Shown here: in pieces, positions 1-64,000 of the stretch | Layout of the letters: each line of letters begins with the position of its first letter | Position numbering within the stretch: position 1 is the first letter of the stretch | Assembly: GCA_016839055.1 (NCBI GenBank) | Contig: JAEKNX010000012.1 | Location: forward strand, 62,001 to 126,000 | Direction of reading: 5' to 3' | DNA: 64,000 nt | Source: Spirochaetales bacterium | Lineage (GTDB): Bacteria; Spirochaetota; Spirochaetia; UBA9216 | The notes under the pieces: generated by a model | The model's input: only the letters and a program-made list of their open reading frames with translations | The model's database searches: none | What the model was told of the DNA's origin: nothing | Position numbers and translations under genes: made by a program

Positions 1-472
1 CGAGATCATAATGGTTCTGAGCATCGGTCGTGTACTCTTCTTCAATAATCCTGAAGGATTTCTCAAAGTTTTTATCGGGTTTTCCACGCTGATAATTGAT
101 TTCACGATCAATCTGGTCTTCGGTATAGATCTCCATCGATTTGATGGTGTAATCAGTATCATATTCAATGCTTATCTGTTCTTCCGTTTCTTCAATTTGC
201 TGTTCGTTTGATCCGTAGAGAAGCAGGATGGGTTCACCTTCGTAGCGGATATTGCCGTCGCTGAGGATGGGCATTTCCTTACTGAAGACCTTGAGGCATC
301 TATTCTTGGGTATGTCACCGAACTGGATTATTCCGGCATCGCCCTTTAGTTCGGGAATATTAATTTTTATAATATTTCCGCATGGGACACTTGCCCGGAT
401 TATCCTGATTATAATCATTCCGGGGGTGTAATAGTCACATATAAAACGTTTGTCTTTATGTGTGTCAGGCAC
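1..472 (-). CDS. Molybdopterin-binding subunit of a xanthine dehydrogenase/aldehyde oxidase family enzyme (N-terminal part, cut by window edge)
   Basis: About 157 codons of a gene that leaves the window at base 1. Read on the complement, the frame opens with GTG at 470-472, preceded seven bases upstream by AGGAG (complement of 480-484); an in-frame stop lies further upstream and there is no other plausible start. The protein begins with the pattern DYYTPGMIIIRIIRASVP, then a segment ending KSMEIYTEDQID, and near the edge EEEYTTDAQNHYDL. This is the layout of the a/b hammerhead domain and start of the molybdopterin-binding domain of molybdenum hydroxylases, where a tyrosine-containing stretch before H-Y-x-L is typical. 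The substrate cannot be told from this part, and the FAD and 2Fe-2S subunits are not in the window. The leader carries three hairpins. Confidence 0.72.
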   Translation of the reverse strand, partial: MPDTHKDKRFICDYYTPGMIIIRIIRASVPCGNIIKINIPELKGDAGIIQFGDIPKNRCLKVFSKEMPILSDGNIRYEGEPILLLYGSNEQQIEETEEQISIEYDTDYTIKSMEIYTEDQIDREINYQRGKPDKNFEKSFRIIEEEYTTDAQNHYDL

Positions 473-493
473 TTTTCTGCTCCTATGACGGCT

Positions 494-575
494 ACTAAAA
501 ACTTCAGCTTTTAGTGGATTACCAAATTGTACATTGGTGAGAGGATTTCAAAAATCTCCGCTTTTTTGAAATCTC
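494..575 (-). repeat. Three consecutive hairpins in the leader of the molybdenum hydroxylase gene
   Basis: Between the aminotransferase stop (620) and the GTG at 472 there are three inverted repeats in a row: an 11-bp perfect stem at 544-554/563-573, a 5-bp stem at 521-525/534-538 with a self-complementary core, and a 7-bp stem at 494-500/509-515. The ribosome binding site follows about ten bases after the last stem. There is no T run, so these do not look like intrinsic terminators. The arrangement matches the hairpin arrays in the acyl-CoA operon at the other end of the window, although the stem sequences differ. Confidence 0.6.
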
Positions 576-619
576 AATCCTGGATATGAAAAACTTCGGG
601 CGTCCCGGATAAGTCTATT

Positions 620-1819
620 TCAGGCTTGTTTGGTACGCCAATATTTTTTTCCAATCTGGAGTACTGCATCAATTATCCGTGATATTTCGCTTTCGGTCAA
701 ATCTGGATAAATCGGAAGGCTGAAAGAAGTCTCATATTTTTTAAGGCTCTCCGGGAAATCTTCGGGTTTTAATCCGTACTTGTTCCTGTAATATGTCATC
801 AGATGAAGCGGCTTATAATGTACCGAGGTTCCAATGCCCCGCTCTGTCAGTTCATCAATCATCCTGTCCCGGTCGATAGTGAGTCTGTCTGAGTCAATTC
901 TCAGGATATATAGATGGCGGCTGCTCCCGCCTGAGAACGAGGGAGTTTTCAGGAAATTGTAACCGCTGAAGCTTTCATTGTAGAGAGCGGCTATCTCCAC
1001 TCTTTTTTTACGCATCCAGTCAGCTTTATGGAGCTGGACGAGTCCTATAGCCGAGGCTGTGTCCGGCAGATTGTATTTATAGCCGGGGGCTATGATGTCA
1101 TACTCCCAGGCTCTTTTTCCGGGCTTGCGGTAACGGTCCCAGGCTTCCCGGTCAATGCCATGAAACCGCATTGTTCTCATCCTGTCGGCGGCGGCGGCGT
1201 TATTCGTGATTATCATTCCGCCCTCGCCGGTTGCTATACATTTTGTGGCATAGAATGAGTACACGAGAATGCTCTCGGAATCAGTGAGCAGGGGCTCAGG
1301 CTGAAGATGCGCCCCATCCTCGATAACAGCAAGGCCCTTCTGTCCGGCCATCTCGAGGATGGCTGGACGGCGGCAGAGTTCTCCGCCGACGTGAACCGGA
1401 ATAATGGCCTTGATGGCGGCATCCGACGGAAGGCTGCCGGCGGCTGCCTTCCTGTTTAACAATTCCTCAATTCTGTCGGTCGAGATATTGTAAGTCTCCG
1501 GTTCAATATCGGCGAAAAGCGGGTGAGCATCCAGATACCGGATGACCTCGGCAGTCGCGGTGAAGGTGTATGGGCTGGTGATTACATAGTCGCCGGCCTT
1601 GATTCCTGAAGCGTCGAGGGCCAGATGGAGGCCTGAGGTTGCTGAATTAACCGCAAGAGAGTACTTAACTCCTGCAGCTTCAGCGACCTTCTTCTCGAAT
1701 TCGGCCGTAACCGCGCCGGTGGTCACCCATCCGCTTCGGATGACGCTCACCACGGCTTCTTCTTCTTCGGCCGAGTAAGACGGACGTGCAAAAGGAATAA
1801 AATCAGTATTCGGGTTCAT
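620..1819 (-). CDS. DegT/DnrJ/EryC1/StrS-family sugar aminotransferase
   Basis: A 399-residue PLP-dependent enzyme that transfers an amino group to a nucleotide-linked keto sugar. The Schiff-base lysine is K193 in the pattern SFYATKCIATGEGG, and the substrate/PLP loop GWVTTG lies near residue 30. The cofactor aspartate sits in VIEDGAH near residue 167. The length fits the family (370-400). It is the last gene of the minus-strand polysaccharide operon and its start overlaps the end of the upstream dehydratase gene by 17 bases. That order suggests it aminates the 4-keto-6-deoxy product of that dehydratase, as PglE, PseC or LegC do. The exact sugar is not predictable from sequence alone. Confidence 0.9.
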   Translation of the reverse strand: MNPNTDFIPFARPSYSAEEEEAVVSVIRSGWVTTGAVTAEFEKKVAEAAGVKYSLAVNSATSGLHLALDASGIKAGDYVITSPYTFTATAEVIRYLDAHPLFADIEPETYNISTDRIEELLNRKAAAGSLPSDAAIKAIIPVHVGGELCRRPAILEMAGQKGLAVIEDGAHLQPEPLLTDSESILVYSFYATKCIATGEGGMIITNNAAAADRMRTMRFHGIDREAWDRYRKPGKRAWEYDIIAPGYKYNLPDTASAIGLVQLHKADWMRKKRVEIAALYNESFSGYNFLKTPSFSGGSSRHLYILRIDSDRLTIDRDRMIDELTERGIGTSVHYKPLHLMTYYRNKYGLKPEDFPESLKKYETSFSLPIYPDLTESEISRIIDAVLQIGKKYWRTKQA

Positions 1820-3278
1820 TTTCGGGTATTTCCAGTTCGGGGATGTATTCCTTCAGAATCTTCCTCAGTATTCCCCTGTTTCGGTAGTTTTCAGTCGATT
1901 CAAAGTCGAAAAAACAGATGCCGGAAAGTCTATCAAGCAGCCTAGTCAGTTTTCCGTTGAATCTGGCTTTCTTTTCAAGCTTGATGATTCCCGGGTATTC
2001 CGTGTCCTGTGGAACCTCGTCGGATGACCATAGTTTCTCTTCCAGCTTCTCTCCCGGTCGGAGACCAATCGTGACAATTCGAATTTCCTTCTCAGGTCTG
2101 AACCCGTAGAACCTGATCATCTGTTCGGCCAGGTCGCGGATAACTATTGGTTCTCCCATATCCAGAAGATAAAGGCTTCCTCCAGTACCTACTCCGCCTG
2201 CTTTGAGCACGAGGGACGCCGCCTCAGGTATTGTCATGAAATATCGTTTTATCGCGGGATGGGTGATGGTCACAGGGCCGCCCTTTCGGATCTGTTTCTG
2301 AAAAAGAGGCACAATGCTGCCGCGTGAACCTAGCACATTACCGAAGCGGACAACAATCATCTCGGTCTTGCCTGCCTCGGCTGACAGCACAATCTCCTCG
2401 GCAATCATCTTCGATGAGCCGTAGATGCTCACCGGTTCGACGGCCTTGTCCGTGGAAATAAGGACAAACTTTGAGACCCCGCTTTTTATTGCGGCATCCA
2501 CGAGGTTCTTGGTGCCGAACACGTTGTTCTTAATCGCCTCAACCGGATTTGTCTCCATCATCGGGACGTGTTTGTAGGCGGCGCAGTGGAAGATGACATC
2601 GGCCTTCAGTCTGTTGAGAATAAAGTCCATGTATTCCCTGTCCTGGAGATCTCCTACTACCGGGACAATGGTTGCCGCCTCGCCGACGCCTTCCTCCTGA
2701 AGGAGTTTAAGCTCAGCCTCTATTTCATACAGATTGTTTTCGCCGTGATCGAGGAGATACAGTCTCTGGGCGCCGCCCGAGAGAAGCTGTCTCGAAAGCT
2801 CCGAGCCTATGCTGCCTCCGGCTCCTGTTATGAGGACCCTTCGTCCTCTGAGGTATGAAAGGCTTTCTTTCAGCGATATAACAGCCGAGTCCCGTCCTAT
2901 AAGGTCTTCGGCTAGGAGCTCTCTTGTCTGAATCAGGTGGGCGTCTCCGTCGATAATTTGCGACAGGCCCGGTAGTAGCCGGACGGCCTTGAGCTCGGTG
3001 TCCTTTAGTATCGAATAAATACGCTTCAGGGTATCACCAGGAGCACCGGGGATGGCAATGATTGCCTCGTCGGCCGGCTGCTCTCTCATAATTCTTTTCA
3101 TGTCGCTAATCGGTCCGAAAACCGGAGTGCCGTCTATGCTGGTGCCGATTTTCGCCGGAGAGTCATCGATGAAGGCGGTAACCCTTCCGAAAATTTCTTT
3201 GCGGCTGAGTTCCGCTGCGATTTCCTGACCTGCGAAACCTGCGCCTATTATAAATATTCTGTTATTCTTGTTTTCCAT
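1803..3278 (-). CDS. UDP-N-acetylhexosamine 4,6-dehydratase, FlaA1/PglF/CapD family, without membrane domain
   Basis: A 491-residue two-part protein. Residues 5-110 form a Rossmann-like nucleotide-binding region beginning IFIIGAGFAGQE. Residues 145-460 form the extended SDR dehydratase domain, with the NAD motif TGAGGSIGSEL, the STDKAV segment and the catalytic YGSSK pair. PglF and WbpM normally carry four membrane helices in front of these domains. Here the protein starts directly at the first Rossmann domain, so it is predicted to be soluble. It converts UDP-GlcNAc or a related sugar to the 4-keto-6-deoxy form. Its start overlaps the NusG-like gene by 17 bases and its end overlaps the aminotransferase gene, so the three are translated as one operon. 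Confidence 0.9.
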   Translation of the reverse strand: MENKNNRIFIIGAGFAGQEIAAELSRKEIFGRVTAFIDDSPAKIGTSIDGTPVFGPISDMKRIMREQPADEAIIAIPGAPGDTLKRIYSILKDTELKAVRLLPGLSQIIDGDAHLIQTRELLAEDLIGRDSAVISLKESLSYLRGRRVLITGAGGSIGSELSRQLLSGGAQRLYLLDHGENNLYEIEAELKLLQEEGVGEAATIVPVVGDLQDREYMDFILNRLKADVIFHCAAYKHVPMMETNPVEAIKNNVFGTKNLVDAAIKSGVSKFVLISTDKAVEPVSIYGSSKMIAEEIVLSAEAGKTEMIVVRFGNVLGSRGSIVPLFQKQIRKGGPVTITHPAIKRYFMTIPEAASLVLKAGGVGTGGSLYLLDMGEPIVIRDLAEQMIRFYGFRPEKEIRIVTIGLRPGEKLEEKLWSSDEVPQDTEYPGIIKLEKKARFNGKLTRLLDRLSGICFFDFESTENYRNRGILRKILKEYIPELEIPENEPEY

Positions 3279-3816
3279 TATTTTCTTCTGCTGATTTTAT
3301 AACATCAAAGCCTAGATCTACAAGCAAAGAATTCTTATTAAGTGAAAGTCTTATCTTTGCTCTGCCTTTTCTTCGGTCAACTCGGACAATTAAGCCCTCG
3401 AGACCTTTCATCGGGCCGGATTCGACTACGATTTTGTTGTTCTCATTGAAATAGACTTTTGATTTCTCGGCTACTTCCCCGAAATTCAGGAAATGCATCA
3501 GGACCTCACGGTCGGCGCCAGTTAAAGGTTCTATATGCTGGTTATCCTTCAGGAACCTGAAGAAGCCGGGAGTTCGTCTGATTGCCCAGTGAAGCTCGGG
3601 TGAAAGATCCTCTCCGAGATAAAACAGGTAGCCCGGATAAAGCGGTTTGAGAGAAGTCTTGCTCTTGCCGCGTTTTTTTTCCGTCAAGGCTCTTCTGGGC
3701 CACAGAAGACTTTTACTTATGCTTTCAGGAAAACCGCTCCTGGAAATATTCTGCCTGGCAAGTTCAATGAAACGGTTTTCATCACCTGTTCTGACCTGAA
3801 CAGCATAATAGTTCAT
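3262..3816 (-). CDS. NusG-family specialised transcription antiterminator (UpxY/RfaH/LoaP type)
   Basis: A 184-residue NusG paralogue starting MNYYAVQVRTGDENRF. The NGN domain covers roughly residues 1-110 and includes PLYPGYLFY, the family hallmark. A KOW domain follows near residue 130 with GPMKGLEGLIVRVDRRKGRAK. The frame stays open 46 codons further upstream, but that stretch is basic, lacks NusG features and overlaps the previous gene. ATG 3816 instead forms a 4-base ATGA overlap with the chain-length gene stop. Placement inside a polysaccharide operon is the known setting for operon-specific processive antiterminators. By analogy it probably lets RNA polymerase read through the long downstream genes. 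No ops-like recruitment site was identified. Confidence 0.88.
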   Translation of the reverse strand: MNYYAVQVRTGDENRFIELARQNISRSGFPESISKSLLWPRRALTEKKRGKSKTSLKPLYPGYLFYLGEDLSPELHWAIRRTPGFFRFLKDNQHIEPLTGADREVLMHFLNFGEVAEKSKVYFNENNKIVVESGPMKGLEGLIVRVDRRKGRAKIRLSLNKNSLLVDLGFDVIKSAEENNGKQE

Positions 3817-5075
3817 TTTCTGAGGCTCAGGCTTTTCTTGATCTCGTCGAGTTTTTTTGATTCTGCCGGATCTGCTTTTATCCTCGCGATGTACTCCATG
3901 ATAAACGATATGAAGATTGCCAGAAACATTACGGCAATGGTCACAATCATGCATATCTTGGCCCTGCTGGGCTTAGACTTGAGTTCCGGCACCTCGGCCG
4001 TCTCGATAATCTGAAACTGTTTTGAGTTGTCGGCCTCCTCGAGTCTTACTGATTCGAGCTGGCTTTTAAATGTGAAATATATCTGGGCCTGCAGGGTCAC
4101 ATCCTGCTGAAGATAGGTGAAAATAGCCGAAAGCTCCGGCAGCTTGTTCTGCGGGATGTAATCGGAGGTTGACGAGAAGTCCTGGAAGCCCGTTGTCTTC
4201 GCGTCGATTAACTGCCTGAGGGATTTTATATCGTTTTCAAGCCGCTTTACCTGAGGGTCGGCATCCCGGCGTTTTTCCAGTAGTCCTTTCAGTTCGACCT
4301 CTTTTTGAATGAGTTCCGAATTCATCCCTGTTATCTCTACTATTTGAGCCTCGGTCTGGGCCTCTATGTTAAATATTCCGTAGGTTTTCTGAAACTCTAT
4401 AAGCTTATCTTGACTCTTTTGAAGAAGGTTTTCCTGATCGAGAAGTCTTTCAGAAAGAAAGACCTTCTTTGTAGTAATATTTTCCATGGTTAAACCACGG
4501 AACCTTTCTTCCAAAAGCTCAAGTGAGCGGTTTACCACCCTCGTCGCGAACACCGGATCGATGCTCTCGAAGCCGATAGTCAGAAAGCCGGTTGCAGAGT
4601 CAAAGTCGGTAGTTAGATTTTCACTGAACATCCTGCGGCTGGTTGATCTGGGATTCTCTTTGATATCAAAGAGCTCAATGAAGTTAAATTCTTCGGCAAT
4701 TTGATCAGCCAGGATATTACCCTTAATTAAAGCTTGAGCGAGATCTGCGTTGGAGTTGCCGCCGCTGCCCGATGATACAAGCCCTGAGAGCAGTCCAAGC
4801 TCACTGCCGCCGAGTATACTCTGGAGGGTTGACGAACTGCTTGAGTCCTGCAGTCTCACAATTACTTCAGGCTTGAAAATATCCGGAAGTCTGTTGAACA
4901 TCGCGTCCGGTGCCGCTTTTTTTGTATAGACTGAATAACTGAGTATCAGGACGGCGGCGATAAACGTGCTGAAAAAGATGAATTTCCATCTTTTCGCTAT
5001 TACGGCAACGAGATCCATAAGGGATATTTCATCTTCATTAACTTGCGCTTCAGCTCTGACTGGTTCGTTGGGCAT
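3813..5075 (-). CDS. Polysaccharide chain-length determinant (Wzz/GumC family)
   Basis: A 420-residue inner-membrane protein of the polysaccharide co-polymerase type. It has a cytoplasmic N-terminus with the Wzz signature ISLMDLVAVIAKRWKFI, a membrane helix near residues 32-52, a large periplasmic region with coiled coil (about residues 190-285), a family-typical proline-rich stretch before the second helix (PELKSKPSRAK), and a second helix near 375-397. There is no C-terminal tyrosine-kinase domain. ATG 5075 is chosen over the longer frame from 5117 because GGAG lies five bases before it. It is the first gene of the minus-strand operon. It should set the length of the surface glycan made by the pathway below it. 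Confidence 0.88.
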   Translation of the reverse strand: MPNEPVRAEAQVNEDEISLMDLVAVIAKRWKFIFFSTFIAAVLILSYSVYTKKAAPDAMFNRLPDIFKPEVIVRLQDSSSSSTLQSILGGSELGLLSGLVSSGSGGNSNADLAQALIKGNILADQIAEEFNFIELFDIKENPRSTSRRMFSENLTTDFDSATGFLTIGFESIDPVFATRVVNRSLELLEERFRGLTMENITTKKVFLSERLLDQENLLQKSQDKLIEFQKTYGIFNIEAQTEAQIVEITGMNSELIQKEVELKGLLEKRRDADPQVKRLENDIKSLRQLIDAKTTGFQDFSSTSDYIPQNKLPELSAIFTYLQQDVTLQAQIYFTFKSQLESVRLEEADNSKQFQIIETAEVPELKSKPSRAKICMIVTIAVMFLAIFISFIMEYIARIKADPAESKKLDEIKKSLSLRK

Positions 5076-5166
5076 ACCTTCTCCGGGTTTTATATTTAAT
5101 AAAGAGTAAAATATCATGTAATTTGAATAGCTTCAAGATTAACTGTCTTTTTCCGATACTGTGGCT

Positions 5167-5697
5167 ATGAAAAGATTAGCTTTAGTTATGATTCTTACAT
5201 TTGTTTTTCTGTCAGTATTGCCGGCGGAGACAGTGCTGCTCTGTATGAGTGACGTCAGTCCCGAACTTGAGAGGGCAGATTGGCCGCTGTTGGTGATGAG
5301 GGCGGTCGAAGACGGGATAATGGATGAATTTTTTGAGGCGGGCCATATTGTTACAAATACTTTTTTTAATGAAGCCGCCGATGACTCTGATCCGTCTATG
5401 CCCCCCGGCAATATTCCCATGACCATCGCCGACAGGATATATGATCTGGGAAAGACCTATGGGGCGGATATTGTACTTTATTTGACGGTATTTTTTCCGG
5501 AATCACCCGATGATAATCTTCCCATGCCAGAAAAAATTGAATATACAGTCTACCAAATCGGCAGGCAGTCGGGCATTTTCATGGATTTCCGGCTGGACGT
5601 ACTTGACGGAAAGACCGAATCCACCGGTCTTGATTTATGTACAGAGGCCGGTAGGATGCTTGCTGACCAGGTTTTTACGGATGTTGAGGTGTTCTAA
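5167..5697 (+). CDS. Small exported protein of unknown function
   Basis: 176 residues beginning with a clear signal peptide (MKRLALVMILTFVFLSVLPA, cleavage likely near the A-E junction). The mature part is acidic and contains DIVLYLTVFFPE in the middle and an ICxAGRMLADQ-like helix at the end. The alternative GTG at 5161 adds two residues; neither start has a good ribosome binding site. The pattern of an N-terminal strand, a middle part asking for a named state and a final helix recalls periplasmic proteins that measure or bind a partner, but I recognise no family. It stands alone between the divergent polysaccharide operon and the RlpA/SPOR gene. Confidence 0.65.
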   Translation: MKRLALVMILTFVFLSVLPAETVLLCMSDVSPELERADWPLLVMRAVEDGIMDEFFEAGHIVTNTFFNEAADDSDPSMPPGNIPMTIADRIYDLGKTYGADIVLYLTVFFPESPDDNLPMPEKIEYTVYQIGRQSGIFMDFRLDVLDGKTESTGLDLCTEAGRMLADQVFTDVEVF

Positions 5698-5766
5698 TTG
5701 TTTTTATTAACTAAAAAGATTAATTTCACCTGAAAATTATCCGATTATCAGATCAGGAGTCTCTTT

Positions 5767-7644
5767 ATGATGGATATTTCTAAAAAAGCAATAATGATTA
5801 TCTCAGCTATTTTACTACTGTCAGTATCAGCAGTTATAAATATATCCGCAGAATCGATATGGGAAGGCAGTGCCGCCATGGGTCGATACGGAGAGTTGCC
5901 GATGTCAGGATATTATGGTGCGTCTAATTCTTTTGCACAGAATGCCTATGTTGAGGTTGAGAACCTTGATAGTGGCAAGAGGACGAGGTTGATAGTTGTT
6001 GACAGACTGAGTAATTCAGGTCTTTTAATGCTGGTCTCGAATGAGGCAGCAGAAGAGTTGGGAATTTATCGTAATGATATAGTTCGTATTAAAGTCAGGC
6101 TTCTCTCATCGGCCCGGAATGATCGGGCAATAGAGTATGATGATCTTGCCTATAATCCTGATCCTGATATGAATCCGGCGGCATCTCTGGTGAGTCCTGA
6201 AGAACTTGCATACAACAAGATAAGTAGTACCCGTAATATTGCAGCGATTGAGATGTTGGAAGCTGATGAACCTGTGGTTGTCAAGGCTGAACCCGTGGAA
6301 ACGGCCGAAGTTGTTGAGACCGAAAGCCCTGTAATAGTACTTCAGCCTCCAGTGACGGATGAGCTTCCGGGAACGACTGAAGAAATTCCGGAAAAACCTT
6401 TTGGCTGGCCCGATAGCATAATAGTAGAAACAGAAACAGAAACAGAACCGGAGCCGGAACCCGAACCGGAGCCTCTGTATCTTGGAATGGATAATCTTGA
6501 TGAAGGGATGTCTGTAGAAGAATCTGTTGCACCGGTGGCTGAATTGGAACTGCTTTCTTCGGGTCTTGCCGAGGCAAAGCCTGTTTCTGTTGCCGAATCC
6601 CGGTTCAGCACCGAGACCCTGCCTGAGGTTGTAGGGAAAATCCGGGAAGAAGGTGAATATATAACCGAGATAACCGACTATCATAGTCCGGAGATGAAAG
6701 ATCAGCATATTGCCGATGAAGATCTTCCCTCTCCTCTGCCCAATATTTCGGTAGAAGTTATAGCGGCCCTTGTTGGAGATTCGACGCATATTGCGGACGC
6801 TTTTCCTGAGACCGAGGGTCTTGAATCATCATATCTCGAAGCTCCTGATGTTGTGAAATCTGAAGAAACCGAAGATAGCAGGCTCCAGCCTGATCTCGCG
6901 GAAGCTGTTCCCCTGTCAGACGATACTGCTAATCTGGTTTCCACAGCCCTGCCGGAACTCCCGGGGGTTTCGGATAAATTCCCCGTTGATGTTGCTGACG
7001 GCTATGTCTCACCTGAGGATGAGGTATTTGAGACTGATATTGCCGATTTTCCCGATTATACTGAGTCAACTGAATCCTCGGAGATGACTGAGGTTGCTGA
7101 AACTGCTGAAACTGTCTCCGCAGCGGAGTCTTATACTGAAGAGGGGCCTGTCCTTGAGGATGAGCCCCCAAGCGATGATATTAAGCCGGTAGTTCCCGAG
7201 TATGATGAAAATCTTGAGTTAACCCTCGAGCCCGCTGAGTCTCGGCCGCCGGAGTTAGTCGAGGAAGATATTGTTATAGTCGAAGCCGAGCCCCTTGCTG
7301 CTGAAGTAGATGCCCATGCCGGACAAGCGTTGGAGGCTGCAGCTTCGAGAGAACCGACTAGGGTGTTTCCTGTTTCAGTTCCTGACCGGGTCGTAATGGC
7401 CGATAAGCTTGAGCAGAAACGACACTACCTTCAGCTTGGAGCTTTCAGGGAAAGGAATTCCGCCCTACGTGCCGCCGGAAAGCTTGAAAATGGCTACCCT
7501 GTAACAATTCTGACCGACGGCGGCGGAGAGGCTGTCAGCTATAAGCTCCTTCTTGGACCTCTGTCCGAGGACGAGAGCGGAGCCCTGCTTTACAATTTCA
7601 GGGCGGGAGGCTATTCTGATGCCTTTATCAGGAGGATAGAGTAG
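5767..7644 (+). CDS. RlpA-like/SPOR-domain cell-wall protein with long acidic linker
   Basis: 625 residues with a signal peptide (about 1-28). Residues 30-120 resemble the double-psi beta-barrel of RlpA: a strand with AYVEVENLDSGKRTRLIVVDR, then EEAAEELGIYRNDIVRIKV. The acid and histidine residues RlpA uses for glycan cleavage are not evident, so this barrel may be non-catalytic. A very acidic linker of about 400 residues follows, rich in Glu, Pro, Ala and Val, with a short TETE/PEPE run at 6427-6475. Residues 540-625 form a SPOR domain (HYLQLGAFRERNSALRAAGK), which binds denuded peptidoglycan at division sites. AGGAG lies seven bases before the start. The linker length suggests it spans the periplasm from an anchor to the septal wall. 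Confidence 0.75.
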   Translation: MMDISKKAIMIISAILLLSVSAVINISAESIWEGSAAMGRYGELPMSGYYGASNSFAQNAYVEVENLDSGKRTRLIVVDRLSNSGLLMLVSNEAAEELGIYRNDIVRIKVRLLSSARNDRAIEYDDLAYNPDPDMNPAASLVSPEELAYNKISSTRNIAAIEMLEADEPVVVKAEPVETAEVVETESPVIVLQPPVTDELPGTTEEIPEKPFGWPDSIIVETETETEPEPEPEPEPLYLGMDNLDEGMSVEESVAPVAELELLSSGLAEAKPVSVAESRFSTETLPEVVGKIREEGEYITEITDYHSPEMKDQHIADEDLPSPLPNISVEVIAALVGDSTHIADAFPETEGLESSYLEAPDVVKSEETEDSRLQPDLAEAVPLSDDTANLVSTALPELPGVSDKFPVDVADGYVSPEDEVFETDIADFPDYTESTESSEMTEVAETAETVSAAESYTEEGPVLEDEPPSDDIKPVVPEYDENLELTLEPAESRPPELVEEDIVIVEAEPLAAEVDAHAGQALEAAASREPTRVFPVSVPDRVVMADKLEQKRHYLQLGAFRERNSALRAAGKLENGYPVTILTDGGGEAVSYKLLLGPLSEDESGALLYNFRAGGYSDAFIRRIE

Positions 7645-7648
7645 CCGA

Positions 7649-9637
7649 ATGAATAAGATTGAAATACAAGAGGAGATTCGAAGACTTTCGAATCTCCTTC
7701 GTTTATATCAGCACCTTTATTATGTGGAAGCTGTCCCCGGGGTCAGCGACTTAGAATATGACAGCCTTTTTGACAGGCTCCTCGAGCTTGAACAGCAGAA
7801 TCCGGAACTTATTGAGCCGGATTCCCCGAGCCTCAGGGTAGGCTCGGATCTTGCCTCCGATCTCCCCGAGGTTGCTCATTCTATTCCTGTATTGAGTCTG
7901 GACAAGGCATACTCGGCCGAAGAGGTTGAGGCCTGGATGGCTAAAACCAGGAAGAACGCCGGAGGCAGTCTCGGCTTTTCCGTTGAAGAAAAAATAGACG
8001 GTATTTCCATTGTTCTCTATTACGAAGGCGGCATACTTACCAGAGCGGTTACAAGAGGCAACGGATTTATCGGGAACGATGTGAGCTCAAACGTCAGAAC
8101 TATCGGCTCGGTACCGCTTAAGCTTCCCGAGGCTGTAGATTTGGCTGTCCGGGGAGAGATCTATCTCCCGCTTGAAAAATTTGAAGAACTGAATAAGAAA
8201 ATGGATCCGCCCTATGCCAATCCGAGAAACCTGGCCGCCGGAACCATCCGCAGGATCAGGAGTTCAGAGGCCGCGAGGATACCTCTTGATATTTTCGTAT
8301 ATGAGGGGTTCTTCTCCGACAACCAGCCATCCGAACATGAAGAAATAATTAACCGTCTTTCGAATCTTGGCTTCAGGATTAATCCGAGACATAGGTTCTT
8401 CGATGATGCGGCTTCACTTGCCGAATATATCAGGAAAAGCACCGAAGAGCGGAGCAGCCTTCCCTATGAGATAGACGGCCTTGTTATCAAGGTGAACCAG
8501 ATTTCAGCACGCGACGAGCTTGGATATACCGGGCATCATCCCCGCTGGGCAATTGCCTACAAGTTTGAGTCGTCACAGGGGACAACCGTTCTCAACGGGA
8601 TAGATATTCAGGTAGGCAGAACCGGCCGGATTACCCCGGTAGGCAGGGTTGTGCCGGTGCTTATCGGAGGATCCACCGTCTCCAACGTCACCTTGCACAA
8701 TCAGGAATATATCAACATGCTCGAGATTGCCCCTGGGGACACGGTTGCCGTATCAAAACGCGGAGATGTCATCCCGGCCGTTGAGAGGGTGATTGAAAAA
8801 GGCGTGGCCGAACATCCTGTATGGATAATTCCCGGCAGCTGCCCTTCCTGCGGCAGTACTCTCATAAAGAGGGGGGCTCATCATTTCTGCCCTAACCGAG
8901 CCTGTCCGGACCAGATTAGGGGACGGATTTTCTTTTTCATCGATAAAAAGCAGATGGATATTGAAAATTTTGGCCCCGAAACAGTCGAGTATCTCATCGA
9001 AAGAAATCTTATAACCGATGTCGAAGATCTGTATACATGTAATTATGATGAACTGATAGGAGAGAAGGGGTTCGGAGAGAAGAAAATTAACCTCATCAAG
9101 GAAGGGATTAAAAAAAGCCTTGATAAACCGTTTATCAATGTCCTCAGTTCCCTCGGGATTCCCGAGCTTGGGAAGAAGGCAGCCGAACTTCTCATCAATG
9201 CCGGATTTACTTCAATAGATTTGCTGATTAAGGCCGCGGAAGAAGAGGATACCGAAAAATTTATTTCCATTCACGGGATAGGGGAGCGTACTTCTGAGCT
9301 GATAATTGATGAGCTCAGGCGGCCGGAGCTCCTGAGTAAGATAGAGAAACTGAAAAACGCCGGCCTGAGGTTTGAGGCGGAGCAGTCGGAACTTAAGGTC
9401 ACGGGCGGTATTTTCGCCGGCCAGAGCTGGTGTATAACCGGCAGTTTTGAGAATTACAAACCGAGAGAGGCCGCCCTTGAAGAAATTAAAAAACGCGGCG
9501 GCGCCTCCGTCGGCCAGGTAACCGGAAAAACCACCCATCTGCTCTGCGGAAAGGGCGGGGGCAGCAAGAAAACCAAGGCTGAGAAACTCGGAATAGAGAT
9601 AGTCAGCGAAGAAGATTTTCTCAAATTAATTCAATAG
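7649..9637 (+). CDS. ligA: NAD-dependent DNA ligase LigA
   Basis: 662 residues, close to the usual 670. The order is: Ia domain with the YD..YD-type pattern near residue 37 (LEYDSLFDRLLELE), adenylation domain with the nucleotidyl lysine K115 in EEKIDG, OB fold with GRTGRITPVGRV, a four-cysteine zinc finger (C398, C401, C414, C419), helix-hairpin-helix repeats, and a C-terminal BRCT domain with the TTHLL motif. It joins nicks during replication and repair. The gene starts four bases after the RlpA/SPOR stop, with AGGAGG inside the end of that gene, so the two are probably co-transcribed. Confidence 0.97.
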   Translation: MNKIEIQEEIRRLSNLLRLYQHLYYVEAVPGVSDLEYDSLFDRLLELEQQNPELIEPDSPSLRVGSDLASDLPEVAHSIPVLSLDKAYSAEEVEAWMAKTRKNAGGSLGFSVEEKIDGISIVLYYEGGILTRAVTRGNGFIGNDVSSNVRTIGSVPLKLPEAVDLAVRGEIYLPLEKFEELNKKMDPPYANPRNLAAGTIRRIRSSEAARIPLDIFVYEGFFSDNQPSEHEEIINRLSNLGFRINPRHRFFDDAASLAEYIRKSTEERSSLPYEIDGLVIKVNQISARDELGYTGHHPRWAIAYKFESSQGTTVLNGIDIQVGRTGRITPVGRVVPVLIGGSTVSNVTLHNQEYINMLEIAPGDTVAVSKRGDVIPAVERVIEKGVAEHPVWIIPGSCPSCGSTLIKRGAHHFCPNRACPDQIRGRIFFFIDKKQMDIENFGPETVEYLIERNLITDVEDLYTCNYDELIGEKGFGEKKINLIKEGIKKSLDKPFINVLSSLGIPELGKKAAELLINAGFTSIDLLIKAAEEEDTEKFISIHGIGERTSELIIDELRRPELLSKIEKLKNAGLRFEAEQSELKVTGGIFAGQSWCITGSFENYKPREAALEEIKKRGGASVGQVTGKTTHLLCGKGGGSKKTKAEKLGIEIVSEEDFLKLIQ

Positions 9638-9647
9638 GGCGGGGTTT

Positions 9648-10406
9648 ATGAGTGTCACAAATGAAGAAATGATCCGGATTCTTGAGAATAAGGGCTATGG
9701 GATAATTCCGCCCGAGCAGTTCAGGATTGATATGGAAGACAGTTTTAAGGCAATCTGGGCTGATGTCGGAGCATATACAATGACCTCGGTTGAACGCGGT
9801 TACGCTCTCTATAAGGCGGTTCATTACATCATCGGAAACGCCGTCGGCGGAGACTTCGTAGAATGCGGTGTCTGGAAGGGCGGCTCCTGTATGCTGATTG
9901 CGCGAACCCTGCTCGAACTCGGCGTCACGGACCGCAGTATTTTTCTCTACGACACCTTCGAGGGAATGCCCGAACCCGGCGGCAATGATTATATTGCCTG
10001 GAACGGCAGATCGGTACATGAAAAATGGGAAGAGGACCGCCTCGGAGAAAAAAATAATTTCACATCCTGGGCCGTAGATCTTGATTCGGTAAAGGCAAAT
10101 ATTAAATCGACAGCCTATCCCGAAGATAAGCTCATATTTGTTCGGGGGCCCGTCGAAGAGACTCTCAGGAATGTCCGGCCTGATAAAATAGGTCTTTTAA
10201 GGCTGGACACCGACTGGTATGAGTCAACGAAGGCCGAACTCGAATTGCTCTATCCAAGGCTTACCTGCGGCGGAGTTCTCATTCTCGATGATTATGGGCA
10301 CTTCACCGGCGCTAAAATGGCTGTGGATGAGTATTTTGCGGGCCACGGGTCTCCGCCGCTCCTGAACCGGATAGATTATACCGGCAGGGTTGCAGTTAAA
10401 AACTGA
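9648..10406 (+). CDS. TylF/MycF-like O-methyltransferase family protein
   Basis: 252 residues. The SAM-binding segment is GDFVECGVWKGGSCML and is followed by FLYDTFEGMPEP. Near residue 195 comes the family mark LLRLDTDWYESTKAELELLYPRL, with the metal-binding aspartates, and then GGVLILDDYGHFTGA. This is the macrocin O-methyltransferase fold, usually found with glycan or antibiotic sugar genes. It begins ten bases after ligA. Given the nearby sugar genes, a role in methylating a surface or flagellar sugar is plausible but is inference. The stop overlaps the convergent PEGA gene by 11 bases. Confidence 0.85.
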   Translation: MSVTNEEMIRILENKGYGIIPPEQFRIDMEDSFKAIWADVGAYTMTSVERGYALYKAVHYIIGNAVGGDFVECGVWKGGSCMLIARTLLELGVTDRSIFLYDTFEGMPEPGGNDYIAWNGRSVHEKWEEDRLGEKNNFTSWAVDLDSVKANIKSTAYPEDKLIFVRGPVEETLRNVRPDKIGLLRLDTDWYESTKAELELLYPRLTCGGVLILDDYGHFTGAKMAVDEYFAGHGSPPLLNRIDYTGRVAVKN

Positions 10407-11676
10407 CAAAAGATACAGCAGCTCCGCCTTTCACTCCGGTGCCGCCTAAACTTCCGAAAACCGACATCGCTGTCGTTGTGCCGGGGATGCGGATGCCTGC
10501 CTCCAGCGCGGCCGAAAATCCCTGAAAACCTGGAAATCCATAGCCGAACTCCGGATACTCCGGCGAGGCTGATAAACCAATCCTGAAATCTTTTCCTCTA
10601 AGCCATACTCCTGCCGGAGTCAGAAGCTTCAGTACAGGTACCCCTGCCGCCGTTCCGTCGCTGAGGTAGAACGAGCCGGAGAGTCCTGGAGAGATGGTCA
10701 GTCCGGTTTTAAGGCATCCAAATGATAAGACATATTCAAGCGGAATGGTCAGCGAAAGGCAGTTCCGGCTGTTATACGGGCTGCCCTCAGCGGCACTAAT
10801 GAAGGTTCCCGAAAGCGCCGCCGCGGCATTGAAACCGGAGGAAACCGATTTATTCAGACTGTACTTTACCGCTGCCGCTGCGCCGACTGCCGTATCCTCG
10901 ATATAATTAAGGCTTATATAGCTTATGAATACGGCGCTTATTTCGAGATTCCCAATAGGAACAGCCCTGAGCCCAGCGCTGAAGGGGAAGAATTGGTCCT
11001 CATAGCCCATCTGTGTGATGAACTGGATTCCAGGCTGCGGCAGTGTTCCGGGTTCAGGACAGAGAAAAAGTCTCGGGCCCTGGCTGTGAAAAAAAGAAAA
11101 TGGATAATCCGACGAACTTATTTTTTCTGACGGCGCGGAAGTTTCACTTTTAGTCTCCGCTATTTTCAGCTCGATCGATAGTGTTTTTTCGCCGCCGTCG
11201 AATATCCTTACTGTTTCGATATGGGTCTTCCGCCCGGCGCCCTTGATGATGACAGTGTATGAGCCAGAGGCGAGTTCATTAACGCCCTGCCTGAGGGTGA
11301 TACCATCGGCGAGGATTAGAGCATCAGCAGGGTTCGTTTTTATGTTAAGGGTTCCGATCCATTGCCTCAGCGCGGTATCTATTATTAAGCCTGTATTTTT
11401 TTCGGCATGAAAGCTGATGGAAAGCTCATCATAACCCGGTTTTCTAAGTTTCAGGAGGTGGGGTCCGGCAGAAGGGAGGGGCAGGCTGATGTCGGTCACT
11501 CCCATATAGGCATCATCGATGTAGACTGCAGCTCTGTCGGGAACGGAATTAATCGTTAATTCGGCGAGAGCCGACAGTTCCTTCGAGAAGACCTCTTTGG
11601 TAATGCTGAATTCCTGCGAGAAGACCGGAAAACAGAATACTGAAATAAGCAGGAATGAATTGAGTATAAATTTCAT
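10396..11676 (-). CDS. Exported PEGA-domain protein
   Basis: 426 residues. The chosen start, ATG 11676, begins a clean signal peptide (MKFILNSFLLISVFCFPVFS). The longer open frame to 11802 would overlap the divergent gene. Two PEGA-type repeats follow: residues near 40-100 contain AELTINSVPDRAAVYIDD and GPHLLKLRKPGY, and residues near 110-175 contain LNIKTNPADALILADG. The remaining 230 residues alternate glycine and aromatic residues and end in phenylalanine (AAVSFVSF), as in a beta-barrel embedded in the outer membrane. It is therefore probably an outer-membrane protein with a periplasmic PEGA stalk, a common spirochaete design. Its ligand is unknown. Confidence 0.72.
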   Translation of the reverse strand: MKFILNSFLLISVFCFPVFSQEFSITKEVFSKELSALAELTINSVPDRAAVYIDDAYMGVTDISLPLPSAGPHLLKLRKPGYDELSISFHAEKNTGLIIDTALRQWIGTLNIKTNPADALILADGITLRQGVNELASGSYTVIIKGAGRKTHIETVRIFDGGEKTLSIELKIAETKSETSAPSEKISSSDYPFSFFHSQGPRLFLCPEPGTLPQPGIQFITQMGYEDQFFPFSAGLRAVPIGNLEISAVFISYISLNYIEDTAVGAAAAVKYSLNKSVSSGFNAAAALSGTFISAAEGSPYNSRNCLSLTIPLEYVLSFGCLKTGLTISPGLSGSFYLSDGTAAGVPVLKLLTPAGVWLRGKDFRIGLSASPEYPEFGYGFPGFQGFSAALEAGIRIPGTTTAMSVFGSLGGTGVKGGAAVSFVSF

Positions 11677-11768
11677 GATAATAATGTAGCCCCATAGATA
11701 TTCATTTACAAGTTGTTTTCGTGTAATGATGCGGGCAAACAGGCCGATAATTAAAGAGATAATTATTA

Positions 11769-12386
11769 ATGGAGATGAATTTGATAACATCAGGCCGGAC
11801 ATGTGCCGCTATTTTTGCATTTTTACTCATTGTCTTCACGGGCCCCTTTATGTGGGCTCAGTCTGGTCTGAGTTCTGAGGCTTCGCGGCAGGATGAGGCA
11901 GCCGGAAATCCGACGGAAGTCAGAGCTCTCCCGCTTGGTTACGGAGATATCGAACTCGGAATGGACCTTGAAACAGTGCAGGACCTCTTGAAAAGCAATC
12001 CTAACTTCAGTTATAGAGGTGAACCGGACGTGAGCATGCGGCCTCTGGATAAGCAGGAATTGATAGACTGCGACGGGGTGTTTTTTATAGACAGGGCGTT
12101 TTTTCAGTTTGAAGATGAGAAACTCTTTTTAATTATAATAGTAATGGATCAGGAATATATTGATCATTACAGCATATATACGTCATTTCTGGAAAAATAC
12201 GGAGAGCCGGCTTTTCTCAACCCCTCAAAGGCTAATTGGGAGAATGAGAATGTAATCATAAGTCTTGAGAGGCCCCTGAGCCTGAAATATATAGATAAGA
12301 AGGTGTTTGAGCGGCTGCAAACCGAGAGTGAAGCCAAGAGCACAATGGAGACTATATTTAGAGAAGATTTTATTAATTCATTTTAG
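11769..12386 (+). CDS. Exported protein of unknown function, conserved-looking
   Basis: 205 residues with a signal peptide ending near GPFMWAQS. The mature part contains LPLGYGDIELGMDLETVQDLLKSN, a pattern typical of small a/b periplasmic proteins in which a short strand is followed by the turn GM and a helix (as in SmpA/OmlA-like folds). Then follow strands with FFQFEDEKLFLIIIVM. An acidic protein overall. No catalytic residues stand out. It is the first of a two-gene plus-strand unit with the DUF192 lipoprotein and is divergent from the PEGA gene. A second ATG two codons in (11775) is an equally possible start. Confidence 0.68.
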   Translation: MEMNLITSGRTCAAIFAFLLIVFTGPFMWAQSGLSSEASRQDEAAGNPTEVRALPLGYGDIELGMDLETVQDLLKSNPNFSYRGEPDVSMRPLDKQELIDCDGVFFIDRAFFQFEDEKLFLIIIVMDQEYIDHYSIYTSFLEKYGEPAFLNPSKANWENENVIISLERPLSLKYIDKKVFERLQTESEAKSTMETIFREDFINSF

Positions 12387-12409
12387 GAGCTCCTATTAAG
12401 GAGAACATC

Positions 12410-12844
12410 ATGAAAAAAAGTATTTATATTCTGTTGATATTATTTACCCTGGTCAGTTGTTTCCTTCTGATTGCGATGGGGTCGAGGGATCGTCTTGAAA
12501 CCCGTCAGATCAGCATAGGAGAGGCTTTGATTGAGGTTGAGATCGCCGACAACGCGGAGACTCGCAGGACGGGGCTTATGAACCGGAAGTCGATGGACGA
12601 AGATCATGGAATGCTCTTTGTCTTCGAGCATGATCAGAAGCTGTCGTTCTGGATGAAAAACACCCTGATTCCGCTTTCAATCGCCTATATCTCTGCCGAT
12701 GGGGAGATTCTGGAAATGTACGACATGAAGCCGGAATCTCTACGGCCTGTCGAATCGATTAATTCTGTCAGATATGCCCTCGAGATGAACCATGGCTGGT
12801 TCGAGCGGAAGGGTGTTTGCGTCGGAGATTATCTGAACCTCTGA
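12410..12844 (+). CDS. DUF192 lipoprotein
   Basis: 144 residues. AAGGAG lies seven bases before ATG. The N-terminus has a hydrophobic stretch and a lipobox-like LVSC near residue 17, so the mature protein is probably a lipoprotein. The rest is the DUF192 fold: VEIADNAETRRTGLMNRKSM, then GMLFVFEHDQKLSFWMKNT, then PLSIAYISADGEI, and the closing ALEMNHGWFERKGVCVGD. Family members are small exported proteins of uncertain role. It overlaps nothing and is followed after 21 bases by the convergent xseB stop. Confidence 0.88.
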   Translation: MKKSIYILLILFTLVSCFLLIAMGSRDRLETRQISIGEALIEVEIADNAETRRTGLMNRKSMDEDHGMLFVFEHDQKLSFWMKNTLIPLSIAYISADGEILEMYDMKPESLRPVESINSVRYALEMNHGWFERKGVCVGDYLNL

Positions 12845-12865
12845 GAGGTGCGGGCTTTTCGGTGA

Positions 12866-13111
12866 TTATGCGCCTGAATTGCCGTTCAGCTCGGGAAACA
12901 GCTCGAGGTTCGGCTCGTCGCCGTCGGCCTTGACCGGTTCGTTAACAAGAATCTCAATTTTTCTCTCTACCTTGAAAAGATCCTTCTCCAGGCCCTTTGC
13001 CAGTCTTACCCCTTCTTCGAAGAGTTTCAGAGATTCATCAAGATTGCCTCCGCCTTTAATTGTCTTATTGATTTCTTCGAGTCTGTTCAATCTTTCTTCA
13101 AAATTTTTCAT
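12866..13111 (-). CDS. xseB: Exodeoxyribonuclease VII small subunit
   Basis: 81 residues, the normal size. It begins MKNFEERLNRLEEINKTI and has the helical hairpin LDESLKLFEEGVRLAKGLEKDL that binds the large subunit. Its start overlaps the end of xseA by four bases, giving translational coupling. The C-terminal tail (about 15 residues, acidic) is not part of the core fold. Confidence 0.95.
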   Translation of the reverse strand: MKNFEERLNRLEEINKTIKGGGNLDESLKLFEEGVRLAKGLEKDLFKVERKIEILVNEPVKADGDEPNLELFPELNGNSGA

Positions 13112-14331
13112 TCATTATCTCCACTTATCTCTTGTTCCTGTATCAGGGCTGAGGCCCTGCCGTCGTGGAATCTTATCTCGGTCTCTGTCCCCGGAACCGC
13201 GTCCGAGGCCGAGGCTATCAGTCTGCCTGTTCCGCGTTCGGTGACAACTGAATATCCTCTTTTGAGGATGGAATAGGGCGATACGGCATTAAGCTCACGT
13301 AAGGCCGAGTCGAGTCGGTACCGCGTCTCCCTGATTTTGCCTGTAAATTCGGACAGGAGTTCTTCCTTGTAATCGTCGAAGAGCGAAAGAACCGGCTGCA
13401 TCAGAATATAAAAGTTCTCTTCGAGATTGACTCCCGTATACCGCGATGACAGGAGCCTTATCCGTTCGGTCTGATTTCTCATCTCGCGGACGAGTGATTC
13501 ATAACTGCCCTTCACTCTGTCGGCTAGCTCTTCGCGGCCCGCGCTGACAATCTCGGCCGCCGCCGATGGGGTGGGCGCAGAGACATCGGCCGCATAATCC
13601 GACAGGGAGCTGTCAATCTCATGTCCCACCGCCGAGATAACCGGAAGACTGCATTCTGCAATGGCTCTGACTACTACTTCCTCGGAAAAAGGCAGCAGAT
13701 CTTCGAGAGAGCCGCCGCCGCGCCCGATTATCACGACATCACCGAGTTTGTACTCATCTGCTCGGCGAATCTGCTGTGCAATTTTATCCGCCGCCGCGTC
13801 GCCCTGTACCGGAGCCGGCAGGATGATGATATTGAGACTGGAATTACGCCGGCCGGTTACATGCAGAATATCTCTAACAGCCGCCCCTGTAGGGGAGGTT
13901 ACAACCGCTATTCTCGAAGGAAAAAGCGGAATGGGTTTTTTAAGTGAAGAATCAAACAGACCCTCGGCAGCAAGCCTCTGCTTCCTCTCCTCAAGTATTG
14001 CCAGAATATCGCCTTCACCGGCCTTCTCCAGGCTGTCGCAGATTATCTGATAGGAGCCTCGTAGGGCATATACGGAAATATTTCCCGATGCGTTAACCAG
14101 CATGCCGTCTTTCGGGGTGAAAGATAGTCCCCTCTGTCTGCCCTTGAACATTACCGCGCTTATCATCGCGTTTTTATCTTTAAGGGTGAAATACAGATGG
14201 CCGGTACTCGATGGACGGAAGTTCGAAACCTCGCCGCTGATGCGCACGTTTCGAAAGCCGGTCTCGAGACTGTCTTTGATGAGATCCGTTATTTCGGAAA
14301 CTGAAAACAGTTTATCTATGGTTTCAAACAT
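13108..14331 (-). CDS. xseA: Exodeoxyribonuclease VII large subunit
   Basis: 407 residues. The N-terminal OB fold (about 5-100) contains RISGEVSNFRPSSTGHLYFTLKD, the nucleic-acid-binding signature. The catalytic domain (about 120-310) has AVVTSPTGAAVRDILH, then VIIGRGGGSLEDLLPFSEE and VISAVGHEIDSSLSDYAAD. The C-terminal coiled coil ends with the family SPYSILKRGYSVV motif. With XseB it digests single-stranded DNA from both ends in the cytoplasm. It is the first gene of a two-gene operon divergent from the spiro-SPASM gene. Confidence 0.97.
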   Translation of the reverse strand: MFETIDKLFSVSEITDLIKDSLETGFRNVRISGEVSNFRPSSTGHLYFTLKDKNAMISAVMFKGRQRGLSFTPKDGMLVNASGNISVYALRGSYQIICDSLEKAGEGDILAILEERKQRLAAEGLFDSSLKKPIPLFPSRIAVVTSPTGAAVRDILHVTGRRNSSLNIIILPAPVQGDAAADKIAQQIRRADEYKLGDVVIIGRGGGSLEDLLPFSEEVVVRAIAECSLPVISAVGHEIDSSLSDYAADVSAPTPSAAAEIVSAGREELADRVKGSYESLVREMRNQTERIRLLSSRYTGVNLEENFYILMQPVLSLFDDYKEELLSEFTGKIRETRYRLDSALRELNAVSPYSILKRGYSVVTERGTGRLIASASDAVPGTETEIRFHDGRASALIQEQEISGDNE

Positions 14332-14418
14332 AATTAATTGCAGAATACAATTTTACTTGCTGGTATGCAACCTGATTATCTTGTAATAAGGGGGGGCTAA
14401 CCTGTCGATAATCATCAT

Positions 14419-15924
14419 ATGAATAATATAGTAATAATAAACGCCTCCGGACTGTCGGAATACGCAATGAAAGATATGGGAAACGGCAGGAATTCGGTGG
14501 AATTCGCCGTGGAAGCGGCTCTCAAAATGCCGGCGACAGGCAGGGCGGTCATTATAGATGAGCTATGCCCCTGTCTTGAGTATCTATCGTCTTTCACAAA
14601 GAAGACGAGGGCGAAAGCTTCCGCCTCCGCCCTCATTCAAGCCCTTATAGAGCTGTCCGAAGGTTATGACAATATATTTTATTTTTACGCGGACTGCCCG
14701 CTGATTGATACCGATCTTGCAGGAAAGATGTATAGAAATCATCTGAAGTATTTTTCAGAATATACCTTTGCCGACGGCTATCCCGTGGGATTGACTGTGG
14801 AGATAATAAAGACGTCGGTTCTGCCTCTTGTGGCCAAACTTGCCGAGAACGATGACTCTGTAGCCGGACGGAACACGGTTTTTTCGCTGATTGAAAAAGA
14901 TATTAACTCTTTTGATATCGAAACCGAAATTTCACCCGATGATCAGAGGCTGCTGAGGCTGTCGCTCTTTCCGGACACGAAGAGGAACTTTCTTCAGCTA
15001 AAGGCTATCATGAAAGTGATCAAAGATGGAAACGGTTTGCAGCCTGAACAGAGTCTATCAGGTGAAGTACTCAATGCGGTTAGGAAGCGGGGTGAGTTTC
15101 TCCGGACGCTTCCGGTATTCATCGAAATCGAGACGAGTTCTTCCCGTCCGCAGAGAATATCCTATATGCCCGAGGCTGCGGCGTCAGAAGGGGAGATGGC
15201 TGTTGAAGACTTCAAGGCGGTCCTCTCAAAAATATCTGATTTCTCCGGCGACGCGGTCATTAGCCTCTCTGTCAGAAATGAGCCGTCTAGTCATAGTTCT
15301 CCCGCGGCCCTTGCCGGGGCTGTGCTCGATCATCCCGATTTCAGTCTGCTTATTGAGACTTCGGGAATCGGCTGGACCGAAGAGCAGCTGAACCTTATTC
15401 TCGGTCTCGATTCTTCCAGGCTTACCTGGATAGTCGATCTTGATGCCCTCGACCGCGGACTTTATTCCAGTCTCCGCGGTGACGGACTGGATGAGGCCTA
15501 CAGGTTTGCTTCATCAATGGTTGAGAAATCACCTGGAAATGTATGGCTTCAGGCCGTCCGGATGAAGGACAACGAAACGGATATGGAGCAGTTTTATAAA
15601 TATTGGAAAGAGCGGACAAAAAATGTTATCATACAGAAGTATGACTGGTGCTGCGGGAGGCTTCCTCAGCGGAAGGTTACCAACCTTTCCCCTGTTAAGC
15701 GTCTTCCATGCTGGCATCTGAAGCGAGAAATGATAGTTCTGCCCGATGGTAGAGTTCCGGTATGCAGGGATGATCTTGACAATGAGATGGTTCTTGGGAA
15801 TATTTTTTCCGATGATATTGAATCTCTCTGGCAGAACGGGACGAATTACTATAAGCAGCATCTAAATGAGGAGTATCCGGATTTATGTCGGAATTGTGAT
15901 GAATACTACACCTATAACTATTGA
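14419..15924 (+). CDS. Spiro-SPASM protein: cytidylyltransferase-like N-terminus, degenerate radical-SAM core, C-terminal SPASM cysteines
   Basis: 501 residues. The first 200 resemble a nucleotidyltransferase (YDNIFYFYADCPLID resembles the metal site of sugar cytidylyltransferases). The middle looks like a radical SAM barrel, but where CxxxCxxC should stand the sequence reads ETSSSRPQRISYMPE, with no cysteine at all, so a 4Fe-4S/SAM cluster cannot form there. The C-terminus is a SPASM-like module with CWHLKREMIVLPDGRVPVC, an LGNI segment and CRNCDEYYTYNY. I recall such proteins being grouped as a spirochaete-restricted family of SPASM proteins without the radical SAM cysteines. It heads a coupled sugar-gene cluster whose next gene overlaps it by 26 bases. 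Its activity is unknown. Confidence 0.8.
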   Translation: MNNIVIINASGLSEYAMKDMGNGRNSVEFAVEAALKMPATGRAVIIDELCPCLEYLSSFTKKTRAKASASALIQALIELSEGYDNIFYFYADCPLIDTDLAGKMYRNHLKYFSEYTFADGYPVGLTVEIIKTSVLPLVAKLAENDDSVAGRNTVFSLIEKDINSFDIETEISPDDQRLLRLSLFPDTKRNFLQLKAIMKVIKDGNGLQPEQSLSGEVLNAVRKRGEFLRTLPVFIEIETSSSRPQRISYMPEAAASEGEMAVEDFKAVLSKISDFSGDAVISLSVRNEPSSHSSPAALAGAVLDHPDFSLLIETSGIGWTEEQLNLILGLDSSRLTWIVDLDALDRGLYSSLRGDGLDEAYRFASSMVEKSPGNVWLQAVRMKDNETDMEQFYKYWKERTKNVIIQKYDWCCGRLPQRKVTNLSPVKRLPCWHLKREMIVLPDGRVPVCRDDLDNEMVLGNIFSDDIESLWQNGTNYYKQHLNEEYPDLCRNCDEYYTYNY

Positions 15925-16864
15925 TAAGGTAAACTATACAGTTGTCGGGGGAAAGCGTGAGCCTTCGCTGAGGCGGCATTCTCCCCTCATTTCGATTGTT
16001 CTTTTGAGCAGAGCCGGAAGGGTCTTTAAGGCTGAGGCCTTATCTGTTCTGAGCAAGCTGAATGTTTATGAGATTATTTCCATCGAGGGAGAAGGAGCAG
16101 GCTGGGATGTTGAAGCTCTGTCGGTCAGATTTTCAGAGATAAGATTTGTCAGAATACACAAGAAAAACATCACCGAAGGTGAAAAAATCAACATCGGTAT
16201 TGAAGAGTCTCAGGCCAGATTCATCCTTGTTCTCTACGATGATATGAGTGTGGCCTCCGGCGGTATTTCAGAACGTCTTCTCGAGAGAATAACCGGGAGC
16301 GAGGCCGTCTGCACGGTTCCCCTCATTCAGTCGCGGAAGCAGTCAACGGTGCCAACAATCATGAGTCCGGCCTTTATGCGGAATACGCTTAAGATTGTTC
16401 AGCTTCCGCCCGCGGTCGACGGGATGGACAGCCTGTTTCCCTTTGACTTCTGCGGAATTTACAATCGTGAGCTGTTTACGCAGCTTGGCGGATTCGATAA
16501 ACGGATAACGGGAAAATGGTGGCAGAAGCTTGATTTTGGATTCAGGGCTCATATGTGGGGGGAGAAAATACAGTGCAGCACATCCTTCCGGATTAAATAT
16601 CTGGATGAAATCCCGGAAGAATCGATTACCCCTGATCAGAGTTACCGTTTCTTCTATCTTAAAAATCTTACTGTCAGGTTTGACGGCGACACCGGTTCAA
16701 TTCCGGCAGGCAGGTTTCCGGCCTATCATCTGAAAAGCGGCGAAAGTTTCTTTACATCCCTGAAAGAGTTTCGTGAGGCCCGCGAGTGGGTCGAGAATAA
16801 TAAATATCGTTTCAGAATGGAAGCCAGGAGCATCACCGAAATATGGGAGGCCCCGGAGCATTGA
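15899..16864 (+). CDS. Family 2-like glycosyltransferase
   Basis: 321 residues from ATG 15899. The alternative start at 15866 adds 11 residues without support. The GT-A pattern is visible: SPLISIVLLSRAG at the start, then ARFILVLYDDMSVASGG with the DD metal pair, FDFCGIYNRELFTQLGGFDKRI, and KWWQKLDFGFRAHMWG, the acceptor-site region. The protein is soluble or peripheral. Its first 26 bases overlap the spiro-SPASM gene and its stop overlaps the SpsF-like gene, so it is part of a tightly coupled set. Donor and acceptor sugars are unknown. Confidence 0.8.
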   Translation: MNTTPITIDKVNYTVVGGKREPSLRRHSPLISIVLLSRAGRVFKAEALSVLSKLNVYEIISIEGEGAGWDVEALSVRFSEIRFVRIHKKNITEGEKINIGIEESQARFILVLYDDMSVASGGISERLLERITGSEAVCTVPLIQSRKQSTVPTIMSPAFMRNTLKIVQLPPAVDGMDSLFPFDFCGIYNRELFTQLGGFDKRITGKWWQKLDFGFRAHMWGEKIQCSTSFRIKYLDEIPEESITPDQSYRFFYLKNLTVRFDGDTGSIPAGRFPAYHLKSGESFFTSLKEFREAREWVENNKYRFRMEARSITEIWEAPEH

Positions 16865-17547
16865 ACGGAAAAACCGGAATTTTTCTTCAAGTCAGGCTGA
16901 GTTCCACACGGCTTCCCCGCAAGGCTCTTCTGCCTATCGAAGGCAAGGCAATAATCACTCACGCAATGGAATCGCTCCGGCTGATGTCCGCCGACAGTTA
17001 TGTTCTTGTTACAGACAAGGAGAGCAGTAGGGAGGTAGAGCCCTATGCCTCTGATGCCGGCTTTCTTGTGTTCCAGGGGCCGCGAGATGATGTTCTGAGG
17101 CGTTTTGTTCTCGCGGCGGAGTTCTTTGGAGTAGATACGATCATCAGAGCTACCGGTGACAATCCCCTTGTCGACAGCACTTTGGCCGCGATGCTTATTG
17201 AGGCTCACCGGAGTATTTCAGCTGACTACAGCGGATTTGATGGGCCTCCGATAGGAAGCGGGGTGGAAATCCTGAAGACTTCCGCCCTCATTCAGGCGGA
17301 TGCGATAACATCGGACGGTTATGACCGTGAACATGTGAGCCCCTATCTGTACCTGCACCCTGAAAAATTCAGAATTAACAGGACTCCGGCACCCGCCGAG
17401 TTCTGTCTGCCTGATTCGCTCGTTACGATAGACACCGCGAATGATTATGAATATATTCGAAGACTCTATGCCGATCTTTATAGAGGCAGCCCCCTGGGGG
17501 TTATGGAAATAATCCCGTGGCTTGTGCAGAACAGGCGGCCTGTATGA
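16861..17547 (+). CDS. SpsF-like cytidylyltransferase (sugar nucleotide synthesis)
   Basis: About 228 residues. The conserved core is GIFLQVRLSSTRLPRKALLPI, the CTP-binding signature of the SpsF/CMP-sialic-acid-synthetase-like group. Later come RATGDNPLVDS with the metal aspartates and DGYDREHVSPYLYLHP. The start is uncertain: ATG 16843 has no ribosome binding site, while TTG 16861 follows GGGAGG by ten bases and forms a TTGA overlap with the preceding stop, so TTG is preferred. In SpsF-containing clusters the enzyme activates an acidic or modified sugar for surface structures. It sits directly before a PseG-like gene, its usual companion. Confidence 0.82.
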   Translation: MNGKTGIFLQVRLSSTRLPRKALLPIEGKAIITHAMESLRLMSADSYVLVTDKESSREVEPYASDAGFLVFQGPRDDVLRRFVLAAEFFGVDTIIRATGDNPLVDSTLAAMLIEAHRSISADYSGFDGPPIGSGVEILKTSALIQADAITSDGYDREHVSPYLYLHPEKFRINRTPAPAEFCLPDSLVTIDTANDYEYIRRLYADLYRGSPLGVMEIIPWLVQNRRPV

Positions 17548-19355
17548 AAATAAAAAAAAAGACAATTCTTCTTATTCCTTCAGTAAAAAAGGGCAATGGG
17601 ACCGGTCATATAAAACGCTGTACTGCTCTATCTGAGAGACTTCAGTCTTTGGGTGCCGATACCGGAATTCTCGTTGATTCATCTGAGGCCAGACGTTACA
17701 GCTGCTATTCGGCAGGGGACGTAGAGCAGTTTTTGACAAAAACACGAGGGAGAAAACCTCAAATTCTGACTGATTCGGTAGCATCAGATTGGGATGTCTG
17801 TATTTTTGATACTAGGCAGGCACGAACCTCCAGGCTGAACAGCTTCAACGGAATAAGCCTCTGCATCGGAATTGATGAGGGCGGCGCCGCGAGGGAGTTT
17901 TTTGACTATCTCATAGATATTCTTCCGAATCTCGAAAAAACTGATCCGAATATTAGTTCAACCGGTTTTCTTCAGCTTCCTGATGTTTCTAAGGCCGGGC
18001 CCCAGCTCGATTCAGTATTTAACAGGAATACGGTAAGAATTCTTATCACCTTCGGGGGTGAGGACCAGAGTGACCTGACTGGTAAATTCCTTTCGATGAT
18101 GGAGGATACCGGAATCGTCCACCAGTCCCAGCTTACCGTCGTTGAAGGGCCGCTTTTTAAAAAGCCCGTCTCAGGAGAAGGGTGGGAGATACTGAAGGCG
18201 CCGGCGAACCTGGGTACGAGACTCAGGGAATGGGATCTGGTAATCACATCTTTCGGTCTAACCTGTTTTGAGGCCCTCTACAGCGGTGTACCCGTTCTCC
18301 TTTTTAATCCTAGCGCTTACCACCGGAGTCTTGCAATAAGATCCGGAATTCCGGAGATTGGGGTAAATAATCCTGATGCCGGAAGGCTTGAAGATTACCT
18401 GAACAATCCACAGCGGTTGTACCGGGCGGTTGAGAATTATTCAGGAGCAGCCCGACTCGATCTTGCCTCCTACATCCTGGGGCTTTCTGTTGATGATACC
18501 AATATCTGCAGAGGATGCGGCCGGAAGCATCATAAGATAATGTACAGGACGCTGGAGTTCAGTTTTTTCAGATGCTTCAACTGCGGCATGGTAAACCAGC
18601 AGTCTTTCGGCAAAACTTCGATAGAGTACGGAAAAGAATATTTTTTTGAAGATTACAGGAAACAGTACGGCCGTACCTATCTCGAAGATTTTAATAATAT
18701 TAAGGCAGCCGGCCTCGTGCGATGTGCCGCGATAGGCAGACTGTCAGCTCAAGGGAATCTGCTTGATATCGGCTGCGGCTACGGTCCCTTTCTATCCGCG
18801 GCCGATGATTCAGGATATAACGTCTTCGGCATCGATATATCAAAGGACGCGGTTGCCTATACCAGGGATGAGCTCGGTTTTCGGACCGCCGCTTTGTCCT
18901 TCGAAGACTTCAATTCCGGAACATTTGAGCTACCGTCCTTCGATGTTATATCGATGTGGTTTGTCATCGAGCACCTGGCAGAACCGGCGCAGGCCCTTCG
19001 CAGGGTTAATTCCCTGCTTAGAAAAGGCGGCGTCTTTGCCTTTGCCACTCCGAATTATGACGGCATTACAAGACGGCGTTCGATGCGAAGGTTTCTTGAT
19101 GCAAACCCGCTCGATCACTACACTCTATGGAGCCCCTGGACGGCAAGAAGACTGCTTAAGAAATACGGATTCAAGCTGAAGTATATCCGTACACCTGTTG
19201 TCCATCAGGAGAGATTTTTCAGGGATCAGGATGCCTACCGAAGGCTGAATCCCAGGGTCAGGAAAATCCTGGATTGGCTTTTAGGGCTTATCAGCAGAGT
19301 GTTTCTCTTAGGTGATACATTTGAAGTCTACGCAGTGAAGCTGAATGACAGATGA
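17544..19355 (+). CDS. PseG-like sugar hydrolase/GT28-type domain fused to a zinc-finger SAM methyltransferase
   Basis: 603 residues. ATG 17544 gives a 4-base ATGA overlap with the cytidylyltransferase stop and is preferred over 17517. Residues about 1-310 resemble PseG/GT28: GNGTGHIKRC for the nucleotide-binding loop, then ILITFGGEDQSDLTGKF, and LVITSFGLTCFEALYSGVPVLLF for the donor-binding region. Residues about 320-360 hold a four-cysteine ribbon (CRGCGRK and CFNCGM). Residues about 400-520 form a class I methyltransferase with NLLDIGCGYGPFLSA and VISMWFVIEHLAEPAQAL. A likely reading is that one protein removes or transfers a UDP-linked sugar and methylates it. The fusion is worth attention. 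Confidence 0.78.
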   Translation: MKIKKKTILLIPSVKKGNGTGHIKRCTALSERLQSLGADTGILVDSSEARRYSCYSAGDVEQFLTKTRGRKPQILTDSVASDWDVCIFDTRQARTSRLNSFNGISLCIGIDEGGAAREFFDYLIDILPNLEKTDPNISSTGFLQLPDVSKAGPQLDSVFNRNTVRILITFGGEDQSDLTGKFLSMMEDTGIVHQSQLTVVEGPLFKKPVSGEGWEILKAPANLGTRLREWDLVITSFGLTCFEALYSGVPVLLFNPSAYHRSLAIRSGIPEIGVNNPDAGRLEDYLNNPQRLYRAVENYSGAARLDLASYILGLSVDDTNICRGCGRKHHKIMYRTLEFSFFRCFNCGMVNQQSFGKTSIEYGKEYFFEDYRKQYGRTYLEDFNNIKAAGLVRCAAIGRLSAQGNLLDIGCGYGPFLSAADDSGYNVFGIDISKDAVAYTRDELGFRTAALSFEDFNSGTFELPSFDVISMWFVIEHLAEPAQALRRVNSLLRKGGVFAFATPNYDGITRRRSMRRFLDANPLDHYTLWSPWTARRLLKKYGFKLKYIRTPVVHQERFFRDQDAYRRLNPRVRKILDWLLGLISRVFLLGDTFEVYAVKLNDR

Positions 19356-19367
19356 GGAATATAATCA

Positions 19368-20900
19368 GTGAATAATGATTCAATTCTAATATTAGGCGCG
19401 GGAATAATGCAGATTCCTGCCATCAAGGCCGCGAGAAATCTTGGATACCGGGTTGTTGTGGCAGATGTGAATGCTGAAGCTCCCGGAATCAGGGAGGCTG
19501 ACGCCTACGCAGCTATCGATCTGAAGGATTACAGGGCGATAGCCGCAGAGGCTGTGCGGCTCAGAAAGGAAGAGAATCTCGCCGCGGTCTTCACTGCCGG
19601 CACCGATTTTTCCTCAACAGTAGCTTACGCGGCGGTCCAGGCCGGCCTTCCGGGTGTTGACTACCCTGCAGCCCTCGCGGCGAGCAACAAGATACTTATG
19701 CGCAGGGCATTTTCGGAGGCCGGGGTTCCTTCTCCGGCATTTTACCCGGTGAAGAATGAGCTTGAAGCCTTTGAAGCCTGCGAGAAGCTGGAGTTCCCTG
19801 TTGTAATTAAGCCTGTAGACAGTATGGGCTCCCGCGGGGTTATAAGAATTAACAGCATGGATGACGAATTGGCAGTTCATGATGCCGTCAGGAAGGCTCT
19901 TGACGCTTCAAGAACCTCCGAAGCCCTGGTCGAGGAATTTATGGACGGCCCTGAGTTCAGTCTTGATGCACTTGTTTATAAGGGGGAGATAACAATCTGC
20001 GGATTCGCGGATCGGCATATATTCTTCCCTCCCTACTTTATCGAGATGGGGCATACCATGCCCACCATTGTGTCCGAAGAAATGCAGAAGGATGTCATCG
20101 ATGTTTTCTGTCGCGGCATCCGGGCGCTTGGAATTGATAACGGTGCGGCCAAGGGTGATATGAAATTTTCATCCGGAAAGGGAGCGATGGTAGGGGAAAT
20201 TGCCGCCAGACTCTCCGGAGGATTTATGTCTGGATGGACTTTTCCCTATCACAGCGGGATTAGTCTGACCGAAGCAGCTATCCGTATTTCCGCAGGAAGG
20301 GCGCCTGGCAGCCTCCGTCCACTGACTGCCAGGGTTTCGGCCGAGCGGGCTGCAATATCCATTCCCGGCAGAGTGGGGGATATCACCGGAATAGAGGATG
20401 CCCGCAGTCTTGACGGAGTCATGGATATTTTTCTTCATACATCAATCGGGGACAGGGTAGTTTTTCCCATAAATAACGTGCAGAAATGCGCAAACATCAT
20501 CACCGTCTCCGATGACTATCAGATTGCGGTTGATGCCGCTGAAGAGGCGGTGAGGCGGATACTGATAAGGCTGAAGCCTTTTGACCGGCAGACCAGGAAT
20601 TTTCTCCAGCGGAAAGGCTGGGAATGGGTTCCTGACGCGTTCTCTCTGGAGCATCCGGATAATATTAGTGAATTTGAGAAGCTGACCGCAGATGAAGGTA
20701 GGCTTCTGCCCTTCATCGATGAGGAATCGAAGGCCGACTGGCACGGATGGAGGCTGGGTGAGGCCTTCCGGAAGGTTCAGCTCGTAACCGGCTGCGCTGA
20801 CCGAGAGTTGAACAGGGGGTTCTGGGACGCTCTCCTACGGGGCGGAGTGCAGGGCGGTATCTGGTATATCGATACGATCAGGGCGGAGGAAGAGATCTGA
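19368..20900 (+). CDS. ATP-grasp ligase
   Basis: 510 residues. GTG 19368 follows the previous stop by 12 bases, with GAGGA ten bases upstream. The N-terminal pre-ATP-grasp domain starts ILILGAGIMQIPAIKAARNLGY. The ATP-grasp core spans about residues 100-300: FPVVIKPVDSMGSRGVIRI, ALVEEFMDGPEFSLDALV, and a metal site in GDMKFSSGKGAMVGEIAARLSGG. The family makes amide or thioester bonds through acyl-phosphates and is common in nucleotide-sugar and peptide-tailoring clusters. About 110 C-terminal residues (from about 400) have no recognisable domain. It closes the sugar cluster. The acid and amine it joins are unknown; ligating an amino acid to a sugar acid is one possibility. Confidence 0.8.
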   Translation: MNNDSILILGAGIMQIPAIKAARNLGYRVVVADVNAEAPGIREADAYAAIDLKDYRAIAAEAVRLRKEENLAAVFTAGTDFSSTVAYAAVQAGLPGVDYPAALAASNKILMRRAFSEAGVPSPAFYPVKNELEAFEACEKLEFPVVIKPVDSMGSRGVIRINSMDDELAVHDAVRKALDASRTSEALVEEFMDGPEFSLDALVYKGEITICGFADRHIFFPPYFIEMGHTMPTIVSEEMQKDVIDVFCRGIRALGIDNGAAKGDMKFSSGKGAMVGEIAARLSGGFMSGWTFPYHSGISLTEAAIRISAGRAPGSLRPLTARVSAERAAISIPGRVGDITGIEDARSLDGVMDIFLHTSIGDRVVFPINNVQKCANIITVSDDYQIAVDAAEEAVRRILIRLKPFDRQTRNFLQRKGWEWVPDAFSLEHPDNISEFEKLTADEGRLLPFIDEESKADWHGWRLGEAFRKVQLVTGCADRELNRGFWDALLRGGVQGGIWYIDTIRAEEEI

Positions 20901-20902
20901 TT

Positions 20903-21964
20903 ATGAAGCGGCTCTCTTTAATTTTGGTATTAATCATGTTTCTTCTTATTTCCTCCGCGCTTTTCGGTGAAGATGGAGATGAATCTTCTCCTCCTGTGCT
21001 TGTAGATATATCAGAATTAGCCGGAGAAACAGGAGCCGTACTAAGGTTCGATTACTGGAAGGGGATTTATGAACTGCGCAAGGGGAGCCGAAGCGTGAGG
21101 TTTACTGCCGGTACTTCCTGGTATCTCCTTAATTATACTGAACTAAGACCTGAGCTTGTCTCGGAGCTCACTAAGGACGGACACTTCCTTATAGATTATG
21201 AAACAGCGGCTGTAATAAAAGAGTTCTTCGTCAAGGCTTCTCCCGGGTCTTATGGAATAAAATATATAGTCCTGGATCCCGGCCATGGCGGCAAAGATCC
21301 AGGGGCAATCGGTTATTATTTGGATGATAATAACGAAAAGAAGGCGCTCAATGAAAAGGATGTAGTCCTTGAAACGGCAATGGAGACTGCGGCTCTTCTG
21401 GAGGCGCGCTATCCCGATAAAGAGGTTATCCTGACTCGAAGTGATGACCGTTATCTAAAGCTTGAAGAACGAACCGGAATTGCAAATTCTGTCGAACTCG
21501 CGGAAAATGAGTCCATGATTTTCGTATCAATTCATGCTAACGCGTCATTCAATTCAAAAGCCCGGGGATTTGAGGTATGGTATCTTCCTCCTGAATACAG
21601 GAGGGATCTGATTGATCCTGAAAGTTTCAAAGATATTGATTCAGATGTTCTTCCTATCCTCAATACAATGCTGGAAGAAGAATATACAATAGAGAGTGTA
21701 ATTCTCGGTGAAAAGCTGCTTGTTTCACTTGACGGGCAGGTTGGCAATCTTACCGAGAACAGGGGGCCTAAGGAAGAGTCGTGGTTTGTTGTGCGGAACG
21801 CGAAGATGCCCTCTGTGCTAATTGAGCTTGGTTTTGTCACGAACAATGATGAAGCCGTGCTTCTTGCTTCCCATGCATACTTGAAGAAACTCTCCAAGGG
21901 AATCTATAATGGAGTTGTTGATTTTATTAATGACTATGAACATACCAGGGGGTATATAAAATAA
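20903..21964 (+). CDS. N-acetylmuramoyl-L-alanine amidase (amidase_3 type)
   Basis: 353 residues with a signal peptide (about 1-22). Residues about 30-110 form a small N-terminal domain. The zinc-amidase domain starts near residue 120: KYIVLDPGHGGKDPGA (first Zn histidine), KALNEKDVVLE (Zn glutamate), FVSIHANASF (second Zn histidine) and VLIELGFVTN (catalytic glutamate). It cleaves the peptide side chain from peptidoglycan in the periplasm during cell separation or flagellar assembly. It starts two bases after the ATP-grasp stop and is followed after two bases by the GerMN gene, so all are likely one transcript. Confidence 0.95.
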   Translation: MKRLSLILVLIMFLLISSALFGEDGDESSPPVLVDISELAGETGAVLRFDYWKGIYELRKGSRSVRFTAGTSWYLLNYTELRPELVSELTKDGHFLIDYETAAVIKEFFVKASPGSYGIKYIVLDPGHGGKDPGAIGYYLDDNNEKKALNEKDVVLETAMETAALLEARYPDKEVILTRSDDRYLKLEERTGIANSVELAENESMIFVSIHANASFNSKARGFEVWYLPPEYRRDLIDPESFKDIDSDVLPILNTMLEEEYTIESVILGEKLLVSLDGQVGNLTENRGPKEESWFVVRNAKMPSVLIELGFVTNNDEAVLLASHAYLKKLSKGIYNGVVDFINDYEHTRGYIK

Positions 21965-21966
21965 AT

Positions 21967-22455
21967 ATGAATGTCAAACGGTTTTCAGGCAAGTTTTTTA
22001 TACTATTGTCGATCTTTATTGTTTTTTTCCTAGTCACTCTAATTTTTATAACATTCGATGCCGACAGAAGGTTAGAGAGGGTTCTCTTTTTTCCTGATGA
22101 AGACGGTCAGCAGCTGCTTGGCGAGCTGAGAAGATTGCCTGTTAGGGATGAGCTTGCGGGAAACATAGAATTGTTCATAGATGAATTGATTCTGGGTCCC
22201 GGCGAGATTGATTTGTACAGGCTGTTTCCTGAAGAAGTAAAGCTGGAAAGTTTGCTTCTTGATGGAAACACGCTATATCTCGGGTTTACAGAGAATCTGG
22301 TCACTATGGCGGAAACGGTACCGTTAGGTCTTAACGGAATAATAACGGCCGTTGCGGATGCTGTAGTTTTCAATTTTCCTGAGGTTAAGGAGGTAAAAAC
22401 AGCAATAGGCGGAGAACCCGTAGCAGAGAGTGTAAGCGATGTTGAAAAAAAATAA
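21967..22455 (+). CDS. GerMN-domain membrane protein
   Basis: 162 residues with one membrane helix (about residues 10-30). The rest shows the GerMN pattern: RRVLFFPDEDGQQLLGELR-like start, then LFIDELILGPGEIDLYRLFPEEVKLESLLLDGNTLYLGF, ending in a VPLGLNGIITAVADAVV-like helix. GerMN domains are small extracytoplasmic binding modules often placed near amidases. It is translated just behind the amidase gene. Confidence 0.8.
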   Translation: MNVKRFSGKFFILLSIFIVFFLVTLIFITFDADRRLERVLFFPDEDGQQLLGELRRLPVRDELAGNIELFIDELILGPGEIDLYRLFPEEVKLESLLLDGNTLYLGFTENLVTMAETVPLGLNGIITAVADAVVFNFPEVKEVKTAIGGEPVAESVSDVEKK

Positions 22456-22461
22456 AAATCG

Positions 22462-22489
22462 TTGACAAAAAGCTTACAGTTCGTATAAT
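22462..22489 (+). promoter_or_regulatory. Consensus sigma-70 promoter of flaA
   Basis: TTGACA at 22462-22467 and TATAAT at 22484-22489, both matching the consensus exactly and spaced 16 bases apart. It lies 40 bases before the flaA start, within the gap behind the GerMN stop. Such a strong promoter fits an abundant flagellar sheath protein. Confidence 0.88.
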
Positions 22490-22528
22490 TTTAAATGACA
22501 AGCAATTAAATTGATAAGGAGCAATTAG

Positions 22529-23488
22529 ATGAAACGTTTCGGAATTCTTCTTTGTATAGTGCTGATAATGGCAGCATTTCCTGTTTTCGCAGAAGAATCA
22601 GTACTTATAGATTTTGCGCAGCTCGCGGCTGATAGAGATGATGGTGAGAACGAGCTTACTTTCATTGATTTCTCCGATAAAGCCGGCGCAGGCTTTACTG
22701 AAGAAGAGAAAGGGTACATGAAAACATCTCTCGCGATAAGCAACTGGGAAATACAACTTGCATCATCAGCAAAAACAGTGACCAATCAGAGATACTCATA
22801 TGTTCTTCCAGCACCCGTAAAAGAGGGTGCGACAAGATACGGCGGAGAAACAGTACTTGGCGCAAGAATCCATTTCCCCGATGAGCCGTATAATTCATGG
22901 GCGATCGTAAGACCACCCTTCGATATTCCTGCATATGAAAAGAAAGATGAGCAGGATCTGGCTGGATCAAAATATGACGGTCTTGGTGTAGTAAAGAATG
23001 TTGGTGTAATTAAGAGCTTAACTGTAAATATTCTTGGAAAGAACTTTCCTAATGGTTTCGGCGTAATTCTTGCGAATGAAAACCACGAAGAAAAGAATAT
23101 TTTCATGAGCTATCTTGATTTCGACGGTTGGAAAACCATCACATGGAACAATCCTAACTACATCGAAGATGTAAGAAACCGTGAAGTAAGAAAACTTCCG
23201 CTCTATCCTAATGCAACACCTCTTTATAAGATAGCAGGCCTTGTTTTCTACAAGGACGGCGCTCAGACAGGCGGTGATTTCATTACCTATGTCAAAGATA
23301 TTACTCTGACTTATGATAAGGCTTTCCTTAATCTTCAGAATGATATTGACGATGAATCTCTCTGGGGTATTCTTGGAGACAGGGAAGAGGCCAGAAGAAA
23401 TTCTGAGTACGAAAGACTCGGAAACAAGCAGGTTCTCAGATACATTGAAAAGCAGAAAATGCATTCAGATGTCGAAGTAACTGAATAA
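22529..23488 (+). CDS. flaA: Flagellar filament outer-layer protein FlaA
   Basis: 319 residues with a signal peptide (about 1-21, ending FPVFA). The mature protein matches spirochaete FlaA: LIDFAQLAADRD, then FIDFSDKAGAGFTEEEKGYMKTSL, then TRYGGETVLGARIHFPDEPYNSWAIVRPPFDIPAY and LVFYKDGAQTGGDFITYVKDI. FlaA forms the outer sheath of periplasmic flagellar filaments around a FlaB core. The gene is monocistronic: a perfect consensus promoter lies upstream (AAGGAG precedes ATG by seven bases) and a strong hairpin terminator follows. The sugar cluster upstream may modify filament proteins, but nothing here proves this. Confidence 0.95.
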   Translation: MKRFGILLCIVLIMAAFPVFAEESVLIDFAQLAADRDDGENELTFIDFSDKAGAGFTEEEKGYMKTSLAISNWEIQLASSAKTVTNQRYSYVLPAPVKEGATRYGGETVLGARIHFPDEPYNSWAIVRPPFDIPAYEKKDEQDLAGSKYDGLGVVKNVGVIKSLTVNILGKNFPNGFGVILANENHEEKNIFMSYLDFDGWKTITWNNPNYIEDVRNREVRKLPLYPNATPLYKIAGLVFYKDGAQTGGDFITYVKDITLTYDKAFLNLQNDIDDESLWGILGDREEARRNSEYERLGNKQVLRYIEKQKMHSDVEVTE

Positions 23489-23505
23489 TAAGAAACTAAC
23501 AATGT

Positions 23506-23542
23506 AAAAAAGACCGGTCTGTTAAAGACCGGTCTTTTTTTT
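23506..23542 (+). terminator. Intrinsic terminator after flaA
   Basis: A 10-bp perfect stem (23511-23520 with 23526-23535), extended by A-T pairs, with a 5-base loop and a run of seven Ts after the stem. It isolates flaA from the next gene. Confidence 0.95.
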
Positions 23543-23581
23543 GCCCTTATGGCGGGAAAGAATGCAGGATTAAAAATTATC

Positions 23582-23590
23582 TGGTATAAT
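23582..23590 (+). promoter_or_regulatory. Extended -10 promoter of the next exported-protein gene
   Basis: TGG followed by TATAAT at 23585-23590, an extended -10 element. No clear -35 box is present. It lies 31 bases before the next start, which has GAGGTG as ribosome binding site. Confidence 0.55.
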
Positions 23591-23621
23591 AATAGGAAAA
23601 GGCATAGATGTGAGGTGCTAA

Positions 23622-24812
23622 ATGAAAAAGGTGATTTGTATTGGGTTTATTCTGCTTGTTTTTACAACAGTGTTTATTTCTGCCGATGAGGTAATCTGGG
23701 GTTCCATGTATTCCGAGGGTAATATTAACCTTGGGGCTGATGTAGCATATGAAGTCAGCGGTACAATGGCTCAGTTGGCCTTATATCCGGCGGCTGAGAT
23801 GATATTTCTAAAGCCGATGATGGGTGATCTCGGTTTTTTGGATATCGGCGCGACGGTAAAAGGCCGTGTAGGCGTTCCGCTTTCATTTGGTACCAGTCTT
23901 TCGGCTGGAGTGGGAGCTCTGGCTAGCCTGCATTTCGGACTCAGGGGGCTGGATATTCCGGGTTCAGAGTATTTTGAACGGCTTGATTTATTCGCCGAGA
24001 TAGGATTGAAATTCGATATAATCCCCTCAAGCCTCACTGACACCTTCGGCCTTGCGTTTAGTTCCGGTGTGAATTATTTTCTTGATGATAACATCGCTGT
24101 AGGAGCGACCTACACCAACTGGGGCGGCTTCAATGGCGGAGGTGCCTCTGTTTTCCTGAAACTTGGTGAAAAGCCGGCGGTTAAGGGTATTGATGTGGAC
24201 TGGCAGGAAACTCCGTCAGTTTTTGCCGTGCAACCTTATCTGCTGCAGTTCTATACCCTGTTCTACTCCGCGCATTTTGCGGGAGGGTTTTACCCGAATG
24301 ACTATCCTGAAGGGAAGGGGACTGTTCATAGAATTACCCTTATCGAGGAAGATGATGAGAGTTCATATTTCGTTGAAAAAGCGTTGCTCAGGAAACTATC
24401 CGACGGTAGGATGCTCTGGATGATGGATTACAGGGATGATGAGGACTCGGTTTATTACGAGTTCATCACCGATGCGGAATATAAGGTGATCACTGTTTAC
24501 TTTAGATCAGATGAAGACGGCATTCTTGAGTTACCAGCGGACGATGAATTGTATCCGCAGTCGAGGTATATGACCTGGGAAGACTACGGTGCTGATGTCA
24601 AAAAAGGTGTAAGTATAGATGTTAAAGCAGGGCGGTTTAAGACTGATGAGTACAATTATGAAGATGGAACGGGGGTGAGGGTAAGCTGGTGGCTCTCAGG
24701 AGATGTTCCGGGGCAGCTTGTAAGCTATATGATGGAAGATTCATCAGATATAGTTACTTCTGAGCTTATTGAAATTACAAAGAGTAATAAAGCAAGCTTA
24801 TATATGAAGTAA
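23622..24812 (+). CDS. Exported outer-membrane-like protein of unknown function
   Basis: 396 residues with a signal peptide (about 1-20, ending VFISA). Residues 20-190 contain alternating short hydrophobic and glycine-rich strands (DLGFLDIGATVKGRVGVPL, GLRGLDIPGSEYFERLDLF), typical of a beta-barrel in the outer membrane. Residues 200-396 are different: charged, with two or three repeating strand-turn patterns (YFVEKALLRKLSDGRMLWMMDYRDD, YYEFITDAEYKVITVYF), more like a globular periplasmic or surface domain. I do not recognise a family. GAGGTG stands before ATG. A bidirectional terminator closes the unit. Confidence 0.65.
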   Translation: MKKVICIGFILLVFTTVFISADEVIWGSMYSEGNINLGADVAYEVSGTMAQLALYPAAEMIFLKPMMGDLGFLDIGATVKGRVGVPLSFGTSLSAGVGALASLHFGLRGLDIPGSEYFERLDLFAEIGLKFDIIPSSLTDTFGLAFSSGVNYFLDDNIAVGATYTNWGGFNGGGASVFLKLGEKPAVKGIDVDWQETPSVFAVQPYLLQFYTLFYSAHFAGGFYPNDYPEGKGTVHRITLIEEDDESSYFVEKALLRKLSDGRMLWMMDYRDDEDSVYYEFITDAEYKVITVYFRSDEDGILELPADDELYPQSRYMTWEDYGADVKKGVSIDVKAGRFKTDEYNYEDGTGVRVSWWLSGDVPGQLVSYMMEDSSDIVTSELIEITKSNKASLYMK

Positions 24813-24830
24813 CTGCAATTTAAAATAGAC

Positions 24831-24862
24831 AAATTCAGTCCGGGGGCTCCCGGACTGAATTT
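24831..24862. terminator. Bidirectional terminator between convergent genes
   Basis: A 14-bp perfect stem (24831-24844 with 24849-24862) with the four-base loop GGCT. It sits between the stops of two convergent genes (24812 and 24865) and has A/T-rich flanks on both sides, so it can serve both strands. Confidence 0.85.
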
Positions 24863-24864
24863 GC

Positions 24865-25758
24865 TTAATTATTAAAAGCATCAAGGTCAAGCGAACAGCC
24901 TATTGTCGCGTTAAACAGAAAATTGCCGGGAAAAGTAGACGCGAATGTCAGCATGTCTTTGGTTGTTGCGACTGTGTCTTCATTGTAACCGAATGAATAG
25001 AGTCCGCTCTCAATTCCGAGAAAGATTGAAAGAAATTCGAAGGGATTTATCGAGAAATCAGTTCCCAGAACAACATTGTAGAGGCTCTGAATATTGGTTG
25101 CGGCAATAGTCCTTACCCTCTGCTGAAATGCAAGTTTCAATTTTGCTGTGTAAGGAATATTCTTCTGAAATAGATCGAATACTAAGGCGTATTCGGTGAA
25201 ATCTTCATTGACTATACCGAGGGTCGCATCTACGCGGCTGAAGCTCTTCGTGTCGAGCATCACCGTACATATGGCATTGTAGACATAAAAGCCCGCCGAA
25301 ATACTGTTTGCTTCCTGGAGATAGTCACCGGTTGATGTTAGACGCCCGCCGATTGTGCTCTGGGTGGCAAACTCCGCGAAGGCAATTCCGGGAATGTTCA
25401 CCCTGATTGAAGTTGCGATACCTGATTTTATCAGAGCCTCGGCCGTATTGAACAATCCGAAGAATGGTCCGACATCAATACTGAAAAGATCCTCTTTGTA
25501 GTAAAAACTGGCATAGCCGAGATTTTTCATTACAGGATCAGTTGTAAAGCCCACCTCAATACCGGACTGATCATTAGCTTCTTTCGTCCAGAAAAGTGAG
25601 CCTCCCCATAGAAATTCTGTTCCCGGAAATTCTGTGCCGGTAAGGGGTGCAGAGGTGAGGTTGTTATTTCCAATTGTAAATGATGCTCCAGTTTGTTCTG
25701 AAAAAGCCGGAGTAAGCAGGACGAATGCAAGGATAGCTGTAAAAAATAATTTCTTCAT
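24865..25758 (-). CDS. Predicted outer-membrane beta-barrel protein, unknown function
   Basis: 297 residues with a signal peptide (MKKLFFTAILAFVLLTPAFS). The mature part is a run of alternating strands with aromatic girdles (FLWGGSLFWTKEANDQSGIEVGF, GYASFYYKEDLFSIDVGPFFG), suggesting a 10-14 strand barrel. It contains no cysteine apart from two in the second half. It lies two bases downstream of a second barrel gene and is probably co-transcribed with it. No family was recognised. Confidence 0.65.
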   Translation of the reverse strand: MKKLFFTAILAFVLLTPAFSEQTGASFTIGNNNLTSAPLTGTEFPGTEFLWGGSLFWTKEANDQSGIEVGFTTDPVMKNLGYASFYYKEDLFSIDVGPFFGLFNTAEALIKSGIATSIRVNIPGIAFAEFATQSTIGGRLTSTGDYLQEANSISAGFYVYNAICTVMLDTKSFSRVDATLGIVNEDFTEYALVFDLFQKNIPYTAKLKLAFQQRVRTIAATNIQSLYNVVLGTDFSINPFEFLSIFLGIESGLYSFGYNEDTVATTKDMLTFASTFPGNFLFNATIGCSLDLDAFNN

Positions 25759-25760
25759 AA

Positions 25761-26855
25761 TTAAAACTCCGCTTTAATTCCAATATAGCCTTCAAACATT
25801 GTAGAGAGATCAAAAGGCAGAACTGTGATATTAAGTTTAAGATTCCATAGAACTCCTGATGTTACCACACCGATGTAGGGCGAGACTATAGTCTTGAACT
25901 GGTCGGTTGTTAATGCGGCATTGTAGGCCAGCTTCGTGGACAGGCCTCCAGTAACCGGGAATTCCTCATAATCGCCGACCTGGAAATCTAACAGAAGATC
26001 GATGGCGCCGCCTTCGTTTGTGGCTATGTTATGATAGTAGGAAGGATGCCAGAAGAATGAAAGGTTTATGCCGAAGATGCCGAAGTTCAGTCTCGGTTCA
26101 AAAAGAAAATAAAACAGGTTTATTCCGAAAGGATCAATGACCGGATCCCACCGGGGTATTCCAATCTGGGCGAGAAAGCTTCCTGTATCACTTGCCTTAT
26201 AAAAGAGAAGGATTCCTGCTCTATAGATGCCTGCTGTCGATACCGGGAATGAGGCGCCAACGAAGCCTTCAATTTTCAGATCTCCGAGATTGAAGGCGGA
26301 ATTTGCATCAGCTGAGAAGAATCCGCTGCCCAGGTATGCATCCTGATAGACGTACAGTTTGGTGTAGTTCCAATCTGTACCAAAATTTGAAGATAGGGAA
26401 ATTCCTGTTCCGGCAACCGAATGAAGACCATCATAATTTATTCCGTCACTAAAGGCCATGTACCCGCTGAGGTTGGGTTCAATTATCCCCGTGCCGAAAT
26501 AAGTATGGAATATGTCTCCCGAGCAGAAATCATCGATAATTCCAGTATAATATGAAATGCTGAACGGCAGATCGAACAGATCATTAATCGAAACCTCGGC
26601 GGCATGGAATTCAAGTGCCGGCAGGTCGTTGATATCATCGACGACGGCATTCTCGATGCCGATCTTCAGCTTACCGCCGAATTTGTATCCGCCTTCTATA
26701 TTCATCTCGAAGGAGCCATTGGTCTGCATGGTGAAAACTCCGGAATCAGAATACATCCGGGATAAAAGTTCAAGCGTCGGAACGAAAATATCCGCGCTAA
26801 AACAGAAAACCGGCAGGAGGATGAAAAAAAAGAGAGAAACAAAGTGTTTTTTCAT
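25761..26855 (-). CDS. Predicted outer-membrane beta-barrel protein, unknown function (paired with the next)
   Basis: 364 residues with a signal peptide (ending VFCFS). Strongly amphipathic strands run to the end (LNFGIFGINLSFFWHPSYY, LKLNITVLPFDLSTMFEGY) and the protein ends in phenylalanine, typical of outer-membrane barrels. AGGAG lies ten bases before ATG and a TATAAT-like box lies further upstream on the minus strand. The gene is divergent from cheA. Its partner follows after two bases. The pair may form one complex or be related copies, but I saw no clear sequence identity between them. Confidence 0.65.
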   Translation of the reverse strand: MKKHFVSLFFFILLPVFCFSADIFVPTLELLSRMYSDSGVFTMQTNGSFEMNIEGGYKFGGKLKIGIENAVVDDINDLPALEFHAAEVSINDLFDLPFSISYYTGIIDDFCSGDIFHTYFGTGIIEPNLSGYMAFSDGINYDGLHSVAGTGISLSSNFGTDWNYTKLYVYQDAYLGSGFFSADANSAFNLGDLKIEGFVGASFPVSTAGIYRAGILLFYKASDTGSFLAQIGIPRWDPVIDPFGINLFYFLFEPRLNFGIFGINLSFFWHPSYYHNIATNEGGAIDLLLDFQVGDYEEFPVTGGLSTKLAYNAALTTDQFKTIVSPYIGVVTSGVLWNLKLNITVLPFDLSTMFEGYIGIKAEF

Positions 26856-26964
26856 AAATAAAAGCTCCTATTTATTATACTTATTATATCGAAATTTTTC
26901 ATGGATAAATTGAGGATTTCATCTAAAACATTTTATTATGTATCAATAAGAGTTAAAAAAAGTC

Positions 26965-26992
26965 TTGACTTAAAACCATTGATCATTATCAT
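26965..26992 (+). promoter_or_regulatory. Putative sigma-70 promoter of the che operon
   Basis: TTGACT at 26965-26970 and TATCAT at 26987-26992, spaced 16 bases. Transcription would begin near 26999, only a few bases before the ATG at 27003, which has no ribosome binding site. This would make cheA translation leaderless if the promoter is used. Confidence 0.45.
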
Positions 26993-27002
26993 TAATACTA
27001 AG

Positions 27003-29357
27003 ATGAGCGATTACCTAGATCCAAATAACGAAGAGCTGTTAAAGGACTTTTACCTCGAAGCCGAACTGCAGGTTGATACCTTTGAGCAGAACATTCTTGT
27101 ACTTGAAAATGAGCCTCAGAACAAAGAGGCTATAGACGAAATCTTCAGAGCTGCGCATACCCTTAAGGGAGCCGCAGGCACGGTACAGATGGATGAACTC
27201 ACACACTTTACCCATCTCTGTGAAGATACGCTGGATGAGATCCGGTCCGGAAAAGTTGAAGTTACACCTGTTGTAGTGGATATTATTCTAGGCGCCATAG
27301 ATATCATCAAGTCCATGCTTGAGGCAAGGATGGACGGGCATGTTTACGATGAGGATATCAGCGTAATATCAGGCCGGTTGGAAGGATTCATCCGACAGGA
27401 GTCTGATGTCCCGGCGCCGGCAAGAAAGGGCGCAGCAGCTCCGGCAGCTGTTTCAGGGAGCAGGGGCACTGTCGCAGTGACCGAATATGAACTTCTTGAG
27501 CTTAGAGAGGGCTGCAGGGAAAATGAGCAGCTGATTCTTGTTCATATTATCTTTAATGAGGATAATCCGATGAATACCGTCGGCGGGGTTCAGGTTTATG
27601 CCGCGCTGAAAAAGAATGGTACAATTTTGAAGAGCGTTCCTGATTTTGATGAGCTTTACAAGGATGTTTTTCATCCTGAAGCTGAATTCTATATAGCCAC
27701 GGAGCTCTCGCCTGAAGAAGTCGAAAGAACCATCCGGATACCGGATGTCATCCTCGAGTCGGAAATAAAATATATTGAAGGTGAAACACCGGAGCCTCAG
27801 ATGACCGAAGCCGCGGCAGTACCTGGCAAGAAGCCTTCATCGGTACATATTGAAACAGAACAGGACGCAAACCTGCCTGTTCCGCAGAGAGAAGAAGGGG
27901 CTGAGACAAGCGCTGAAGACATAATAAGGGAAAAGGCCGAGAAGGAGCTGAAAAAGTCCGCCAGGGGCAGTGGTTCCGTTCTCAGAGTAGATTCCAGACG
28001 AATAGACAATCTTCTGAACCTTGTTTCCGAAACCGTAATAACAAAGGCCTCATTTAACCAGATTAACAGCAGTTTCTCCGAGAACGTAATTGAACTCCAG
28101 ATGAATCAGAATGTTTTCCGTGAAAGGCTTAAAGAACTTTTTGAAAAGCTCCCGGATTATCTTCAGAAAATACAGGGTGGAGTCGACATTAAAACAATCA
28201 AGAAAGAAATTAGTGACAGATACGGAGACATGTATAATATTTTCGATGGAGTCGAGGGTCAGCTGAAATCAACGGTAGCCAAGTTCCAGAACACCTCACA
28301 GAGTCTTGCCAGGACAACGAGTGAGCTTCAGGAAGGGGTTATGCAGATTCGGATGGTTCCTATTTCCCAGATTTTTTCCAGATTTCCGAGGCTGGTACGT
28401 GATCTTTCCCGTTCCTGCTCGAAAGATATCCGGTTGCTCATTGAGGGTGAAGACACTGAACTCGACAAATCAGTAATCGATGATCTGCTCGATCCGCTCA
28501 TTCACTGTGTCAGGAATTCAGTCGATCATGGTATTGAAGATCCTGAAGTAAGGCGTGAAGCCGGAAAGCCGCAGCAGGGGACAGTTCTCCTGAAAGCCCG
28601 AAACGAAGGAAACATGATTGTCATCGAGATATCCGATGATGGAAAGGGCATAGATGTCGACAGTGTCCGCGCGAAGGCTATCGACCGCGAACTGATTCAT
28701 CCATCAAAAAACCTTTCTGATATTGAAGCGTTCAATCTTATTTTTGAACCCGGATTTTCGACCGCCAAGGCTGTTACCAATATTTCGGGCCGCGGAGTAG
28801 GTCTGGACGTCGTTAGAAAACAGATAGAAAAACTCAACGGAACAGTCAGCGTATATTCCGAAAAAGGCAGCGGTTCGGCGTTTACGATTAAGCTCCCGCT
28901 TACCCTTGCGATTATTCAAGGCCTTCTTGTAAAGGTCGGAACCGAGATATATGCCATCCCCATAACGTCAGTAATTGACAGCCACAGAATTAAACCTGAT
29001 GAAATCAAGATGATTGATAATTATGAGGTTTTCAATGTTCGGCAGGATGTTGTTTCATTAATCCGCCTCAGCCGACTGTTCGGAATAGCCGCCGAAGAAC
29101 AGGGAGAGTACCACTTTGTAGTCATCGTGGGCAGTGGTGACAAGAGAATGGGACTGATGGTAGACTCGCTTATCGGAGAGGAAGATGTTGTTATAAAACC
29201 GCTCAAAGATAAGTACACCAATTCACCGGGGATAGCGGGGGCGACAATTCTGGGAGACGGAACAGTATCGCTTATTATAGATGTGAGTCAGTTGCTGGAC
29301 CTGGGGCTGAGACGAGAAAAAGAAGAACGTCAGTTAAGGGAAACAACCATCGGTTGA
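27003..29357 (+). CDS. cheA: Chemotaxis histidine kinase CheA
   Basis: 784 residues from ATG 27003. The open frame continues 34 codons upstream, but the HPt domain begins right at this start. Domains in order: HPt with phosphorylated H52 in RAAHTLKGAAGT; a P2-like domain (about 155-270); a P3 dimerisation region longer than usual, with coiled-coil character; HATPase with N box HCVRNSVDHGIED, G1 SDDGKGID, F box FEPGFSTA and G2 SGRGVGLDVV; and a C-terminal CheW-like domain. It phosphorylates CheY in response to receptor signals. It is the first gene of the order cheA-cheW(CheR-like)-cheX-cheY, known from treponemes. Confidence 0.97.
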   Translation: MSDYLDPNNEELLKDFYLEAELQVDTFEQNILVLENEPQNKEAIDEIFRAAHTLKGAAGTVQMDELTHFTHLCEDTLDEIRSGKVEVTPVVVDIILGAIDIIKSMLEARMDGHVYDEDISVISGRLEGFIRQESDVPAPARKGAAAPAAVSGSRGTVAVTEYELLELREGCRENEQLILVHIIFNEDNPMNTVGGVQVYAALKKNGTILKSVPDFDELYKDVFHPEAEFYIATELSPEEVERTIRIPDVILESEIKYIEGETPEPQMTEAAAVPGKKPSSVHIETEQDANLPVPQREEGAETSAEDIIREKAEKELKKSARGSGSVLRVDSRRIDNLLNLVSETVITKASFNQINSSFSENVIELQMNQNVFRERLKELFEKLPDYLQKIQGGVDIKTIKKEISDRYGDMYNIFDGVEGQLKSTVAKFQNTSQSLARTTSELQEGVMQIRMVPISQIFSRFPRLVRDLSRSCSKDIRLLIEGEDTELDKSVIDDLLDPLIHCVRNSVDHGIEDPEVRREAGKPQQGTVLLKARNEGNMIVIEISDDGKGIDVDSVRAKAIDRELIHPSKNLSDIEAFNLIFEPGFSTAKAVTNISGRGVGLDVVRKQIEKLNGTVSVYSEKGSGSAFTIKLPLTLAIIQGLLVKVGTEIYAIPITSVIDSHRIKPDEIKMIDNYEVFNVRQDVVSLIRLSRLFGIAAEEQGEYHFVVIVGSGDKRMGLMVDSLIGEEDVVIKPLKDKYTNSPGIAGATILGDGTVSLIIDVSQLLDLGLRREKEERQLRETTIG

Positions 29358-29368
29358 AATGAGGTAGT

Positions 29369-30718
29369 ATGAGTTCAGAGATTTTAGATATACAGGATCT
29401 AAACCTTCCCGTAGGAAGCAATGCGTCAGGATATAAGGAAAATACCGAGGTAATTGATTACAAGATGGTGACTTTTTCTCTTGGAGGAAAAGACTACGGT
29501 ATAGACATTATGAAGGTTAAGGAAATATCCAAAGCCGCAAAGTTTACCTTTGTACCTAACTCCATCCCCTTTGTGAAAGGGGTCTACAATCTCCGCGGAG
29601 ATATTATTTCCGTTATTGATTTGAGGGTAATGTTTAATCTTCCAATACCGGAAAGCAACAGCGCACCCGAGAACATGATTATTCTGAGGCTTGAAGATAA
29701 TGTTCTCGGCGTTATTGTCGACACCATCGATAAGGTAGTTGCAATTTCATCTTTGAGGATTCAGCCTCCTCATCCGCTGTTCGGAGACATAAACATCAAG
29801 TTTATCAAGGGAATTGTAGAAAATGATGATAAACTTTATATAATTATTGATGTAGAGAGCGTTTTTGACCAGAAGTCTGCCGACGCAGCCATGAAAAAGC
29901 GGCCTGTTCATAGTTCTGTCAAGGGTGCTGAAGCTCAGATTGAAGCTCCTGCCGCCAGGGTTCCGGGCACTGCGGCTGGTGATATTGACTATAGTTTTAT
30001 AGTCGAAACGCTCGCCACTTTCAGTAAGTTTTCGGTGAGTCAATTTAATGAAGGCTGGATTAAATCGCGTTATTCAACATGGGTTCAGCAGCGAAAATCA
30101 TCCGGACAGAGCGTTCAGTTGAAAAGCGGCATTGATTCCGATGAGTTCTTATCCGGTTTTTCATCACCCTATAGCGGGCTGTTCTGGGATAAAGATTATG
30201 CTGATATGATTACTGAACTGCTGCCGGAGACCGATAACGCTAATTATTCCGCCTGGGATGTGGGCTGCGGAAAGGGTGAAGAAGCCTATTCTCTGGCTTC
30301 TGCGCTGAAGAAGAGGTATGGCTCTAAGAGGATTAAAATTAACGCTAATGATAGAGATCTACTTAGTATATCAACGGCGCCTAATCTGGTATTTTCAAAA
30401 AATACTGTTCCTGAGATTTATGATGAATATATTACCGAAGGGAAAAACGGATGGCATTTTGTATCGTTAATAAAAGATCTAATACTGTTTGAGTATCATG
30501 ATGTAACAAATGGAAATCAGCTTCCACCGGTAGATTTGATAATTGCACGAGATGTAATATCATTCCAGCCAAGAGATGATCAGCAGAAGCTGTGTGATAT
30601 GTTTTATGAAAAATTGAAGCCGGGAGGAATACTGATTGCAGGAGCTAATGAATTAGTCTTTACAGAAGGCTGGGTGCCGGTCGGGAATGGTCTGGTTTCA
30701 GCATACAGGAAAAATTGA
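29369..30718 (+). CDS. CheW fused to a CheR-like domain
   Basis: 449 residues. Residues about 30-170 form a CheW coupling domain (KMVTFSLGGKDYGIDIMKVKEI, FVKGVYNLRGDIISVIDLR). After a linker of about 30 residues, residues 205-449 form a CheR-like methyltransferase domain: AWDVGCGKGEEAYSLAS stands for the usual GCSTGEEPYS SAM motif, and DLIIARDVISFQPRDDQQK for the DLIFCRN motif. The CheR beta-subdomain and N-terminal helices appear short. Such CheW-CheR-like fusions are known from treponemes, where they form part of unusual receptor arrays. Whether it still methylates receptors cannot be judged here. It lies 11 bases after cheA. Confidence 0.9.
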   Translation: MSSEILDIQDLNLPVGSNASGYKENTEVIDYKMVTFSLGGKDYGIDIMKVKEISKAAKFTFVPNSIPFVKGVYNLRGDIISVIDLRVMFNLPIPESNSAPENMIILRLEDNVLGVIVDTIDKVVAISSLRIQPPHPLFGDINIKFIKGIVENDDKLYIIIDVESVFDQKSADAAMKKRPVHSSVKGAEAQIEAPAARVPGTAAGDIDYSFIVETLATFSKFSVSQFNEGWIKSRYSTWVQQRKSSGQSVQLKSGIDSDEFLSGFSSPYSGLFWDKDYADMITELLPETDNANYSAWDVGCGKGEEAYSLASALKKRYGSKRIKINANDRDLLSISTAPNLVFSKNTVPEIYDEYITEGKNGWHFVSLIKDLILFEYHDVTNGNQLPPVDLIIARDVISFQPRDDQQKLCDMFYEKLKPGGILIAGANELVFTEGWVPVGNGLVSAYRKN

Positions 30719-30734
30719 GTATAAGGAGTTATAG

Positions 30735-31196
30735 ATGAGAGTAGAATATATTAATCCATTTGTTGAAGCAGCATTTAATATTTTGAAGGAAGTTGTCGAT
30801 TCTGATATAAAGAGGGGAGAGTTGTATTTGAAATCAACCTCTCAGCCTGTTTTGGGCGTGGCCGCGATAGTCGGGCTTGCCGGAGATGTTGAAGGCAGAG
30901 TACTTTTTGACATGAACGCAGATACAGCACTTGGAATTGCAAGTAAGATGAACGGAGAAGATCTCACCGAATTTGATGATCTTGCTAAGGCTACAATTAC
31001 TGAACTTGCAAATATGATTACCGCCCAGGCTGTTACAAAGCTTCATGAATTAGGGTTTACCTTTGACTTAACACCTCCTGCCATTTTTACTGGAGAAAAT
31101 ATGGAAGTGTCTGATTCCGGAGTTGAAGCTTTAATAGTTCCCATTGAACTCAGTTATGGTAAAATGGAAATCAATGTGGCCGTGAGAGAAAGGTAG
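30735..31196 (+). CDS. cheX: CheX chemotaxis phosphatase
   Basis: 153 residues, the normal CheX size. The active-site ExxN motif is present as E90-x-x-N93 in TITELANMITAQA. An N-terminal MRVEYINPFVEAAFNILKE helix is typical of the family. It dephosphorylates CheY-P in place of CheZ, as known in spirochaetes. AAGGAG-like sequence precedes ATG, 16 bases after the upstream stop. Confidence 0.95.
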   Translation: MRVEYINPFVEAAFNILKEVVDSDIKRGELYLKSTSQPVLGVAAIVGLAGDVEGRVLFDMNADTALGIASKMNGEDLTEFDDLAKATITELANMITAQAVTKLHELGFTFDLTPPAIFTGENMEVSDSGVEALIVPIELSYGKMEINVAVRER

Positions 31197-31210
31197 AAGG
31201 TGAAGGGAAT

Positions 31211-31645
31211 ATGAAGAACAAACAGGATTTTCCAAATATAAATGAGCGAAAACCGGAAGGGCAGAAACCGGACGGATCAAATTACAGGGTGCTGATCGTT
31301 GATGATTCGATGTTCGTCACAAAACAGATTAGCCAGATTCTTACTTCAGAAGGATTTGACGTTGTTGGTACGGCGTCAGACGGGCAGGAAGGCTATGAGA
31401 TGTATAAAGAGCAGTATCCGAATGTCGATCTTGTTACAATGGATATTACAATGCCCCGGATGGACGGAGTAACAGCCCTCGAGAAGATAATCGAGTTTGA
31501 CAAGGACGCCAAGATTATTATGATAAGTGCTCTCGGCAAACAGGACCTTGTGAAGAAGTCACTTCTCATCGGTGCAAAAAATTATATCGTAAAACCGCTC
31601 GATCGAGCAAAAGTTCTTGAAAGGATATTGATGTCTATTAAATAG
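31211..31645 (+). CDS. cheY: Chemotaxis response regulator CheY
   Basis: 144 residues. A charged 25-residue N-terminal extension precedes the receiver domain. The acidic pair is D31-D32 (LIVDDSMFVTKQI), the phosphoacceptor is D78 in LVTMDITMPRMDG, and the lysine is in NYIVKPLDRAK. It carries the chemotaxis signal to the flagellar motor. It ends the operon and is followed after 22 bases by the tRNA gene. Confidence 0.95.
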   Translation: MKNKQDFPNINERKPEGQKPDGSNYRVLIVDDSMFVTKQISQILTSEGFDVVGTASDGQEGYEMYKEQYPNVDLVTMDITMPRMDGVTALEKIIEFDKDAKIIMISALGKQDLVKKSLLIGAKNYIVKPLDRAKVLERILMSIK

Positions 31646-31667
31646 TCTGATATATTAAGCCTCACGA

Positions 31668-31741
31668 GGGCGGCTAGCTCAGTTGGTTAGAGCACTTGCT
31701 CGACACGCAAGGGGTCGTTGGTTCGAATCCAATGTCGCCCA
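31668..31741 (+). tRNA. tRNA-Val (anticodon GAC) with C at position 33
   Basis: A full 74-base cloverleaf can be folded: acceptor GGGCGGC with GTCGCCC (one G-T pair), D arm GCTC/GAGC, anticodon arm CTTGC/GCAAG, T arm GTTGG/CCAAT with loop TTCGAAT, discriminator A, no encoded CCA. The anticodon loop is TCGACAC, which places GAC at 34-36. Base 33 is therefore C rather than the almost universal T. It follows cheY by 22 bases, so it may be processed from the che transcript. Confidence 0.9.
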
Positions 31742-31771
31742 CAAATAAACCCTTGCAGGGTAAATAGCTAC

Positions 31772-31804
31772 AGCGGTAAGTTTTACGACTTACCGCTTTT
31801 TTTT
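31772..31804 (+). terminator. Intrinsic terminator after tRNA-Val
   Basis: A 10-bp perfect stem (31772-31781 with 31788-31797), a six-base loop and eight Ts. A small 5-bp palindrome (31749-31761) lies between it and the tRNA. It separates the che/tRNA unit from the restriction island. Confidence 0.93.
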
Positions 31805-31857
31805 GTGTGAAGAATTCATTTCACTCTGAACTTTTTCTACACCGCACATCAAAATTT

Positions 31858-31866
31858 TGATATAAT
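31858..31866 (+). promoter_or_regulatory. Extended -10 promoter of the type I restriction operon
   Basis: TGA followed by TATAAT (31861-31866), 40 bases before hsdM. No good -35 box was found. GGGAG precedes the hsdM ATG by about ten bases. Confidence 0.55.
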
Positions 31867-31905
31867 CAGCCAACACAAAACAAGAACTACCGGGAGCGCT
31901 TTCCA

Positions 31906-34204
31906 ATGAGTCAAGCTACTAACAATCTTGCTGCATACATCTGGTCTTTGGCCGACCTGCTGCGGGGAGACTTCAAGCAGAGCCAGTATGGCCGTATAAT
32001 ACTTCCCTTTACGCTTTTAAGGCGGCTTGAGGGCGTTCTTGAGCCCACCAAGGCTGCCGTACTCGCAGAATATGAGAACGTAAAGGCGATGAACCTTCCC
32101 GAAGAAGCAGAGGAAAAACTAGTGCTGCGGGCTGCAGGTAGTCTCTCATTCTATAATATTTCAAAGATGGATTTATCCAGGCTTGGTGAAACAGGAATAA
32201 AGGAAAATTTAGAGGCCTATATCCAGGGCTTCTCGAAGGATGCGCGTGAGATTTTCGAGCACTTCAATTTCGGTGAGTTCATAGCCCAGCTAAATGATGC
32301 TAATCTTCTGTACAAGGTCATCCAGCGGGTTCGAAAGGCGGATCTCAGCCCTGAAGCTGTATCGAATCATGAGATGGGGCTCGTCTTTGAGGAGCTTATC
32401 AGACGCTTTGCAGAAGGCTCAAATGAGACCGCTGGAGAGCATTTTTACCCCGCGCGACATTGTAAGGCTTACTACGTCCCTTGTTTTCATGGAAGATGAC
32501 GATGCTCTATCAGAACCCGGGATAATAAGAACCATCTATGACCCTACAGCCGGCACCGGCGGCTTTCTGTCTTCCGGCATGGAGTATGTCCATGAGCATA
32601 ATAGCCAGGCTGCACTAAAGCCCTTCGGGCAGGAGCTGAACCCCGAGAGTTACGCGATCTGTAAGGCCGACATGATGATAAAGGGGCAGGAAGTCTCAAA
32701 TATCAAACTCGGTAACACGCTCTCAAACGATCAGCTCTATTCAGATCGTTTCGACTATATGTTATCCAATCCTCCCTTCGGCGTGGACTGGAAGAAGATT
32801 GAAACAGCTGTTAAAGATGAACACAAACTTAAAGGATTTGAAGGGCGTTTCGGGCCCGGGCTACCGCGGGTCTCGGACGGCTCACTCCTTTTTCTCCTCC
32901 ACCTTATAAGCAAACTACGCAATAGCTCAGAAGGCGGCGGGCGCATCGGTATTATTTTAAACGGTTCACCCCTATTCACCGGAGGTGCGGGATCCGGAGA
33001 ATCTGAGATAAGACGATATATTCTCGAATCCGACATGCTTGAAGCAATAGTCGCTCTGCCGACGGATATGTTCTACAATACCGGAATTGCCACCTATGTC
33101 TGGATATTATCAAATAAGAAAATCGAAAAGAGGCGTGGGAAGGTTCAGCTTATTAATGGGGTAAATCTGTTCGGGAAGATGCGTAAGTCTCTCGGCTCCA
33201 AGCGAAATATAATGGGTGATGAAGATATCGCACTTATTACAAAATGTTTCGGCAATTTTGAGGCCGTTGATACCCAGATTCTTGATAAACCGGCTGAAAC
33301 AAAAAGCAATCGGGGGCGTCAATCGGAGAATGGTAAGACTGAAGTTCCGAAGACCTTCGGTTGCAAGATCTTCGATTATCATGAGTTTGGCTACCGGCGG
33401 ATAACCGTCGAGAGGCCGCTCCGCGAATCTTATCAGTTCAGTAACAGCAGGATTGAAACCCTCAGGTTTGCGCCTAAACCTCTTTACGCACCCATGGAAG
33501 AATTATATCAGAAATACGGAACCTCATGGACTGATGATACCTATGGAATGCTCGAAGATTATAAGGAAGAGATTAGAGCCTTCCTGAAAGATAGTTATCC
33601 TGATTTAAAAGAGAAGAATATTAAGGATATCCTGGATCCTAAGAAATGGCAGAGCCAGAGGAGGATTCTCGGCAAGGCTTATGAATTACAAGCCGCAATC
33701 GGCACCGAGCAGCATGATGATATGAACGGCTATGACAATGTGCTGAAAGCATCTGGTGTCAACCTCGATCCACCAGAGAAGAAGCAGATAACCTCTGCCG
33801 TAAGCTGGAAGAACCCGGGGGCCTCTAAGGTTATAAAGAAGATTCACAAGATTAAGGCTGATCCTCTCTATGGCCAGTTTGAAGTTGATGGACGGGTTTT
33901 TGAATACAAGGCCGATGGCGATCTCAGGGATAATGAGAACATCCCCCTCGATCCGTCCCGTAGTGTTAAAGATACAGTTGAAGATTACTTCAAGGCGGAA
34001 GTTCTGCCCCATGTTGGCGAAGCCTGGATAGACTCAAGCAAGCGTGATTTAAAAGATGAAGAGCTCGGTATAGTTGGTTATGAGATACCCTTTAACAGGC
34101 ATTTCTACGTTTACAATCCGCCCCGCGATCTTGCCGAGATAGATGCCGAACTCGACGAGCTCAGCTCAGAGATAATGGAGCTGCTTCGCGAGGTTCATTC
34201 ATGA
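31906..34204 (+). pseudogene. hsdM: Type I restriction-modification methyltransferase HsdM, interrupted by a frameshift
   Basis: The first frame (31906-32499) gives the HsdM N-terminal domain ([21 protein letters not shown]) up to SNETAGEHF, then runs into unrelated residues and stops. The frame one base on continues with the expected TPRDIVRL and gives the rest to 34204: SAM motif [10 protein letters not shown], catalytic NPPFG, and a long C-terminal region of about 260 residues. Expected junction GEHFTPRD needs four Ts at 32442-32446; five are present, so one base is inserted. Removing it restores about 765 residues, a normal size for this longer HsdM type. This could be a true inactivation, a reversible slippage event or a sequencing error. 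If real, the island cannot methylate and HsdR must be silent or absent. Confidence 0.88.
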
Positions 34205-34273
34205 GTCTCACATTTAGTTTATTGGACTGTGATATTCCCGAAGATATGATAAAATATTACAGGAGGATAGATC

Positions 34274-34564
34274 ATGTCACGCTCTGAAATAATCGAAGTA
34301 TTAAAAGCATTCAAACAGCAAAAAGCAGAGGAATACGGAATAATTCTCCTTGGATTTTTCGGTTCAACCGCCCGAGATGAGGCAACCGCAGAGAGCGATG
34401 TCGATGTTGTTGTAAAGATTGAAAAGCAGGATCTATATAACCTTATTGGTATAAAGCAGGATCTGGAAGAAATATTTCACAAGCCCGTTGATGTTATAAG
34501 CTATCGCGAGAGCATGAACTCTTTCCTGAAAAGCAGGATTGATCAGGAAGCTCTGTATGTATGA
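34274..34564 (+). CDS. MNT-type minimal nucleotidyltransferase
   Basis: 96 residues with the nucleotidyltransferase core GFFGSTARDEATAESDVDVVV, including the GSxAR motif and the paired aspartates of the metal site. It ends VDVISYRESMNSFLKSRID. In HEPN/MNT toxin-antitoxin pairs such proteins inactivate a HEPN ribonuclease by adding nucleotides to it. Here the next frame encodes only 29 residues (34557-34646). AGGAGG precedes ATG. It sits between hsdM and hsdS, a common site for accessory toxin genes in type I islands. Confidence 0.85.
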   Translation: MSRSEIIEVLKAFKQQKAEEYGIILLGFFGSTARDEATAESDVDVVVKIEKQDLYNLIGIKQDLEEIFHKPVDVISYRESMNSFLKSRIDQEALYV

Positions 34565-34646
34565 TAGCCTCATCTTTGATGTTTGTGATACTAAAATAAA
34601 TCCTCTCATTCAAGCCATCAGTTCGATAATTAAAGACCTGAAGTAA
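34557..34646 (+). CDS. 29-residue reading frame, possible remnant of a HEPN partner
   Basis: An ATG overlaps the end of the nucleotidyltransferase gene by eight bases, the usual coupling of MNT and HEPN genes. It encodes MYDSLIFDVCDTKINPLIQ and ends after 29 residues. HEPN proteins of this type (DUF86) are about 110 residues and often begin MYD followed by a helix. The start resembles this, but no RxxxxH active site is present. It may be a decayed toxin. It could also be chance. Confidence 0.3.
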   Translation: MYDSLIFDVCDTKINPLIQAISSIIKDLK

Positions 34647-34663
34647 TACTACCGGAGAAATTG

Positions 34664-36079
34664 ATGCAAAAAAAGAAGTATAAACCCTATCCTGAATATA
34701 AAGACTCCGGTGTTGAGTGGCTGGGGAAGGTTCCGGCGGATTGGGAACTTAAAAAATTAAAGTATATTGCATCAGTTATGCCAAGTAATGTTGATAAAAA
34801 GACAAAGAAAGGCGAGAAAGATATCTCCTTATGTAATTATACTGATGTATATTATAACGATTTGATTGAAAGCTCGTTAGATTTTATGAAGGCAAGTGCG
34901 ACAGCTGAACAAATTAGCAAATTTGTACTTGAAAGCGGTGATACTATCATCACAAAAGATTCGGAAGATCCGAATGATATCGCTATTGCTACATTTGTTA
35001 GTGAAAATCTTTCAGATGTAATTTGTGGATATCATCTTGCTCTGATAAAACCATTTAATAGGCATAATGGTGCATACTTAAAACGGTTTTTTGAATCTGG
35101 ATATTCACGCTCCTATTTTTCTACAAGAGCCAATGGTTTGACCAGATATGGATTAGGAACATACTCAATTCAAAATGTGAATTTTCTGCAACCTTCTTCC
35201 CCTGAACAAACCCAGATAGCAGCCTTCCTCGATCATGAAACCGCTAAAATTGATAAACTCATCGAAAAGCAGAAGAAGCTTATCGAGCTGCTGAAAGAAA
35301 AGCGACAGGCGGTTATCAGTCATGCTGTTACAAAGGGGTTGAATCCTGATGCACCCATGAAAGATTCCGGGGTAGAGTGGCTTGGGGAAGTCCCGGCACA
35401 TTGGAAAGTAAAAAGAATAAAACATTTAGCATTCACTATTTCAAAAGGAACGACTCCGAGCACTGTTGGAGGGGAGTTCATTGATAGTGGGATTCGATTT
35501 TTAAAGGCAGAAAACATAGGAAAATCTGCGTATGTTTCAGAAGAACCTACTTTTTTTATATCTAAAGATGTTGATGGGTTAATAAGTAGAAGTAGATTGA
35601 AAGAGAATGATGTTCTTGTGATTATTGCAGGAGCCACTACAGGGGCAGCGTCTATTATGCAATCAGATTTTTTACCAACGAATATAAATCAGGCTGTTAG
35701 TTTTATACGGCCGAGAGTATTTCAATATTCAAAACTAATTTTTAATTGGTTATTAACCGATTTTACTAAAAGAATAATAAAAGAGGGAGCGGTACAATCC
35801 GCACAACCAAATTTATCAATGGAAGATCTTGGTAATATTCCTATTATTGTTCCTCCGAAGATAGAATTAGAGAACATAACTAAGTATATTGATAAGCAAA
35901 CAAATAAACTTGATTATTTAGTAATGAATGCAATGAATGTTATCTCCCTCCTACAAGAACGTCGCACAGCCCTCATTTCTGCTGCCGTCACCGGTAAGTT
36001 CGACGTTCGGGATTGGAAGGCTCCTGAATCTGTAATAGCTGAAAATAATATGCCTGATAAAGAGGCATGTTTAACATAG
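34664..36079 (+). CDS. hsdS: Type I restriction specificity subunit HsdS
   Basis: 471 residues with the two-repeat HsdS layout. Each half starts with the same phrase: YKDSGVEWLGKVPADWELKK at about residue 10 and MKDSGVEWLGEVPAHWKVKR at about 227, followed by a target-recognition domain of about 150 residues and a coiled-coil spacer (DHETAKIDKLIEKQKKLIEL, then DKQTNKLDYLV). The two recognition domains differ, as expected for a split DNA target. Start ATG 34664 follows GGAG by seven bases. The recognition domains are more A/T rich than the neighbours, as is common for exchanged segments. It directs HsdM and HsdR to DNA. Confidence 0.95.
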   Translation: MQKKKYKPYPEYKDSGVEWLGKVPADWELKKLKYIASVMPSNVDKKTKKGEKDISLCNYTDVYYNDLIESSLDFMKASATAEQISKFVLESGDTIITKDSEDPNDIAIATFVSENLSDVICGYHLALIKPFNRHNGAYLKRFFESGYSRSYFSTRANGLTRYGLGTYSIQNVNFLQPSSPEQTQIAAFLDHETAKIDKLIEKQKKLIELLKEKRQAVISHAVTKGLNPDAPMKDSGVEWLGEVPAHWKVKRIKHLAFTISKGTTPSTVGGEFIDSGIRFLKAENIGKSAYVSEEPTFFISKDVDGLISRSRLKENDVLVIIAGATTGAASIMQSDFLPTNINQAVSFIRPRVFQYSKLIFNWLLTDFTKRIIKEGAVQSAQPNLSMEDLGNIPIIVPPKIELENITKYIDKQTNKLDYLVMNAMNVISLLQERRTALISAAVTGKFDVRDWKAPESVIAENNMPDKEACLT

Positions 36080-36089
36080 AGAGGAAAAT

Positions 36090-37037
36090 ATGCCCTTATT
36101 TCAAAGAGAAAAACAAAAACTGTCATTAATAAAACCGGGAAAGTTCGCGAATGAGAAAGAGCTTCAGGCTCTGTTTGAATCCAACCTCAGTGAGATCTTC
36201 AACTGCCGCTTTGTGGCAACCGAGTTCTCAACTGGCCCTGTTCACGGCGGCCGTATCGATTCACTTGCGTTGTCTGAGGATAATAACCCGGTCATTATCG
36301 AGTACAAGGTTATAGGCTCTTCTCAGCTAATAAACCAGAGTCTTTATTATCTTTCCTGGATGAATGATCACAAGGGTGACTTCGAAATAGCAGTTCAGAA
36401 AGTCTTTCCTGACGAAAATATCGAGATTGACTGGTCGAATATCCGTGTAATATGCATTGCTCCGGAATACAAGAAGTATGATTTACATGCTGTTAAGATG
36501 ATGGGCGCGAATATCGAGCTCTGGCAATACCGTTATTACGAGAACGGGGCATTATTCTTCGAGGAAGTATACAAGAGATCGGTGGTGATGGCATCGGCAC
36601 AGAACGAAAATGATATAGGTAAGAATCCTGTTATGGTCGAAGCCGGCAAAAAGGCTGCCCTTACAAGGGCAACGGGTGTTTATTACATAGAGCCGCATCT
36701 CGACAAGATAGAAAAAGAAAAGAGGATCCTGGCTGAATTACTTCAGGAGTTCATCATCGGCCTCGATGAATCTATAGAAGAGGTACCGAAAAAGCACTAT
36801 ATCGCATACAAGATATCGCAGAACTTTGTCTGTATGGAAGTTCAGAAGAGCAAGATACTGCTTTTCCTTAAAATAGATCCTAATACTATTATTGATATGC
36901 CTGATAACTGCAGGAATGTTCGGAATATTGGTCATTACGGCACCGGTGATTTTGAAGTAACGGTGTCAAATGAGGCTGATGCTGAAGCGGCAAAAGAGTT
37001 TATCCGTCTTTCATTCAATAACATCGGCGGGAATTAA
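36090..37037 (+). CDS. PD-(D/E)xK nuclease-fold protein with C-terminal DUF5655-like domain
   Basis: 315 residues. The N-terminal half is nuclease-like: an early glutamate helix (NEKELQALFESNL), then D57 in GGRIDSLAL, and E71-Y72-K73 in PVIIEYKV, an ExK triad in the order D...ExK. The C-terminal half, from about residue 225, has LDESIEEVPKKHYIAYKI and SKILLFLKIDP, the DUF5655 pattern thought to bind DNA or another ligand. It lies ten bases after hsdS and ends before a 218-base gap. Proteins of this type are common in restriction islands as accessory factors. Its role there has not been worked out, to my knowledge. Confidence 0.78.
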   Translation: MPLFQREKQKLSLIKPGKFANEKELQALFESNLSEIFNCRFVATEFSTGPVHGGRIDSLALSEDNNPVIIEYKVIGSSQLINQSLYYLSWMNDHKGDFEIAVQKVFPDENIEIDWSNIRVICIAPEYKKYDLHAVKMMGANIELWQYRYYENGALFFEEVYKRSVVMASAQNENDIGKNPVMVEAGKKAALTRATGVYYIEPHLDKIEKEKRILAELLQEFIIGLDESIEEVPKKHYIAYKISQNFVCMEVQKSKILLFLKIDPNTIIDMPDNCRNVRNIGHYGTGDFEVTVSNEADAEAAKEFIRLSFNNIGGN

Positions 37038-37064
37038 AATGTTCAGTTTATATCAGTCTGTAAA

Positions 37065-37094
37065 TTTCACAAAAACTCCTATGTTTTTGTGAAA
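37065..37094 (+). repeat. Hairpin downstream of the DUF5655 gene
   Basis: A 12-bp perfect inverted repeat (37065-37076 with 37083-37094), with loop TCCTAT. No T run follows on the plus strand, so termination is uncertain. It is A/T rich and marks the end of the upstream gene set. The rest of the 218-base gap holds only the promoter for the next gene. Confidence 0.6.
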
Positions 37095-37226
37095 AAATGG
37101 AATGTATTATATTTATGTAAAACGTTACAATAAAAGCAGTTATAATAATTTTTTTGATGATTAGAGGTGTCTAATATTTTCGAAGAGTTTATACAGTTTT
37201 TTCGTGGGCAATGGTAAGAATTATTA

Positions 37227-37235
37227 TGTTATAAT
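37227..37235 (+). promoter_or_regulatory. Extended -10 promoter of the ATPase/nuclease module
   Basis: TGT followed by TATAAT (37230-37235), 21 bases before the ATPase start, which has GGAG seven bases upstream. No clear -35 box. It suggests independent expression of the two-gene module inside the restriction island. Confidence 0.5.
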
Positions 37236-37255
37236 TTCCAAAACTGGAGAAAGAG

Positions 37256-38488
37256 ATGAGTAGGATAAGAATAAAGAATTTCGGACCGGTGAAGGCCGGT
37301 TGCACTGATAACGACGGTTGGATTGATATTAAAAAGGTAACTCTATTCATCGGTAATCAGGGTTCTGGAAAGAGCACCGTAGCAAAGCTAATCTCGACAT
37401 TTCTCTGGATAGAAAAAGCTCTCGTCAGGGGCGACTATAAAAAAGAGTGGTTTGAAGAGAACAATAAATTTATAAAGTTTCTAGGATATCATAGACTTGA
37501 GAATTATATTGTTAGTAATGAGCCAAGAAGGACCCCTGAAATTGAATTTCAAGGTGAAATCTATATCTTTAAATATCAAAAGGAAGTTCTTTCCATAAAA
37601 AAAATAAATGATAATCAATATACACTTCCGCAAATAATGTATGTTCCGGCCGAGAGAAACTTTATATCTTATGTACGGTTCCCTAAAGAACTGAATATTA
37701 CATCATTAGCTTTGAATGAATTTCTCGGTGTATTTGAAAACGCTAAGACGGCTATGAAAGATTCAATTAAATTGCCAATTAATAATGCCCTGCTTCAATA
37801 TGATCGATTGAACGATAATCTGAATATCAAAGGTGGAGATTATCGTGTTCGTCTTAGTCATGCCTCAAGCGGCTTTCATTCGATTGTACCTCTCTATCTC
37901 GTATCGAAGTATTTATCAGAATCTGTTAAGAATGTAGAGAGCAACATTCATTTAATGAGTAATGAACAAGCTGCAAAATTTAAAAACGAATCTAACATGA
38001 TAATGAATAATAGCGAATTCACCGAACAACAGAAACGGCTTGCATTATCCACACTTTCTTCAAAATTTAACAAGGGTGAGTTTATCAACATCGTAGAAGA
38101 ACCCGAGCAGAATCTTTATCCCTCATCGCAGTGGGAACTGCTGAAGAGTTTATTGACGTTCAATAATTACAGTTCCGGCAATAAACTGATAATGACTACC
38201 CATAGCCCTTATTTTATAAATTACCTGAGTCTTGTAATACAGGCTAATCAGATTATGGATAAAGGCCCTGCTGAAAAACAGCTAAGCAAACTAAAAAAAA
38301 TAGTTCCCTTAGGTGCTCTGACTAAGTCTGATGATGTTGTTATTTATCAGCTGGATGAGAGAGGCGGAACAATTTCGCGTCTGGATAATTATGATGGAGT
38401 ACCATCTGACAAAAACTATCTGAATTTTGAACTTGAACAAGGAAATGTTCTTTTTGATAGATTACTCGAAATTGAAGAAGAACTATGA
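37256..38488 (+). CDS. AAA/OLD-like ATPase of a two-gene module
   Basis: 410 residues. Walker A is GNQGSGKST (33-41), the ABC-like signature is SHASSGFHS (201-209), Walker B is FINIVEEPE (276-284), and the switch histidine is TTHSPYF (314-320). This is the SMC/RecF/OLD-like ATPase group (AAA_15/AAA_21) without a TOPRIM domain. The middle (about 230-265) is a short charged insertion that may be a coiled arm. It overlaps its partner by four bases (ATGA). Similar ATPases with small nucleases are widespread defence effectors. A Bacteroidota-like origin is possible, judged only from memory of partner sequences. Confidence 0.85.
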   Translation: MSRIRIKNFGPVKAGCTDNDGWIDIKKVTLFIGNQGSGKSTVAKLISTFLWIEKALVRGDYKKEWFEENNKFIKFLGYHRLENYIVSNEPRRTPEIEFQGEIYIFKYQKEVLSIKKINDNQYTLPQIMYVPAERNFISYVRFPKELNITSLALNEFLGVFENAKTAMKDSIKLPINNALLQYDRLNDNLNIKGGDYRVRLSHASSGFHSIVPLYLVSKYLSESVKNVESNIHLMSNEQAAKFKNESNMIMNNSEFTEQQKRLALSTLSSKFNKGEFINIVEEPEQNLYPSSQWELLKSLLTFNNYSSGNKLIMTTHSPYFINYLSLVIQANQIMDKGPAEKQLSKLKKIVPLGALTKSDDVVIYQLDERGGTISRLDNYDGVPSDKNYLNFELEQGNVLFDRLLEIEEEL

Positions 38489-38988
38489 AATTAGATTTCT
38501 TTAATCCTCGTTGTCAGGAAACTCCACGTTCTGATGTGCTCTTCGGGATCTGTGATGATGAAGATGGTACAAGGGCATATACTACAACAGATAATAACAA
38601 TTCATGGGTGGCGAGTGTCATCAATGAAAGAGAAATTGAATTAACTTTCACAGCCGTAGATAAATGTGTTTTGCATGATGGTGATATGCCTGGACGAGGG
38701 CGTTGTGACGGAATGCTGACCTCAGATAAGCACCTATTTCTAATTGAATTGAAGAATCAAAGTCCTCCCTGGTTGTCTGATACCCAGAAACAGTTGGAGT
38801 CTTCAATCAATTTCCTTGAAGAATATCATGAGGCTGAGCTGAGAGGTTATCAGATTAAAAAGATTTTTGCATGTAATAAGAAAAGACCCAGGATGAGGGT
38901 AAACTCATCCTATCGAGAAATGAAGACTTACTATAAGAAAAAATATAATTTCTGGTTTGAGTTTGGGGCAGAAATAAGAGTAGTGTAA
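38485..38988 (+). CDS. Small PD-(D/E)xK-like protein, partner of the ATPase
   Basis: 167 residues. It begins MKLDFFNPRCQETPRSDVLF and GICDDEDGTRAY. The nuclease-like core is D75 in GRCDGML and E88-L89-K90 in FLIELK, the D...ExK order, followed by the helix LSDTQKQLESSINFLEEY and the strand YQIKKIFACNKK. I recall related small proteins of unknown function lying beside AAA ATPases, often in Bacteroidota, but cannot name a family. Its start overlaps the ATPase by four bases, so production is coupled. The pair is the best candidate in this window for an undescribed defence or toxin module. Confidence 0.75.
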   Translation: MKLDFFNPRCQETPRSDVLFGICDDEDGTRAYTTTDNNNSWVASVINEREIELTFTAVDKCVLHDGDMPGRGRCDGMLTSDKHLFLIELKNQSPPWLSDTQKQLESSINFLEEYHEAELRGYQIKKIFACNKKRPRMRVNSSYREMKTYYKKKYNFWFEFGAEIRVV

Positions 38989-39015
38989 ACCGCAGATTTA
39001 AAAGGAATATTTAAA

Positions 39016-42000
39016 ATGACAAACGATACAACCAAAGAACAAACCTTTCAGGACAATATAATCGAGCAGCTTGTCTCAAACGGCTGGCTGCTTGGAACTC
39101 CGGAGGGATATAATCGTGAACTCGCCCTCTATGAAGAGGATGTTCTCGGGTTTGTTAAGGATACCCAGCCTCAGCAGTGGGAACAGTTTTGTAAACTATT
39201 CCCCGGGAATCCTGAGGTGAAGTTTCTCGAACGTGTGGCCGTTCAGCTGGGAAAGGTTGATCCTAATGCAGCTGATAAGGACCTAAGGACCTTCGGTACC
39301 TTGGGTGTGCTTCGGCATGAGCTCAAAATACGCGGAACACGTTTCTCTCTCTGTCAGTTCAAGCCGGAGCATGATCTTAACCCTGATGCGATTGATAGGT
39401 ATGAAAAAAATCGCCTGAGGATTGTGCCTGAGCTCGTCTACAGCCCCTGGGCGGGGAAAAGACCTGATAACAGTGTAAAAACAAAAGCCTGGCGTATAGA
39501 TCTTGTACTTTTTGTCAACGGGATACCTCTATCTACTATGGAGCTGAAGTCGGAGTTCAAGCAGGCTGTAGAGAATGCAATTAGTCAATATAAGAGAACA
39601 CGTCTGCCGATAGACCCCGCCACGAAGAAACCCGAACCTCTATTAACCTTCAAACGCGGAGCCCTTGTACATTTCGCGGTGAGTCAGTACGAAGTTTACA
39701 TGACAACAAAACTCGAAGGAGCAGATACCTTCTTCCTTCCGTTTAATAAAGGAACTTCCGAGGGTGGAGCAGGGAATGATGTGCCTGATGATCCCGATTG
39801 TTATGCTGCCGATTATCTCTGGAATGAGGTGCTTCTGCCGGATAATCTATTGAACATCCTTGCACGCTTCGTTCATCTTGAGATAAAAGAGACCGAAGAC
39901 TGGGAAGGCCGCAAATATAAAAAGGAAAGCCTGATCTTCCCAAGGTACCACCAATGGGATGTTGTTCGAAAACTGATAGAGGCGTCCCGAACAGAAGGAC
40001 CGGGCTATAAGTATCTTATTCAGCACAGTGCCGGCTCGGGTAAATCTAACTCTATTGCCTGGACTGCCCACCAGTTATCGGCTATCTATAAAGATGACGG
40101 ATGTAAGCTGTTTGATTCGGTAATAATTGTAACCGACCGAACTATCCTCGATGATCAGCTTCAGGATACCATTTACCAATTTGAGCATAATGATGGTGTG
40201 GTTGGTCGTATAAGCAGAAGAATTGGGGAGGGATCAAAATCAGAGAAGCTCGCCTCTGCGCTTGAGGGTTCGCAGCCGATAATTATCGTCACCATTCAGA
40301 CCTTTCCTTTTGTACTCAAAGCCATCGAGAAGAGCATCAGCCTGAAAGAGCGGAGCTACGCGATAATTGCCGACGAAGCTCATTCCTCCCAGTCCGGAAC
40401 TACCGCCCGGCAGCTTAAAGAAGTTCTAATGATAGACGCAGCAGACGAAGAACTTTCCTCCGAGGACATCCTTGATGCTACAGTTGCCGCAAGAAGAAAT
40501 TCGAAGAATCTAAGCTATTACGCCTTCACAGCCACTCCGAAAACAAAGACTCTTGAGCTGTTCGGCCGTTTGCCGAAACCTGAAGAGGCGCCTTCCAGGA
40601 CTAATCTGCCTGTTGCATTTCACGTATACAGTATGCGTCAGGCCATTGAGGAAGGTTTTATCCTTGATGTACTGAAGAATTATACCAACTACAAGGTTGC
40701 CTATAATCTTGCCCTTAAAATCGGCAGTGAAGATCAGGAGGTTGAGAGCAGAAAGGCCCAGGTGAAGCTTAATCAGTGGGTCAGGCTTCATGATTATAAT
40801 ATCGCACAGAAAGTTAAAGTCATCGTAGAGCATTTTAGAGCCAATGTTATGGGGCTTCTCGGCGGACAGGCCAAGGCTATGGTTGTCACGAGTTCTCGTA
40901 AAGAAGCTGTCCGCTATAAACTTGGAGTTGATGAGTATATAAAAAAGAAGGGGTATAAACACATCCGTGCTATGGTCGCATTCTCGGGTGATGTTGAGTT
41001 CAGCAGCAATGATCCTAATTCAGAAAAATTGCTCGGCAACAAGTATAATGAAAAAGGGATGAATCCGGATCTTAACGGACGTGATATGCGAAAGGCATTC
41101 GATTCGGATGATTATCAGGTAATGATCGTAGCAAACAAATTTCAGACTGGTTTTGACCAACCGAAACTCTGTGCAATGTACGTAGATAAAAAACTCGGTG
41201 GAGTGGAATGCGTCCAAACCCTTTCACGATTGAACCGGACATATCCGGGGAAGGCTGAGGTCGGAACCTTCATCCTTGATTTCTTCAATGAGCCGGATGA
41301 AATCCTTTCGTCTTTTCAGCCATATTATCAGACCGCTGAGCTTGCCGATGTCTCCAATCCGGATCTGATCTTCGATCTGTTTGAAAAACTCAATACCGCC
41401 GGAATCTATCTCTGGAGCGAGGTTGAGAATTTTTGCGTCGCATTCCATCAGAAAAAGAAAAGCAATGCAGCTGTTAGTAATATCTGCAAGCCCGCAGTAG
41501 ATAGGTGGCGAATCCGGTATAAAGAAGCGGTCGCTGAATATAAAAAGCTGAAAGACAATTTTGAACGTACAAAGAAAACGGGAGATCCAGTTCTTCGAGC
41601 GAATGCCGAGAATGCCTTGAAGGATGCAAAAAAAAATAAAGATGCCCTTGAGATTTTCAAGAAGGACCTCGGAACCTTTGTTCGGTTCTATGAGTTTATG
41701 TCGCAGATAGTCGATTACAATGATAAAAGCCTTGAAAAGCTATCATTGTATGCCCGAAATCTACGACCAATGTTGCGCGAAGCGTTAATAGATGATGATA
41801 ATATTGATCTTTATAGTGTTGTATTAAGTCATTACAGACTTTCTGAGTTAAAAAAGCAGGATTTAGTCCTCGACAGCGATTCCAGGGAAAAGCTTATTCC
41901 GGGAGAAGGGGCAGGTTCCGCGAAAGCAAAGAACCGGAAGGAAGAACTTATCTCTGAGATTATTAACAAATTGAATGAACTTTTTGATTCTGAAGACCTC

Positions 42001-42252
42001 TCAAATAATGATATGGTCAATTATTCCTATACAATCAGGGATAAGGTCATAGAGAATAAATTTGTGATGACCCAGATTGAAAATAACACACGCGAGCAGG
42101 CGATGCTCGGTGATTTCCTGCGGGCAGTCGATGATGCAATTATTGAGAGCAGTGAGGCTCATCAGAATCAGAAGATTCAGCTTCTGTCTAATCCTAATAA
42201 AGCAAAAGCCTTTGCCGAATTGATTTTTGATTTGATAAAGATGGTGAGTTGA
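39016..42252 (+). CDS. hsdR: Type I restriction endonuclease HsdR
   Basis: 1078 residues, a normal size. The N-terminal nuclease domain has D162 and E177-L-K179 (TMELKSE), the RecB-like active site. The helicase part has Walker A SAGSGKS (338-344), DEAH (453-456), and motif VI QTLSRLNRTYPGK. A C-terminal helical region contacts HsdM. It cleaves unmethylated foreign DNA after ATP-driven translocation. AAGGA precedes ATG. Because hsdM appears frameshifted, an active HsdR would be dangerous, which makes the frameshift worth checking. Confidence 0.96.
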   Translation: MTNDTTKEQTFQDNIIEQLVSNGWLLGTPEGYNRELALYEEDVLGFVKDTQPQQWEQFCKLFPGNPEVKFLERVAVQLGKVDPNAADKDLRTFGTLGVLRHELKIRGTRFSLCQFKPEHDLNPDAIDRYEKNRLRIVPELVYSPWAGKRPDNSVKTKAWRIDLVLFVNGIPLSTMELKSEFKQAVENAISQYKRTRLPIDPATKKPEPLLTFKRGALVHFAVSQYEVYMTTKLEGADTFFLPFNKGTSEGGAGNDVPDDPDCYAADYLWNEVLLPDNLLNILARFVHLEIKETEDWEGRKYKKESLIFPRYHQWDVVRKLIEASRTEGPGYKYLIQHSAGSGKSNSIAWTAHQLSAIYKDDGCKLFDSVIIVTDRTILDDQLQDTIYQFEHNDGVVGRISRRIGEGSKSEKLASALEGSQPIIIVTIQTFPFVLKAIEKSISLKERSYAIIADEAHSSQSGTTARQLKEVLMIDAADEELSSEDILDATVAARRNSKNLSYYAFTATPKTKTLELFGRLPKPEEAPSRTNLPVAFHVYSMRQAIEEGFILDVLKNYTNYKVAYNLALKIGSEDQEVESRKAQVKLNQWVRLHDYNIAQKVKVIVEHFRANVMGLLGGQAKAMVVTSSRKEAVRYKLGVDEYIKKKGYKHIRAMVAFSGDVEFSSNDPNSEKLLGNKYNEKGMNPDLNGRDMRKAFDSDDYQVMIVANKFQTGFDQPKLCAMYVDKKLGGVECVQTLSRLNRTYPGKAEVGTFILDFFNEPDEILSSFQPYYQTAELADVSNPDLIFDLFEKLNTAGIYLWSEVENFCVAFHQKKKSNAAVSNICKPAVDRWRIRYKEAVAEYKKLKDNFERTKKTGDPVLRANAENALKDAKKNKDALEIFKKDLGTFVRFYEFMSQIVDYNDKSLEKLSLYARNLRPMLREALIDDDNIDLYSVVLSHYRLSELKKQDLVLDSDSREKLIPGEGAGSAKAKNRKEELISEIINKLNELFDSEDLSNNDMVNYSYTIRDKVIENKFVMTQIENNTREQAMLGDFLRAVDDAIIESSEAHQNQKIQLLSNPNKAKAFAELIFDLIKMVS

Positions 42253-42368
42253 ACCACCTTTGATTACTGTTGAACTCTTAACATGCTTTTTGTAATAGGA
42301 TATCATTCATAAACGGTGTAGACCTGCAAAGATGGAATTATCTTCAATTACATAGATTATCCAGGATG

Positions 42369-42403
42369 CTCGCAAGCTGCGAGGAAACGGTCATTCTCCT
42401 CGC
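42369..42403. repeat. Competing inverted repeats at the end of the island
   Basis: CTCGCA...TGCGAG forms one 6-bp stem and TGCGAGG...CCTCGCA a second 7-bp stem; both use the middle TGCGAG. They lie in the 160-base gap between the convergent ends of hsdR and the next gene. No T run is present. This could be a weak terminator. Nothing else was seen in the gap. Confidence 0.35.
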
Positions 42404-42414
42404 AAAGCTAATTC

Positions 42415-43143
42415 TTAGAAATGGAAATATCGTTTTAATTTTTTAAATGAACTCTGACGGATTATTTTCCTTGCGAGCAGAAATATGAATGCAAGCGATC
42501 CGGCGGTAATGGATGCCTGGAATGACCAGGTGAGCTCAATGTTTCCCGAGTTGAGGTCAAGAATCAATTCAACAAGAATGCTCAGGAGCGCACCTGCGGT
42601 CAGGACTACACCACTGGCAAAGAGTCCGCCCTTCCTATGGTTTTTAATAATGATCGCCGGCAGAAACACCAGGGTGAAAGAGGAAATAGTTATCGGCAGT
42701 CCTGCGGTCCAGAACCATGTAATCTCGCCCCGGTAGAGATCCAGTGAGAATAAGAACGGAACCGTCAGACAGAACAGGAATAGAAATATTGCTTTCCAGT
42801 TCTTGATGAATCCGAAAAGACAGATTAGAATTCCGATGAACATTCCGAGTGAACTTAGTACATAGGGTGAAAAGGTTAGCTGCCCGTTTGCATACCAGTC
42901 CTGCATTGTATTATTGAAACCCGTGAAGATAACAATGAGTACAATAACAATGAATGCAATTGCTTTTCCTCTCTTCTTGCGGAGTTGTTTAAATACCTTC
43001 AATTCTTCATAATAGTTCTTTAATTCAATTTCTTCTTTTTTTATGTCAACCTCGTAAGGGATTTCCGGAATAGAGAATGAGCATAGTGGGCACTCAGTGA
43101 TATTATAGTCAACTTCTACTCCACATCTTGGACAATACGGCAT
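42415..43143 (-). CDS. Zinc-ribbon membrane protein (DUF6320-like)
   Basis: 242 residues. The N-terminal zinc ribbon is CPRCGVEVDYNITECPLC (four cysteines). About five to six membrane helices follow from residue 60 (AIAFIVIVLIVIFTGF, then FLFLFCLTVPFLFSLDL, then AGLLPI-like and GALLSILVELILDL). Such proteins occur beside condensation-domain acyltransferases. It starts two bases after the upstream acyltransferase-like gene, so they form one unit. Function unknown. Confidence 0.7.
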   Translation of the reverse strand: MPYCPRCGVEVDYNITECPLCSFSIPEIPYEVDIKKEEIELKNYYEELKVFKQLRKKRGKAIAFIVIVLIVIFTGFNNTMQDWYANGQLTFSPYVLSSLGMFIGILICLFGFIKNWKAIFLFLFCLTVPFLFSLDLYRGEITWFWTAGLPITISSFTLVFLPAIIIKNHRKGGLFASGVVLTAGALLSILVELILDLNSGNIELTWSFQASITAGSLAFIFLLARKIIRQSSFKKLKRYFHF

Positions 43144-43145
43144 TC

Positions 43146-44417
43146 TTACCTCTTGATTTCGGGAATTGTTTTTATTTTTACAGGAATTCCTAATTTACGA
43201 ATCCTCTGGAAAAATAAGCGTTCAACAGTTTTGTTTTCTGTTAATGAACCGAATGTAAAATAAAATTTATCCTTAAAACTAAAACAAATCATCTTTACCA
43301 GGTTTCCGGGACTGGGAGGAGGAATAATATTAACCGATTCGATCCTCTCTTCAATCTCGGGAGGGAATTCTAGTTTCCCGAGATTTGATATCCCGCTTGT
43401 ATAGCCTCTCTCTCCCCATAAATTATACAGTATCGGCATGATTGATACTTTTAATATCAGGGGCATAACCCTGACAAAGATATTTCGTTCAAGGTTGATG
43501 TTACGTTTAATCATTTTTCCGACAAAACGGCGGTCAAGTTCAATATTCAGATAATTCTGCACATGTTTTATTATATCTTCTTCAGAGAAAAACCCTATCC
43601 GTGGATCTATTGCCGGGGTTATTGAGACGAAAAAATTATACATTGTTTCGCTGCCGAAGATGCCGCGCAGATTTACCGGCAGATTCAGAATTATCGGAGC
43701 GGGTTTTGCTTTCTGTTCATAGATTATCTGCTGGAAAACTTCGAGATAGATTACGCAGATAAGGGCTGTAATATTAAGCTTCTTTTCTTTAGAAAGCTTT
43801 CTGATATCTTCAAAATTCACCATTCCGGTTGTCACATGATAAATTCCCTTAGGTGCAAGTTTGAAATTAAGGTGAAATGCCCGCTGATTTCTTCTTATGC
43901 TGGCCGGGCTGTGGACGTTGTAAAACTCCTTAAACCCATCAGAATATTCATCCGGATTTATTGGCTGACCGGGGATTTTGATACCGCTAGTGTCCGAAAC
44001 ATCAAGATTATTAAGGGAAAAATACCGGAGTAGCATAGATTTCATAAATTCAATTGCGCCGAAACCATCTGTGATGGCATGGGAGAACTCTACTGCTATA
44101 AGGTATCTGCTGTATTTCACAGAAAACATGAATTGGTTTTTTTTAAAGTCGTACTTAGTGCAGGGATAGTGTATATCCTCGGAAATAACGACTCTATTAC
44201 TCACCTTTTTGAAGTAATACCAGAATAATCCCATTTTTAAATGGACCTGAAAGTAGGGGAACCGCGGCATTATCTCGTCAACAGCTTGTTGAAGCAGCTC
44301 GGGAATAACAATATCTTTAGTCGTGACGACGTATCTGAAAAGTGTTGTATTTCTTACATTGATATTGCCCGGGTAAATTTTTCCGGCATTATCCAGTTTG
44401 GACCAGTCTTTTTCCAT
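43146..44417 (-). CDS. Condensation-domain/alcohol-acyltransferase-like protein
   Basis: 423 residues. The catalytic-type motif HAITDGFGAIEFMKS (HxxxDG) lies near residue 113, and the second signature, SNLGKLEFP, near residue 345. This is the chloramphenicol-acetyltransferase-like fold of condensation domains and alcohol O-acetyltransferases. The N-terminus (MEKDWSKLDNAGKIYPG) resembles the family start. It may transfer an acyl group from a CoA to an alcohol or lipid. Together with the zinc-ribbon membrane protein it makes an operon read towards hsdR. Confidence 0.72.
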   Translation of the reverse strand: MEKDWSKLDNAGKIYPGNINVRNTTLFRYVVTTKDIVIPELLQQAVDEIMPRFPYFQVHLKMGLFWYYFKKVSNRVVISEDIHYPCTKYDFKKNQFMFSVKYSRYLIAVEFSHAITDGFGAIEFMKSMLLRYFSLNNLDVSDTSGIKIPGQPINPDEYSDGFKEFYNVHSPASIRRNQRAFHLNFKLAPKGIYHVTTGMVNFEDIRKLSKEKKLNITALICVIYLEVFQQIIYEQKAKPAPIILNLPVNLRGIFGSETMYNFFVSITPAIDPRIGFFSEEDIIKHVQNYLNIELDRRFVGKMIKRNINLERNIFVRVMPLILKVSIMPILYNLWGERGYTSGISNLGKLEFPPEIEERIESVNIIPPPSPGNLVKMICFSFKDKFYFTFGSLTENKTVERLFFQRIRKLGIPVKIKTIPEIKR

Positions 44418-44472
44418 AAGTTAATAATAGTATATCAGAATATAAAAATGATAGCAAAAGCCAATAGTACAA

Positions 44473-45066
44473 TTATCGATCGATTCTGAAATCATTTAGA
44501 AAGTCCTCGACTCCGCCAGTTATAAGGTGCTCAATTTCATGGGCCAGCTTATTCAGGCTGATATCAATTTCACCGAGAAACCATTTATAGAAGAGGGATA
44601 TCGTCCCCGACATTACGAAGGTAATATAAAGATTCAGTTCTCCAATATTCTCCGGGCGGATAATACCGCTGCTGTTCTTAAGAAAGAAATCGACGAAGCC
44701 GTCCTTTATTTTATCGAGAAGGATGATGGACTCCCTGCACTGAAAAAATTTCCGGTTCAGGATCGATTCGTTCTCGAGATATCCGGTTATTTCGAGTAAA
44801 AGAGGCAGGGGCTTTGTGAGCACTGCTTTGGCCTTGAAGCTGGATAGAATTTCGTTCATGCTGCCGAGGATTTCCTGCTCTATGCTGTTCCAGAGATCGA
44901 AGACGTTGCTGTAATGGAGGTAGAAGGTGCTGCGGTTAATATCTGCCTTTGCGCAGATGTTTTTTACGGTGATTTTCTGGAGTTCCTGTGACTGCAGCTC
45001 TTCGACGAGAACTTCTCTTAATATTCTCCTTGTTCGTCTAACTCGTCTGTCTTCCTGAGGTTTCAT
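44473..45066 (-). CDS. TetR-family transcription regulator
   Basis: 197 residues from ATG 45066, which follows GGGAG by seven bases. The longer frame to 45120 is not favoured. The N-terminal helix-turn-helix is ITVKNICAKADINRSTFYLHYSN, the TetR pattern. The ligand domain is helical and not recognised. It is divergent from the ferredoxin/AOR/ADH operon, and the shared gap holds palindromes, so it probably represses one or both sides. The acyltransferase unit downstream of it may be co-regulated. Confidence 0.9.
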   Translation of the reverse strand: MKPQEDRRVRRTRRILREVLVEELQSQELQKITVKNICAKADINRSTFYLHYSNVFDLWNSIEQEILGSMNEILSSFKAKAVLTKPLPLLLEITGYLENESILNRKFFQCRESIILLDKIKDGFVDFFLKNSSGIIRPENIGELNLYITFVMSGTISLFYKWFLGEIDISLNKLAHEIEHLITGGVEDFLNDFRIDR

Positions 45067-45151
45067 TAAAAAACTCCCTGTTTTCCGACACAACATTACC
45101 AAGTGACGTATTGTAGACAACTGGCTCGCAAATGATTGTTGTAAAATTCGT

Positions 45152-45179
45152 CTATAACAGTTATAGTATAGTCCACTAT
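45152..45179. promoter_or_regulatory. Palindromes in the TetR/ferredoxin intergenic region, likely operators
   Basis: Two dyads lie close together: CTATAACAGTTATAG (45152-45166, perfect 7-1-7) and ATAGTCCACTAT (45168-45179, 5-2-5). They stand 55-85 bases before the ferredoxin start and at the TetR promoter side. TetR proteins bind palindromes of this length. A related direct repeat (CAGTAGTCTATTA) follows near 45194. Confidence 0.55.
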
Positions 45180-45234
45180 TGTCGTTAAATCAACAGTAGT
45201 CTATTAACGGTGGAAACAAGTTTAAGGAGGAGCC

Positions 45235-45660
45235 ATGTCATTCTCGATAACTGAGCTCTGCATTGGATGCGGCGCGTGTAAAAAAGCCTGTCCGGTTGCG
45301 GCCATTAAGGGTGAGATTAAATCAGTCCATGAAATCAGCAGAGGATTGTGCCTCGAGTGCGGGGCCTGCGGTAGGGTCTGCCCCAGCGGGGCTGTTTTAG
45401 ATTCAGATGGTGTGCCTGTTGAAAAAAAGAAGAAGTCTGAGTGGCCAAGACCGGTTGTTGACGCGGATAGGTGTTTTGCCTGTGAAAACTGCGTTGGAGC
45501 CTGTCCTGCCGGAGCCCTTTCGATGAAGTCTGAAGATTTTCCTTTTACTGAAAACTACGCTGTCTTAAGCAGCCCCGAAAAATGCGTTTCCTGCGCCTGG
45601 TGTGTAGAGAACTGTCAGTTTGACGCTATTTCAATGGAGATCTCATATGCGCGTAATTAA
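45235..45660 (+). CDS. Polyferredoxin with four 4Fe-4S motifs
   Basis: 141 residues with four cysteine groups: CIGCGACKKACP, CLECGACGRVCP, CFACENCVGACP and CVSCAWCVENC. Each can hold one 4Fe-4S cluster. AAGGAGG lies before the start. The gene overlaps the oxidoreductase gene by 14 bases, so this is most likely its electron carrier. The last motif lacks the usual proline, reading CVENCQF. Confidence 0.92.
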   Translation: MSFSITELCIGCGACKKACPVAAIKGEIKSVHEISRGLCLECGACGRVCPSGAVLDSDGVPVEKKKKSEWPRPVVDADRCFACENCVGACPAGALSMKSEDFPFTENYAVLSSPEKCVSCAWCVENCQFDAISMEISYARN

Positions 45661-47980
45661 GGGAACATCAAATAGATATCTTGATATAGATCTCAGCAGA
45701 CAAAGCTGGACCGTTTTCAGCCCGGAAGCTGGTGACCTTTCCGTTTATCTCGGCGGAAAGGGGCTTGGGCTGAAGATATTCAATGATCGTTTTGCCGGCC
45801 GTCTGGGCGGGGTTGATCCGCTCGGCGAGGAAAATCTGTTGATTTTTTCGATGGGGGTTATGCTCACAAGCGGAGCTCCCTGTACCGGCCGGTTCGAGGT
45901 TCTTACCCGTTCACCGCTCACAAACCTTATGCTTGCTTCCTCCTGCGGCGGTTATTTTGGTGAGGCCTGCAAGACCGCAGGCTGGGACGGACTGATAATT
46001 TCGGGCAGATCGGAGCAGCCTGTCACGATAAGGATTGATGAAGACGGGGTGAGTTTCCATGACGCCCGGGAGCTGTGGGGGCAGGGTACTCATGAGGTTC
46101 AGCAATCGCTCGCTCTCAGCCCTCGGGAAGGCGCCGCGGTCATCGGCCCAGCCGGGGAAAACCTGGTTCGCTACGCAAGCATCTGCTCGGGTCACCGCTT
46201 TGCGGGGAGGGGAGGCGCCGGCGCGGTGATGGGAGCCAAGAACCTGAAAGCGGTGGTCGCCCGCGGAAAATCAGTCCGTTATGAGCCAATGCTGCCCGAA
46301 AAGTTTGAGCGAACAAATAAAAAGGCCAGGAAATATATAGTGCGGAACAGCATGACAAAGGGCTACCGTGCGTTCGGAACAAACGTAAATGTCAGGCTCG
46401 GCATCAAGGCCGGATTCTCTCCGGTCAGGAATTTCCGGGATCGCTATAATCCTGAGACCGAGAAAACTTCCGGAGAGGCAATGGCCGAGCGTTATTCAAC
46501 CAGGCATTCAGCCTGCCGTCACTGTTCGGTTCTCTGCGGCCACAAGGGGCATTATCCCGACGGTAAGATTCGGCAGATACCGGAGTACGAAACCACCGGC
46601 ATGTTCGGCAGCAATATAGAAAATTACAATCCGGATCTCATAGGTGAATGGAATGAGCTGATGAATGAACTCGGGCTCGATACAATCTCAGCCGGCGGAA
46701 CCATTGCCTGGGCTATGGAGGCTGCCGAGAAGGGGCTGCGTAAATCAGAACTCAGCTTCGGCCGGACGCAGAATATTGCCGGTATTCTCGAAGATATAGC
46801 GCTCCGGGCGGGAGAAGGGGACGAGCTTGCCGAAGGCAGTATGAGGCTCAGCCGAAAGTACGGCGGAACCGACTTTGCCATGCACGTCAAGGGCCTCGAA
46901 TGCGCTGCCTATGATCCGAGGGCAAGCTGGGGTCACGGCCTTGGATACGCCGTCTATAACAAGGGAGGCTGTCATCTCGGCTCATACATGATATCACTCG
47001 AGCAGCTCATGGGATACATGCCTCCCCATACCACCCTTGGAAAGGCTGACTGGGTCGTGTTCATGGAGGACCTCTTCAGCTCGGTAAACTCGCTTCAGGT
47101 CTGTCTGTTTTCGGTCTTCGGTATCCTGACTGAGCCTCCTATTCCGAAGTATCTGCCACGGCCGGTACTCAAGGTAGCAACAATCTCGATGCCTAAGGTA
47201 GCTATGGCGCTGATGGACTGGAGTATACTAAGCAATTACTTCTGGTCGGTTACCGGAATAAAGATGAATAAATGGGATTTCCTGAAGGCCGGAGAGCGGA
47301 TTAATAAGCTTGAACGCTGGATGAATGTACAAATGGGGCTGAAACCGTCGGATGATACGCTGCCGGGCAGATTCACCAAGGAGAAGGATACAGCCTACAA
47401 AGGCAAGAATACCGTTGTCCCCATAGAAAAAATGGTGAGGCAGTATTACCGGAAACGGGGTTATAACTCAAGCGGCGGCCCTTCTGCATCCGATGTCGGA
47501 ATGACGGAAAAGCTCGGCCCAGGCGAGGTCATTGTAAAGCCGTCGGCAAAAATCATTAAAAAGATCTACTGCTCGGTGATAATGGCCGTTCTCGGTTGGT
47601 TTATTCCGAAGATTGCCTGCCGGAAAGAGTCGGTCCGTGATGAGGTCCGACTCTTTCCTGAGAATTACACCTGCACTCTGGGGGTCTGGCCAAGTGGGCC
47701 TTCGGTGGTCTTTAGGCGGGAAGGTGACAGGCTGAAGAAAATTGGTGGCAGGACAACTCGGGTGGATCTCGGCATTTATCTAAAGAGTATAGATGCCGCC
47801 TGGCTGATGTTTACCTTTCAGGAGAGCACCTGCCAGGCCGAGGCGAATAACCGGCTGCTTGTCCGTGGTGAGCTTCAGCATTCCTGCACCTTCATCCGTC
47901 TAATGGATAAGGTCGAAATACTGCTGCTGCCGAAGTTTATAGCGAAGAAGGCTGTTAAGAAATGGGAGAAGGTGAAATGA
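45647..47980 (+). CDS. Tungsten/molybdenum aldehyde ferredoxin oxidoreductase (AOR family)
   Basis: 777 residues from ATG 45647 (GGAG upstream). The N-terminal domain carries VYLGGKGLGLKIFND and RFAGRGGAGAVMGAKNLKAV, the pterin-binding signatures of AOR. The 4Fe-4S cysteines are CRHCSVLC with a fourth in YNKGGCHLG. Normal AORs have about 600 residues; the extra C-terminal part (from about 600) is basic and ends RLMDKVEILLLPK. It oxidises aldehydes to acids with ferredoxin, or the reverse. Located between its ferredoxin and an alcohol dehydrogenase, it likely makes alcohols from acids or feeds electrons from aldehydes. Confidence 0.92.
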   Translation: MRVIKGTSNRYLDIDLSRQSWTVFSPEAGDLSVYLGGKGLGLKIFNDRFAGRLGGVDPLGEENLLIFSMGVMLTSGAPCTGRFEVLTRSPLTNLMLASSCGGYFGEACKTAGWDGLIISGRSEQPVTIRIDEDGVSFHDARELWGQGTHEVQQSLALSPREGAAVIGPAGENLVRYASICSGHRFAGRGGAGAVMGAKNLKAVVARGKSVRYEPMLPEKFERTNKKARKYIVRNSMTKGYRAFGTNVNVRLGIKAGFSPVRNFRDRYNPETEKTSGEAMAERYSTRHSACRHCSVLCGHKGHYPDGKIRQIPEYETTGMFGSNIENYNPDLIGEWNELMNELGLDTISAGGTIAWAMEAAEKGLRKSELSFGRTQNIAGILEDIALRAGEGDELAEGSMRLSRKYGGTDFAMHVKGLECAAYDPRASWGHGLGYAVYNKGGCHLGSYMISLEQLMGYMPPHTTLGKADWVVFMEDLFSSVNSLQVCLFSVFGILTEPPIPKYLPRPVLKVATISMPKVAMALMDWSILSNYFWSVTGIKMNKWDFLKAGERINKLERWMNVQMGLKPSDDTLPGRFTKEKDTAYKGKNTVVPIEKMVRQYYRKRGYNSSGGPSASDVGMTEKLGPGEVIVKPSAKIIKKIYCSVIMAVLGWFIPKIACRKESVRDEVRLFPENYTCTLGVWPSGPSVVFRREGDRLKKIGGRTTRVDLGIYLKSIDAAWLMFTFQESTCQAEANNRLLVRGELQHSCTFIRLMDKVEILLLPKFIAKKAVKKWEKVK

Positions 47981-49623
47981 CTGACATACTAAAACCTGCG
48001 GGAACCTTGCTGTTCGGCAGGGCTATGCTGGCTCAGCTGGCCCATGAGATGGATCTTCTCGGCGTGAGGAATCCTGTGATGATAACCGATAAAAAACACC
48101 TCAAAAGGGCCCGGAAGGCTGCTTCTATGCTGGCCTCTGAGCTCTCCGGCGGACTTAAGCTCACAGTTGCATCTCCGTCGCCTGACGCGGATTTTCTGAT
48201 TCTCGCCGGCGGGAAAAAGGTTGCCGATGAATATGCCGCAGAGCCCCGGCTGAGAGCGCGGATTATTCTCGGTGAGGCCGAGCTGGGTGATTTTATCGAG
48301 CCTGAAACCGAATTAACTGTTCTTGACAGCGTATTTGTCCGTGATGGGGAGGCCATCAGATTGTTTATGAAGAAGTTCGCTTCTTCTATCACGAGCGGTC
48401 TTGCGGGCTGCCCCGGCCGGCTGAGCATTCCGAAAGCTTTTTCCTATAGCTGCGGAACAACTATGTTCGCGGGCGATGATGCCTTGAGTGAACTGCCGCG
48501 GCTGCTTGCCGAATCAGGTTCATTGCGGCCACTTGTTCTGACCGACAAAGGAATAATTGCCGTCGGCCTGTTTAAAACACTCTCCTTGGCTCTAGACGGA
48601 GTTGACTTCGAGGTCTTTGATAATATTCCGCCGGACTCGGACAGCAGGGTTGTTAATGAGATAAGCCGAATCTATACCGAAGGGAACCGTGACAGCATCA
48701 TCGCTATGGGAGGAGGTTCGGTACTCGATACAGGAAAGGGAGTCTTTCTGAATGTTTCTCTAGGCGTTGATGATCTGACTACCCTTGCCGGTTCTAACCG
48801 GATACCTAAACTGAAAACTCCTTTCATAGCCATTCCGACTACCTCGGGAACCGGCTCTGAGGTGACAAAGGTTGCCGTTATAAGCGATACAGAAAGACAC
48901 CGGAAGATTCTCTATGTATCGTCTCATCTTCAACCGGCCTTCAGTATTCTTGACTCGAGACTTACGGCCTCTCTCCCGCCTCATCTTACATCGATCACCG
49001 GGATGGATGCCCTCTCCCACGCGGTAGAAGCCTACACCTGTCTCGGGAAAAATCCAGTAAGCGATCAGATGGCCTGGACGGCAATAACATTAATTCGTGA
49101 TAATTTGATTCCGGTAATAAGTGATCCGGGGAACCTCAAGCTGAGACTGAATCTCGCGCTTGCGTCGAATATGGCCGGGCAGGCTTTTTCCAATTCCATG
49201 GTCGGAATGGTCCACACAATAGGCCATTCGGTGGGAGCCGTTTGTCATGCCCCCCACGGAAGCTGCATGTCGGTATTTCTGCCGTTTGCTCTTGAATATA
49301 ATTACCCGGAGATCCAGCCTCTGCTCGCGGAGCTTCTGACGGCCTTTGTAGGTGAGAAGCAGGCAGCCTCTGTTCCGAAGAAAGATCGGGCTAATGAGAT
49401 GATTGACTGCATAAGGAGGATGAACCGGGAGCTTAAACAGCTGACCGGAGGAAGGCATCCTGAAAGCCTTCGTGATATCCTCGGGAGAGACGGCGAGCCT
49501 TTGATACGCGAGAGTCATTTTCTGACAATTGCCGAAAAATCACTCGGTGATGCCTCGATTATCTACAATCCGGTAGAACTCCGAATTCCCGATATTCTGA
49601 AGGTTCTTGCGGACAGCTATTAA
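47977..49623 (+). CDS. Iron-containing alcohol dehydrogenase with N-terminal extension
   Basis: 548 residues; ATG 47977 overlaps the AOR stop by four bases. The last 390 residues match Fe-ADHs: MGGGSVLDTGKGVFLNVSLG for NAD(P) binding, TTSGTGSEVTKVAVISD, and metal ligands in GMDALSHAVEAY and MVHTIGHSVGAVCHAPHG. The first 150 residues are unusual. They start PAGTLLFGRAMLAQLAHEMD and VRNPVMITDKKH, resembling the normal N-terminus of the same family, then diverge and are followed by a second start-like segment AFSYSCGTTMFAGDDALSE. This suggests a partial tandem duplication. It would reduce the AOR aldehyde to an alcohol. Confidence 0.88.
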   Translation: MTDILKPAGTLLFGRAMLAQLAHEMDLLGVRNPVMITDKKHLKRARKAASMLASELSGGLKLTVASPSPDADFLILAGGKKVADEYAAEPRLRARIILGEAELGDFIEPETELTVLDSVFVRDGEAIRLFMKKFASSITSGLAGCPGRLSIPKAFSYSCGTTMFAGDDALSELPRLLAESGSLRPLVLTDKGIIAVGLFKTLSLALDGVDFEVFDNIPPDSDSRVVNEISRIYTEGNRDSIIAMGGGSVLDTGKGVFLNVSLGVDDLTTLAGSNRIPKLKTPFIAIPTTSGTGSEVTKVAVISDTERHRKILYVSSHLQPAFSILDSRLTASLPPHLTSITGMDALSHAVEAYTCLGKNPVSDQMAWTAITLIRDNLIPVISDPGNLKLRLNLALASNMAGQAFSNSMVGMVHTIGHSVGAVCHAPHGSCMSVFLPFALEYNYPEIQPLLAELLTAFVGEKQAASVPKKDRANEMIDCIRRMNRELKQLTGGRHPESLRDILGRDGEPLIRESHFLTIAEKSLGDASIIYNPVELRIPDILKVLADSY

Positions 49624-49627
49624 AGGC

Positions 49628-50821
49628 TTACCGAATTTTTTTTCTGACTATCAATGCGATTATGAATGTCAGGGTGAGCGTGATCGAGAACAGCAGGAAG
49701 ATTGCCGGTATTGAATATTTAATTGAAACCCAGCTTCCAAGCATAGGGGAGACAAACCAGGCGAATGAGCCTACCATCGTCTGAATTCCGAAGAGGAAGC
49801 CCCTGTTCTTAGAGCTCACCCTTTCGCTTGTGAGAGACATCAGAAGCGGCTCGACTCCGCCTATGAGAAAAAATGTCAGCATCAGTGCTCCTGTCAGCGT
49901 ACCGAAGGCCGGGAAGAATATTATCAGTGCTGATGTTAGGCTTCCCGCTCCGACTAAAATAGATAGAAGGGTTAGCCTGTTCATCCTGTCGCCGAGCCGC
50001 GACAGCGTCAGCCCCGATATTGCCGACATGAGTCCTATTCCGCCGGACAGGATTCCTGTTATCCTGGCACTTCCGTCAATTGTTCCCCGGAGTTCCTGGA
50101 TGTAGAGCGGGAGGAAGGGGGTGGGAAGGGTTCGTGACAGTCTCATGAAGAAGAACAGCAGAAAAAGCATTATGATGGAGGAGGTAATAATGCTTCCTCC
50201 CTTGGCTGTGCTGCCGCTGCCGTCAAGCTGTTTTCCCTCCTCCTGTGTCTCTGACACGGGTTCTTCAATCAGAAAGATAACGAGAAACAGGCCTATAAGT
50301 ACAATTCCGGCCCCAATAATGAAACTCATCCTGTATCCGAAGTGTTCGGCAATCATTCCGCCAGCGGCGGGGCCGAGTGAATAACCTATAAAGGTCGACG
50401 ATGATACAAAGCCCAGCGCGTAGGATAGTTTGTTATCCGGTGTTCCGCTTGCAACCAGGGCCGCGCTCGAGGTTACAGTTCCGGTAATAAGGCCCTGAAG
50501 TATTCTGAAAAAGAGAACCCAGTATACCGATGTTGACAATCCCATGCCGACCATTACTATGGTACCGCCGATCATCGCCCGCAACAGCATGGGTTTTTTT
50601 CCGAACTTATCGGCCAGAGTTCCCCATACCGGCGCCATTACAGCGAGTGCCACGGCCGGAGCGGCGGTGAGTATTCCCGTCCAGAGCTTGAGTTCGGCCG
50701 GATCGGAGATTCCCAGGTCCTGAATGAAAAAGGGGAGAAAAGGCATTCCAAAACCAAAGCCGATGAGAGAGAATAACTGGGTAAACCAAACCGTATAGAG
50801 ATTTTTCTTCCACTTTTGCAT
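49628..50821 (-). CDS. MFS-type exporter (probable drug:proton antiporter)
   Basis: 397 residues and 12 predicted membrane helices. The start MQKWKKNLYTVWFTQLFSLIG is preferred because the earlier frame (to 51118) has no helix and overlaps the divergent gene. The conserved loop between helices 2 and 3 reads PVWGTLADKFGKKPMLLRAM (GxxxDxxGRRx-like), and helices 7-12 follow after a linker. The chosen ATG has no clear ribosome binding site. It is convergent with the alcohol dehydrogenase. Its substrate is not predictable. Confidence 0.88.
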   Translation of the reverse strand: MQKWKKNLYTVWFTQLFSLIGFGFGMPFLPFFIQDLGISDPAELKLWTGILTAAPAVALAVMAPVWGTLADKFGKKPMLLRAMIGGTIVMVGMGLSTSVYWVLFFRILQGLITGTVTSSAALVASGTPDNKLSYALGFVSSSTFIGYSLGPAAGGMIAEHFGYRMSFIIGAGIVLIGLFLVIFLIEEPVSETQEEGKQLDGSGSTAKGGSIITSSIIMLFLLFFFMRLSRTLPTPFLPLYIQELRGTIDGSARITGILSGGIGLMSAISGLTLSRLGDRMNRLTLLSILVGAGSLTSALIIFFPAFGTLTGALMLTFFLIGGVEPLLMSLTSERVSSKNRGFLFGIQTMVGSFAWFVSPMLGSWVSIKYSIPAIFLLFSITLTLTFIIALIVRKKIR

Positions 50822-50875
50822 AGGAGATTTTAGGTTTTTCTGTGAAAATAATCCATACCATTTAAACTTCGGTTT

Positions 50876-51907
50876 ATGGTAAGATTGGCTATGAAAAAAC
50901 GGTTTGATGAGAGAGATACCATATTTTCGAGGATGCTTGAGATCTCGCCTTTTACAGACAATTATACTGATTACTACCGAAGGAATCCGGAGAGGGAAGA
51001 GCAGGATGCGAAGCTGAGGGAAGAGACTGAGGGCGTTTTCTCGCCCCGGAAGGCGGAGCAGAGGCAGATAGCCGCGATTTTCGCTTTGATCAAGGAACTC
51101 CGGCCGCTTGCCGGTCACCTCGGCGGTAAAAGTCCCTCGACCTCTGCGCTTCAGATGGAAGCTGGCCCTGCCGCCGGGAGGATAAAGAAGATTGCCCTCT
51201 CCTACGGAGCCCTCTCCTGCGGAATTACCGAAACCGATTTAGCCTGGGCATACTCAGTAAGGGGCCGCGGGCCGCATTACGGAAAAAAAGCCGGGGTGAT
51301 CCTGCCCCGGACAATCGTCTTTACAGCCGAGATGGATGAGAATGAGATCAACCGCGCACCTGCTGTTGAGGAGTCGGTTGAGGTTGTGAAGGCCTATCTG
51401 AATGTTGCTGTCATTGGCCTTGCTCTAAGCAGCATAATTCGCGGCTGGGGATGGAATGCTGTTTGCCATATGGACGGCGAGTCCGAGCTGGTGCTCCCTC
51501 CGGCAGCCGAAGCCGCCGGACTGGGCTCAATAGGTCTTCCAGGACTGCTTGTTACCAGAGAATGCGGTTCCAGGATACGCATCGGAGCTGTAACTACCGA
51601 TATGCCGCTTGCCTCTGACGGGCCTTCGTCGTTTCAGGTGGCAAAAACCTGTCGTACCTGCGGGAAGTGCGCCGAGCTCTGTCCTTCTGGCTGCATTCCC
51701 TCTTTCAGCAGTTACAAATCCGGCGAGCGCTTTTCTATTGACTCAGAGGCCTGCTTCAGAACCTGGCGTGAGCTCGGGACAGACTGCGGAGTATGTCTTG
51801 CCGCCTGTCCTTATTCGCATCAGAAGGCTAAGGACAAAAATTCCGGCGCCTCCGGAGATGAGCCTGCCGCTGATTTTCTAAAAGGTTTTATGTTCGGCGG
51901 GGATTAA
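50876..51907 (+). CDS. 4Fe-4S double-cluster protein, QueG/reductive-dehalogenase-like
   Basis: 343 residues. The C-terminal half has two cluster motifs: CRTCGKCAELCPSGCIP and CGVCLAACPYSH, with a conserved cysteine in DSEACFRTW between them. This layout is shared by epoxyqueuosine reductase and reductive dehalogenases. No TAT signal is present, so a cytoplasmic enzyme is likely. The N-terminal 200 residues resemble the nitroreductase-like/cobamide-binding region (ALSSIIRGWGW, GLGSIGLPGLLVTRECGSR). ATG 50891 is an alternative start. QueG is usually about 380 residues and lacks the LGTDCGVC phrasing, so an uncharacterised paralogue is likelier. Confidence 0.72.
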   Translation: MVRLAMKKRFDERDTIFSRMLEISPFTDNYTDYYRRNPEREEQDAKLREETEGVFSPRKAEQRQIAAIFALIKELRPLAGHLGGKSPSTSALQMEAGPAAGRIKKIALSYGALSCGITETDLAWAYSVRGRGPHYGKKAGVILPRTIVFTAEMDENEINRAPAVEESVEVVKAYLNVAVIGLALSSIIRGWGWNAVCHMDGESELVLPPAAEAAGLGSIGLPGLLVTRECGSRIRIGAVTTDMPLASDGPSSFQVAKTCRTCGKCAELCPSGCIPSFSSYKSGERFSIDSEACFRTWRELGTDCGVCLAACPYSHQKAKDKNSGASGDEPAADFLKGFMFGGD

Positions 51908-52569
51908 AACGGAGCAGGGCTTCTGAAGCTCATCTTAAAAGTGGTTGTCGGATGGAGGAACTCCAGATCCGAGGCGTGAAGCAGTATGCGGATGCCCTCC
52001 GCGTGCTCCCTGTCGCTGCTGCTGCCGTAAAGCCTGTCGCCGATAATGGGGCAGCCGAGGCCTCCGCTGCCGCCGCAGCCGGCAGGATGAGATGAGTGCA
52101 GCCGCAATTGGTGGGTCCGCCCGGTCAACGGAGTGAACTCAACGCGGGTTTTGCCTCCGGCAGCTTCAAGTTTTTTCCATAATGTAATGCCGGCCTTGCC
52201 CTGAACAGGGTCATAAACCTGATAGGGACGGTTCTCCGGGTCGAGCCTGAAGCTGAGCCTTATTTCCCCTGAGTCACCTGCCGGCTCACCTTCGAGAATG
52301 GCGATATATTTTTTCCTCACCTCCCCGTTTTGAAACTGGATTGAAAGGTTACGGTGAGCTCCGGTGGTGAGCGCGAAAACCATCAGCCCCGAAGTGTCCA
52401 TGTCGAGGCGGTGGACCGACGGCTGGACTATGCAGATGGGAAACATCTCCCTGATGCGCAACGCGGCACTGTCTGTCATTCCTTCGCCCCGCCCTGGAAC
52501 CGAGAGGAGACCGGCCGGTTTGTTAAGAACAACGATAGAATCATCGCTGTATAGTATCTCAATCTTCAT
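51904..52569 (-). CDS. RluA-family pseudouridine synthase
   Basis: 221 residues from ATG 52569. The catalytic motif VHRLDMDTSGLMVFAL holds the aspartate. It is preceded by the conserved start ILYSDDSIVVLNKPAGLLSVPG and followed by LTGRTHQLRLHSSH. It isomerises uridines in rRNA or tRNA. The gene overlaps the preceding gene end by 11 bases; in many bacteria the two are one protein of about 550 residues, with the partner as the N-terminal half. Confidence 0.9.
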   Translation of the reverse strand: MKIEILYSDDSIVVLNKPAGLLSVPGRGEGMTDSAALRIREMFPICIVQPSVHRLDMDTSGLMVFALTTGAHRNLSIQFQNGEVRKKYIAILEGEPAGDSGEIRLSFRLDPENRPYQVYDPVQGKAGITLWKKLEAAGGKTRVEFTPLTGRTHQLRLHSSHPAGCGGSGGLGCPIIGDRLYGSSSDREHAEGIRILLHASDLEFLHPTTTFKMSFRSPAPF

Positions 52570-53317
52570 TATCAGCCCCGCACAGCATATAGCCGAGAAT
52601 AGGCGCGCATTTATCATTACAGGGCGCGTAGAAGCCTCGGTGCTGCTTTGTAGCCGAACGATTCTCGCGTCCCCAGAAGAACTCGGCAAGGCTCAAGGGT
52701 TTGAGCCCATGAAGAGAGGCGTAATTAAGCAGTTTCGGGGCGCAGCAGTCACCAGTTCCGGCCGGTATTCCAATTCGGCCGCTAAAGAGAGCGAAAAGGC
52801 TGGTAGTTTCATCTTTGAAGTTCCGGATTGTGTACATATCGTGGATTTCCCTCATATGCAGCTGTGACAGTATTCTCCGTTTTTCAATCAGTGTGCGGCG
52901 TTCAATTCCGGGGGACCTGGCGTCAATTTCGGTGCTGAGTGCTTTTATTGCCGGGTCGGCAAGCTTCACCGCCGCATCGAATATCGCCGGATCGAGCAGG
53001 GGGGGAGCCCATCCGGGAATCTCCCATATTCCGTTAAACTGGCCTGAGAAGGCTTTAAGGATTATCTCCTGTCCGCCGGGAATTGGGGGCGCGCAGACGA
53101 GGATTCCGAACATCTGGCCCCGCCCCTCTCCGAAGAGAGGAAGGGTGGACAGTCTCTGGTCGGTTTCAGAGCCTGGGTGCTCAAAGTCGAGACTGCCACA
53201 AAGTTTCAGCCTGTCCATCAGCTTGAGGCAGTGTGCGCGGGCGGACTCATCAGCTATGCTGTGAATTTTTCCGCATGAGGCGCATCTGAAATCAGGCATA
53301 CTTAGAATCTCTCCCAT
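52559..53317 (-). CDS. Stand-alone N-terminal half of an RluA-type fusion protein
   Basis: 252 residues. Its second half carries the conserved phrases REIHDMYTIRNFKD, GTGDCCAPKLLNYA, LAEFFWGREN and HRGFYAPCNDKCAPIL, known to me as the N-terminal region of long RluA-type pseudouridine synthases. The N-terminus has CASCGK, likely a metal-binding knuckle. It overlaps the synthase gene by 11 bases, so both halves are produced together. The role of this region is not known; cysteine clusters and the position suggest RNA binding. Confidence 0.75.
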   Translation of the reverse strand: MGEILSMPDFRCASCGKIHSIADESARAHCLKLMDRLKLCGSLDFEHPGSETDQRLSTLPLFGEGRGQMFGILVCAPPIPGGQEIILKAFSGQFNGIWEIPGWAPPLLDPAIFDAAVKLADPAIKALSTEIDARSPGIERRTLIEKRRILSQLHMREIHDMYTIRNFKDETTSLFALFSGRIGIPAGTGDCCAPKLLNYASLHGLKPLSLAEFFWGRENRSATKQHRGFYAPCNDKCAPILGYMLCGADNED

Positions 53318-53367
53318 TATCAGCTGCGCATCATGTGGCAGCGAAACCGTCGCGGCCGGGAATTATT

Positions 53368-54318
53368 TCAAGCATTGTGATCAACCGTTTGGCTATTTGA
53401 TTCATGGGTAAATTTAACAAAACAGAGTTTTTTAACGCTTGAGACCTTTTCAACTTCTGCGTTTATGTGAATTATTTTTTTAGTATCATGGATGGGGAAT
53501 ATTCTGATGTCGTCCCCTTGCTTGAGGCTGTTCGACGGATTCTGAATAACAGCGCCATCATTGGTAAGCAGCAGAATGACCGATTTCCAGTCCCCCTCCT
53601 GATCCTCATGCTCACTTCTTATGTTTACTTCCAGGCTTATCTTCCGGCGTGCAGGCTCTTCTTCTTCTGCATGTCGGGCTGAGAATAATTCTAGTTTTGA
53701 TTTTACAATTTTTAATGTGTAGGTTTTGAGTCCGCCGGGGGCGAAGGCGTAGAGGCTTAGCTTTTCGTCTACATCGAGGATACTGCTGTTTCCGAAAATT
53801 TTTATCATGATATCCGCCTCTGAGACTGAATAGATCTCAGCCTGGTAAACGTCCTTTGATTCCAGTTCCAGATATACAGGCAGTCCTCTTGATAAAGAAC
53901 TGGTTGAGAAGTAGTTCTTTTGATCTAATTCCCCTGAGAATCCTGTTTTTTCTTCTATCAAACTAAGCAGGCTTGTTTCTTCCTTGGAAAGTTCTCCCAG
54001 TTTACGGACTGCTTGATGGAATGTTCCCTTATTCACCAGAAGCAGATATTTCTTCTCGGGTTTGCGAAGGGTTTCTGCCATTAGGGAAATCAGATCAAGC
54101 TCAAGGATGGTGAAGTTGTATTTTCGAATCAGTCTCTGATAACCCGCCTCGGCTGATTTTCTGATTCTTTGTTTATTTCTGACTCTGACAATGGTGGAGA
54201 TGACGATGAAAAGGAGTACAATCGAGACAATTACCACAGTAACTGTAATTACATCATATTTGCCGGCATTCAGAGCCTCGGCAATTGCGTCTAGGGCTGT
54301 TCTTGTATAATTATTCAT
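53368..54318 (-). CDS. PilZ-type/YcgR-like membrane-anchored protein
   Basis: 316 residues. One membrane helix (about residues 24-46), a helical cytoplasmic part (50-120), and a C-terminal half resembling the YcgR-N/PilZ pair: VYLELESKDVYQAEIYSVSEADIMIKI, then ARRKISLEV and a final VEKVSSVKKLCFVKFTHES. The RxxxR and DxSxxG residues that bind cyclic di-GMP are not clear (RRKIS could be part), so binding is uncertain. Spirochaetes use such proteins to adjust motility. It stands alone between the RluA pair and the next gene, reading the same way. Confidence 0.6.
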   Translation of the reverse strand: MNNYTRTALDAIAEALNAGKYDVITVTVVIVSIVLLFIVISTIVRVRNKQRIRKSAEAGYQRLIRKYNFTILELDLISLMAETLRKPEKKYLLLVNKGTFHQAVRKLGELSKEETSLLSLIEEKTGFSGELDQKNYFSTSSLSRGLPVYLELESKDVYQAEIYSVSEADIMIKIFGNSSILDVDEKLSLYAFAPGGLKTYTLKIVKSKLELFSARHAEEEEPARRKISLEVNIRSEHEDQEGDWKSVILLLTNDGAVIQNPSNSLKQGDDIRIFPIHDTKKIIHINAEVEKVSSVKKLCFVKFTHESNSQTVDHNA

Positions 54319-54368
54319 TGATGTTATTGTACCACCGGAGAGTCATTATTGTAAGGATATTTCCTGGT

Positions 54369-54863
54369 CTATTTAAAATCAATATATTCTGATGCGACAT
54401 CAATAAAGGCTTTCAGCTCATCTACGGCTATCAAATAGATGTTTTTGTCAGTATAAAAAACCGCAGCATCTTCCGCGCTCTGGGTTATAAGCTTCACATT
54501 CTCACCGTTGGACAGTTTGAAAGAACCTGCCCTGAAGTTTTTTACGGCAGTACCGTTGAGTTTCACTAGAGGTTTAAATCCGGTGTCCTGATAGTCTTCA
54601 ATGATCAGAGCTTTCTCAACCTCATTCCAGTCAAAGCTTATCTTTCCATAAGAGGTGGATTCTACGCCCTCATCATCTATTGTGAGCTGCGACGGCCGGC
54701 TGAACATAAAAAAAGTAAAGGCGAAAATGACGATAAGCATACCCAGGGAGAGCAGCTTTTTTCGAAGATCACCTTTTTTTAAGAGCATACTGAGAATTAT
54801 TACCACAAAGATAATGCCGAATATTAGGAGAAGTGAGCCGGCCGAATTAATTGTAATAGTCAT
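54369..54863 (-). CDS. Small membrane protein with PH-like domain, unknown function
   Basis: 164 residues with two membrane helices (about 8-28 and 36-55). The remaining 100 residues form repeated short strands (LTIDDEGVESTSYGKISFDWNEVEK, NGENVKLITQSAEDAAVF, then a terminal helix VDELKAFIDVASEYI), the pattern of bacterial PH-like domains. GGGAG precedes ATG. It is divergent from the 2-oxoacid dehydrogenase operon. Confidence 0.6.
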   Translation of the reverse strand: MTITINSAGSLLLIFGIIFVVIILSMLLKKGDLRKKLLSLGMLIVIFAFTFFMFSRPSQLTIDDEGVESTSYGKISFDWNEVEKALIIEDYQDTGFKPLVKLNGTAVKNFRAGSFKLSNGENVKLITQSAEDAAVFYTDKNIYLIAVDELKAFIDVASEYIDFK

Positions 54864-54978
54864 AAAACGCTCCCTAAAACCATCCTACCCTTAAATACAG
54901 CGAAGCGGGAAAAATATTCAAAAAATATTGGGATTTTCATTAAATTATGTATTTTCAGACTTGCGAAGCAGCCTGTAA

Positions 54979-55040
54979 TGTAATATCATATAGTTACAAA
55001 TGTAATATCAGTGAGCATATGTAACACTCACGTAATATCA
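54979..55040 (+). promoter_or_regulatory. Three direct repeats and a dyad upstream of the 2-oxoacid dehydrogenase operon
   Basis: TGTAATATCA at 54979-54988 and 55001-55010 and CGTAATATCA at 55031-55040 (spacings 22 and 30, near two and three helical turns). A dyad GTGAG...CTCAC (55011-55031) lies between them. A weak promoter (TTGGGA 54928, TATTTT 54950, spacing 16) stands upstream. The repeats look like binding sites for a regulator of the operon. No -12/-24 sigma-54 element was found. Confidence 0.55.
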
Positions 55041-55066
55041 AAACAACCAGCCTAAGGAGGCAATAG

Positions 55067-56035
55067 ATGGCTTTTGAATTTGGCAAAAAACAGTCTCTCG
55101 AAACGATGAAGCTGATGCTTACATCACGGCGTTTTGAAGAGAAGGTTAACGAGATGTTCATGCAGGGTCTTATTCACGGGACGACTCATCTCGGTATAGG
55201 ACAGGAAGCATTGCATGCGGGCGTAAGTCCCGCCCTCGATAAAGACGACTGGATTCTCCCGAACCACCGCGGTCACGGTCACTGCATAGCAAAGGGATCG
55301 ACTCCCTATGACATTATGGCTGAGCTTATGGCAATTCGCGACGGTGTCTGCAAGGGCATGGGCGGTTCGATGCATATTATCGACACAAGATATAAAAACA
55401 TGGGAAGTTCAGGAATCGTAGGTTCCGCAATCCCAATGGCTGTCGGCATGGCCCTCCAGATGAAGAGGGAAGGCAGGAAGAACGTTGTTTGTACTATGTT
55501 CGGCGATGCCGCTAGTAATCGCGGTACCTTTCATGAAGCACTTAATATGGCTTCAATATGGAAGGTTCCATCGCTCTTTCTCTGTGAGAACAATCTCTAT
55601 GGAATGTCCGTTCCCGCGAAATACTCAGTATCAGTTGAAGATATTGCTGTACGTGCCACATCATACAATATGGAAAGCAGGGTTATTGACGGTAACGATG
55701 TTGAGCTTGTCTACAGTACCGTAAAGGAAATTACCGACAGTATGCGGATGAATCCCAGGCCGTTTCTGCTTGAGGCGAAAACCTACAGATGGCTCGGACA
55801 TTCAAAGAGTGACAGAAGAGAATACCGTACCAAGGAAGAAGAAGCAGAGTGGAAGGAAAGATGTCCCATTTCAATGTTTAAAGATAAGATGATTGATCGC
55901 GGATTTATAACTGAGAAAGCCTTCGAGAAGATGAAGGCAGATGTTGAGGCTGAGATCGACGCGGCGACAGAGGCGTGCAAGGGCAAGGAAAGAGTAAGCC
56001 TTAATGAAGCGTTCGATTATGTCTACAGCAGTTAG
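55067..56035 (+). CDS. 2-oxoacid dehydrogenase E1 component, alpha subunit (pyruvate, acetoin or branched-chain type)
   Basis: 322 residues. The thiamine-pyrophosphate motif is GDAASNRGTF...CENN (about residues 145-175). Other family patches are ITSRRFEEKV-like start, GIGQEALHAG, LPNHRGHGH and TYRWLGHSKSDRREYRT, the phosphorylation-loop region. AAGGAGG precedes ATG. It forms the a2b2 E1 with the next gene. The shorter length is closest to acetoin or branched-chain forms. The acyl-CoA genes downstream leave branched-chain oxidation (valine-type) and pyruvate/acetoin oxidation open. Confidence 0.93.
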   Translation: MAFEFGKKQSLETMKLMLTSRRFEEKVNEMFMQGLIHGTTHLGIGQEALHAGVSPALDKDDWILPNHRGHGHCIAKGSTPYDIMAELMAIRDGVCKGMGGSMHIIDTRYKNMGSSGIVGSAIPMAVGMALQMKREGRKNVVCTMFGDAASNRGTFHEALNMASIWKVPSLFLCENNLYGMSVPAKYSVSVEDIAVRATSYNMESRVIDGNDVELVYSTVKEITDSMRMNPRPFLLEAKTYRWLGHSKSDRREYRTKEEEAEWKERCPISMFKDKMIDRGFITEKAFEKMKADVEAEIDAATEACKGKERVSLNEAFDYVYSS

Positions 56036-56042
56036 TTTGAAA

Positions 56043-56058
56043 CCCGCATTCATGCGGG
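56043..56058 (+). repeat. Hairpin before E1-beta
   Basis: CCCGCA-TTCA-TGCGGG, followed by AGGAG and ATG 56079. The stem matches the third hairpin of the cassette at 58054-58352. Confidence 0.7.
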
Positions 56059-56078
56059 AAGCTAATCAGGAGATAAAG

Positions 56079-57074
56079 ATGGCAGAAATAACTTTTTTAC
56101 AGGCAATTAATGAAGCAATGAGTGAAGAGATGAGGGCAAACAAGAATGTTGTTCTCATCGGTGAAGATATTGGTATTTACGGCGGGTGCTTTGGTGCCTC
56201 ACGCGGAATGCTCGAGGAGTTCGGAACCGATCAGATGCTTGAGACACCTATTTCGGAAGAAGGTTTCATGGACCTTGCGATGGGTGCTTCAATGATAGGT
56301 ATGCGTCCAATAGTTGAGATAATGTTCGGTGATTTCTCAACCCTCGTCTCCGACGGTCTTATCAACCATGCGGCTAAATATAAGTTCATGACAGGCGGGC
56401 AGGTTGAAGTCCCCCTTGTTTTCAGGGCGCCTTTCGGCTCGGGTACCGGCGCCGCAGCACAGCACTCCCAGAGTCTCGAGACGATGTTTACAAATACTCC
56501 GGGTCTCAAGATTGTATATCCTGCTACCCCATATGACGCAAAGGGGCTTTTGAAGTCGGCCATCCGGGATAACGGACCGGTTCTTTTTTTCGAGAACAAA
56601 CTGCTCTACAGGGCCAAGGGCGAGGTTCCCGAGGGTGATTACACAATCGAAATCGGGAAGGCTGATATCAAGCGCGAGGGAACGGATGTGAGTATCATAA
56701 CTTACTCAAGAATGCTTCCGGTCTGTCTTGAGGCAGCCGAGCAGCTTGCCGCAGAGGGCATTAGCGCTGAGGTCGTCGACCTGCGTTCACTAAAGCCCCT
56801 CGATACCGAAACAATAATCAAGTCTGTCATGAAGACCTCCAGAGCGCTTGTTGTACACGAAGCGCCGAAATTCGGCGGATTCGCGGGCGAGGTAGTCGCG
56901 GCAATAATGGAGAGTGAAGCCTTCTATCATCTTGACGCTCCTGTTGCAAGACTCGGCGGGAAAGAGATGCCGGTTCCCTACAATCCGGATATCGAGAAGC
57001 AGATTGTTCCTGTTATTGATGATGTTAAGGAAACTGTCCGGAAACTGGTTAATAATGGCGGTGTGAAGGTATGA
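56079..57074 (+). CDS. 2-oxoacid dehydrogenase E1 component, beta subunit
   Basis: 331 residues. ATG 56079 is chosen because AGGAG lies seven bases before it and a hairpin fills the gap; the frame from 56004 would overlap the alpha gene. Family patches: MAEITFLQAINEAM, VVLIGEDIGIYGG, DTPISEEGFM-like, and SGTGAAAQHSQSLE. The active-site glutamate is in GEDIG. It completes the E1 heterotetramer. The next gene overlaps its stop by four bases. Confidence 0.95.
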   Translation: MAEITFLQAINEAMSEEMRANKNVVLIGEDIGIYGGCFGASRGMLEEFGTDQMLETPISEEGFMDLAMGASMIGMRPIVEIMFGDFSTLVSDGLINHAAKYKFMTGGQVEVPLVFRAPFGSGTGAAAQHSQSLETMFTNTPGLKIVYPATPYDAKGLLKSAIRDNGPVLFFENKLLYRAKGEVPEGDYTIEIGKADIKREGTDVSIITYSRMLPVCLEAAEQLAAEGISAEVVDLRSLKPLDTETIIKSVMKTSRALVVHEAPKFGGFAGEVVAAIMESEAFYHLDAPVARLGGKEMPVPYNPDIEKQIVPVIDDVKETVRKLVNNGGVKV

Positions 57075-58051
57075 ATATTGTCCCGGCTGTTCCTGCTGCA
57101 AGAAGAATCGCGGGAGAGCGGAACATTGATCTCTCGATGATTCGCGGTACAGGAGATTATGGGGCAGTACTCACCCGTGATGTAATCAGCTTCAAGGAAA
57201 CAGGCCTCAAGATGACCGCGGTAGCGGCATCCATGGCAGATTACTATGGAATAGATACCGGCTCGCTCGGCAGTGAGGGCGGAAAAATCAAGAAAGCAGA
57301 TGTGCTTGCTCAACTCCAATCCGTGAATGGTGCTTCGGAAGCCTCATCGGTTGCGGAATGGGATGAGCTCCCGATGAGCGGCATGAGAAACGTGATAGCC
57401 GGGAACATGCTTAAAAGTATGAGTATTCAGCCTCAGTACACTATGTGTGCCGAGCTTGATACAACTGAAGTGTTCAAGTTTCTCACCGAGGCAAAGGCTG
57501 CTTTTATAAAATACGCCGACTCGAAGCTTACCTTCACCGACATAATGGTGAAATTATGCGCGATAGCGCTAATGCACCATCCGAAAATCAATTCATCACT
57601 CGTGGACGGCAAGATTAGACGCTACAATACTGCGCATATAGGTATTGCCGTGGCGCTAGATGACGGACTGATTGTTCCTGTTGTTAAGAATGCTGAGAAG
57701 CTTTCATTATCTGCAATAAGCAGGGTGGGCCAGGATCTGATATCCAGGGCGCGTGCGAACAAGTTGACTCAGAATGAATATACCGGTTCCACCTTTAGTA
57801 TCAGCAATCTCGGGAATTATCCTGTTGATTTTTCAACACCTATTATAAACTCGCCAGAAGGCGGAATACTCGGAATATCGAAAACTTCGAAAAAACCAGT
57901 TGTTATGAATGACGAGATTGTAATTAGAACGATGACAGGCTTCAGTCTGACGCTTGATCACAGAATTATCGACGGAATCGAAGGCGCGAAATTCCTCAAG
58001 ACTCTTGAAGAACTGCTCGCCAACCCGATGTGCGTTTTAGTGGATTTATAG
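57071..58051 (+). CDS. 2-oxoacid dehydrogenase E2 acyltransferase lacking a lipoyl domain
   Basis: 326 residues. The usual N-terminal lipoyl domain is absent: the protein opens directly with a peripheral-subunit-binding domain (VPAVPAARRIAGERNIDLSM), then a second, weaker copy (TAVAASMADYYGIDTGSLGS). The catalytic domain follows from about residue 95, with DELPMSGMRNVIAGNMLKSM, ISNLGNYPVDFSTPII, and the active-site DHRIIDG (H297). Without its own lipoyl domain it must accept acyl groups from a lipoyl arm elsewhere. The E3 encoded next carries one. It overlaps the E1-beta gene by four bases. Confidence 0.93.
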   Translation: MNIVPAVPAARRIAGERNIDLSMIRGTGDYGAVLTRDVISFKETGLKMTAVAASMADYYGIDTGSLGSEGGKIKKADVLAQLQSVNGASEASSVAEWDELPMSGMRNVIAGNMLKSMSIQPQYTMCAELDTTEVFKFLTEAKAAFIKYADSKLTFTDIMVKLCAIALMHHPKINSSLVDGKIRRYNTAHIGIAVALDDGLIVPVVKNAEKLSLSAISRVGQDLISRARANKLTQNEYTGSTFSISNLGNYPVDFSTPIINSPEGGILGISKTSKKPVVMNDEIVIRTMTGFSLTLDHRIIDGIEGAKFLKTLEELLANPMCVLVDL

Positions 58052-58053
58052 GT

Positions 58054-58352
58054 CAGGAGAATTATTCAAATTGAACCTCGTGTTCAATTTGAATTTGTAG
58101 TTTGAAAAGTTTCAAACTGCGTACCGAATACCCGCATCCGTGCGGGTCGTTACAGGAGAATTATTCAAATTGAACCTCCGTGTTCAATTTGAATTTGTAG
58201 TTTGAAAAGTTTCAAACTGCGTACCGAATACCCGCATCCGTGCGGGTCGTTACAGGAGAATTATTCAAATTGAACCTCCGTGTTCAATTTGAATTTGTAG
58301 TTTGAAAAGTTTCAAACTGCGTACCGAATACCCGCATCCGTGCGGGTCGTTA
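58054..58352 (+). repeat. Three tandem copies of a 99-100 base three-hairpin cassette
   Basis: Copies begin at 58054, 58153 and 58253; the first is one base shorter (a C missing in its first loop). Otherwise they are identical. Each holds CAGGAGAATT, a 12-bp stem (58064-58075 with 58083-58094 in copy 1), an 8-bp stem (58100-58107 with 58110-58117) and a 7-bp stem with loop TCCG (58130-58136 with 58141-58147). The E3 start follows after a partial fourth start with its AGGAG. No T runs and no open frame. It fills the whole 313-base gap between E2 and E3. It is not a CRISPR array, as no unique spacers exist. Confidence 0.97.
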
Positions 58353-58364
58353 CAGGAGAATTAA

Positions 58365-60077
58365 ATGGGAAAATTTATGACCATGCCCAAACTTGATATG
58401 TCAATGGAAGAGGGTGTTATCGTTGACTGGATGGTGAAAGTGGGCGATGAAATAAAGCGGGGAGACATAGTAGTAGAGATTGAAACCGGAAAGCTGAGCC
58501 TTGAGGTTGATAACCCTACGGCTGACGGTACAGTTCTTGAAATCTATGCTGCTCCCGGCGATACTGTTATGGTAAATGAGCCGATCATGTATATCGGAAA
58601 ACCTGGAGAGACTCCTCCCTCGGTTGGGAAAAGCAATCCTGAAGTCGTTGCTGAGGAGACATCAAAACAACAGGGGGCAAATTCGATTGAAGAAGCGGTA
58701 GCTTCTTCCGAGGCTGCCAATGCAGCCTCCTATGATCTCGCCGTTGTCGGCGGAGGCCCGGGCGGATACGTATGCGCCATCAGGGCGGCTCAGCTTGGCG
58801 CTAGAGTTGTGATTTTTGAGAAAGACTCCTTCGGAGGGGTCTGTCTTAACCACGGATGCATTCCGACCAAGGCTCTGGTGCGTAATGCCGAAGCATGGCA
58901 GGATGTACTGAACTCTGAAGCTATGGGCATCAGTCTGTCTAATCCCTCTTTTGACTGGAAGAAGATTATAGGCCGGAAAGACAGGGTTGTTCACACCCTC
59001 GTCAGCGGTGTAGAAGGCCTTCTAAAGAAGAACAAGGTGGAAATAGTAAAATCTGAAGCTCAGGTAGGTGCAGGCGGAAAGATTACATCAGGCGGAAAGA
59101 CCTACTCTGCCGCTAAGGTTGTGCTGGCAACCGGAACTAAACCCCTCGAGATTCCTTTCGAAAACGATGGAAGCATGAAGGTTTACAATTCAGCCGAGCT
59201 TCTTTCGATAGACAAGCTTCCGAAATCAATTGTGATAGTCGGCGGCGGGGTAATCGGTGTTGAAATGGCATCAATCTACTCAGCATTCGGCGTTCAGGTT
59301 ACAATAGTTGAGATGCTCGAGCGTATCATAGCGATGGCGGATGCCGAGGTTGCCGAGCTTCTTGCAGCCGAACTAAGGAAGAGCGGCGTTGAAATTAAAA
59401 CATCCTCAGGCTTCAAGGCTGTTAAGGATGGCAGGGTTCTCCTTTCAAATGGCGATGCAATCGCGGCGGAAGCCCTTCTAATCGCTGTCGGCCGAAAACC
59501 TGTCACAGGCGGTCTCACGGCTGACGCCGGTGTTTCGCTTAATGAGAAAGGCTGGATAGAAACTGATGATAACTTAAAAACATCTGCCGATAATATCTAC
59601 GCCATTGGAGACATTACCGGAAGAATCCAGCTTGCACACGTTGCAAGCGCTCAGGGGCTTCAAGTTGCCGAGAGTCTCTTCGGCGGCAAGAGTAAAAGGG
59701 GCAACTATAATGCCGTTCCGTCCTGTATTTTTACAAAGCCGGAAATTGCATGGGCGGGAATGACTGAAGTTGAGGCTAAGGCCAAAGGGCTGCAGGTCAA
59801 GGTCGGTAAGTTTCCTTTCAAGGCAATAGGCAAGGCTCTTGCTTACGGCGAGACCGAAGGTTTTGTTAAGGTTATAGTAGATGAGCGATGGGACGAGATT
59901 ATAGGTGTGCATATTATCGGACCCCATGCCTCGGATCTGATTGCCGAGGCAGGGGCTGCAATACATCTTGAGTCTACTGCACAAGAGCTCGCGCGCGCTG
60001 TTCACGCACATCCGACATTTGCTGAGGCAGTGATGGAAGCATGTGAGGCTGTCCACGGCAAAGCAATACATTTTTAG
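58365..60077 (+). CDS. Dihydrolipoamide dehydrogenase (E3) with N-terminal lipoyl domain
   Basis: 570 residues, about 100 more than normal E3. Residues 1-80 are a lipoyl domain (MPKLDMSMEEGVIVDWMVKV, lipoyl lysine K43 in ETGKLSLEVD). After a linker comes the E3: FAD motif VVGGGPGGYVCAIRA, redox cysteines C160 and C165 in GGVCLNHGCIPTK, NAD motif VIVGGGVIGVEMAS, and C-terminal HAHPTFAEAV with the catalytic histidine-glutamate pair. It reoxidises the dihydrolipoyl group. Lipoyl-E3 fusions are known in some bacteria, but here it appears to supply the only lipoyl domain of the complex. Confidence 0.96.
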   Translation: MGKFMTMPKLDMSMEEGVIVDWMVKVGDEIKRGDIVVEIETGKLSLEVDNPTADGTVLEIYAAPGDTVMVNEPIMYIGKPGETPPSVGKSNPEVVAEETSKQQGANSIEEAVASSEAANAASYDLAVVGGGPGGYVCAIRAAQLGARVVIFEKDSFGGVCLNHGCIPTKALVRNAEAWQDVLNSEAMGISLSNPSFDWKKIIGRKDRVVHTLVSGVEGLLKKNKVEIVKSEAQVGAGGKITSGGKTYSAAKVVLATGTKPLEIPFENDGSMKVYNSAELLSIDKLPKSIVIVGGGVIGVEMASIYSAFGVQVTIVEMLERIIAMADAEVAELLAAELRKSGVEIKTSSGFKAVKDGRVLLSNGDAIAAEALLIAVGRKPVTGGLTADAGVSLNEKGWIETDDNLKTSADNIYAIGDITGRIQLAHVASAQGLQVAESLFGGKSKRGNYNAVPSCIFTKPEIAWAGMTEVEAKAKGLQVKVGKFPFKAIGKALAYGETEGFVKVIVDERWDEIIGVHIIGPHASDLIAEAGAAIHLESTAQELARAVHAHPTFAEAVMEACEAVHGKAIHF

Positions 60078-60089
60078 TAAGGGGGAGAT

Positions 60090-60863
60090 ATGGAATTGAG
60101 CAACGTGAAATACGAGGTTAAGGGCACAACAGCCTATGTGACTGTAAACAGACCGAAGGCGCTTAACGCTCTTAATATCGATGTGATAGCAGAACTGAAA
60201 AGAGCCTTTGAGGCGATTGAATCCGATGATGCCGTAACAGGAGTCATTCTATCCGGGGAGGGCGAGAAAGCCTTCGTCGCCGGCGCGGATATCGCGCAGA
60301 TGAAAGAGTACTCAGCACTCGAGGCAAGAGCAATGGCTACAGCCGCTCATTCGGTTATGAATTCCATCGAGGAATGTACAAAACCGGTAATAGCGGCTGT
60401 GAACGGCTTTGCCCTGGGCGGCGGATGTGAGCTTGCCATGGCATGCGACATCAGGATTGCCTCTGAGACTGCAAGAATGGGCCAGCCCGAGGTCAACCTC
60501 GGAATTATTCCCGGCTTCGGCGGAACACAGCGGCTGCCGCGTCTTGTCGGCAAGGGAATGGCGAAATACCTGATAATGACAGCCGAGATGATCGACGCGG
60601 CCGAGGCGTACCGGATAGGCCTAGTGCAGAAGGTTACAGCTCCCGGAGAGCTGATAGCGGAATGCGAAAAGGTTCTTGCAACAATCAATAAGAAGGGCCC
60701 TTTCGCAATTAAGCTTGCGAAAAAGGCTATCAATAATGGAATGCAGGCCGACCAGAGTTCGGCATTAAAAAATGAGATTGAACTTTTTGCCCTGACCTTT
60801 GCGACGGACGAACAGGAAGAAGGAATGGCTGCTTTTCTCGAGAAGAGAGCTGCTGAATTTTAA
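60090..60863 (+). CDS. Enoyl-CoA hydratase/crotonase
   Basis: 257 residues, normal size. Oxyanion-hole segments are FVAGADIAQMKEY and NGFALGGGCELAMACDIRIA, and the catalytic glutamates lie in GQPEVNLGIIPGFGGTQRL (two glutamate positions typical of hydratase). It adds water across a 2-enoyl-CoA. AAGGGGGAG precedes ATG. It lies 12 bases after E3 without a hairpin array. Confidence 0.93.
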   Translation: MELSNVKYEVKGTTAYVTVNRPKALNALNIDVIAELKRAFEAIESDDAVTGVILSGEGEKAFVAGADIAQMKEYSALEARAMATAAHSVMNSIEECTKPVIAAVNGFALGGGCELAMACDIRIASETARMGQPEVNLGIIPGFGGTQRLPRLVGKGMAKYLIMTAEMIDAAEAYRIGLVQKVTAPGELIAECEKVLATINKKGPFAIKLAKKAINNGMQADQSSALKNEIELFALTFATDEQEEGMAAFLEKRAAEF

Positions 60864-60987
60864 ATTACATCTAAAGTACTTCGTACTTTCTGTAATTTTA
60901 AAATTTTGAAGTTTGGAAGCTATGCTTTCAAAACTTCATTCACACTATTCGCCAGACCTTCGGTGCTACGTTGTAGTCCGTGGCGAA
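60862..60987 (+). repeat. Three-hairpin array before the acyl-CoA dehydrogenase gene
   Basis: Hairpin 1: 8-bp outer stem (60862-60869/60891-60898) with an inner 7-bp stem. Hairpin 2: 14 pairs with one bulge (60907-60920/60924-60938). Hairpin 3: 7-bp outer stem (60948-60954/60981-60987) enclosing two smaller hairpins. GGGAG and ATG 61010 follow. Stem sequences are unrelated to the other arrays, but the layout is the same. Confidence 0.8.
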
Positions 60988-61009
60988 AACTGAATTAAAG
61001 GGAGATAGG

Positions 61010-62167
61010 ATGATTGATTTTACATTTACAGAAGACCAGGACATGCTTAAGACAGCTTTCAGGGAATTTATTGAGGCTGAGATAGCCCCGAATGCGGCAA
61101 AATGGGATGAACAAGACCTCTGTCCAGTAGAACTGTGGCCTAGGATGGGGGAAATTGGAATGCTCGGAATATTTATTCCGGAAGAATACGGCGGGGCAGG
61201 ACTTGGGCATATAGAAAGAATCATGGTTATCGAAGAGATTGCCAGATACAGTGCAGGTCTTGCCATCGCTGTTTTTACCCACCATCTCGCCATGGGAGCC
61301 ATTCTTGACGGCGCAAGCGAAGAACAGAAAAAGAAATATCTTCCTGAGCTCTGCGCGGGAACAAAAATATGCGGTCTGGCGGTTACCGAGCCCGGCGGCG
61401 GATCTGACTTTACCGGACAGAAGACAACCGGAGTAAAAGACGGCGATAACTGGGTAATTAACGGCCGTAAATGTTTTATTACAAACGGCGGACCCGCTGA
61501 TATTACTGTTGTAACAGCGGTAACAGGCCAGGATGACCGAGGCAGAAACCAGCTCTCCTGCTTTCTCTTTGAGAAGGGCGATGAGGGTTTCGGGCCCGGC
61601 AGGAAAGAGCACAAGATGGGGCTTCGTGGAAGCTGGACCGGCGATGTTATTATGGATGAAGTAAAGGTAAGTGCTGACCGGCTCATCGGAGCCGAGGGAG
61701 CGGGCGCAGGTCTGGGAATGAAGCAGATTGGTGAAATAGGACGTGCGTCAATGTCAGCCATCGGCCTTGGAATAATGAGGGGAAGCCTTGAGGAGTCAAT
61801 CAAGTTTGCAAATGAAAGAATTCTTTACGGCAAACCCATCAGTAAATTACAGGCTATTCAGTTTCATATCGCGGAAATTAGGACATGGTATGAAGCCGCC
61901 AGATTACTTACCTACAGAGCTGCGTCACTTAAGGATAAGGGTGTAAGTGCCATTACTGAGTTTGCGCTTGCAAAGTATTTTTCAGTGGATATGGCCGTCA
62001 AGGCATCACAGAACGCAATTGAACTAATGGGCGGTTACGGGGTAATGACTGAATATCCTGTTGAAAGATTTCATCGGGATGCTCTTGCCAGTATTTCTTC
62101 CGGCGGAACAACCGAGATTCAGAAACTGATAATTGCAGGCGATACGCTCAGGTCTTTTAAGGCATAG
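61010..62167 (+). CDS. Acyl-CoA dehydrogenase
   Basis: 385 residues from ATG 61010 (GGGAG six bases upstream). Family patches: FTEDQDMLKTAFREFIE, GGAGLGHIERIMVIEEIA, AVTEPGGGSDFTGQKTT, ITNGGPADI for FAD binding, and ELMGGYGVMTEYPVERFHRD with the catalytic-region arginine and FAD contacts. The catalytic glutamate is not pinned down by eye. It transfers electrons from acyl-CoA to EtfAB. The short-chain butyryl or isobutyryl type is likely given its neighbours. Confidence 0.95.
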   Translation: MIDFTFTEDQDMLKTAFREFIEAEIAPNAAKWDEQDLCPVELWPRMGEIGMLGIFIPEEYGGAGLGHIERIMVIEEIARYSAGLAIAVFTHHLAMGAILDGASEEQKKKYLPELCAGTKICGLAVTEPGGGSDFTGQKTTGVKDGDNWVINGRKCFITNGGPADITVVTAVTGQDDRGRNQLSCFLFEKGDEGFGPGRKEHKMGLRGSWTGDVIMDEVKVSADRLIGAEGAGAGLGMKQIGEIGRASMSAIGLGIMRGSLEESIKFANERILYGKPISKLQAIQFHIAEIRTWYEAARLLTYRAASLKDKGVSAITEFALAKYFSVDMAVKASQNAIELMGGYGVMTEYPVERFHRDALASISSGGTTEIQKLIIAGDTLRSFKA

Positions 62168-62175
62168 CCGAGAGG

Positions 62176-62268
62176 AATGATAAAAATACCTCCATGCATT
62201 TTTATCATTTTGGAGTTTGTAAGCAAAGCTTCCAAACTCCACCTCTGGAACCTGCCTTCCATAGCAGG
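62176..62268 (+). repeat. Three-hairpin array before etfB
   Basis: Hairpin 1: perfect 12-bp stem (62176-62187/62198-62209), loop ACCTCCATGC. Hairpin 2: 9-bp stem plus four more pairs after one mismatch (62211-62224/62228-62241). Hairpin 3: 5-bp stem (62251-62255/62264-62268). AGGAG at about 62279 and ATG 62289 follow. It has the same design as the other arrays. Confidence 0.8.
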
Positions 62269-62288
62269 AATTTCTTATAGGAGTTTAC

Positions 62289-63134
62289 ATGAATATTGGC
62301 GTATTGGTTAAACCTGTTCCGGATCCGGAACAGTATAATACTATAACTATTGATCCGCAGACCAAGAGGCTGAACAGGGAAGGGGTTCCGTCAATCGTGA
62401 ACCCCGCCGATAAATGCGCAATTGAAGAGGCGCTGCGCTTGAAAGAGAAGTTCGGCGGAAAGGTTGTAGTTTTCGGCATGGCTCCGCCTGACGGACGTGA
62501 GAAGCTGCTTGAGTGCCTTGCGATGGGCGCCGATGAAGCAGTCCTTGTAAGCGACAGGGCCTTTGGCGGGGCTGATACCCTTGCCACTTCATATACCCTG
62601 GTTAAGGCGCTTGAAAAGAAGGCTGCCGAAGGCGGCTCTTTCGATCTGATTCTCGCTGGTAATGAGAGTGCTGACGGGGCAACAGGCCATGTTCCCGCGC
62701 AGGTGGGTGAACAGATAGGTTATAATCACCTCAGCGGCATTGTTAAGATAGAATCAGGCAGCGAATCAGAGCCTTCCACCCTAACCGTGTTTCAGAAGTA
62801 TGAGAACGGCAAGAATGAATTTACCATTAAGCTGCCCGCCGTAATCGGTGTTTCAAGAGACATCAATAAACCTCGCTACACGTCCGCTATGGGTGTTATC
62901 AAGGCGAAGAAGAAGCCTTTTGACATCTATGACACGATAAATCTTGAGCACGACAAAGAGCGTATTGGACTTGCTGGTTCACCGACCAAGGCCGGAGCCA
63001 TCTTTTCTCCTGATACAAGGCGGAAGAGCGAAGAGCTTTCCGGCAGTCCTGAAGAAATTGCCGAAGAGCTTGTTAAGCGGATAAAGGCAACAGGCGCTGT
63101 TATTGTTTCAGGAGGCGGATGTCATGAGAGATAA
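62289..63134 (+). CDS. etfB: Electron transfer flavoprotein beta subunit
   Basis: 281 residues. N-terminus MNIGVLVKPVPDPEQYNTI, then NPADKCAIEEALRLKEK, and the signature region DLILAGNESADGATGHVPAQV. A C-terminal stretch of about 35 residues (from HDKERIGLAGSP) leads into the a-subunit contact. It passes electrons from acyl-CoA dehydrogenase. Its stop overlaps etfA by 11 bases. Confidence 0.96.
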   Translation: MNIGVLVKPVPDPEQYNTITIDPQTKRLNREGVPSIVNPADKCAIEEALRLKEKFGGKVVVFGMAPPDGREKLLECLAMGADEAVLVSDRAFGGADTLATSYTLVKALEKKAAEGGSFDLILAGNESADGATGHVPAQVGEQIGYNHLSGIVKIESGSESEPSTLTVFQKYENGKNEFTIKLPAVIGVSRDINKPRYTSAMGVIKAKKKPFDIYDTINLEHDKERIGLAGSPTKAGAIFSPDTRRKSEELSGSPEEIAEELVKRIKATGAVIVSGGGCHER

Positions 63135-64000
63135 AAAGATCTTTATTTACGCTGAAGACGACTGCGGAAAAGTGAATAGCGCTTATTTTGAGCTGCTTTC
63201 GAAGGCCTGTGAGATAAATAAGACTATCGAGGCTCAGGACGGCGCGCCGGCCGAGCTTTGCGCTGTAGCTGTCGGAGCTGCCGGAGAAGAGGCAATGAAG
63301 AGTCTTGTAGACTCCGGTGCTGATGTTGTTTACAACATCAAGGGCAGTAAACTTGATGTTTACAACCCTTCAGTTTTTTCAGAAGCTTTAACCCAGCTAT
63401 GCAAGGCTGAGGTTCCCTATATCTTTCTGTTCGGCTCAACGGCGCAGGGTACTGAAATTGCTCCAACTCTCGGAGTAAAGCTTCATACCGGCGTCGCGGC
63501 TCACTGTGTCGATCTGCGGATTGATGGCGAAGGTGCATTCGTTCAGGACGTTCCGGCATTCGGTGGAAAGGTTATCGGTGAAATTATAACGCCCGATACT
63601 CTTCCTCAGATTGCGACCGTCAAACCAGGTCTGTTTCAGGTCACAAAACTACCATCGAAGGCGGCCAAGATCGTAAGCTTTCAGCCGATTCTTGATGAGG
63701 TTGAAAGCGGCGGAATTGTCCTTAAGGAAGTTCATATTAAAAAAAGAAACAGCCTGCCGGTTGATAAGGCCGAGGTCATAATCTGCGGCGGGTTCGGAAT
63801 GGGCTGTGATGAGAACTGGGAACTTCTTGAGAAGGTCGCAAATTATTTTGAGAAATCGGCCGTAGGTTGTACAAGACCGGCTCTCGATGAGGACTGGGCT
63901 GTTGACGAGGGAACGATGATCGGCACAAGCGGCAAGACTGTCAGGCCTAAACTCTACATCGGCGCGGGTATCTCGGGGGCAATGCACCACGTCTGTGGTA
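63124..64000 (+). CDS. etfA: Electron transfer flavoprotein alpha subunit (3' end beyond window)
   Basis: About 292 codons, open to the window edge. It starts MRDKKIFIYAEDDCGKVNSA and continues with YIFLFGSTAQGTEIAPTLGVKLHTGVAAHC, the family pattern, and the FAD-binding region IICGGFGMGCDENWELLEKV, AVGCTRPALDEDW, GTSGKTVRPKLYIGAGISGAM near the edge. Only the last about 30 residues are missing. Start ATG 63124 overlaps etfB. With EtfB it carries electrons to the membrane or ferredoxin. Confidence 0.95.
   Translation, partial: MRDKKIFIYAEDDCGKVNSAYFELLSKACEINKTIEAQDGAPAELCAVAVGAAGEEAMKSLVDSGADVVYNIKGSKLDVYNPSVFSEALTQLCKAEVPYIFLFGSTAQGTEIAPTLGVKLHTGVAAHCVDLRIDGEGAFVQDVPAFGGKVIGEIITPDTLPQIATVKPGLFQVTKLPSKAAKIVSFQPILDEVESGGIVLKEVHIKKRNSLPVDKAEVIICGGFGMGCDENWELLEKVANYFEKSAVGCTRPALDEDWAVDEGTMIGTSGKTVRPKLYIGAGISGAMHHVCG

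Follow-up and report, generated by a model that had tools for sequence, protein, structure and literature searches.

A spirochaete spiro-SPASM protein lacks the core radical-SAM cysteines and keeps the auxiliary four-cysteine site within a putative flagellar-glycan operon

The window analyzed here is a 64,000-nucleotide stretch of a Spirochaetales bacterium genome (GCA_016839055.1, contig JAEKNX010000012.1, positions 62,001 to 126,000), and all coordinates below refer to it. Its relevant part holds a gene for a spiro-SPASM protein followed on the same strand by sugar genes, two genes for an amidase and a GerMN-domain protein, and a flagellar filament gene. The features are as follows.

14419..15924, + strand: spiro-SPASM protein (TIGR04321), an open reading frame of 501 aa with all three core radical-SAM cysteines lost
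14419..15033, + strand: residues 1-205, degenerate cytidylyltransferase (SpsF-like) domain (hhalign to the SpsF family; structural match to 6oew)
15034..15633, + strand: residues 206-405, radical-SAM-type barrel without [4Fe-4S] ligands (fold matches to SuiB and BtrN; no PF04055)
15145..15168, + strand: residues 243-250, RPQRISYM at the CxxxCxxC site (intact relatives have, for example, CPQRCSYC in L011)
15634..15921, + strand: residues 406-501, SPASM/Twitch-type domain (C431, C449, C490, C493; PF13186; conserved end CDEYYTYNY)
15899..16864, + strand: GT-A glycosyltransferase (reading frame called from 15866; likely start at 15899, the invariant Met12; overlaps the spiro-SPASM stop)
16843..17547, + strand: SpsF-like cytidylyltransferase with the nucleotide-binding signature retained (PF02348, 106 bits)
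17517..19355, + strand: PseG-like hydrolase fused to a SAM methyltransferase (TIGR03590, 37.1 bits, below the cut-off; PF13489, 88.5 bits)
19368..20900, + strand: ATP-grasp ligase with an L-amino-acid-ligase C-terminal domain (PF13535, 62.9 bits; PF18603, 57.7 bits)
20903..21964, + strand: N-acetylmuramoyl-L-alanine amidase (PF01520, 156 bits)
21967..22455, + strand: GerMN-domain protein (PF10646, 34.2 bits)
22529..23488, + strand: FlaA, the outer-layer protein of the periplasmic flagellar filament (PF04620, 244.7 bits)

We found the first of these proteins scores 516.7 bits against TIGR04321 ("spiro-SPASM"; curated cut-off 250), which makes it a member of that family, and matches PF13186 (SPASM) at residues 431-494 with 39.6 bits. 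Its core site lies within ETSSSRPQRISYMPE (residues 238-252), where R243, I247 and M250 stand at the three positions occupied by Cys in all intact homologues, the spacing of the motif is unchanged, and the core motif of BtrN aligns onto residues 243-250. A comparison of RPQRISYM with CPQRCSYC of L011 shows that the loop has kept its spacing and some of its residues and has lost just the ligands. The 501 residues contain no CxxxCxxC at any position; the nine cysteines are at 50, 52, 93, 411, 412, 431, 449, 490 and 493, and PF04055 (Radical_SAM) does not match the protein at E<=1; the cut-off of this profile is passed by five of six intact homologues and by none of three motif-less ones (the window protein, L060 and L249). 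As judged from its sequence, the protein does not qualify as an active radical SAM enzyme, since it has no CxxxCxxC.

A paralogue that might act in trans was sought in the same genome by profile searches with PF13186 and TIGR04321, which gave no obvious stand-in. PF13186 found one other SPASM protein, whose core motif is intact and whose family profile is a different one. TIGR04321 found the gene itself over the cut-off, its SpsF neighbor and one weaker match that reads as MoaA-like.

The four C-terminal cysteines C431, C449, C490 and C493 align with C169, C187, C232 and C235 of BtrN (PDB 4m7s), which we take to be the auxiliary-cluster ligands of that enzyme. Among homologues from the phylum, these cysteines are present in all 99 complete sequences, both the 45 without the core motif and the 54 with it. 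Hence, the two first claims of the preliminary description, that the core cysteines are gone and that those of the SPASM domain remain, were both confirmed.

The structure prediction which that description had proposed yielded a cytidylyltransferase fold joined to a radical-SAM/SPASM barrel. The AlphaFold model (57 sequences; pLDDT 91.7, pTM 0.89) matches the Leptospira cytidylyltransferase 6oew over residues 1-236 (Z 21.9, rmsd 2.8, 220 aligned), SuiB over residues 187-493 (Z 24.1, 265 aligned) and BtrN over residues 228-499 (Z 22.6, rmsd 2.5, 229 aligned, 23% identity). By predicted fold, therefore, a partial TIM barrel is present (SuiB Z 24.1, BtrN Z 22.6). With a profile of 57 relatives, the only solved structures matched were BtrN and 6oew.

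The N-terminal domain had been described as a nucleotidyltransferase, and its ancestry is in agreement: beyond the fold, hhalign places it with the SpsF family at a probability of 98.8 (E 1.4e-16, 20% identity). However, the domain is degenerate. The sequence S-T-R-L-P-x-K near the N-terminus is presumably the nucleotide-binding signature of SpsF/KdsB-type cytidylyltransferases; its strict form is found in 29 of 46 SpsF sequences, and even a looser S/T-x-R pattern in this region is found in none of 101 spiro-SPASM members. Hence, the N-terminal domain is degenerate throughout the family, whereas the barrel is degenerate in only the part of it that has lost the core motif. Because the signature is missing in every member, use of CTP by this domain appears doubtful.

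To determine whether the loss is universal, as an alignment of homologues had been proposed to reveal, we examined 128 loci from three genome searches and fetched regions, which gave 101 distinct proteins of the phylum. Of these, 54 have CxxxCxxC intact and 47 lack it (two of the 47 are partial), so the loss is not universal. The intact sequences are spread over 35 of 59 families, 33 with the intact form only and two (f24 and f26) with both states. In a second sample, the best 80 of 488 confirmed loci taken nearest to the query first, 71 are intact and nine have lost the motif, and all 80 have the SPASM cysteines. The preliminary description held that intact homologues in close relatives would make the loss a local decay only. 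Such homologues do exist within the class of the window, but among sequences that cover the motif there are none in its genus or family, where all six lack it (L001, which is the window, L002, L003, L010, L021 and L024).

Local decay would mean a gene under relaxed constraint on its way to being lost, and its one sign is that three cysteines are gone. We consider it very improbable and reject it given the family-wide loss, the invariant SPASM cysteines and the evolutionary rates: the whole gene is open in the window and its relatives, and dN/dS (NG86, whole gene) is low in three motif-less groups of close pairs, at 0.11 (g26, five near relatives), 0.14 and 0.15, compared to 0.21, 0.21, 0.13, 0.11 and 0.09 in five intact groups. 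For the barrel alone, the three motif-less groups have a dN/dS of 0.13-0.16. Two more distant motif-less pairs have higher values (0.27 and 0.31), and within the genus of the window dS is saturated.

Residues of the old pocket also outlast the cysteines. In motif-less sequences, the three residues of GEP are retained in 35, 39 and 41 of 45, E313 in 43, T314 in 38 and G316 in 36, and position 249 is aromatic in 38. Two residues of the cluster loop behave likewise, Tyr249 in 34 of 45 and Pro251 in 36 of 45. Because GEP, E313, T314, G316, the aromatic residue at 249 and P251 are retained, this pocket is still shaped by selection in motif-less proteins.

This retention invites the explanation that the pocket of motif-less members goes on binding SAM or a nucleotide and serves non-radical work, either regulation or ordinary catalysis. 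In its favor are the persistence of GEP, E313 and T314 and a Tyr at 249 that is more frequent among motif-less (34/45) than intact (20/54) sequences. Canonical radical-SAM enzymes hold SAM via a unique iron, though, and that iron is absent here; the window protein itself has N in place of G at 287, and the retained residues may be structural. We regard binding in the old pocket as unlikely.

To count the losses, we used a tree of 99 sequences from which the motif columns were excluded. The motif state changes 16 times on this tree, a rough count because 32 of 96 inner branches are open, compared to about 33 times with shuffled labels; at least eight of the changes are forced by well-supported (starred) branches. 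A count that allows only losses was also applied, as it is implausible that three cysteines would be regained in register; depending on which of the 196 rootings tried was used, it gave between 17 and 22 losses. Holding all motif-less sequences as one clade is 648 log units worse, with a p-AU of 0.0466; being just below 0.05, this value speaks only weakly against a single origin.

Fewer losses would be needed if the gene had passed between clades, and a motif-less form that arose a few times and then spread horizontally could take the place of many independent losses. The marginal p-AU and the open third of the inner branches leave room for it, but the replaced loops differ between clades, motif-less copies are found in the ordinary operon of their class, and the starred branches still force their changes. 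A history of few losses plus transfer is in our judgment improbable. We return, then, to repeated loss: because it recurs across many lineages under purifying selection, the sequences indicate that loss of the motif is not local decay. The stronger proposition, that a radical-SAM/Twitch protein was converted many times independently to a non-radical form while its auxiliary four-cysteine site was never given up, is plausible, and we would rate its chance at somewhat under one half.

The gene had been said to stand at the head of a coupled sugar cluster, and this holds for the class as a whole, in which the operon is conserved in the order spiro-SPASM, glycosyltransferase, SpsF, PseG-methyltransferase fusion, ATP-grasp ligase, amidase, GerM and FlaA. 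Among 81 large loci (the fetched regions plus the window), the methyltransferase is a neighbor in 55, the glycosyltransferase in 50, the amidase in 48, the ATP-grasp ligase in 47 and FlaA in 47. Outside the class, the full operon is missing at many loci and a shorter order is common, in which a gene judged by eye to be SurA-like is followed by spiro-SPASM, SpsF and PseG.

The GT-A glycosyltransferase has no Pfam family match over the cut-off. Its AlphaFold model (pLDDT 88.2) matches polypeptide GalNAc-transferases in all 50 PDB matches listed (best E 1.1e-13), which makes it, on the model, a candidate flagellin Ser/Thr O-glycosyltransferase.

Several further observations concern the neighborhood. 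In one genome (G111, L249:5413-7998), a single chain of 862 aa is matched by all three of the SpsF, PseG and methyltransferase profiles. The ATP-grasp ligase, which carries LAL_C2 and lies among sugar genes, could link an acyl group to an amino sugar through an amide. The Amidase_3 and GerMN genes (20903-22455), which lie between the sugar genes and FlaA, accompany the operon in 48 and 46 of the 81 loci, respectively. Upstream of the operon, at 9648-10406, is a TylF-type O-methyltransferase (PF05711, 148.8 bits) whose profile is found in only four of the 81.

We looked for a neighboring gene that tracks the motif state within the class (nine tests, 50 loci) and found none, the lowest value being that of XseA (p = 0.018, uncorrected). 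Intact and motif-less copies have the same company in these 50 loci: the glycosyltransferase is present in 30/30 and 19/20, the ATP-grasp ligase in 28/30 and 18/20, and FlaA in 26/30 and 17/20, respectively. Over all 81 loci, SpsF is rarer near motif-less copies (20/37) than near intact ones (36/44; p = 0.0087), which we take to reflect a mix of classes. This rarity counts against a role as SpsF partner outside the class.

These neighborhoods bear on whether the protein is purely a scaffold or a heterodimer partner of SpsF, with even its intact copies non-catalytic. The N-terminal signature lost in 101 of 101 members would fit, as would an SpsF-like gene in 56 of the 81 large loci. The exact CxxxCxxC kept in 54 sequences over 35 of 59 families argues instead for radical use there, and we hold a role that was never catalytic to be unlikely.

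To determine how far the gene goes together with flagella, we compared 392 genomes of the phylum and found spiro-SPASM over the cut-off in 290 and flagellin in 351. Within the class, 135 genomes have a strong spiro-SPASM match and all of them have flagellin, and 36 flagellin-bearing genomes, all of family f20, have no spiro-SPASM match at all. Hence, flagella as such do not need this protein. Full-length NeuB is present in 21 of 21 spiro-SPASM genomes tested, in none of four f20 genomes, and in one of five genomes without flagellin (the other four have weak partial matches only). The f20 lineage, which lacks spiro-SPASM and, in the four genomes tested, NeuB, seems to do without the whole glycan pathway. 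In the genome of the window, NeuB (with a SAF domain) is on another contig with no sugar genes around it.

The T. denticola flagellin glycan reportedly contains a 3-deoxy acyl group, and the detailed structure described for it would be in keeping with the action of a methyltransferase and an amide ligase. We considered whether this acyl group was the product of the ancestral radical step and dropped the idea as a general explanation, as the genomes presumed to be T. denticola-like (g26) are motif-less.

Glycans on spirochaete flagella have precedent. Published work describes FlaBs of Treponema denticola that carry a glycan of 450.2 Da essential for filament assembly and motility (PMC9481697), putative FlaB1 glycans that bridge the filament core and sheath in Leptospira (PMC13144727), and nonulosonic acids made by Leptospira (PMC3438082).

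Taken together, these results lead us to propose, at about an even chance, that spiro-SPASM is a flagellar-glycan biosynthesis protein whose radical step has been dropped repeatedly, so that what is left is a non-radical scaffold or partner protein whose metal site is structural. The pathway served would supply the periplasmic flagellar filament with an O-glycan of the nonulosonate type. The ancestor may have combined a cytidylyltransferase-like domain already without its nucleotide-binding signature with a BtrN-like radical-SAM/Twitch module that tailored the sugar. The N-terminal domain could dock on the active SpsF next door or hold a nucleotide sugar. In many lineages, including the family of the window, replacement of the three core cysteines would have ended the radical step, and the protein would have been retained because a second, non-radical role was needed, most likely as a link between the steps of SpsF, the glycosyltransferase and the methyltransferase. 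The C-terminal four-cysteine site would be kept as a structural metal element.

The usual view of auxiliary SPASM/Twitch clusters is that they assist radical chemistry. An auxiliary site is of no use for radical electron transfer once the radical cluster is gone, yet it is invariant in the motif-less proteins, and no other observation hints as strongly at a second function. The auxiliary ligands are in all 99 complete proteins and the radical cluster is gone from 45 of these, which separates the two functions. If the proposal is correct, an auxiliary cluster can function independently of radical chemistry, and synthesis of the spirochaete flagellar glycan relies on an indispensable scaffold to which tailoring by radical chemistry is an optional addition. 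Since motif-bearing and motif-less homologues lie in near-identical operons, they can be compared directly. The operon also provides a candidate gene set for the spirochaete flagellin glycan, including a glycosyltransferase shaped like animal polypeptide GalNAc-transferases.

Of the overall interpretation in the preliminary description, the core loss, the SPASM retention, the N-terminal fold and the cluster position stand; the named family TIGR04321 was already known, however, and the N-terminal domain is degenerate. Our literature searches found no publication on the family under the name spiro-SPASM, none linking it to flagella, and none on a single family that has lost the core repeatedly while its auxiliary site stayed invariant. 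The TIGR04321 model itself merges motif-bearing and motif-less members, and its name is silent on the two states and on function. A radical-SAM-like protein without radical chemistry is not new in kind, since NCBIfam already has a pseudo-SAM/SPASM model, TIGR04347, which we take to be haloarchaeal. The likeness to it is by model name alone (radical-SAM-like, regarded as non-radical, SPASM kept); the window protein is unmatched by it at E<=1, and the model was seen only as a weak match of other proteins. With 6oew and the neighboring SpsF, spiro-SPASM members share the N-terminal fold, but by the pattern used they have lost the nucleotide-binding signature. The closest comparison is BtrN (PDB 4m7t, 4m7s), presumably the radical-SAM dehydrogenase of 2-deoxystreptamine synthesis, which resembles residues 228-499 of the window protein in fold and has the same four auxiliary-cluster cysteines; BtrN differs in having CNRTCWYC where the window protein has RPQRISYM and in being without a cytidylyltransferase-like domain.

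Follow-up and report, generated by a model that had tools for sequence, protein, structure and literature searches.

BOX elements of the pneumococcus are modular, dispersed hairpin repeats that occupy intergenic positions, contain a tandemly variable part and are thought to be parasitic (PMC3049150), and REP/BIME elements, which occur with RAYT transposases, are short dispersed palindromes located between co-directional genes, downstream of coding regions (PMC3733652). For RNA hairpins, CsrA/RsmE recognizes an ANGGAN hexaloop closed by a C-G pair (PMC3791407, PMC7652899), and the SELEX consensus for CsrA is RUACARGGAUGU (PMC7652899).

The locus described here is a tandem array of three-hairpin units between the E2 and E3 genes of a 2-oxoacid dehydrogenase operon, within a 64,000-nucleotide stretch of DNA (the window). 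The array likely arose by tandem amplification of a single inserted copy of a modular repeat, dispersed through the genome, made of three palindromes and related to the Rfam family TD-2, rather than as a leader specific to E3. On the best reading, the repeat behaves most like BOX or BIME repeats, with an unusual location linked to Shine-Dalgarno (SD) sequences. With BOX it shares modularity, dispersal, intergenic hairpins and tandem variation, whereas its sequence is unrelated, no terminal inverted repeats are visible in an alignment of 27 copies from the window's own genus, placement is tied to an SD in one orientation, and the whole element rather than a middle module is repeated. With REP/BIME it shares short dispersed palindromes between co-directional genes, but three different hairpins form a single unit, and a Y1 transposase (TnpA_REP, PF01797) is absent from the window's genome (G000) and from the genomes searched in a family termed T. 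denticola-like here, a label inferred from the family name and scores. Membership of the REP/RAYT system was rejected because G000 lacks this transposase. Y1 transposase matches in G003 and G167 (L137, L138) contain internal stop codons, so these copies may be decayed.

The three-unit array between E2 and E3

The window positions 55067–63999 hold one operon comprising 2-oxoacid dehydrogenase E1a-E1b-E2-E3, enoyl-CoA hydratase (ech), acyl-CoA dehydrogenase (acd) and ETF genes, in an order that is the same in G003 and G006. The E2 gene (57071–58051, plus strand), with domains 2-oxoacid_dh and E3_binding, lies upstream of the array, and the E3 gene (58365–60077, plus strand), with domains Biotin_lipoyl and Pyr_redox_2 of a dihydrolipoyl dehydrogenase, lies downstream; this domain content bears out the gene names given in an earlier note on this DNA. 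The E2 protein is without a lipoyl domain and starts with its E3-binding domain, and a lipoyl domain occupies the N-terminus of the E3 protein.

Analysis with TRF reveals one 100-bp array at 58054–58363 (3.1 copies, 99% matches, score 613), the sole long-period array in the window, in agreement with the three near-identical 99–100-base copies that the earlier note had placed in this gap. Each unit begins with an SD copy, CAGGAGAATT, followed by three hairpins (H1, H2 and H3), all on the plus strand. Specifically, unit 1 (58054–58152, 99 nt) carries H1 at 58064–58094, H2 at 58097–58120 and H3 at 58130–58147; unit 2 (58153–58252, 100 nt) carries them at 58163–58194, 58197–58220 and 58230–58247; and unit 3 (58253–58352, 100 nt), which equals unit 2 exactly, carries them at 58263–58294, 58297–58320 and 58330–58347. 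The sole difference among the three is the one already described, a single base, a C, that is absent from the H1 loop of unit 1. The H1 stem comprises 13 bp with a hexaloop CTCCGT, H2 comprises 8 bp plus one G-U and one G-C pair, and H3 comprises 6 bp, or 7 if a loop A-T pairs, with the loop ATCCGT; the previously claimed 12, 8 and 7 bp come close to these values. A fourth CAGGAGAATTA (58353–58363, plus strand), matching the left end of the array at 58054–58064, serves both as the right-hand direct repeat and as the real SD of E3 (ATG at 58365), so that the cassette does end at the true ribosome binding site, as had been stated. A single unit folds at −38.6 kcal/mol (z −5.6), and the whole array reaches a z of −11.3.

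Relation to TD-2 and genomic placement

A scan against Rfam returns one credible family, TD-2 (RF03162, clan CL00124), which matches units 2 and 3 on the minus strand at 58159–58247 and 58259–58347 (45.5 bits each, E 1e-4 in 6 kb); microRNA-family matches, with E values of about 0.8–0.9, were dismissed as chance. Both matches span the full 98-position model (positions 1–98) with all three helices, and they fall 3 bits below the curated gathering cut-off of 48.7 bits, for which reason the units are termed TD-2-related rather than members by the curated rule. The order and spacing of the three hairpins agree between the units and TD-2, hairpins 1 and 3 have a GGA-containing loop in both, and both occur as many dispersed copies per genome; they differ in this shortfall of score and in the annotated RNA strand, which is antisense to the genes here. 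The antisense position suggests that the Rfam strand or sRNA label of TD-2 may need review. No functional description of TD-2 was found in the open-access papers searched; TD-1 and TD-2 reportedly originate from a 2017 paper.

The Rfam model detects six copies above the cut-off in G000, and about 20 at E<0.05. One of the six is a sister copy in the acd–etfB gap of the same operon (62172–62268, minus strand, 51.6 bits), whose Rfam strand is antisense to both neighbouring genes. The earlier note had proposed searching other spirochaete genomes for the cassette; that search, run across the class, finds TD-2 in 28 of the 297 genomes, which cluster in the window's genus and the T. denticola-like family with its many strong copies, with zero matches in the control genomes. 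As an RNAalifold model (R1) caught too few pairs, a second covariance model (R2) was built from the 27 own-genus copies, aligned on the gene-sense strand with the structure derived from the alignment. With R2, G000 yields no fewer than 43 copies at E<1e-6 and 71 at E≤1; G004 has 85 matches, three further congeners have 27–34 each, G006 has two and G005 has none. The R2 score of the window unit is partly circular, the unit being among the training copies, whereas its Rfam score is independent. R2 also detects a degenerate family member in the ech–acd gap (60846–60989, plus strand, 41.8 bits, E 5e-8). Furthermore, a lone H3-like hairpin, ACCCGCATTCATGCGGG, lies in the E1a–E1b gap (56042–56058, plus strand), and comparable H3 hairpins, which also stand alone at orthologous sites in L011 and L246, suggest that the repeat is a modular element.

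Of 103 copies, with neighbours defined by simple ORF calls, 87 have a sense strand that agrees with both neighbouring genes, 14 agree with only one, 2 lack a neighbour, and not one opposes both. The copies lie between the preceding stop codon and the SD of the next gene, most of them beginning within about 20 nt of that stop codon, and even behind a divergent upstream gene most elements adjoin the downstream SD. An SD-like sequence is present at the left end in 68 of the 103 and within 30 nt of the right end in 89. This orientation bias is not produced by R2, since Rfam's own TD-2 model, built from other sequences, gives identical orientation in the window's genus; the T. denticola-like genomes show mixed orientation. 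In addition, 32% of genes downstream of an element have TATAGGAG ahead of the start codon, compared with 4% of ordinary genes, and from this enrichment the TTTAT next to the SD probably belongs to the right end of the element. The order in the genus is fixed as stop codon, AGGAG, H1, H2, H3, TTTAT-AGGAG and start codon, and because the downstream gene retains a ribosome binding site, such insertions would be tolerated inside operons.

Collectively, a repeat found at some 40 or more sites in one genome, nearly always beside an SD and never directed against both neighbours, points to a small mobile element rather than an E3 leader. On these data, TD-2 in the window's genus becomes a repeat that is polymorphic, adjoins ribosome binding sites and runs antisense to its annotated RNA strand, with a fit of orientation and of the stop-to-SD interval across about 100 sites.

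Stem pairing, loops and the transcribed strand

On covariation, the stem pairing is real beyond doubt: 28 of 29 stem pairs change on both sides, with a value of 0.60 against 0.05–0.13 for slid controls. Counted in a strand-neutral manner, approximately 96% of stem pairs are Watson-Crick, with G-U at 1.3% and A-C at 1.9%, and the RNA-strand test of G-U against A-C yields no preference in either of two runs (26:29 and 40:58). Tolerance of G-U pairs is usual for RNA stems; measured against this general background, the pair frequencies show that neither strand displays RNA-like G-U tolerance. In orthologous H1 stems, 33 double Watson-Crick changes are found versus 6 single ones, a pattern more readily accounted for by template-switch correction or gene conversion than by stepwise compensation, and for some orthologous pairs independent insertion at the same SD is a possible source. 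Pairing of the left SD with the H2–H3 linker, suggested by one fold, was rejected for want of covariation (p 0.26).

These observations bear on the reading of the cassette as an mRNA structure conserved between cistrons, with a role in transcript protection or processing or in setting the ratio of adjacent gene products, and with the triplication tuning E3, which we regard as unlikely. Such a structure would account for an orientation that follows transcription, for stable folds with covarying stems and for hairpins that persist at orthologous sites; it sits poorly with the near absence of G-U pairs, with H1 changes unlike those of stepwise RNA compensation, with an SD–linker contact that does not covary, and with the occurrence of the element in many unrelated operons. 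The earlier suggestion that the purpose of the cassette is to adjust E3 amounts relative to E2 finds no support, as dozens of unrelated gaps are filled and the same gap is empty in two relatives, G003 and G006. In the mRNA, the array would separate E2 from E3 by a spacer of nine hairpins, and whatever influence this had on stability or E3 level would be incidental; the mRNA protection, processing or copy-number switch formerly envisaged may be side effects, and a regulatory effect on E3 is possible but unsupported here. Insertion followed by tandem amplification explains the triplication without a dedicated regulatory role, although the strong stem covariation and the intact sites shared by G000 and G004 could indicate selection for function, which counts against this preferred reading, as do the lack of a Y1 transposase in G000 as a mobilizing enzyme and the small number of copies with a long flanking repeat.

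The loops of H1 and H3 are conserved, the stems are not. Their sense strand reads C[NTCCRT]G and the opposite strand C[AYGGAN]G, and on the Rfam strand C[ANGGAN]G is present in the H1 loop of about 64 of 100 copies and in the H3 loop of about 63 of 100. Each unit has two such loop motifs with ANGGA on the Rfam strand, and CsrA-sequestering sRNAs carry several on a single strand. The variable loop positions are those tolerated by CsrA, a csrA gene is present, and the T. denticola-like copies carry GUACAAGGAUGUAC, which contains the 12-base SELEX consensus. In this genus, however, these CsrA-type loops occur on a strand that is antisense to the operons and not expected to be transcribed: either the Rfam strand is transcribed, or the loops may serve the movement of the element, with the CsrA match coincidental or ancestral.

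A tentative reading, to which we give little weight, goes further: the repeat would represent a novel type of interspersed element that, bounded by AGGAG on either side, recombines from SD to SD, enters operons in a single orientation without silencing the next gene and multiplies together with an SD. Since its outer loops are CsrA sites when read on the other strand, such an element would act as a dispersed sponge for CsrA or be a parasite descended from a sponge of this kind.

More doubtful still is the proposal that TD-2 is itself a CsrA-binding RNA whose Rfam-strand transcript acts as a sponge, more copies raising the dose. The C-G-closed ANGGAN hexaloops in two of three hairpins, the SELEX consensus in T. 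denticola-like copies and the presence of csrA accord with it, and the hexaloops on one strand resemble those of CsrB/RsmZ-type sRNAs. Here, however, the sites lie in dispersed repeats, two per unit, on a strand that is antisense to essentially all flanking genes in the genus and that lacks any G-U preference, and the 13-bp stems exceed those of most SELEX ligands (PMC7652899). An antisense promoter in the right flank was rejected: TATAGGAG is enriched there, yet full promoter matches beside the SD are on a par with those of ordinary genes (7.5 vs 7.3 of 12).

Insertion and tandem amplification

The operon is conserved in G003 (71–91% protein identity) and in G006, where the E2–E3 gap is without the element and measures about 19 nt and 15 nt, respectively. 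The acd–etfB site is clean and empty in G003, G004 and G006, the ech–acd gap is empty in G003, and other orthologous gaps hold the element in one congener but not in the next, so that dispersed copies vary in presence and absence at orthologous sites in the manner of BOX-like elements or MITEs. Some sites are common to G000 and G004, with hairpins intact despite approximately 25% DNA divergence. When G006 is taken as the outgroup, the simplest account would be a gain in the lineage of G000; clean excision is a possible alternative, gains and clean losses not being separable with certainty. Paralogous 2-oxoacid dehydrogenase operons (L173, L174, L175 and L011, in G003, G004, G001 and G000) also hold TD-2 copies, which occupy different gaps in different species.

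The tandem unit consists of exactly one element and one SD copy. The view of each unit as a duplicated leader is therefore half right: the repeating unit does include the SD, but its remainder is the dispersed element and not a leader specific to E3. Within a copy, the left SD context resembles the right one more closely than it does a shuffled partner (p<0.001 with the array excluded; p=0.02 when the two best are dropped as well), and direct repeats of 15 bp (L247), 13 bp (L042) and 11 bp (window) flank individual copies. As a test for target-site duplication, however, these SD-region repeats are long in a few copies only, and both sides are SDs in any case. Slippage or unequal exchange between short repeats that flank strong palindromes is established bacterial behaviour. 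Given the composition of the unit, slippage or recombination between the flanking 11-bp CAGGAGAATTA repeats would either remove the element precisely or duplicate it together with one SD, and two such duplications would yield the triplicate; we infer slippage as the route on this basis.

The left part of the unit has no other occurrence in the genome, even allowing two mismatches, and dispersed copies average 78% identity to each other. Both observations support a tandem amplification that is recent relative to dispersal, consistent with the recent duplication proposed from the near-identity of the copies at this one locus. An assembly artefact in the three-unit copy number is improbable: unit 3 repeats unit 2 exactly and the assembly is a draft of 43 contigs, but unit 1 has its private one-base deletion, unique sequence borders the array at either end within a 159-kb contig, and other genomes also hold TD-2-like tandem arrays. 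In the class, such arrays are found at L110 and L079, with periods and copy numbers of 143 bp × 2.6 (94% matches) and 93 bp × 3.7 (84%).
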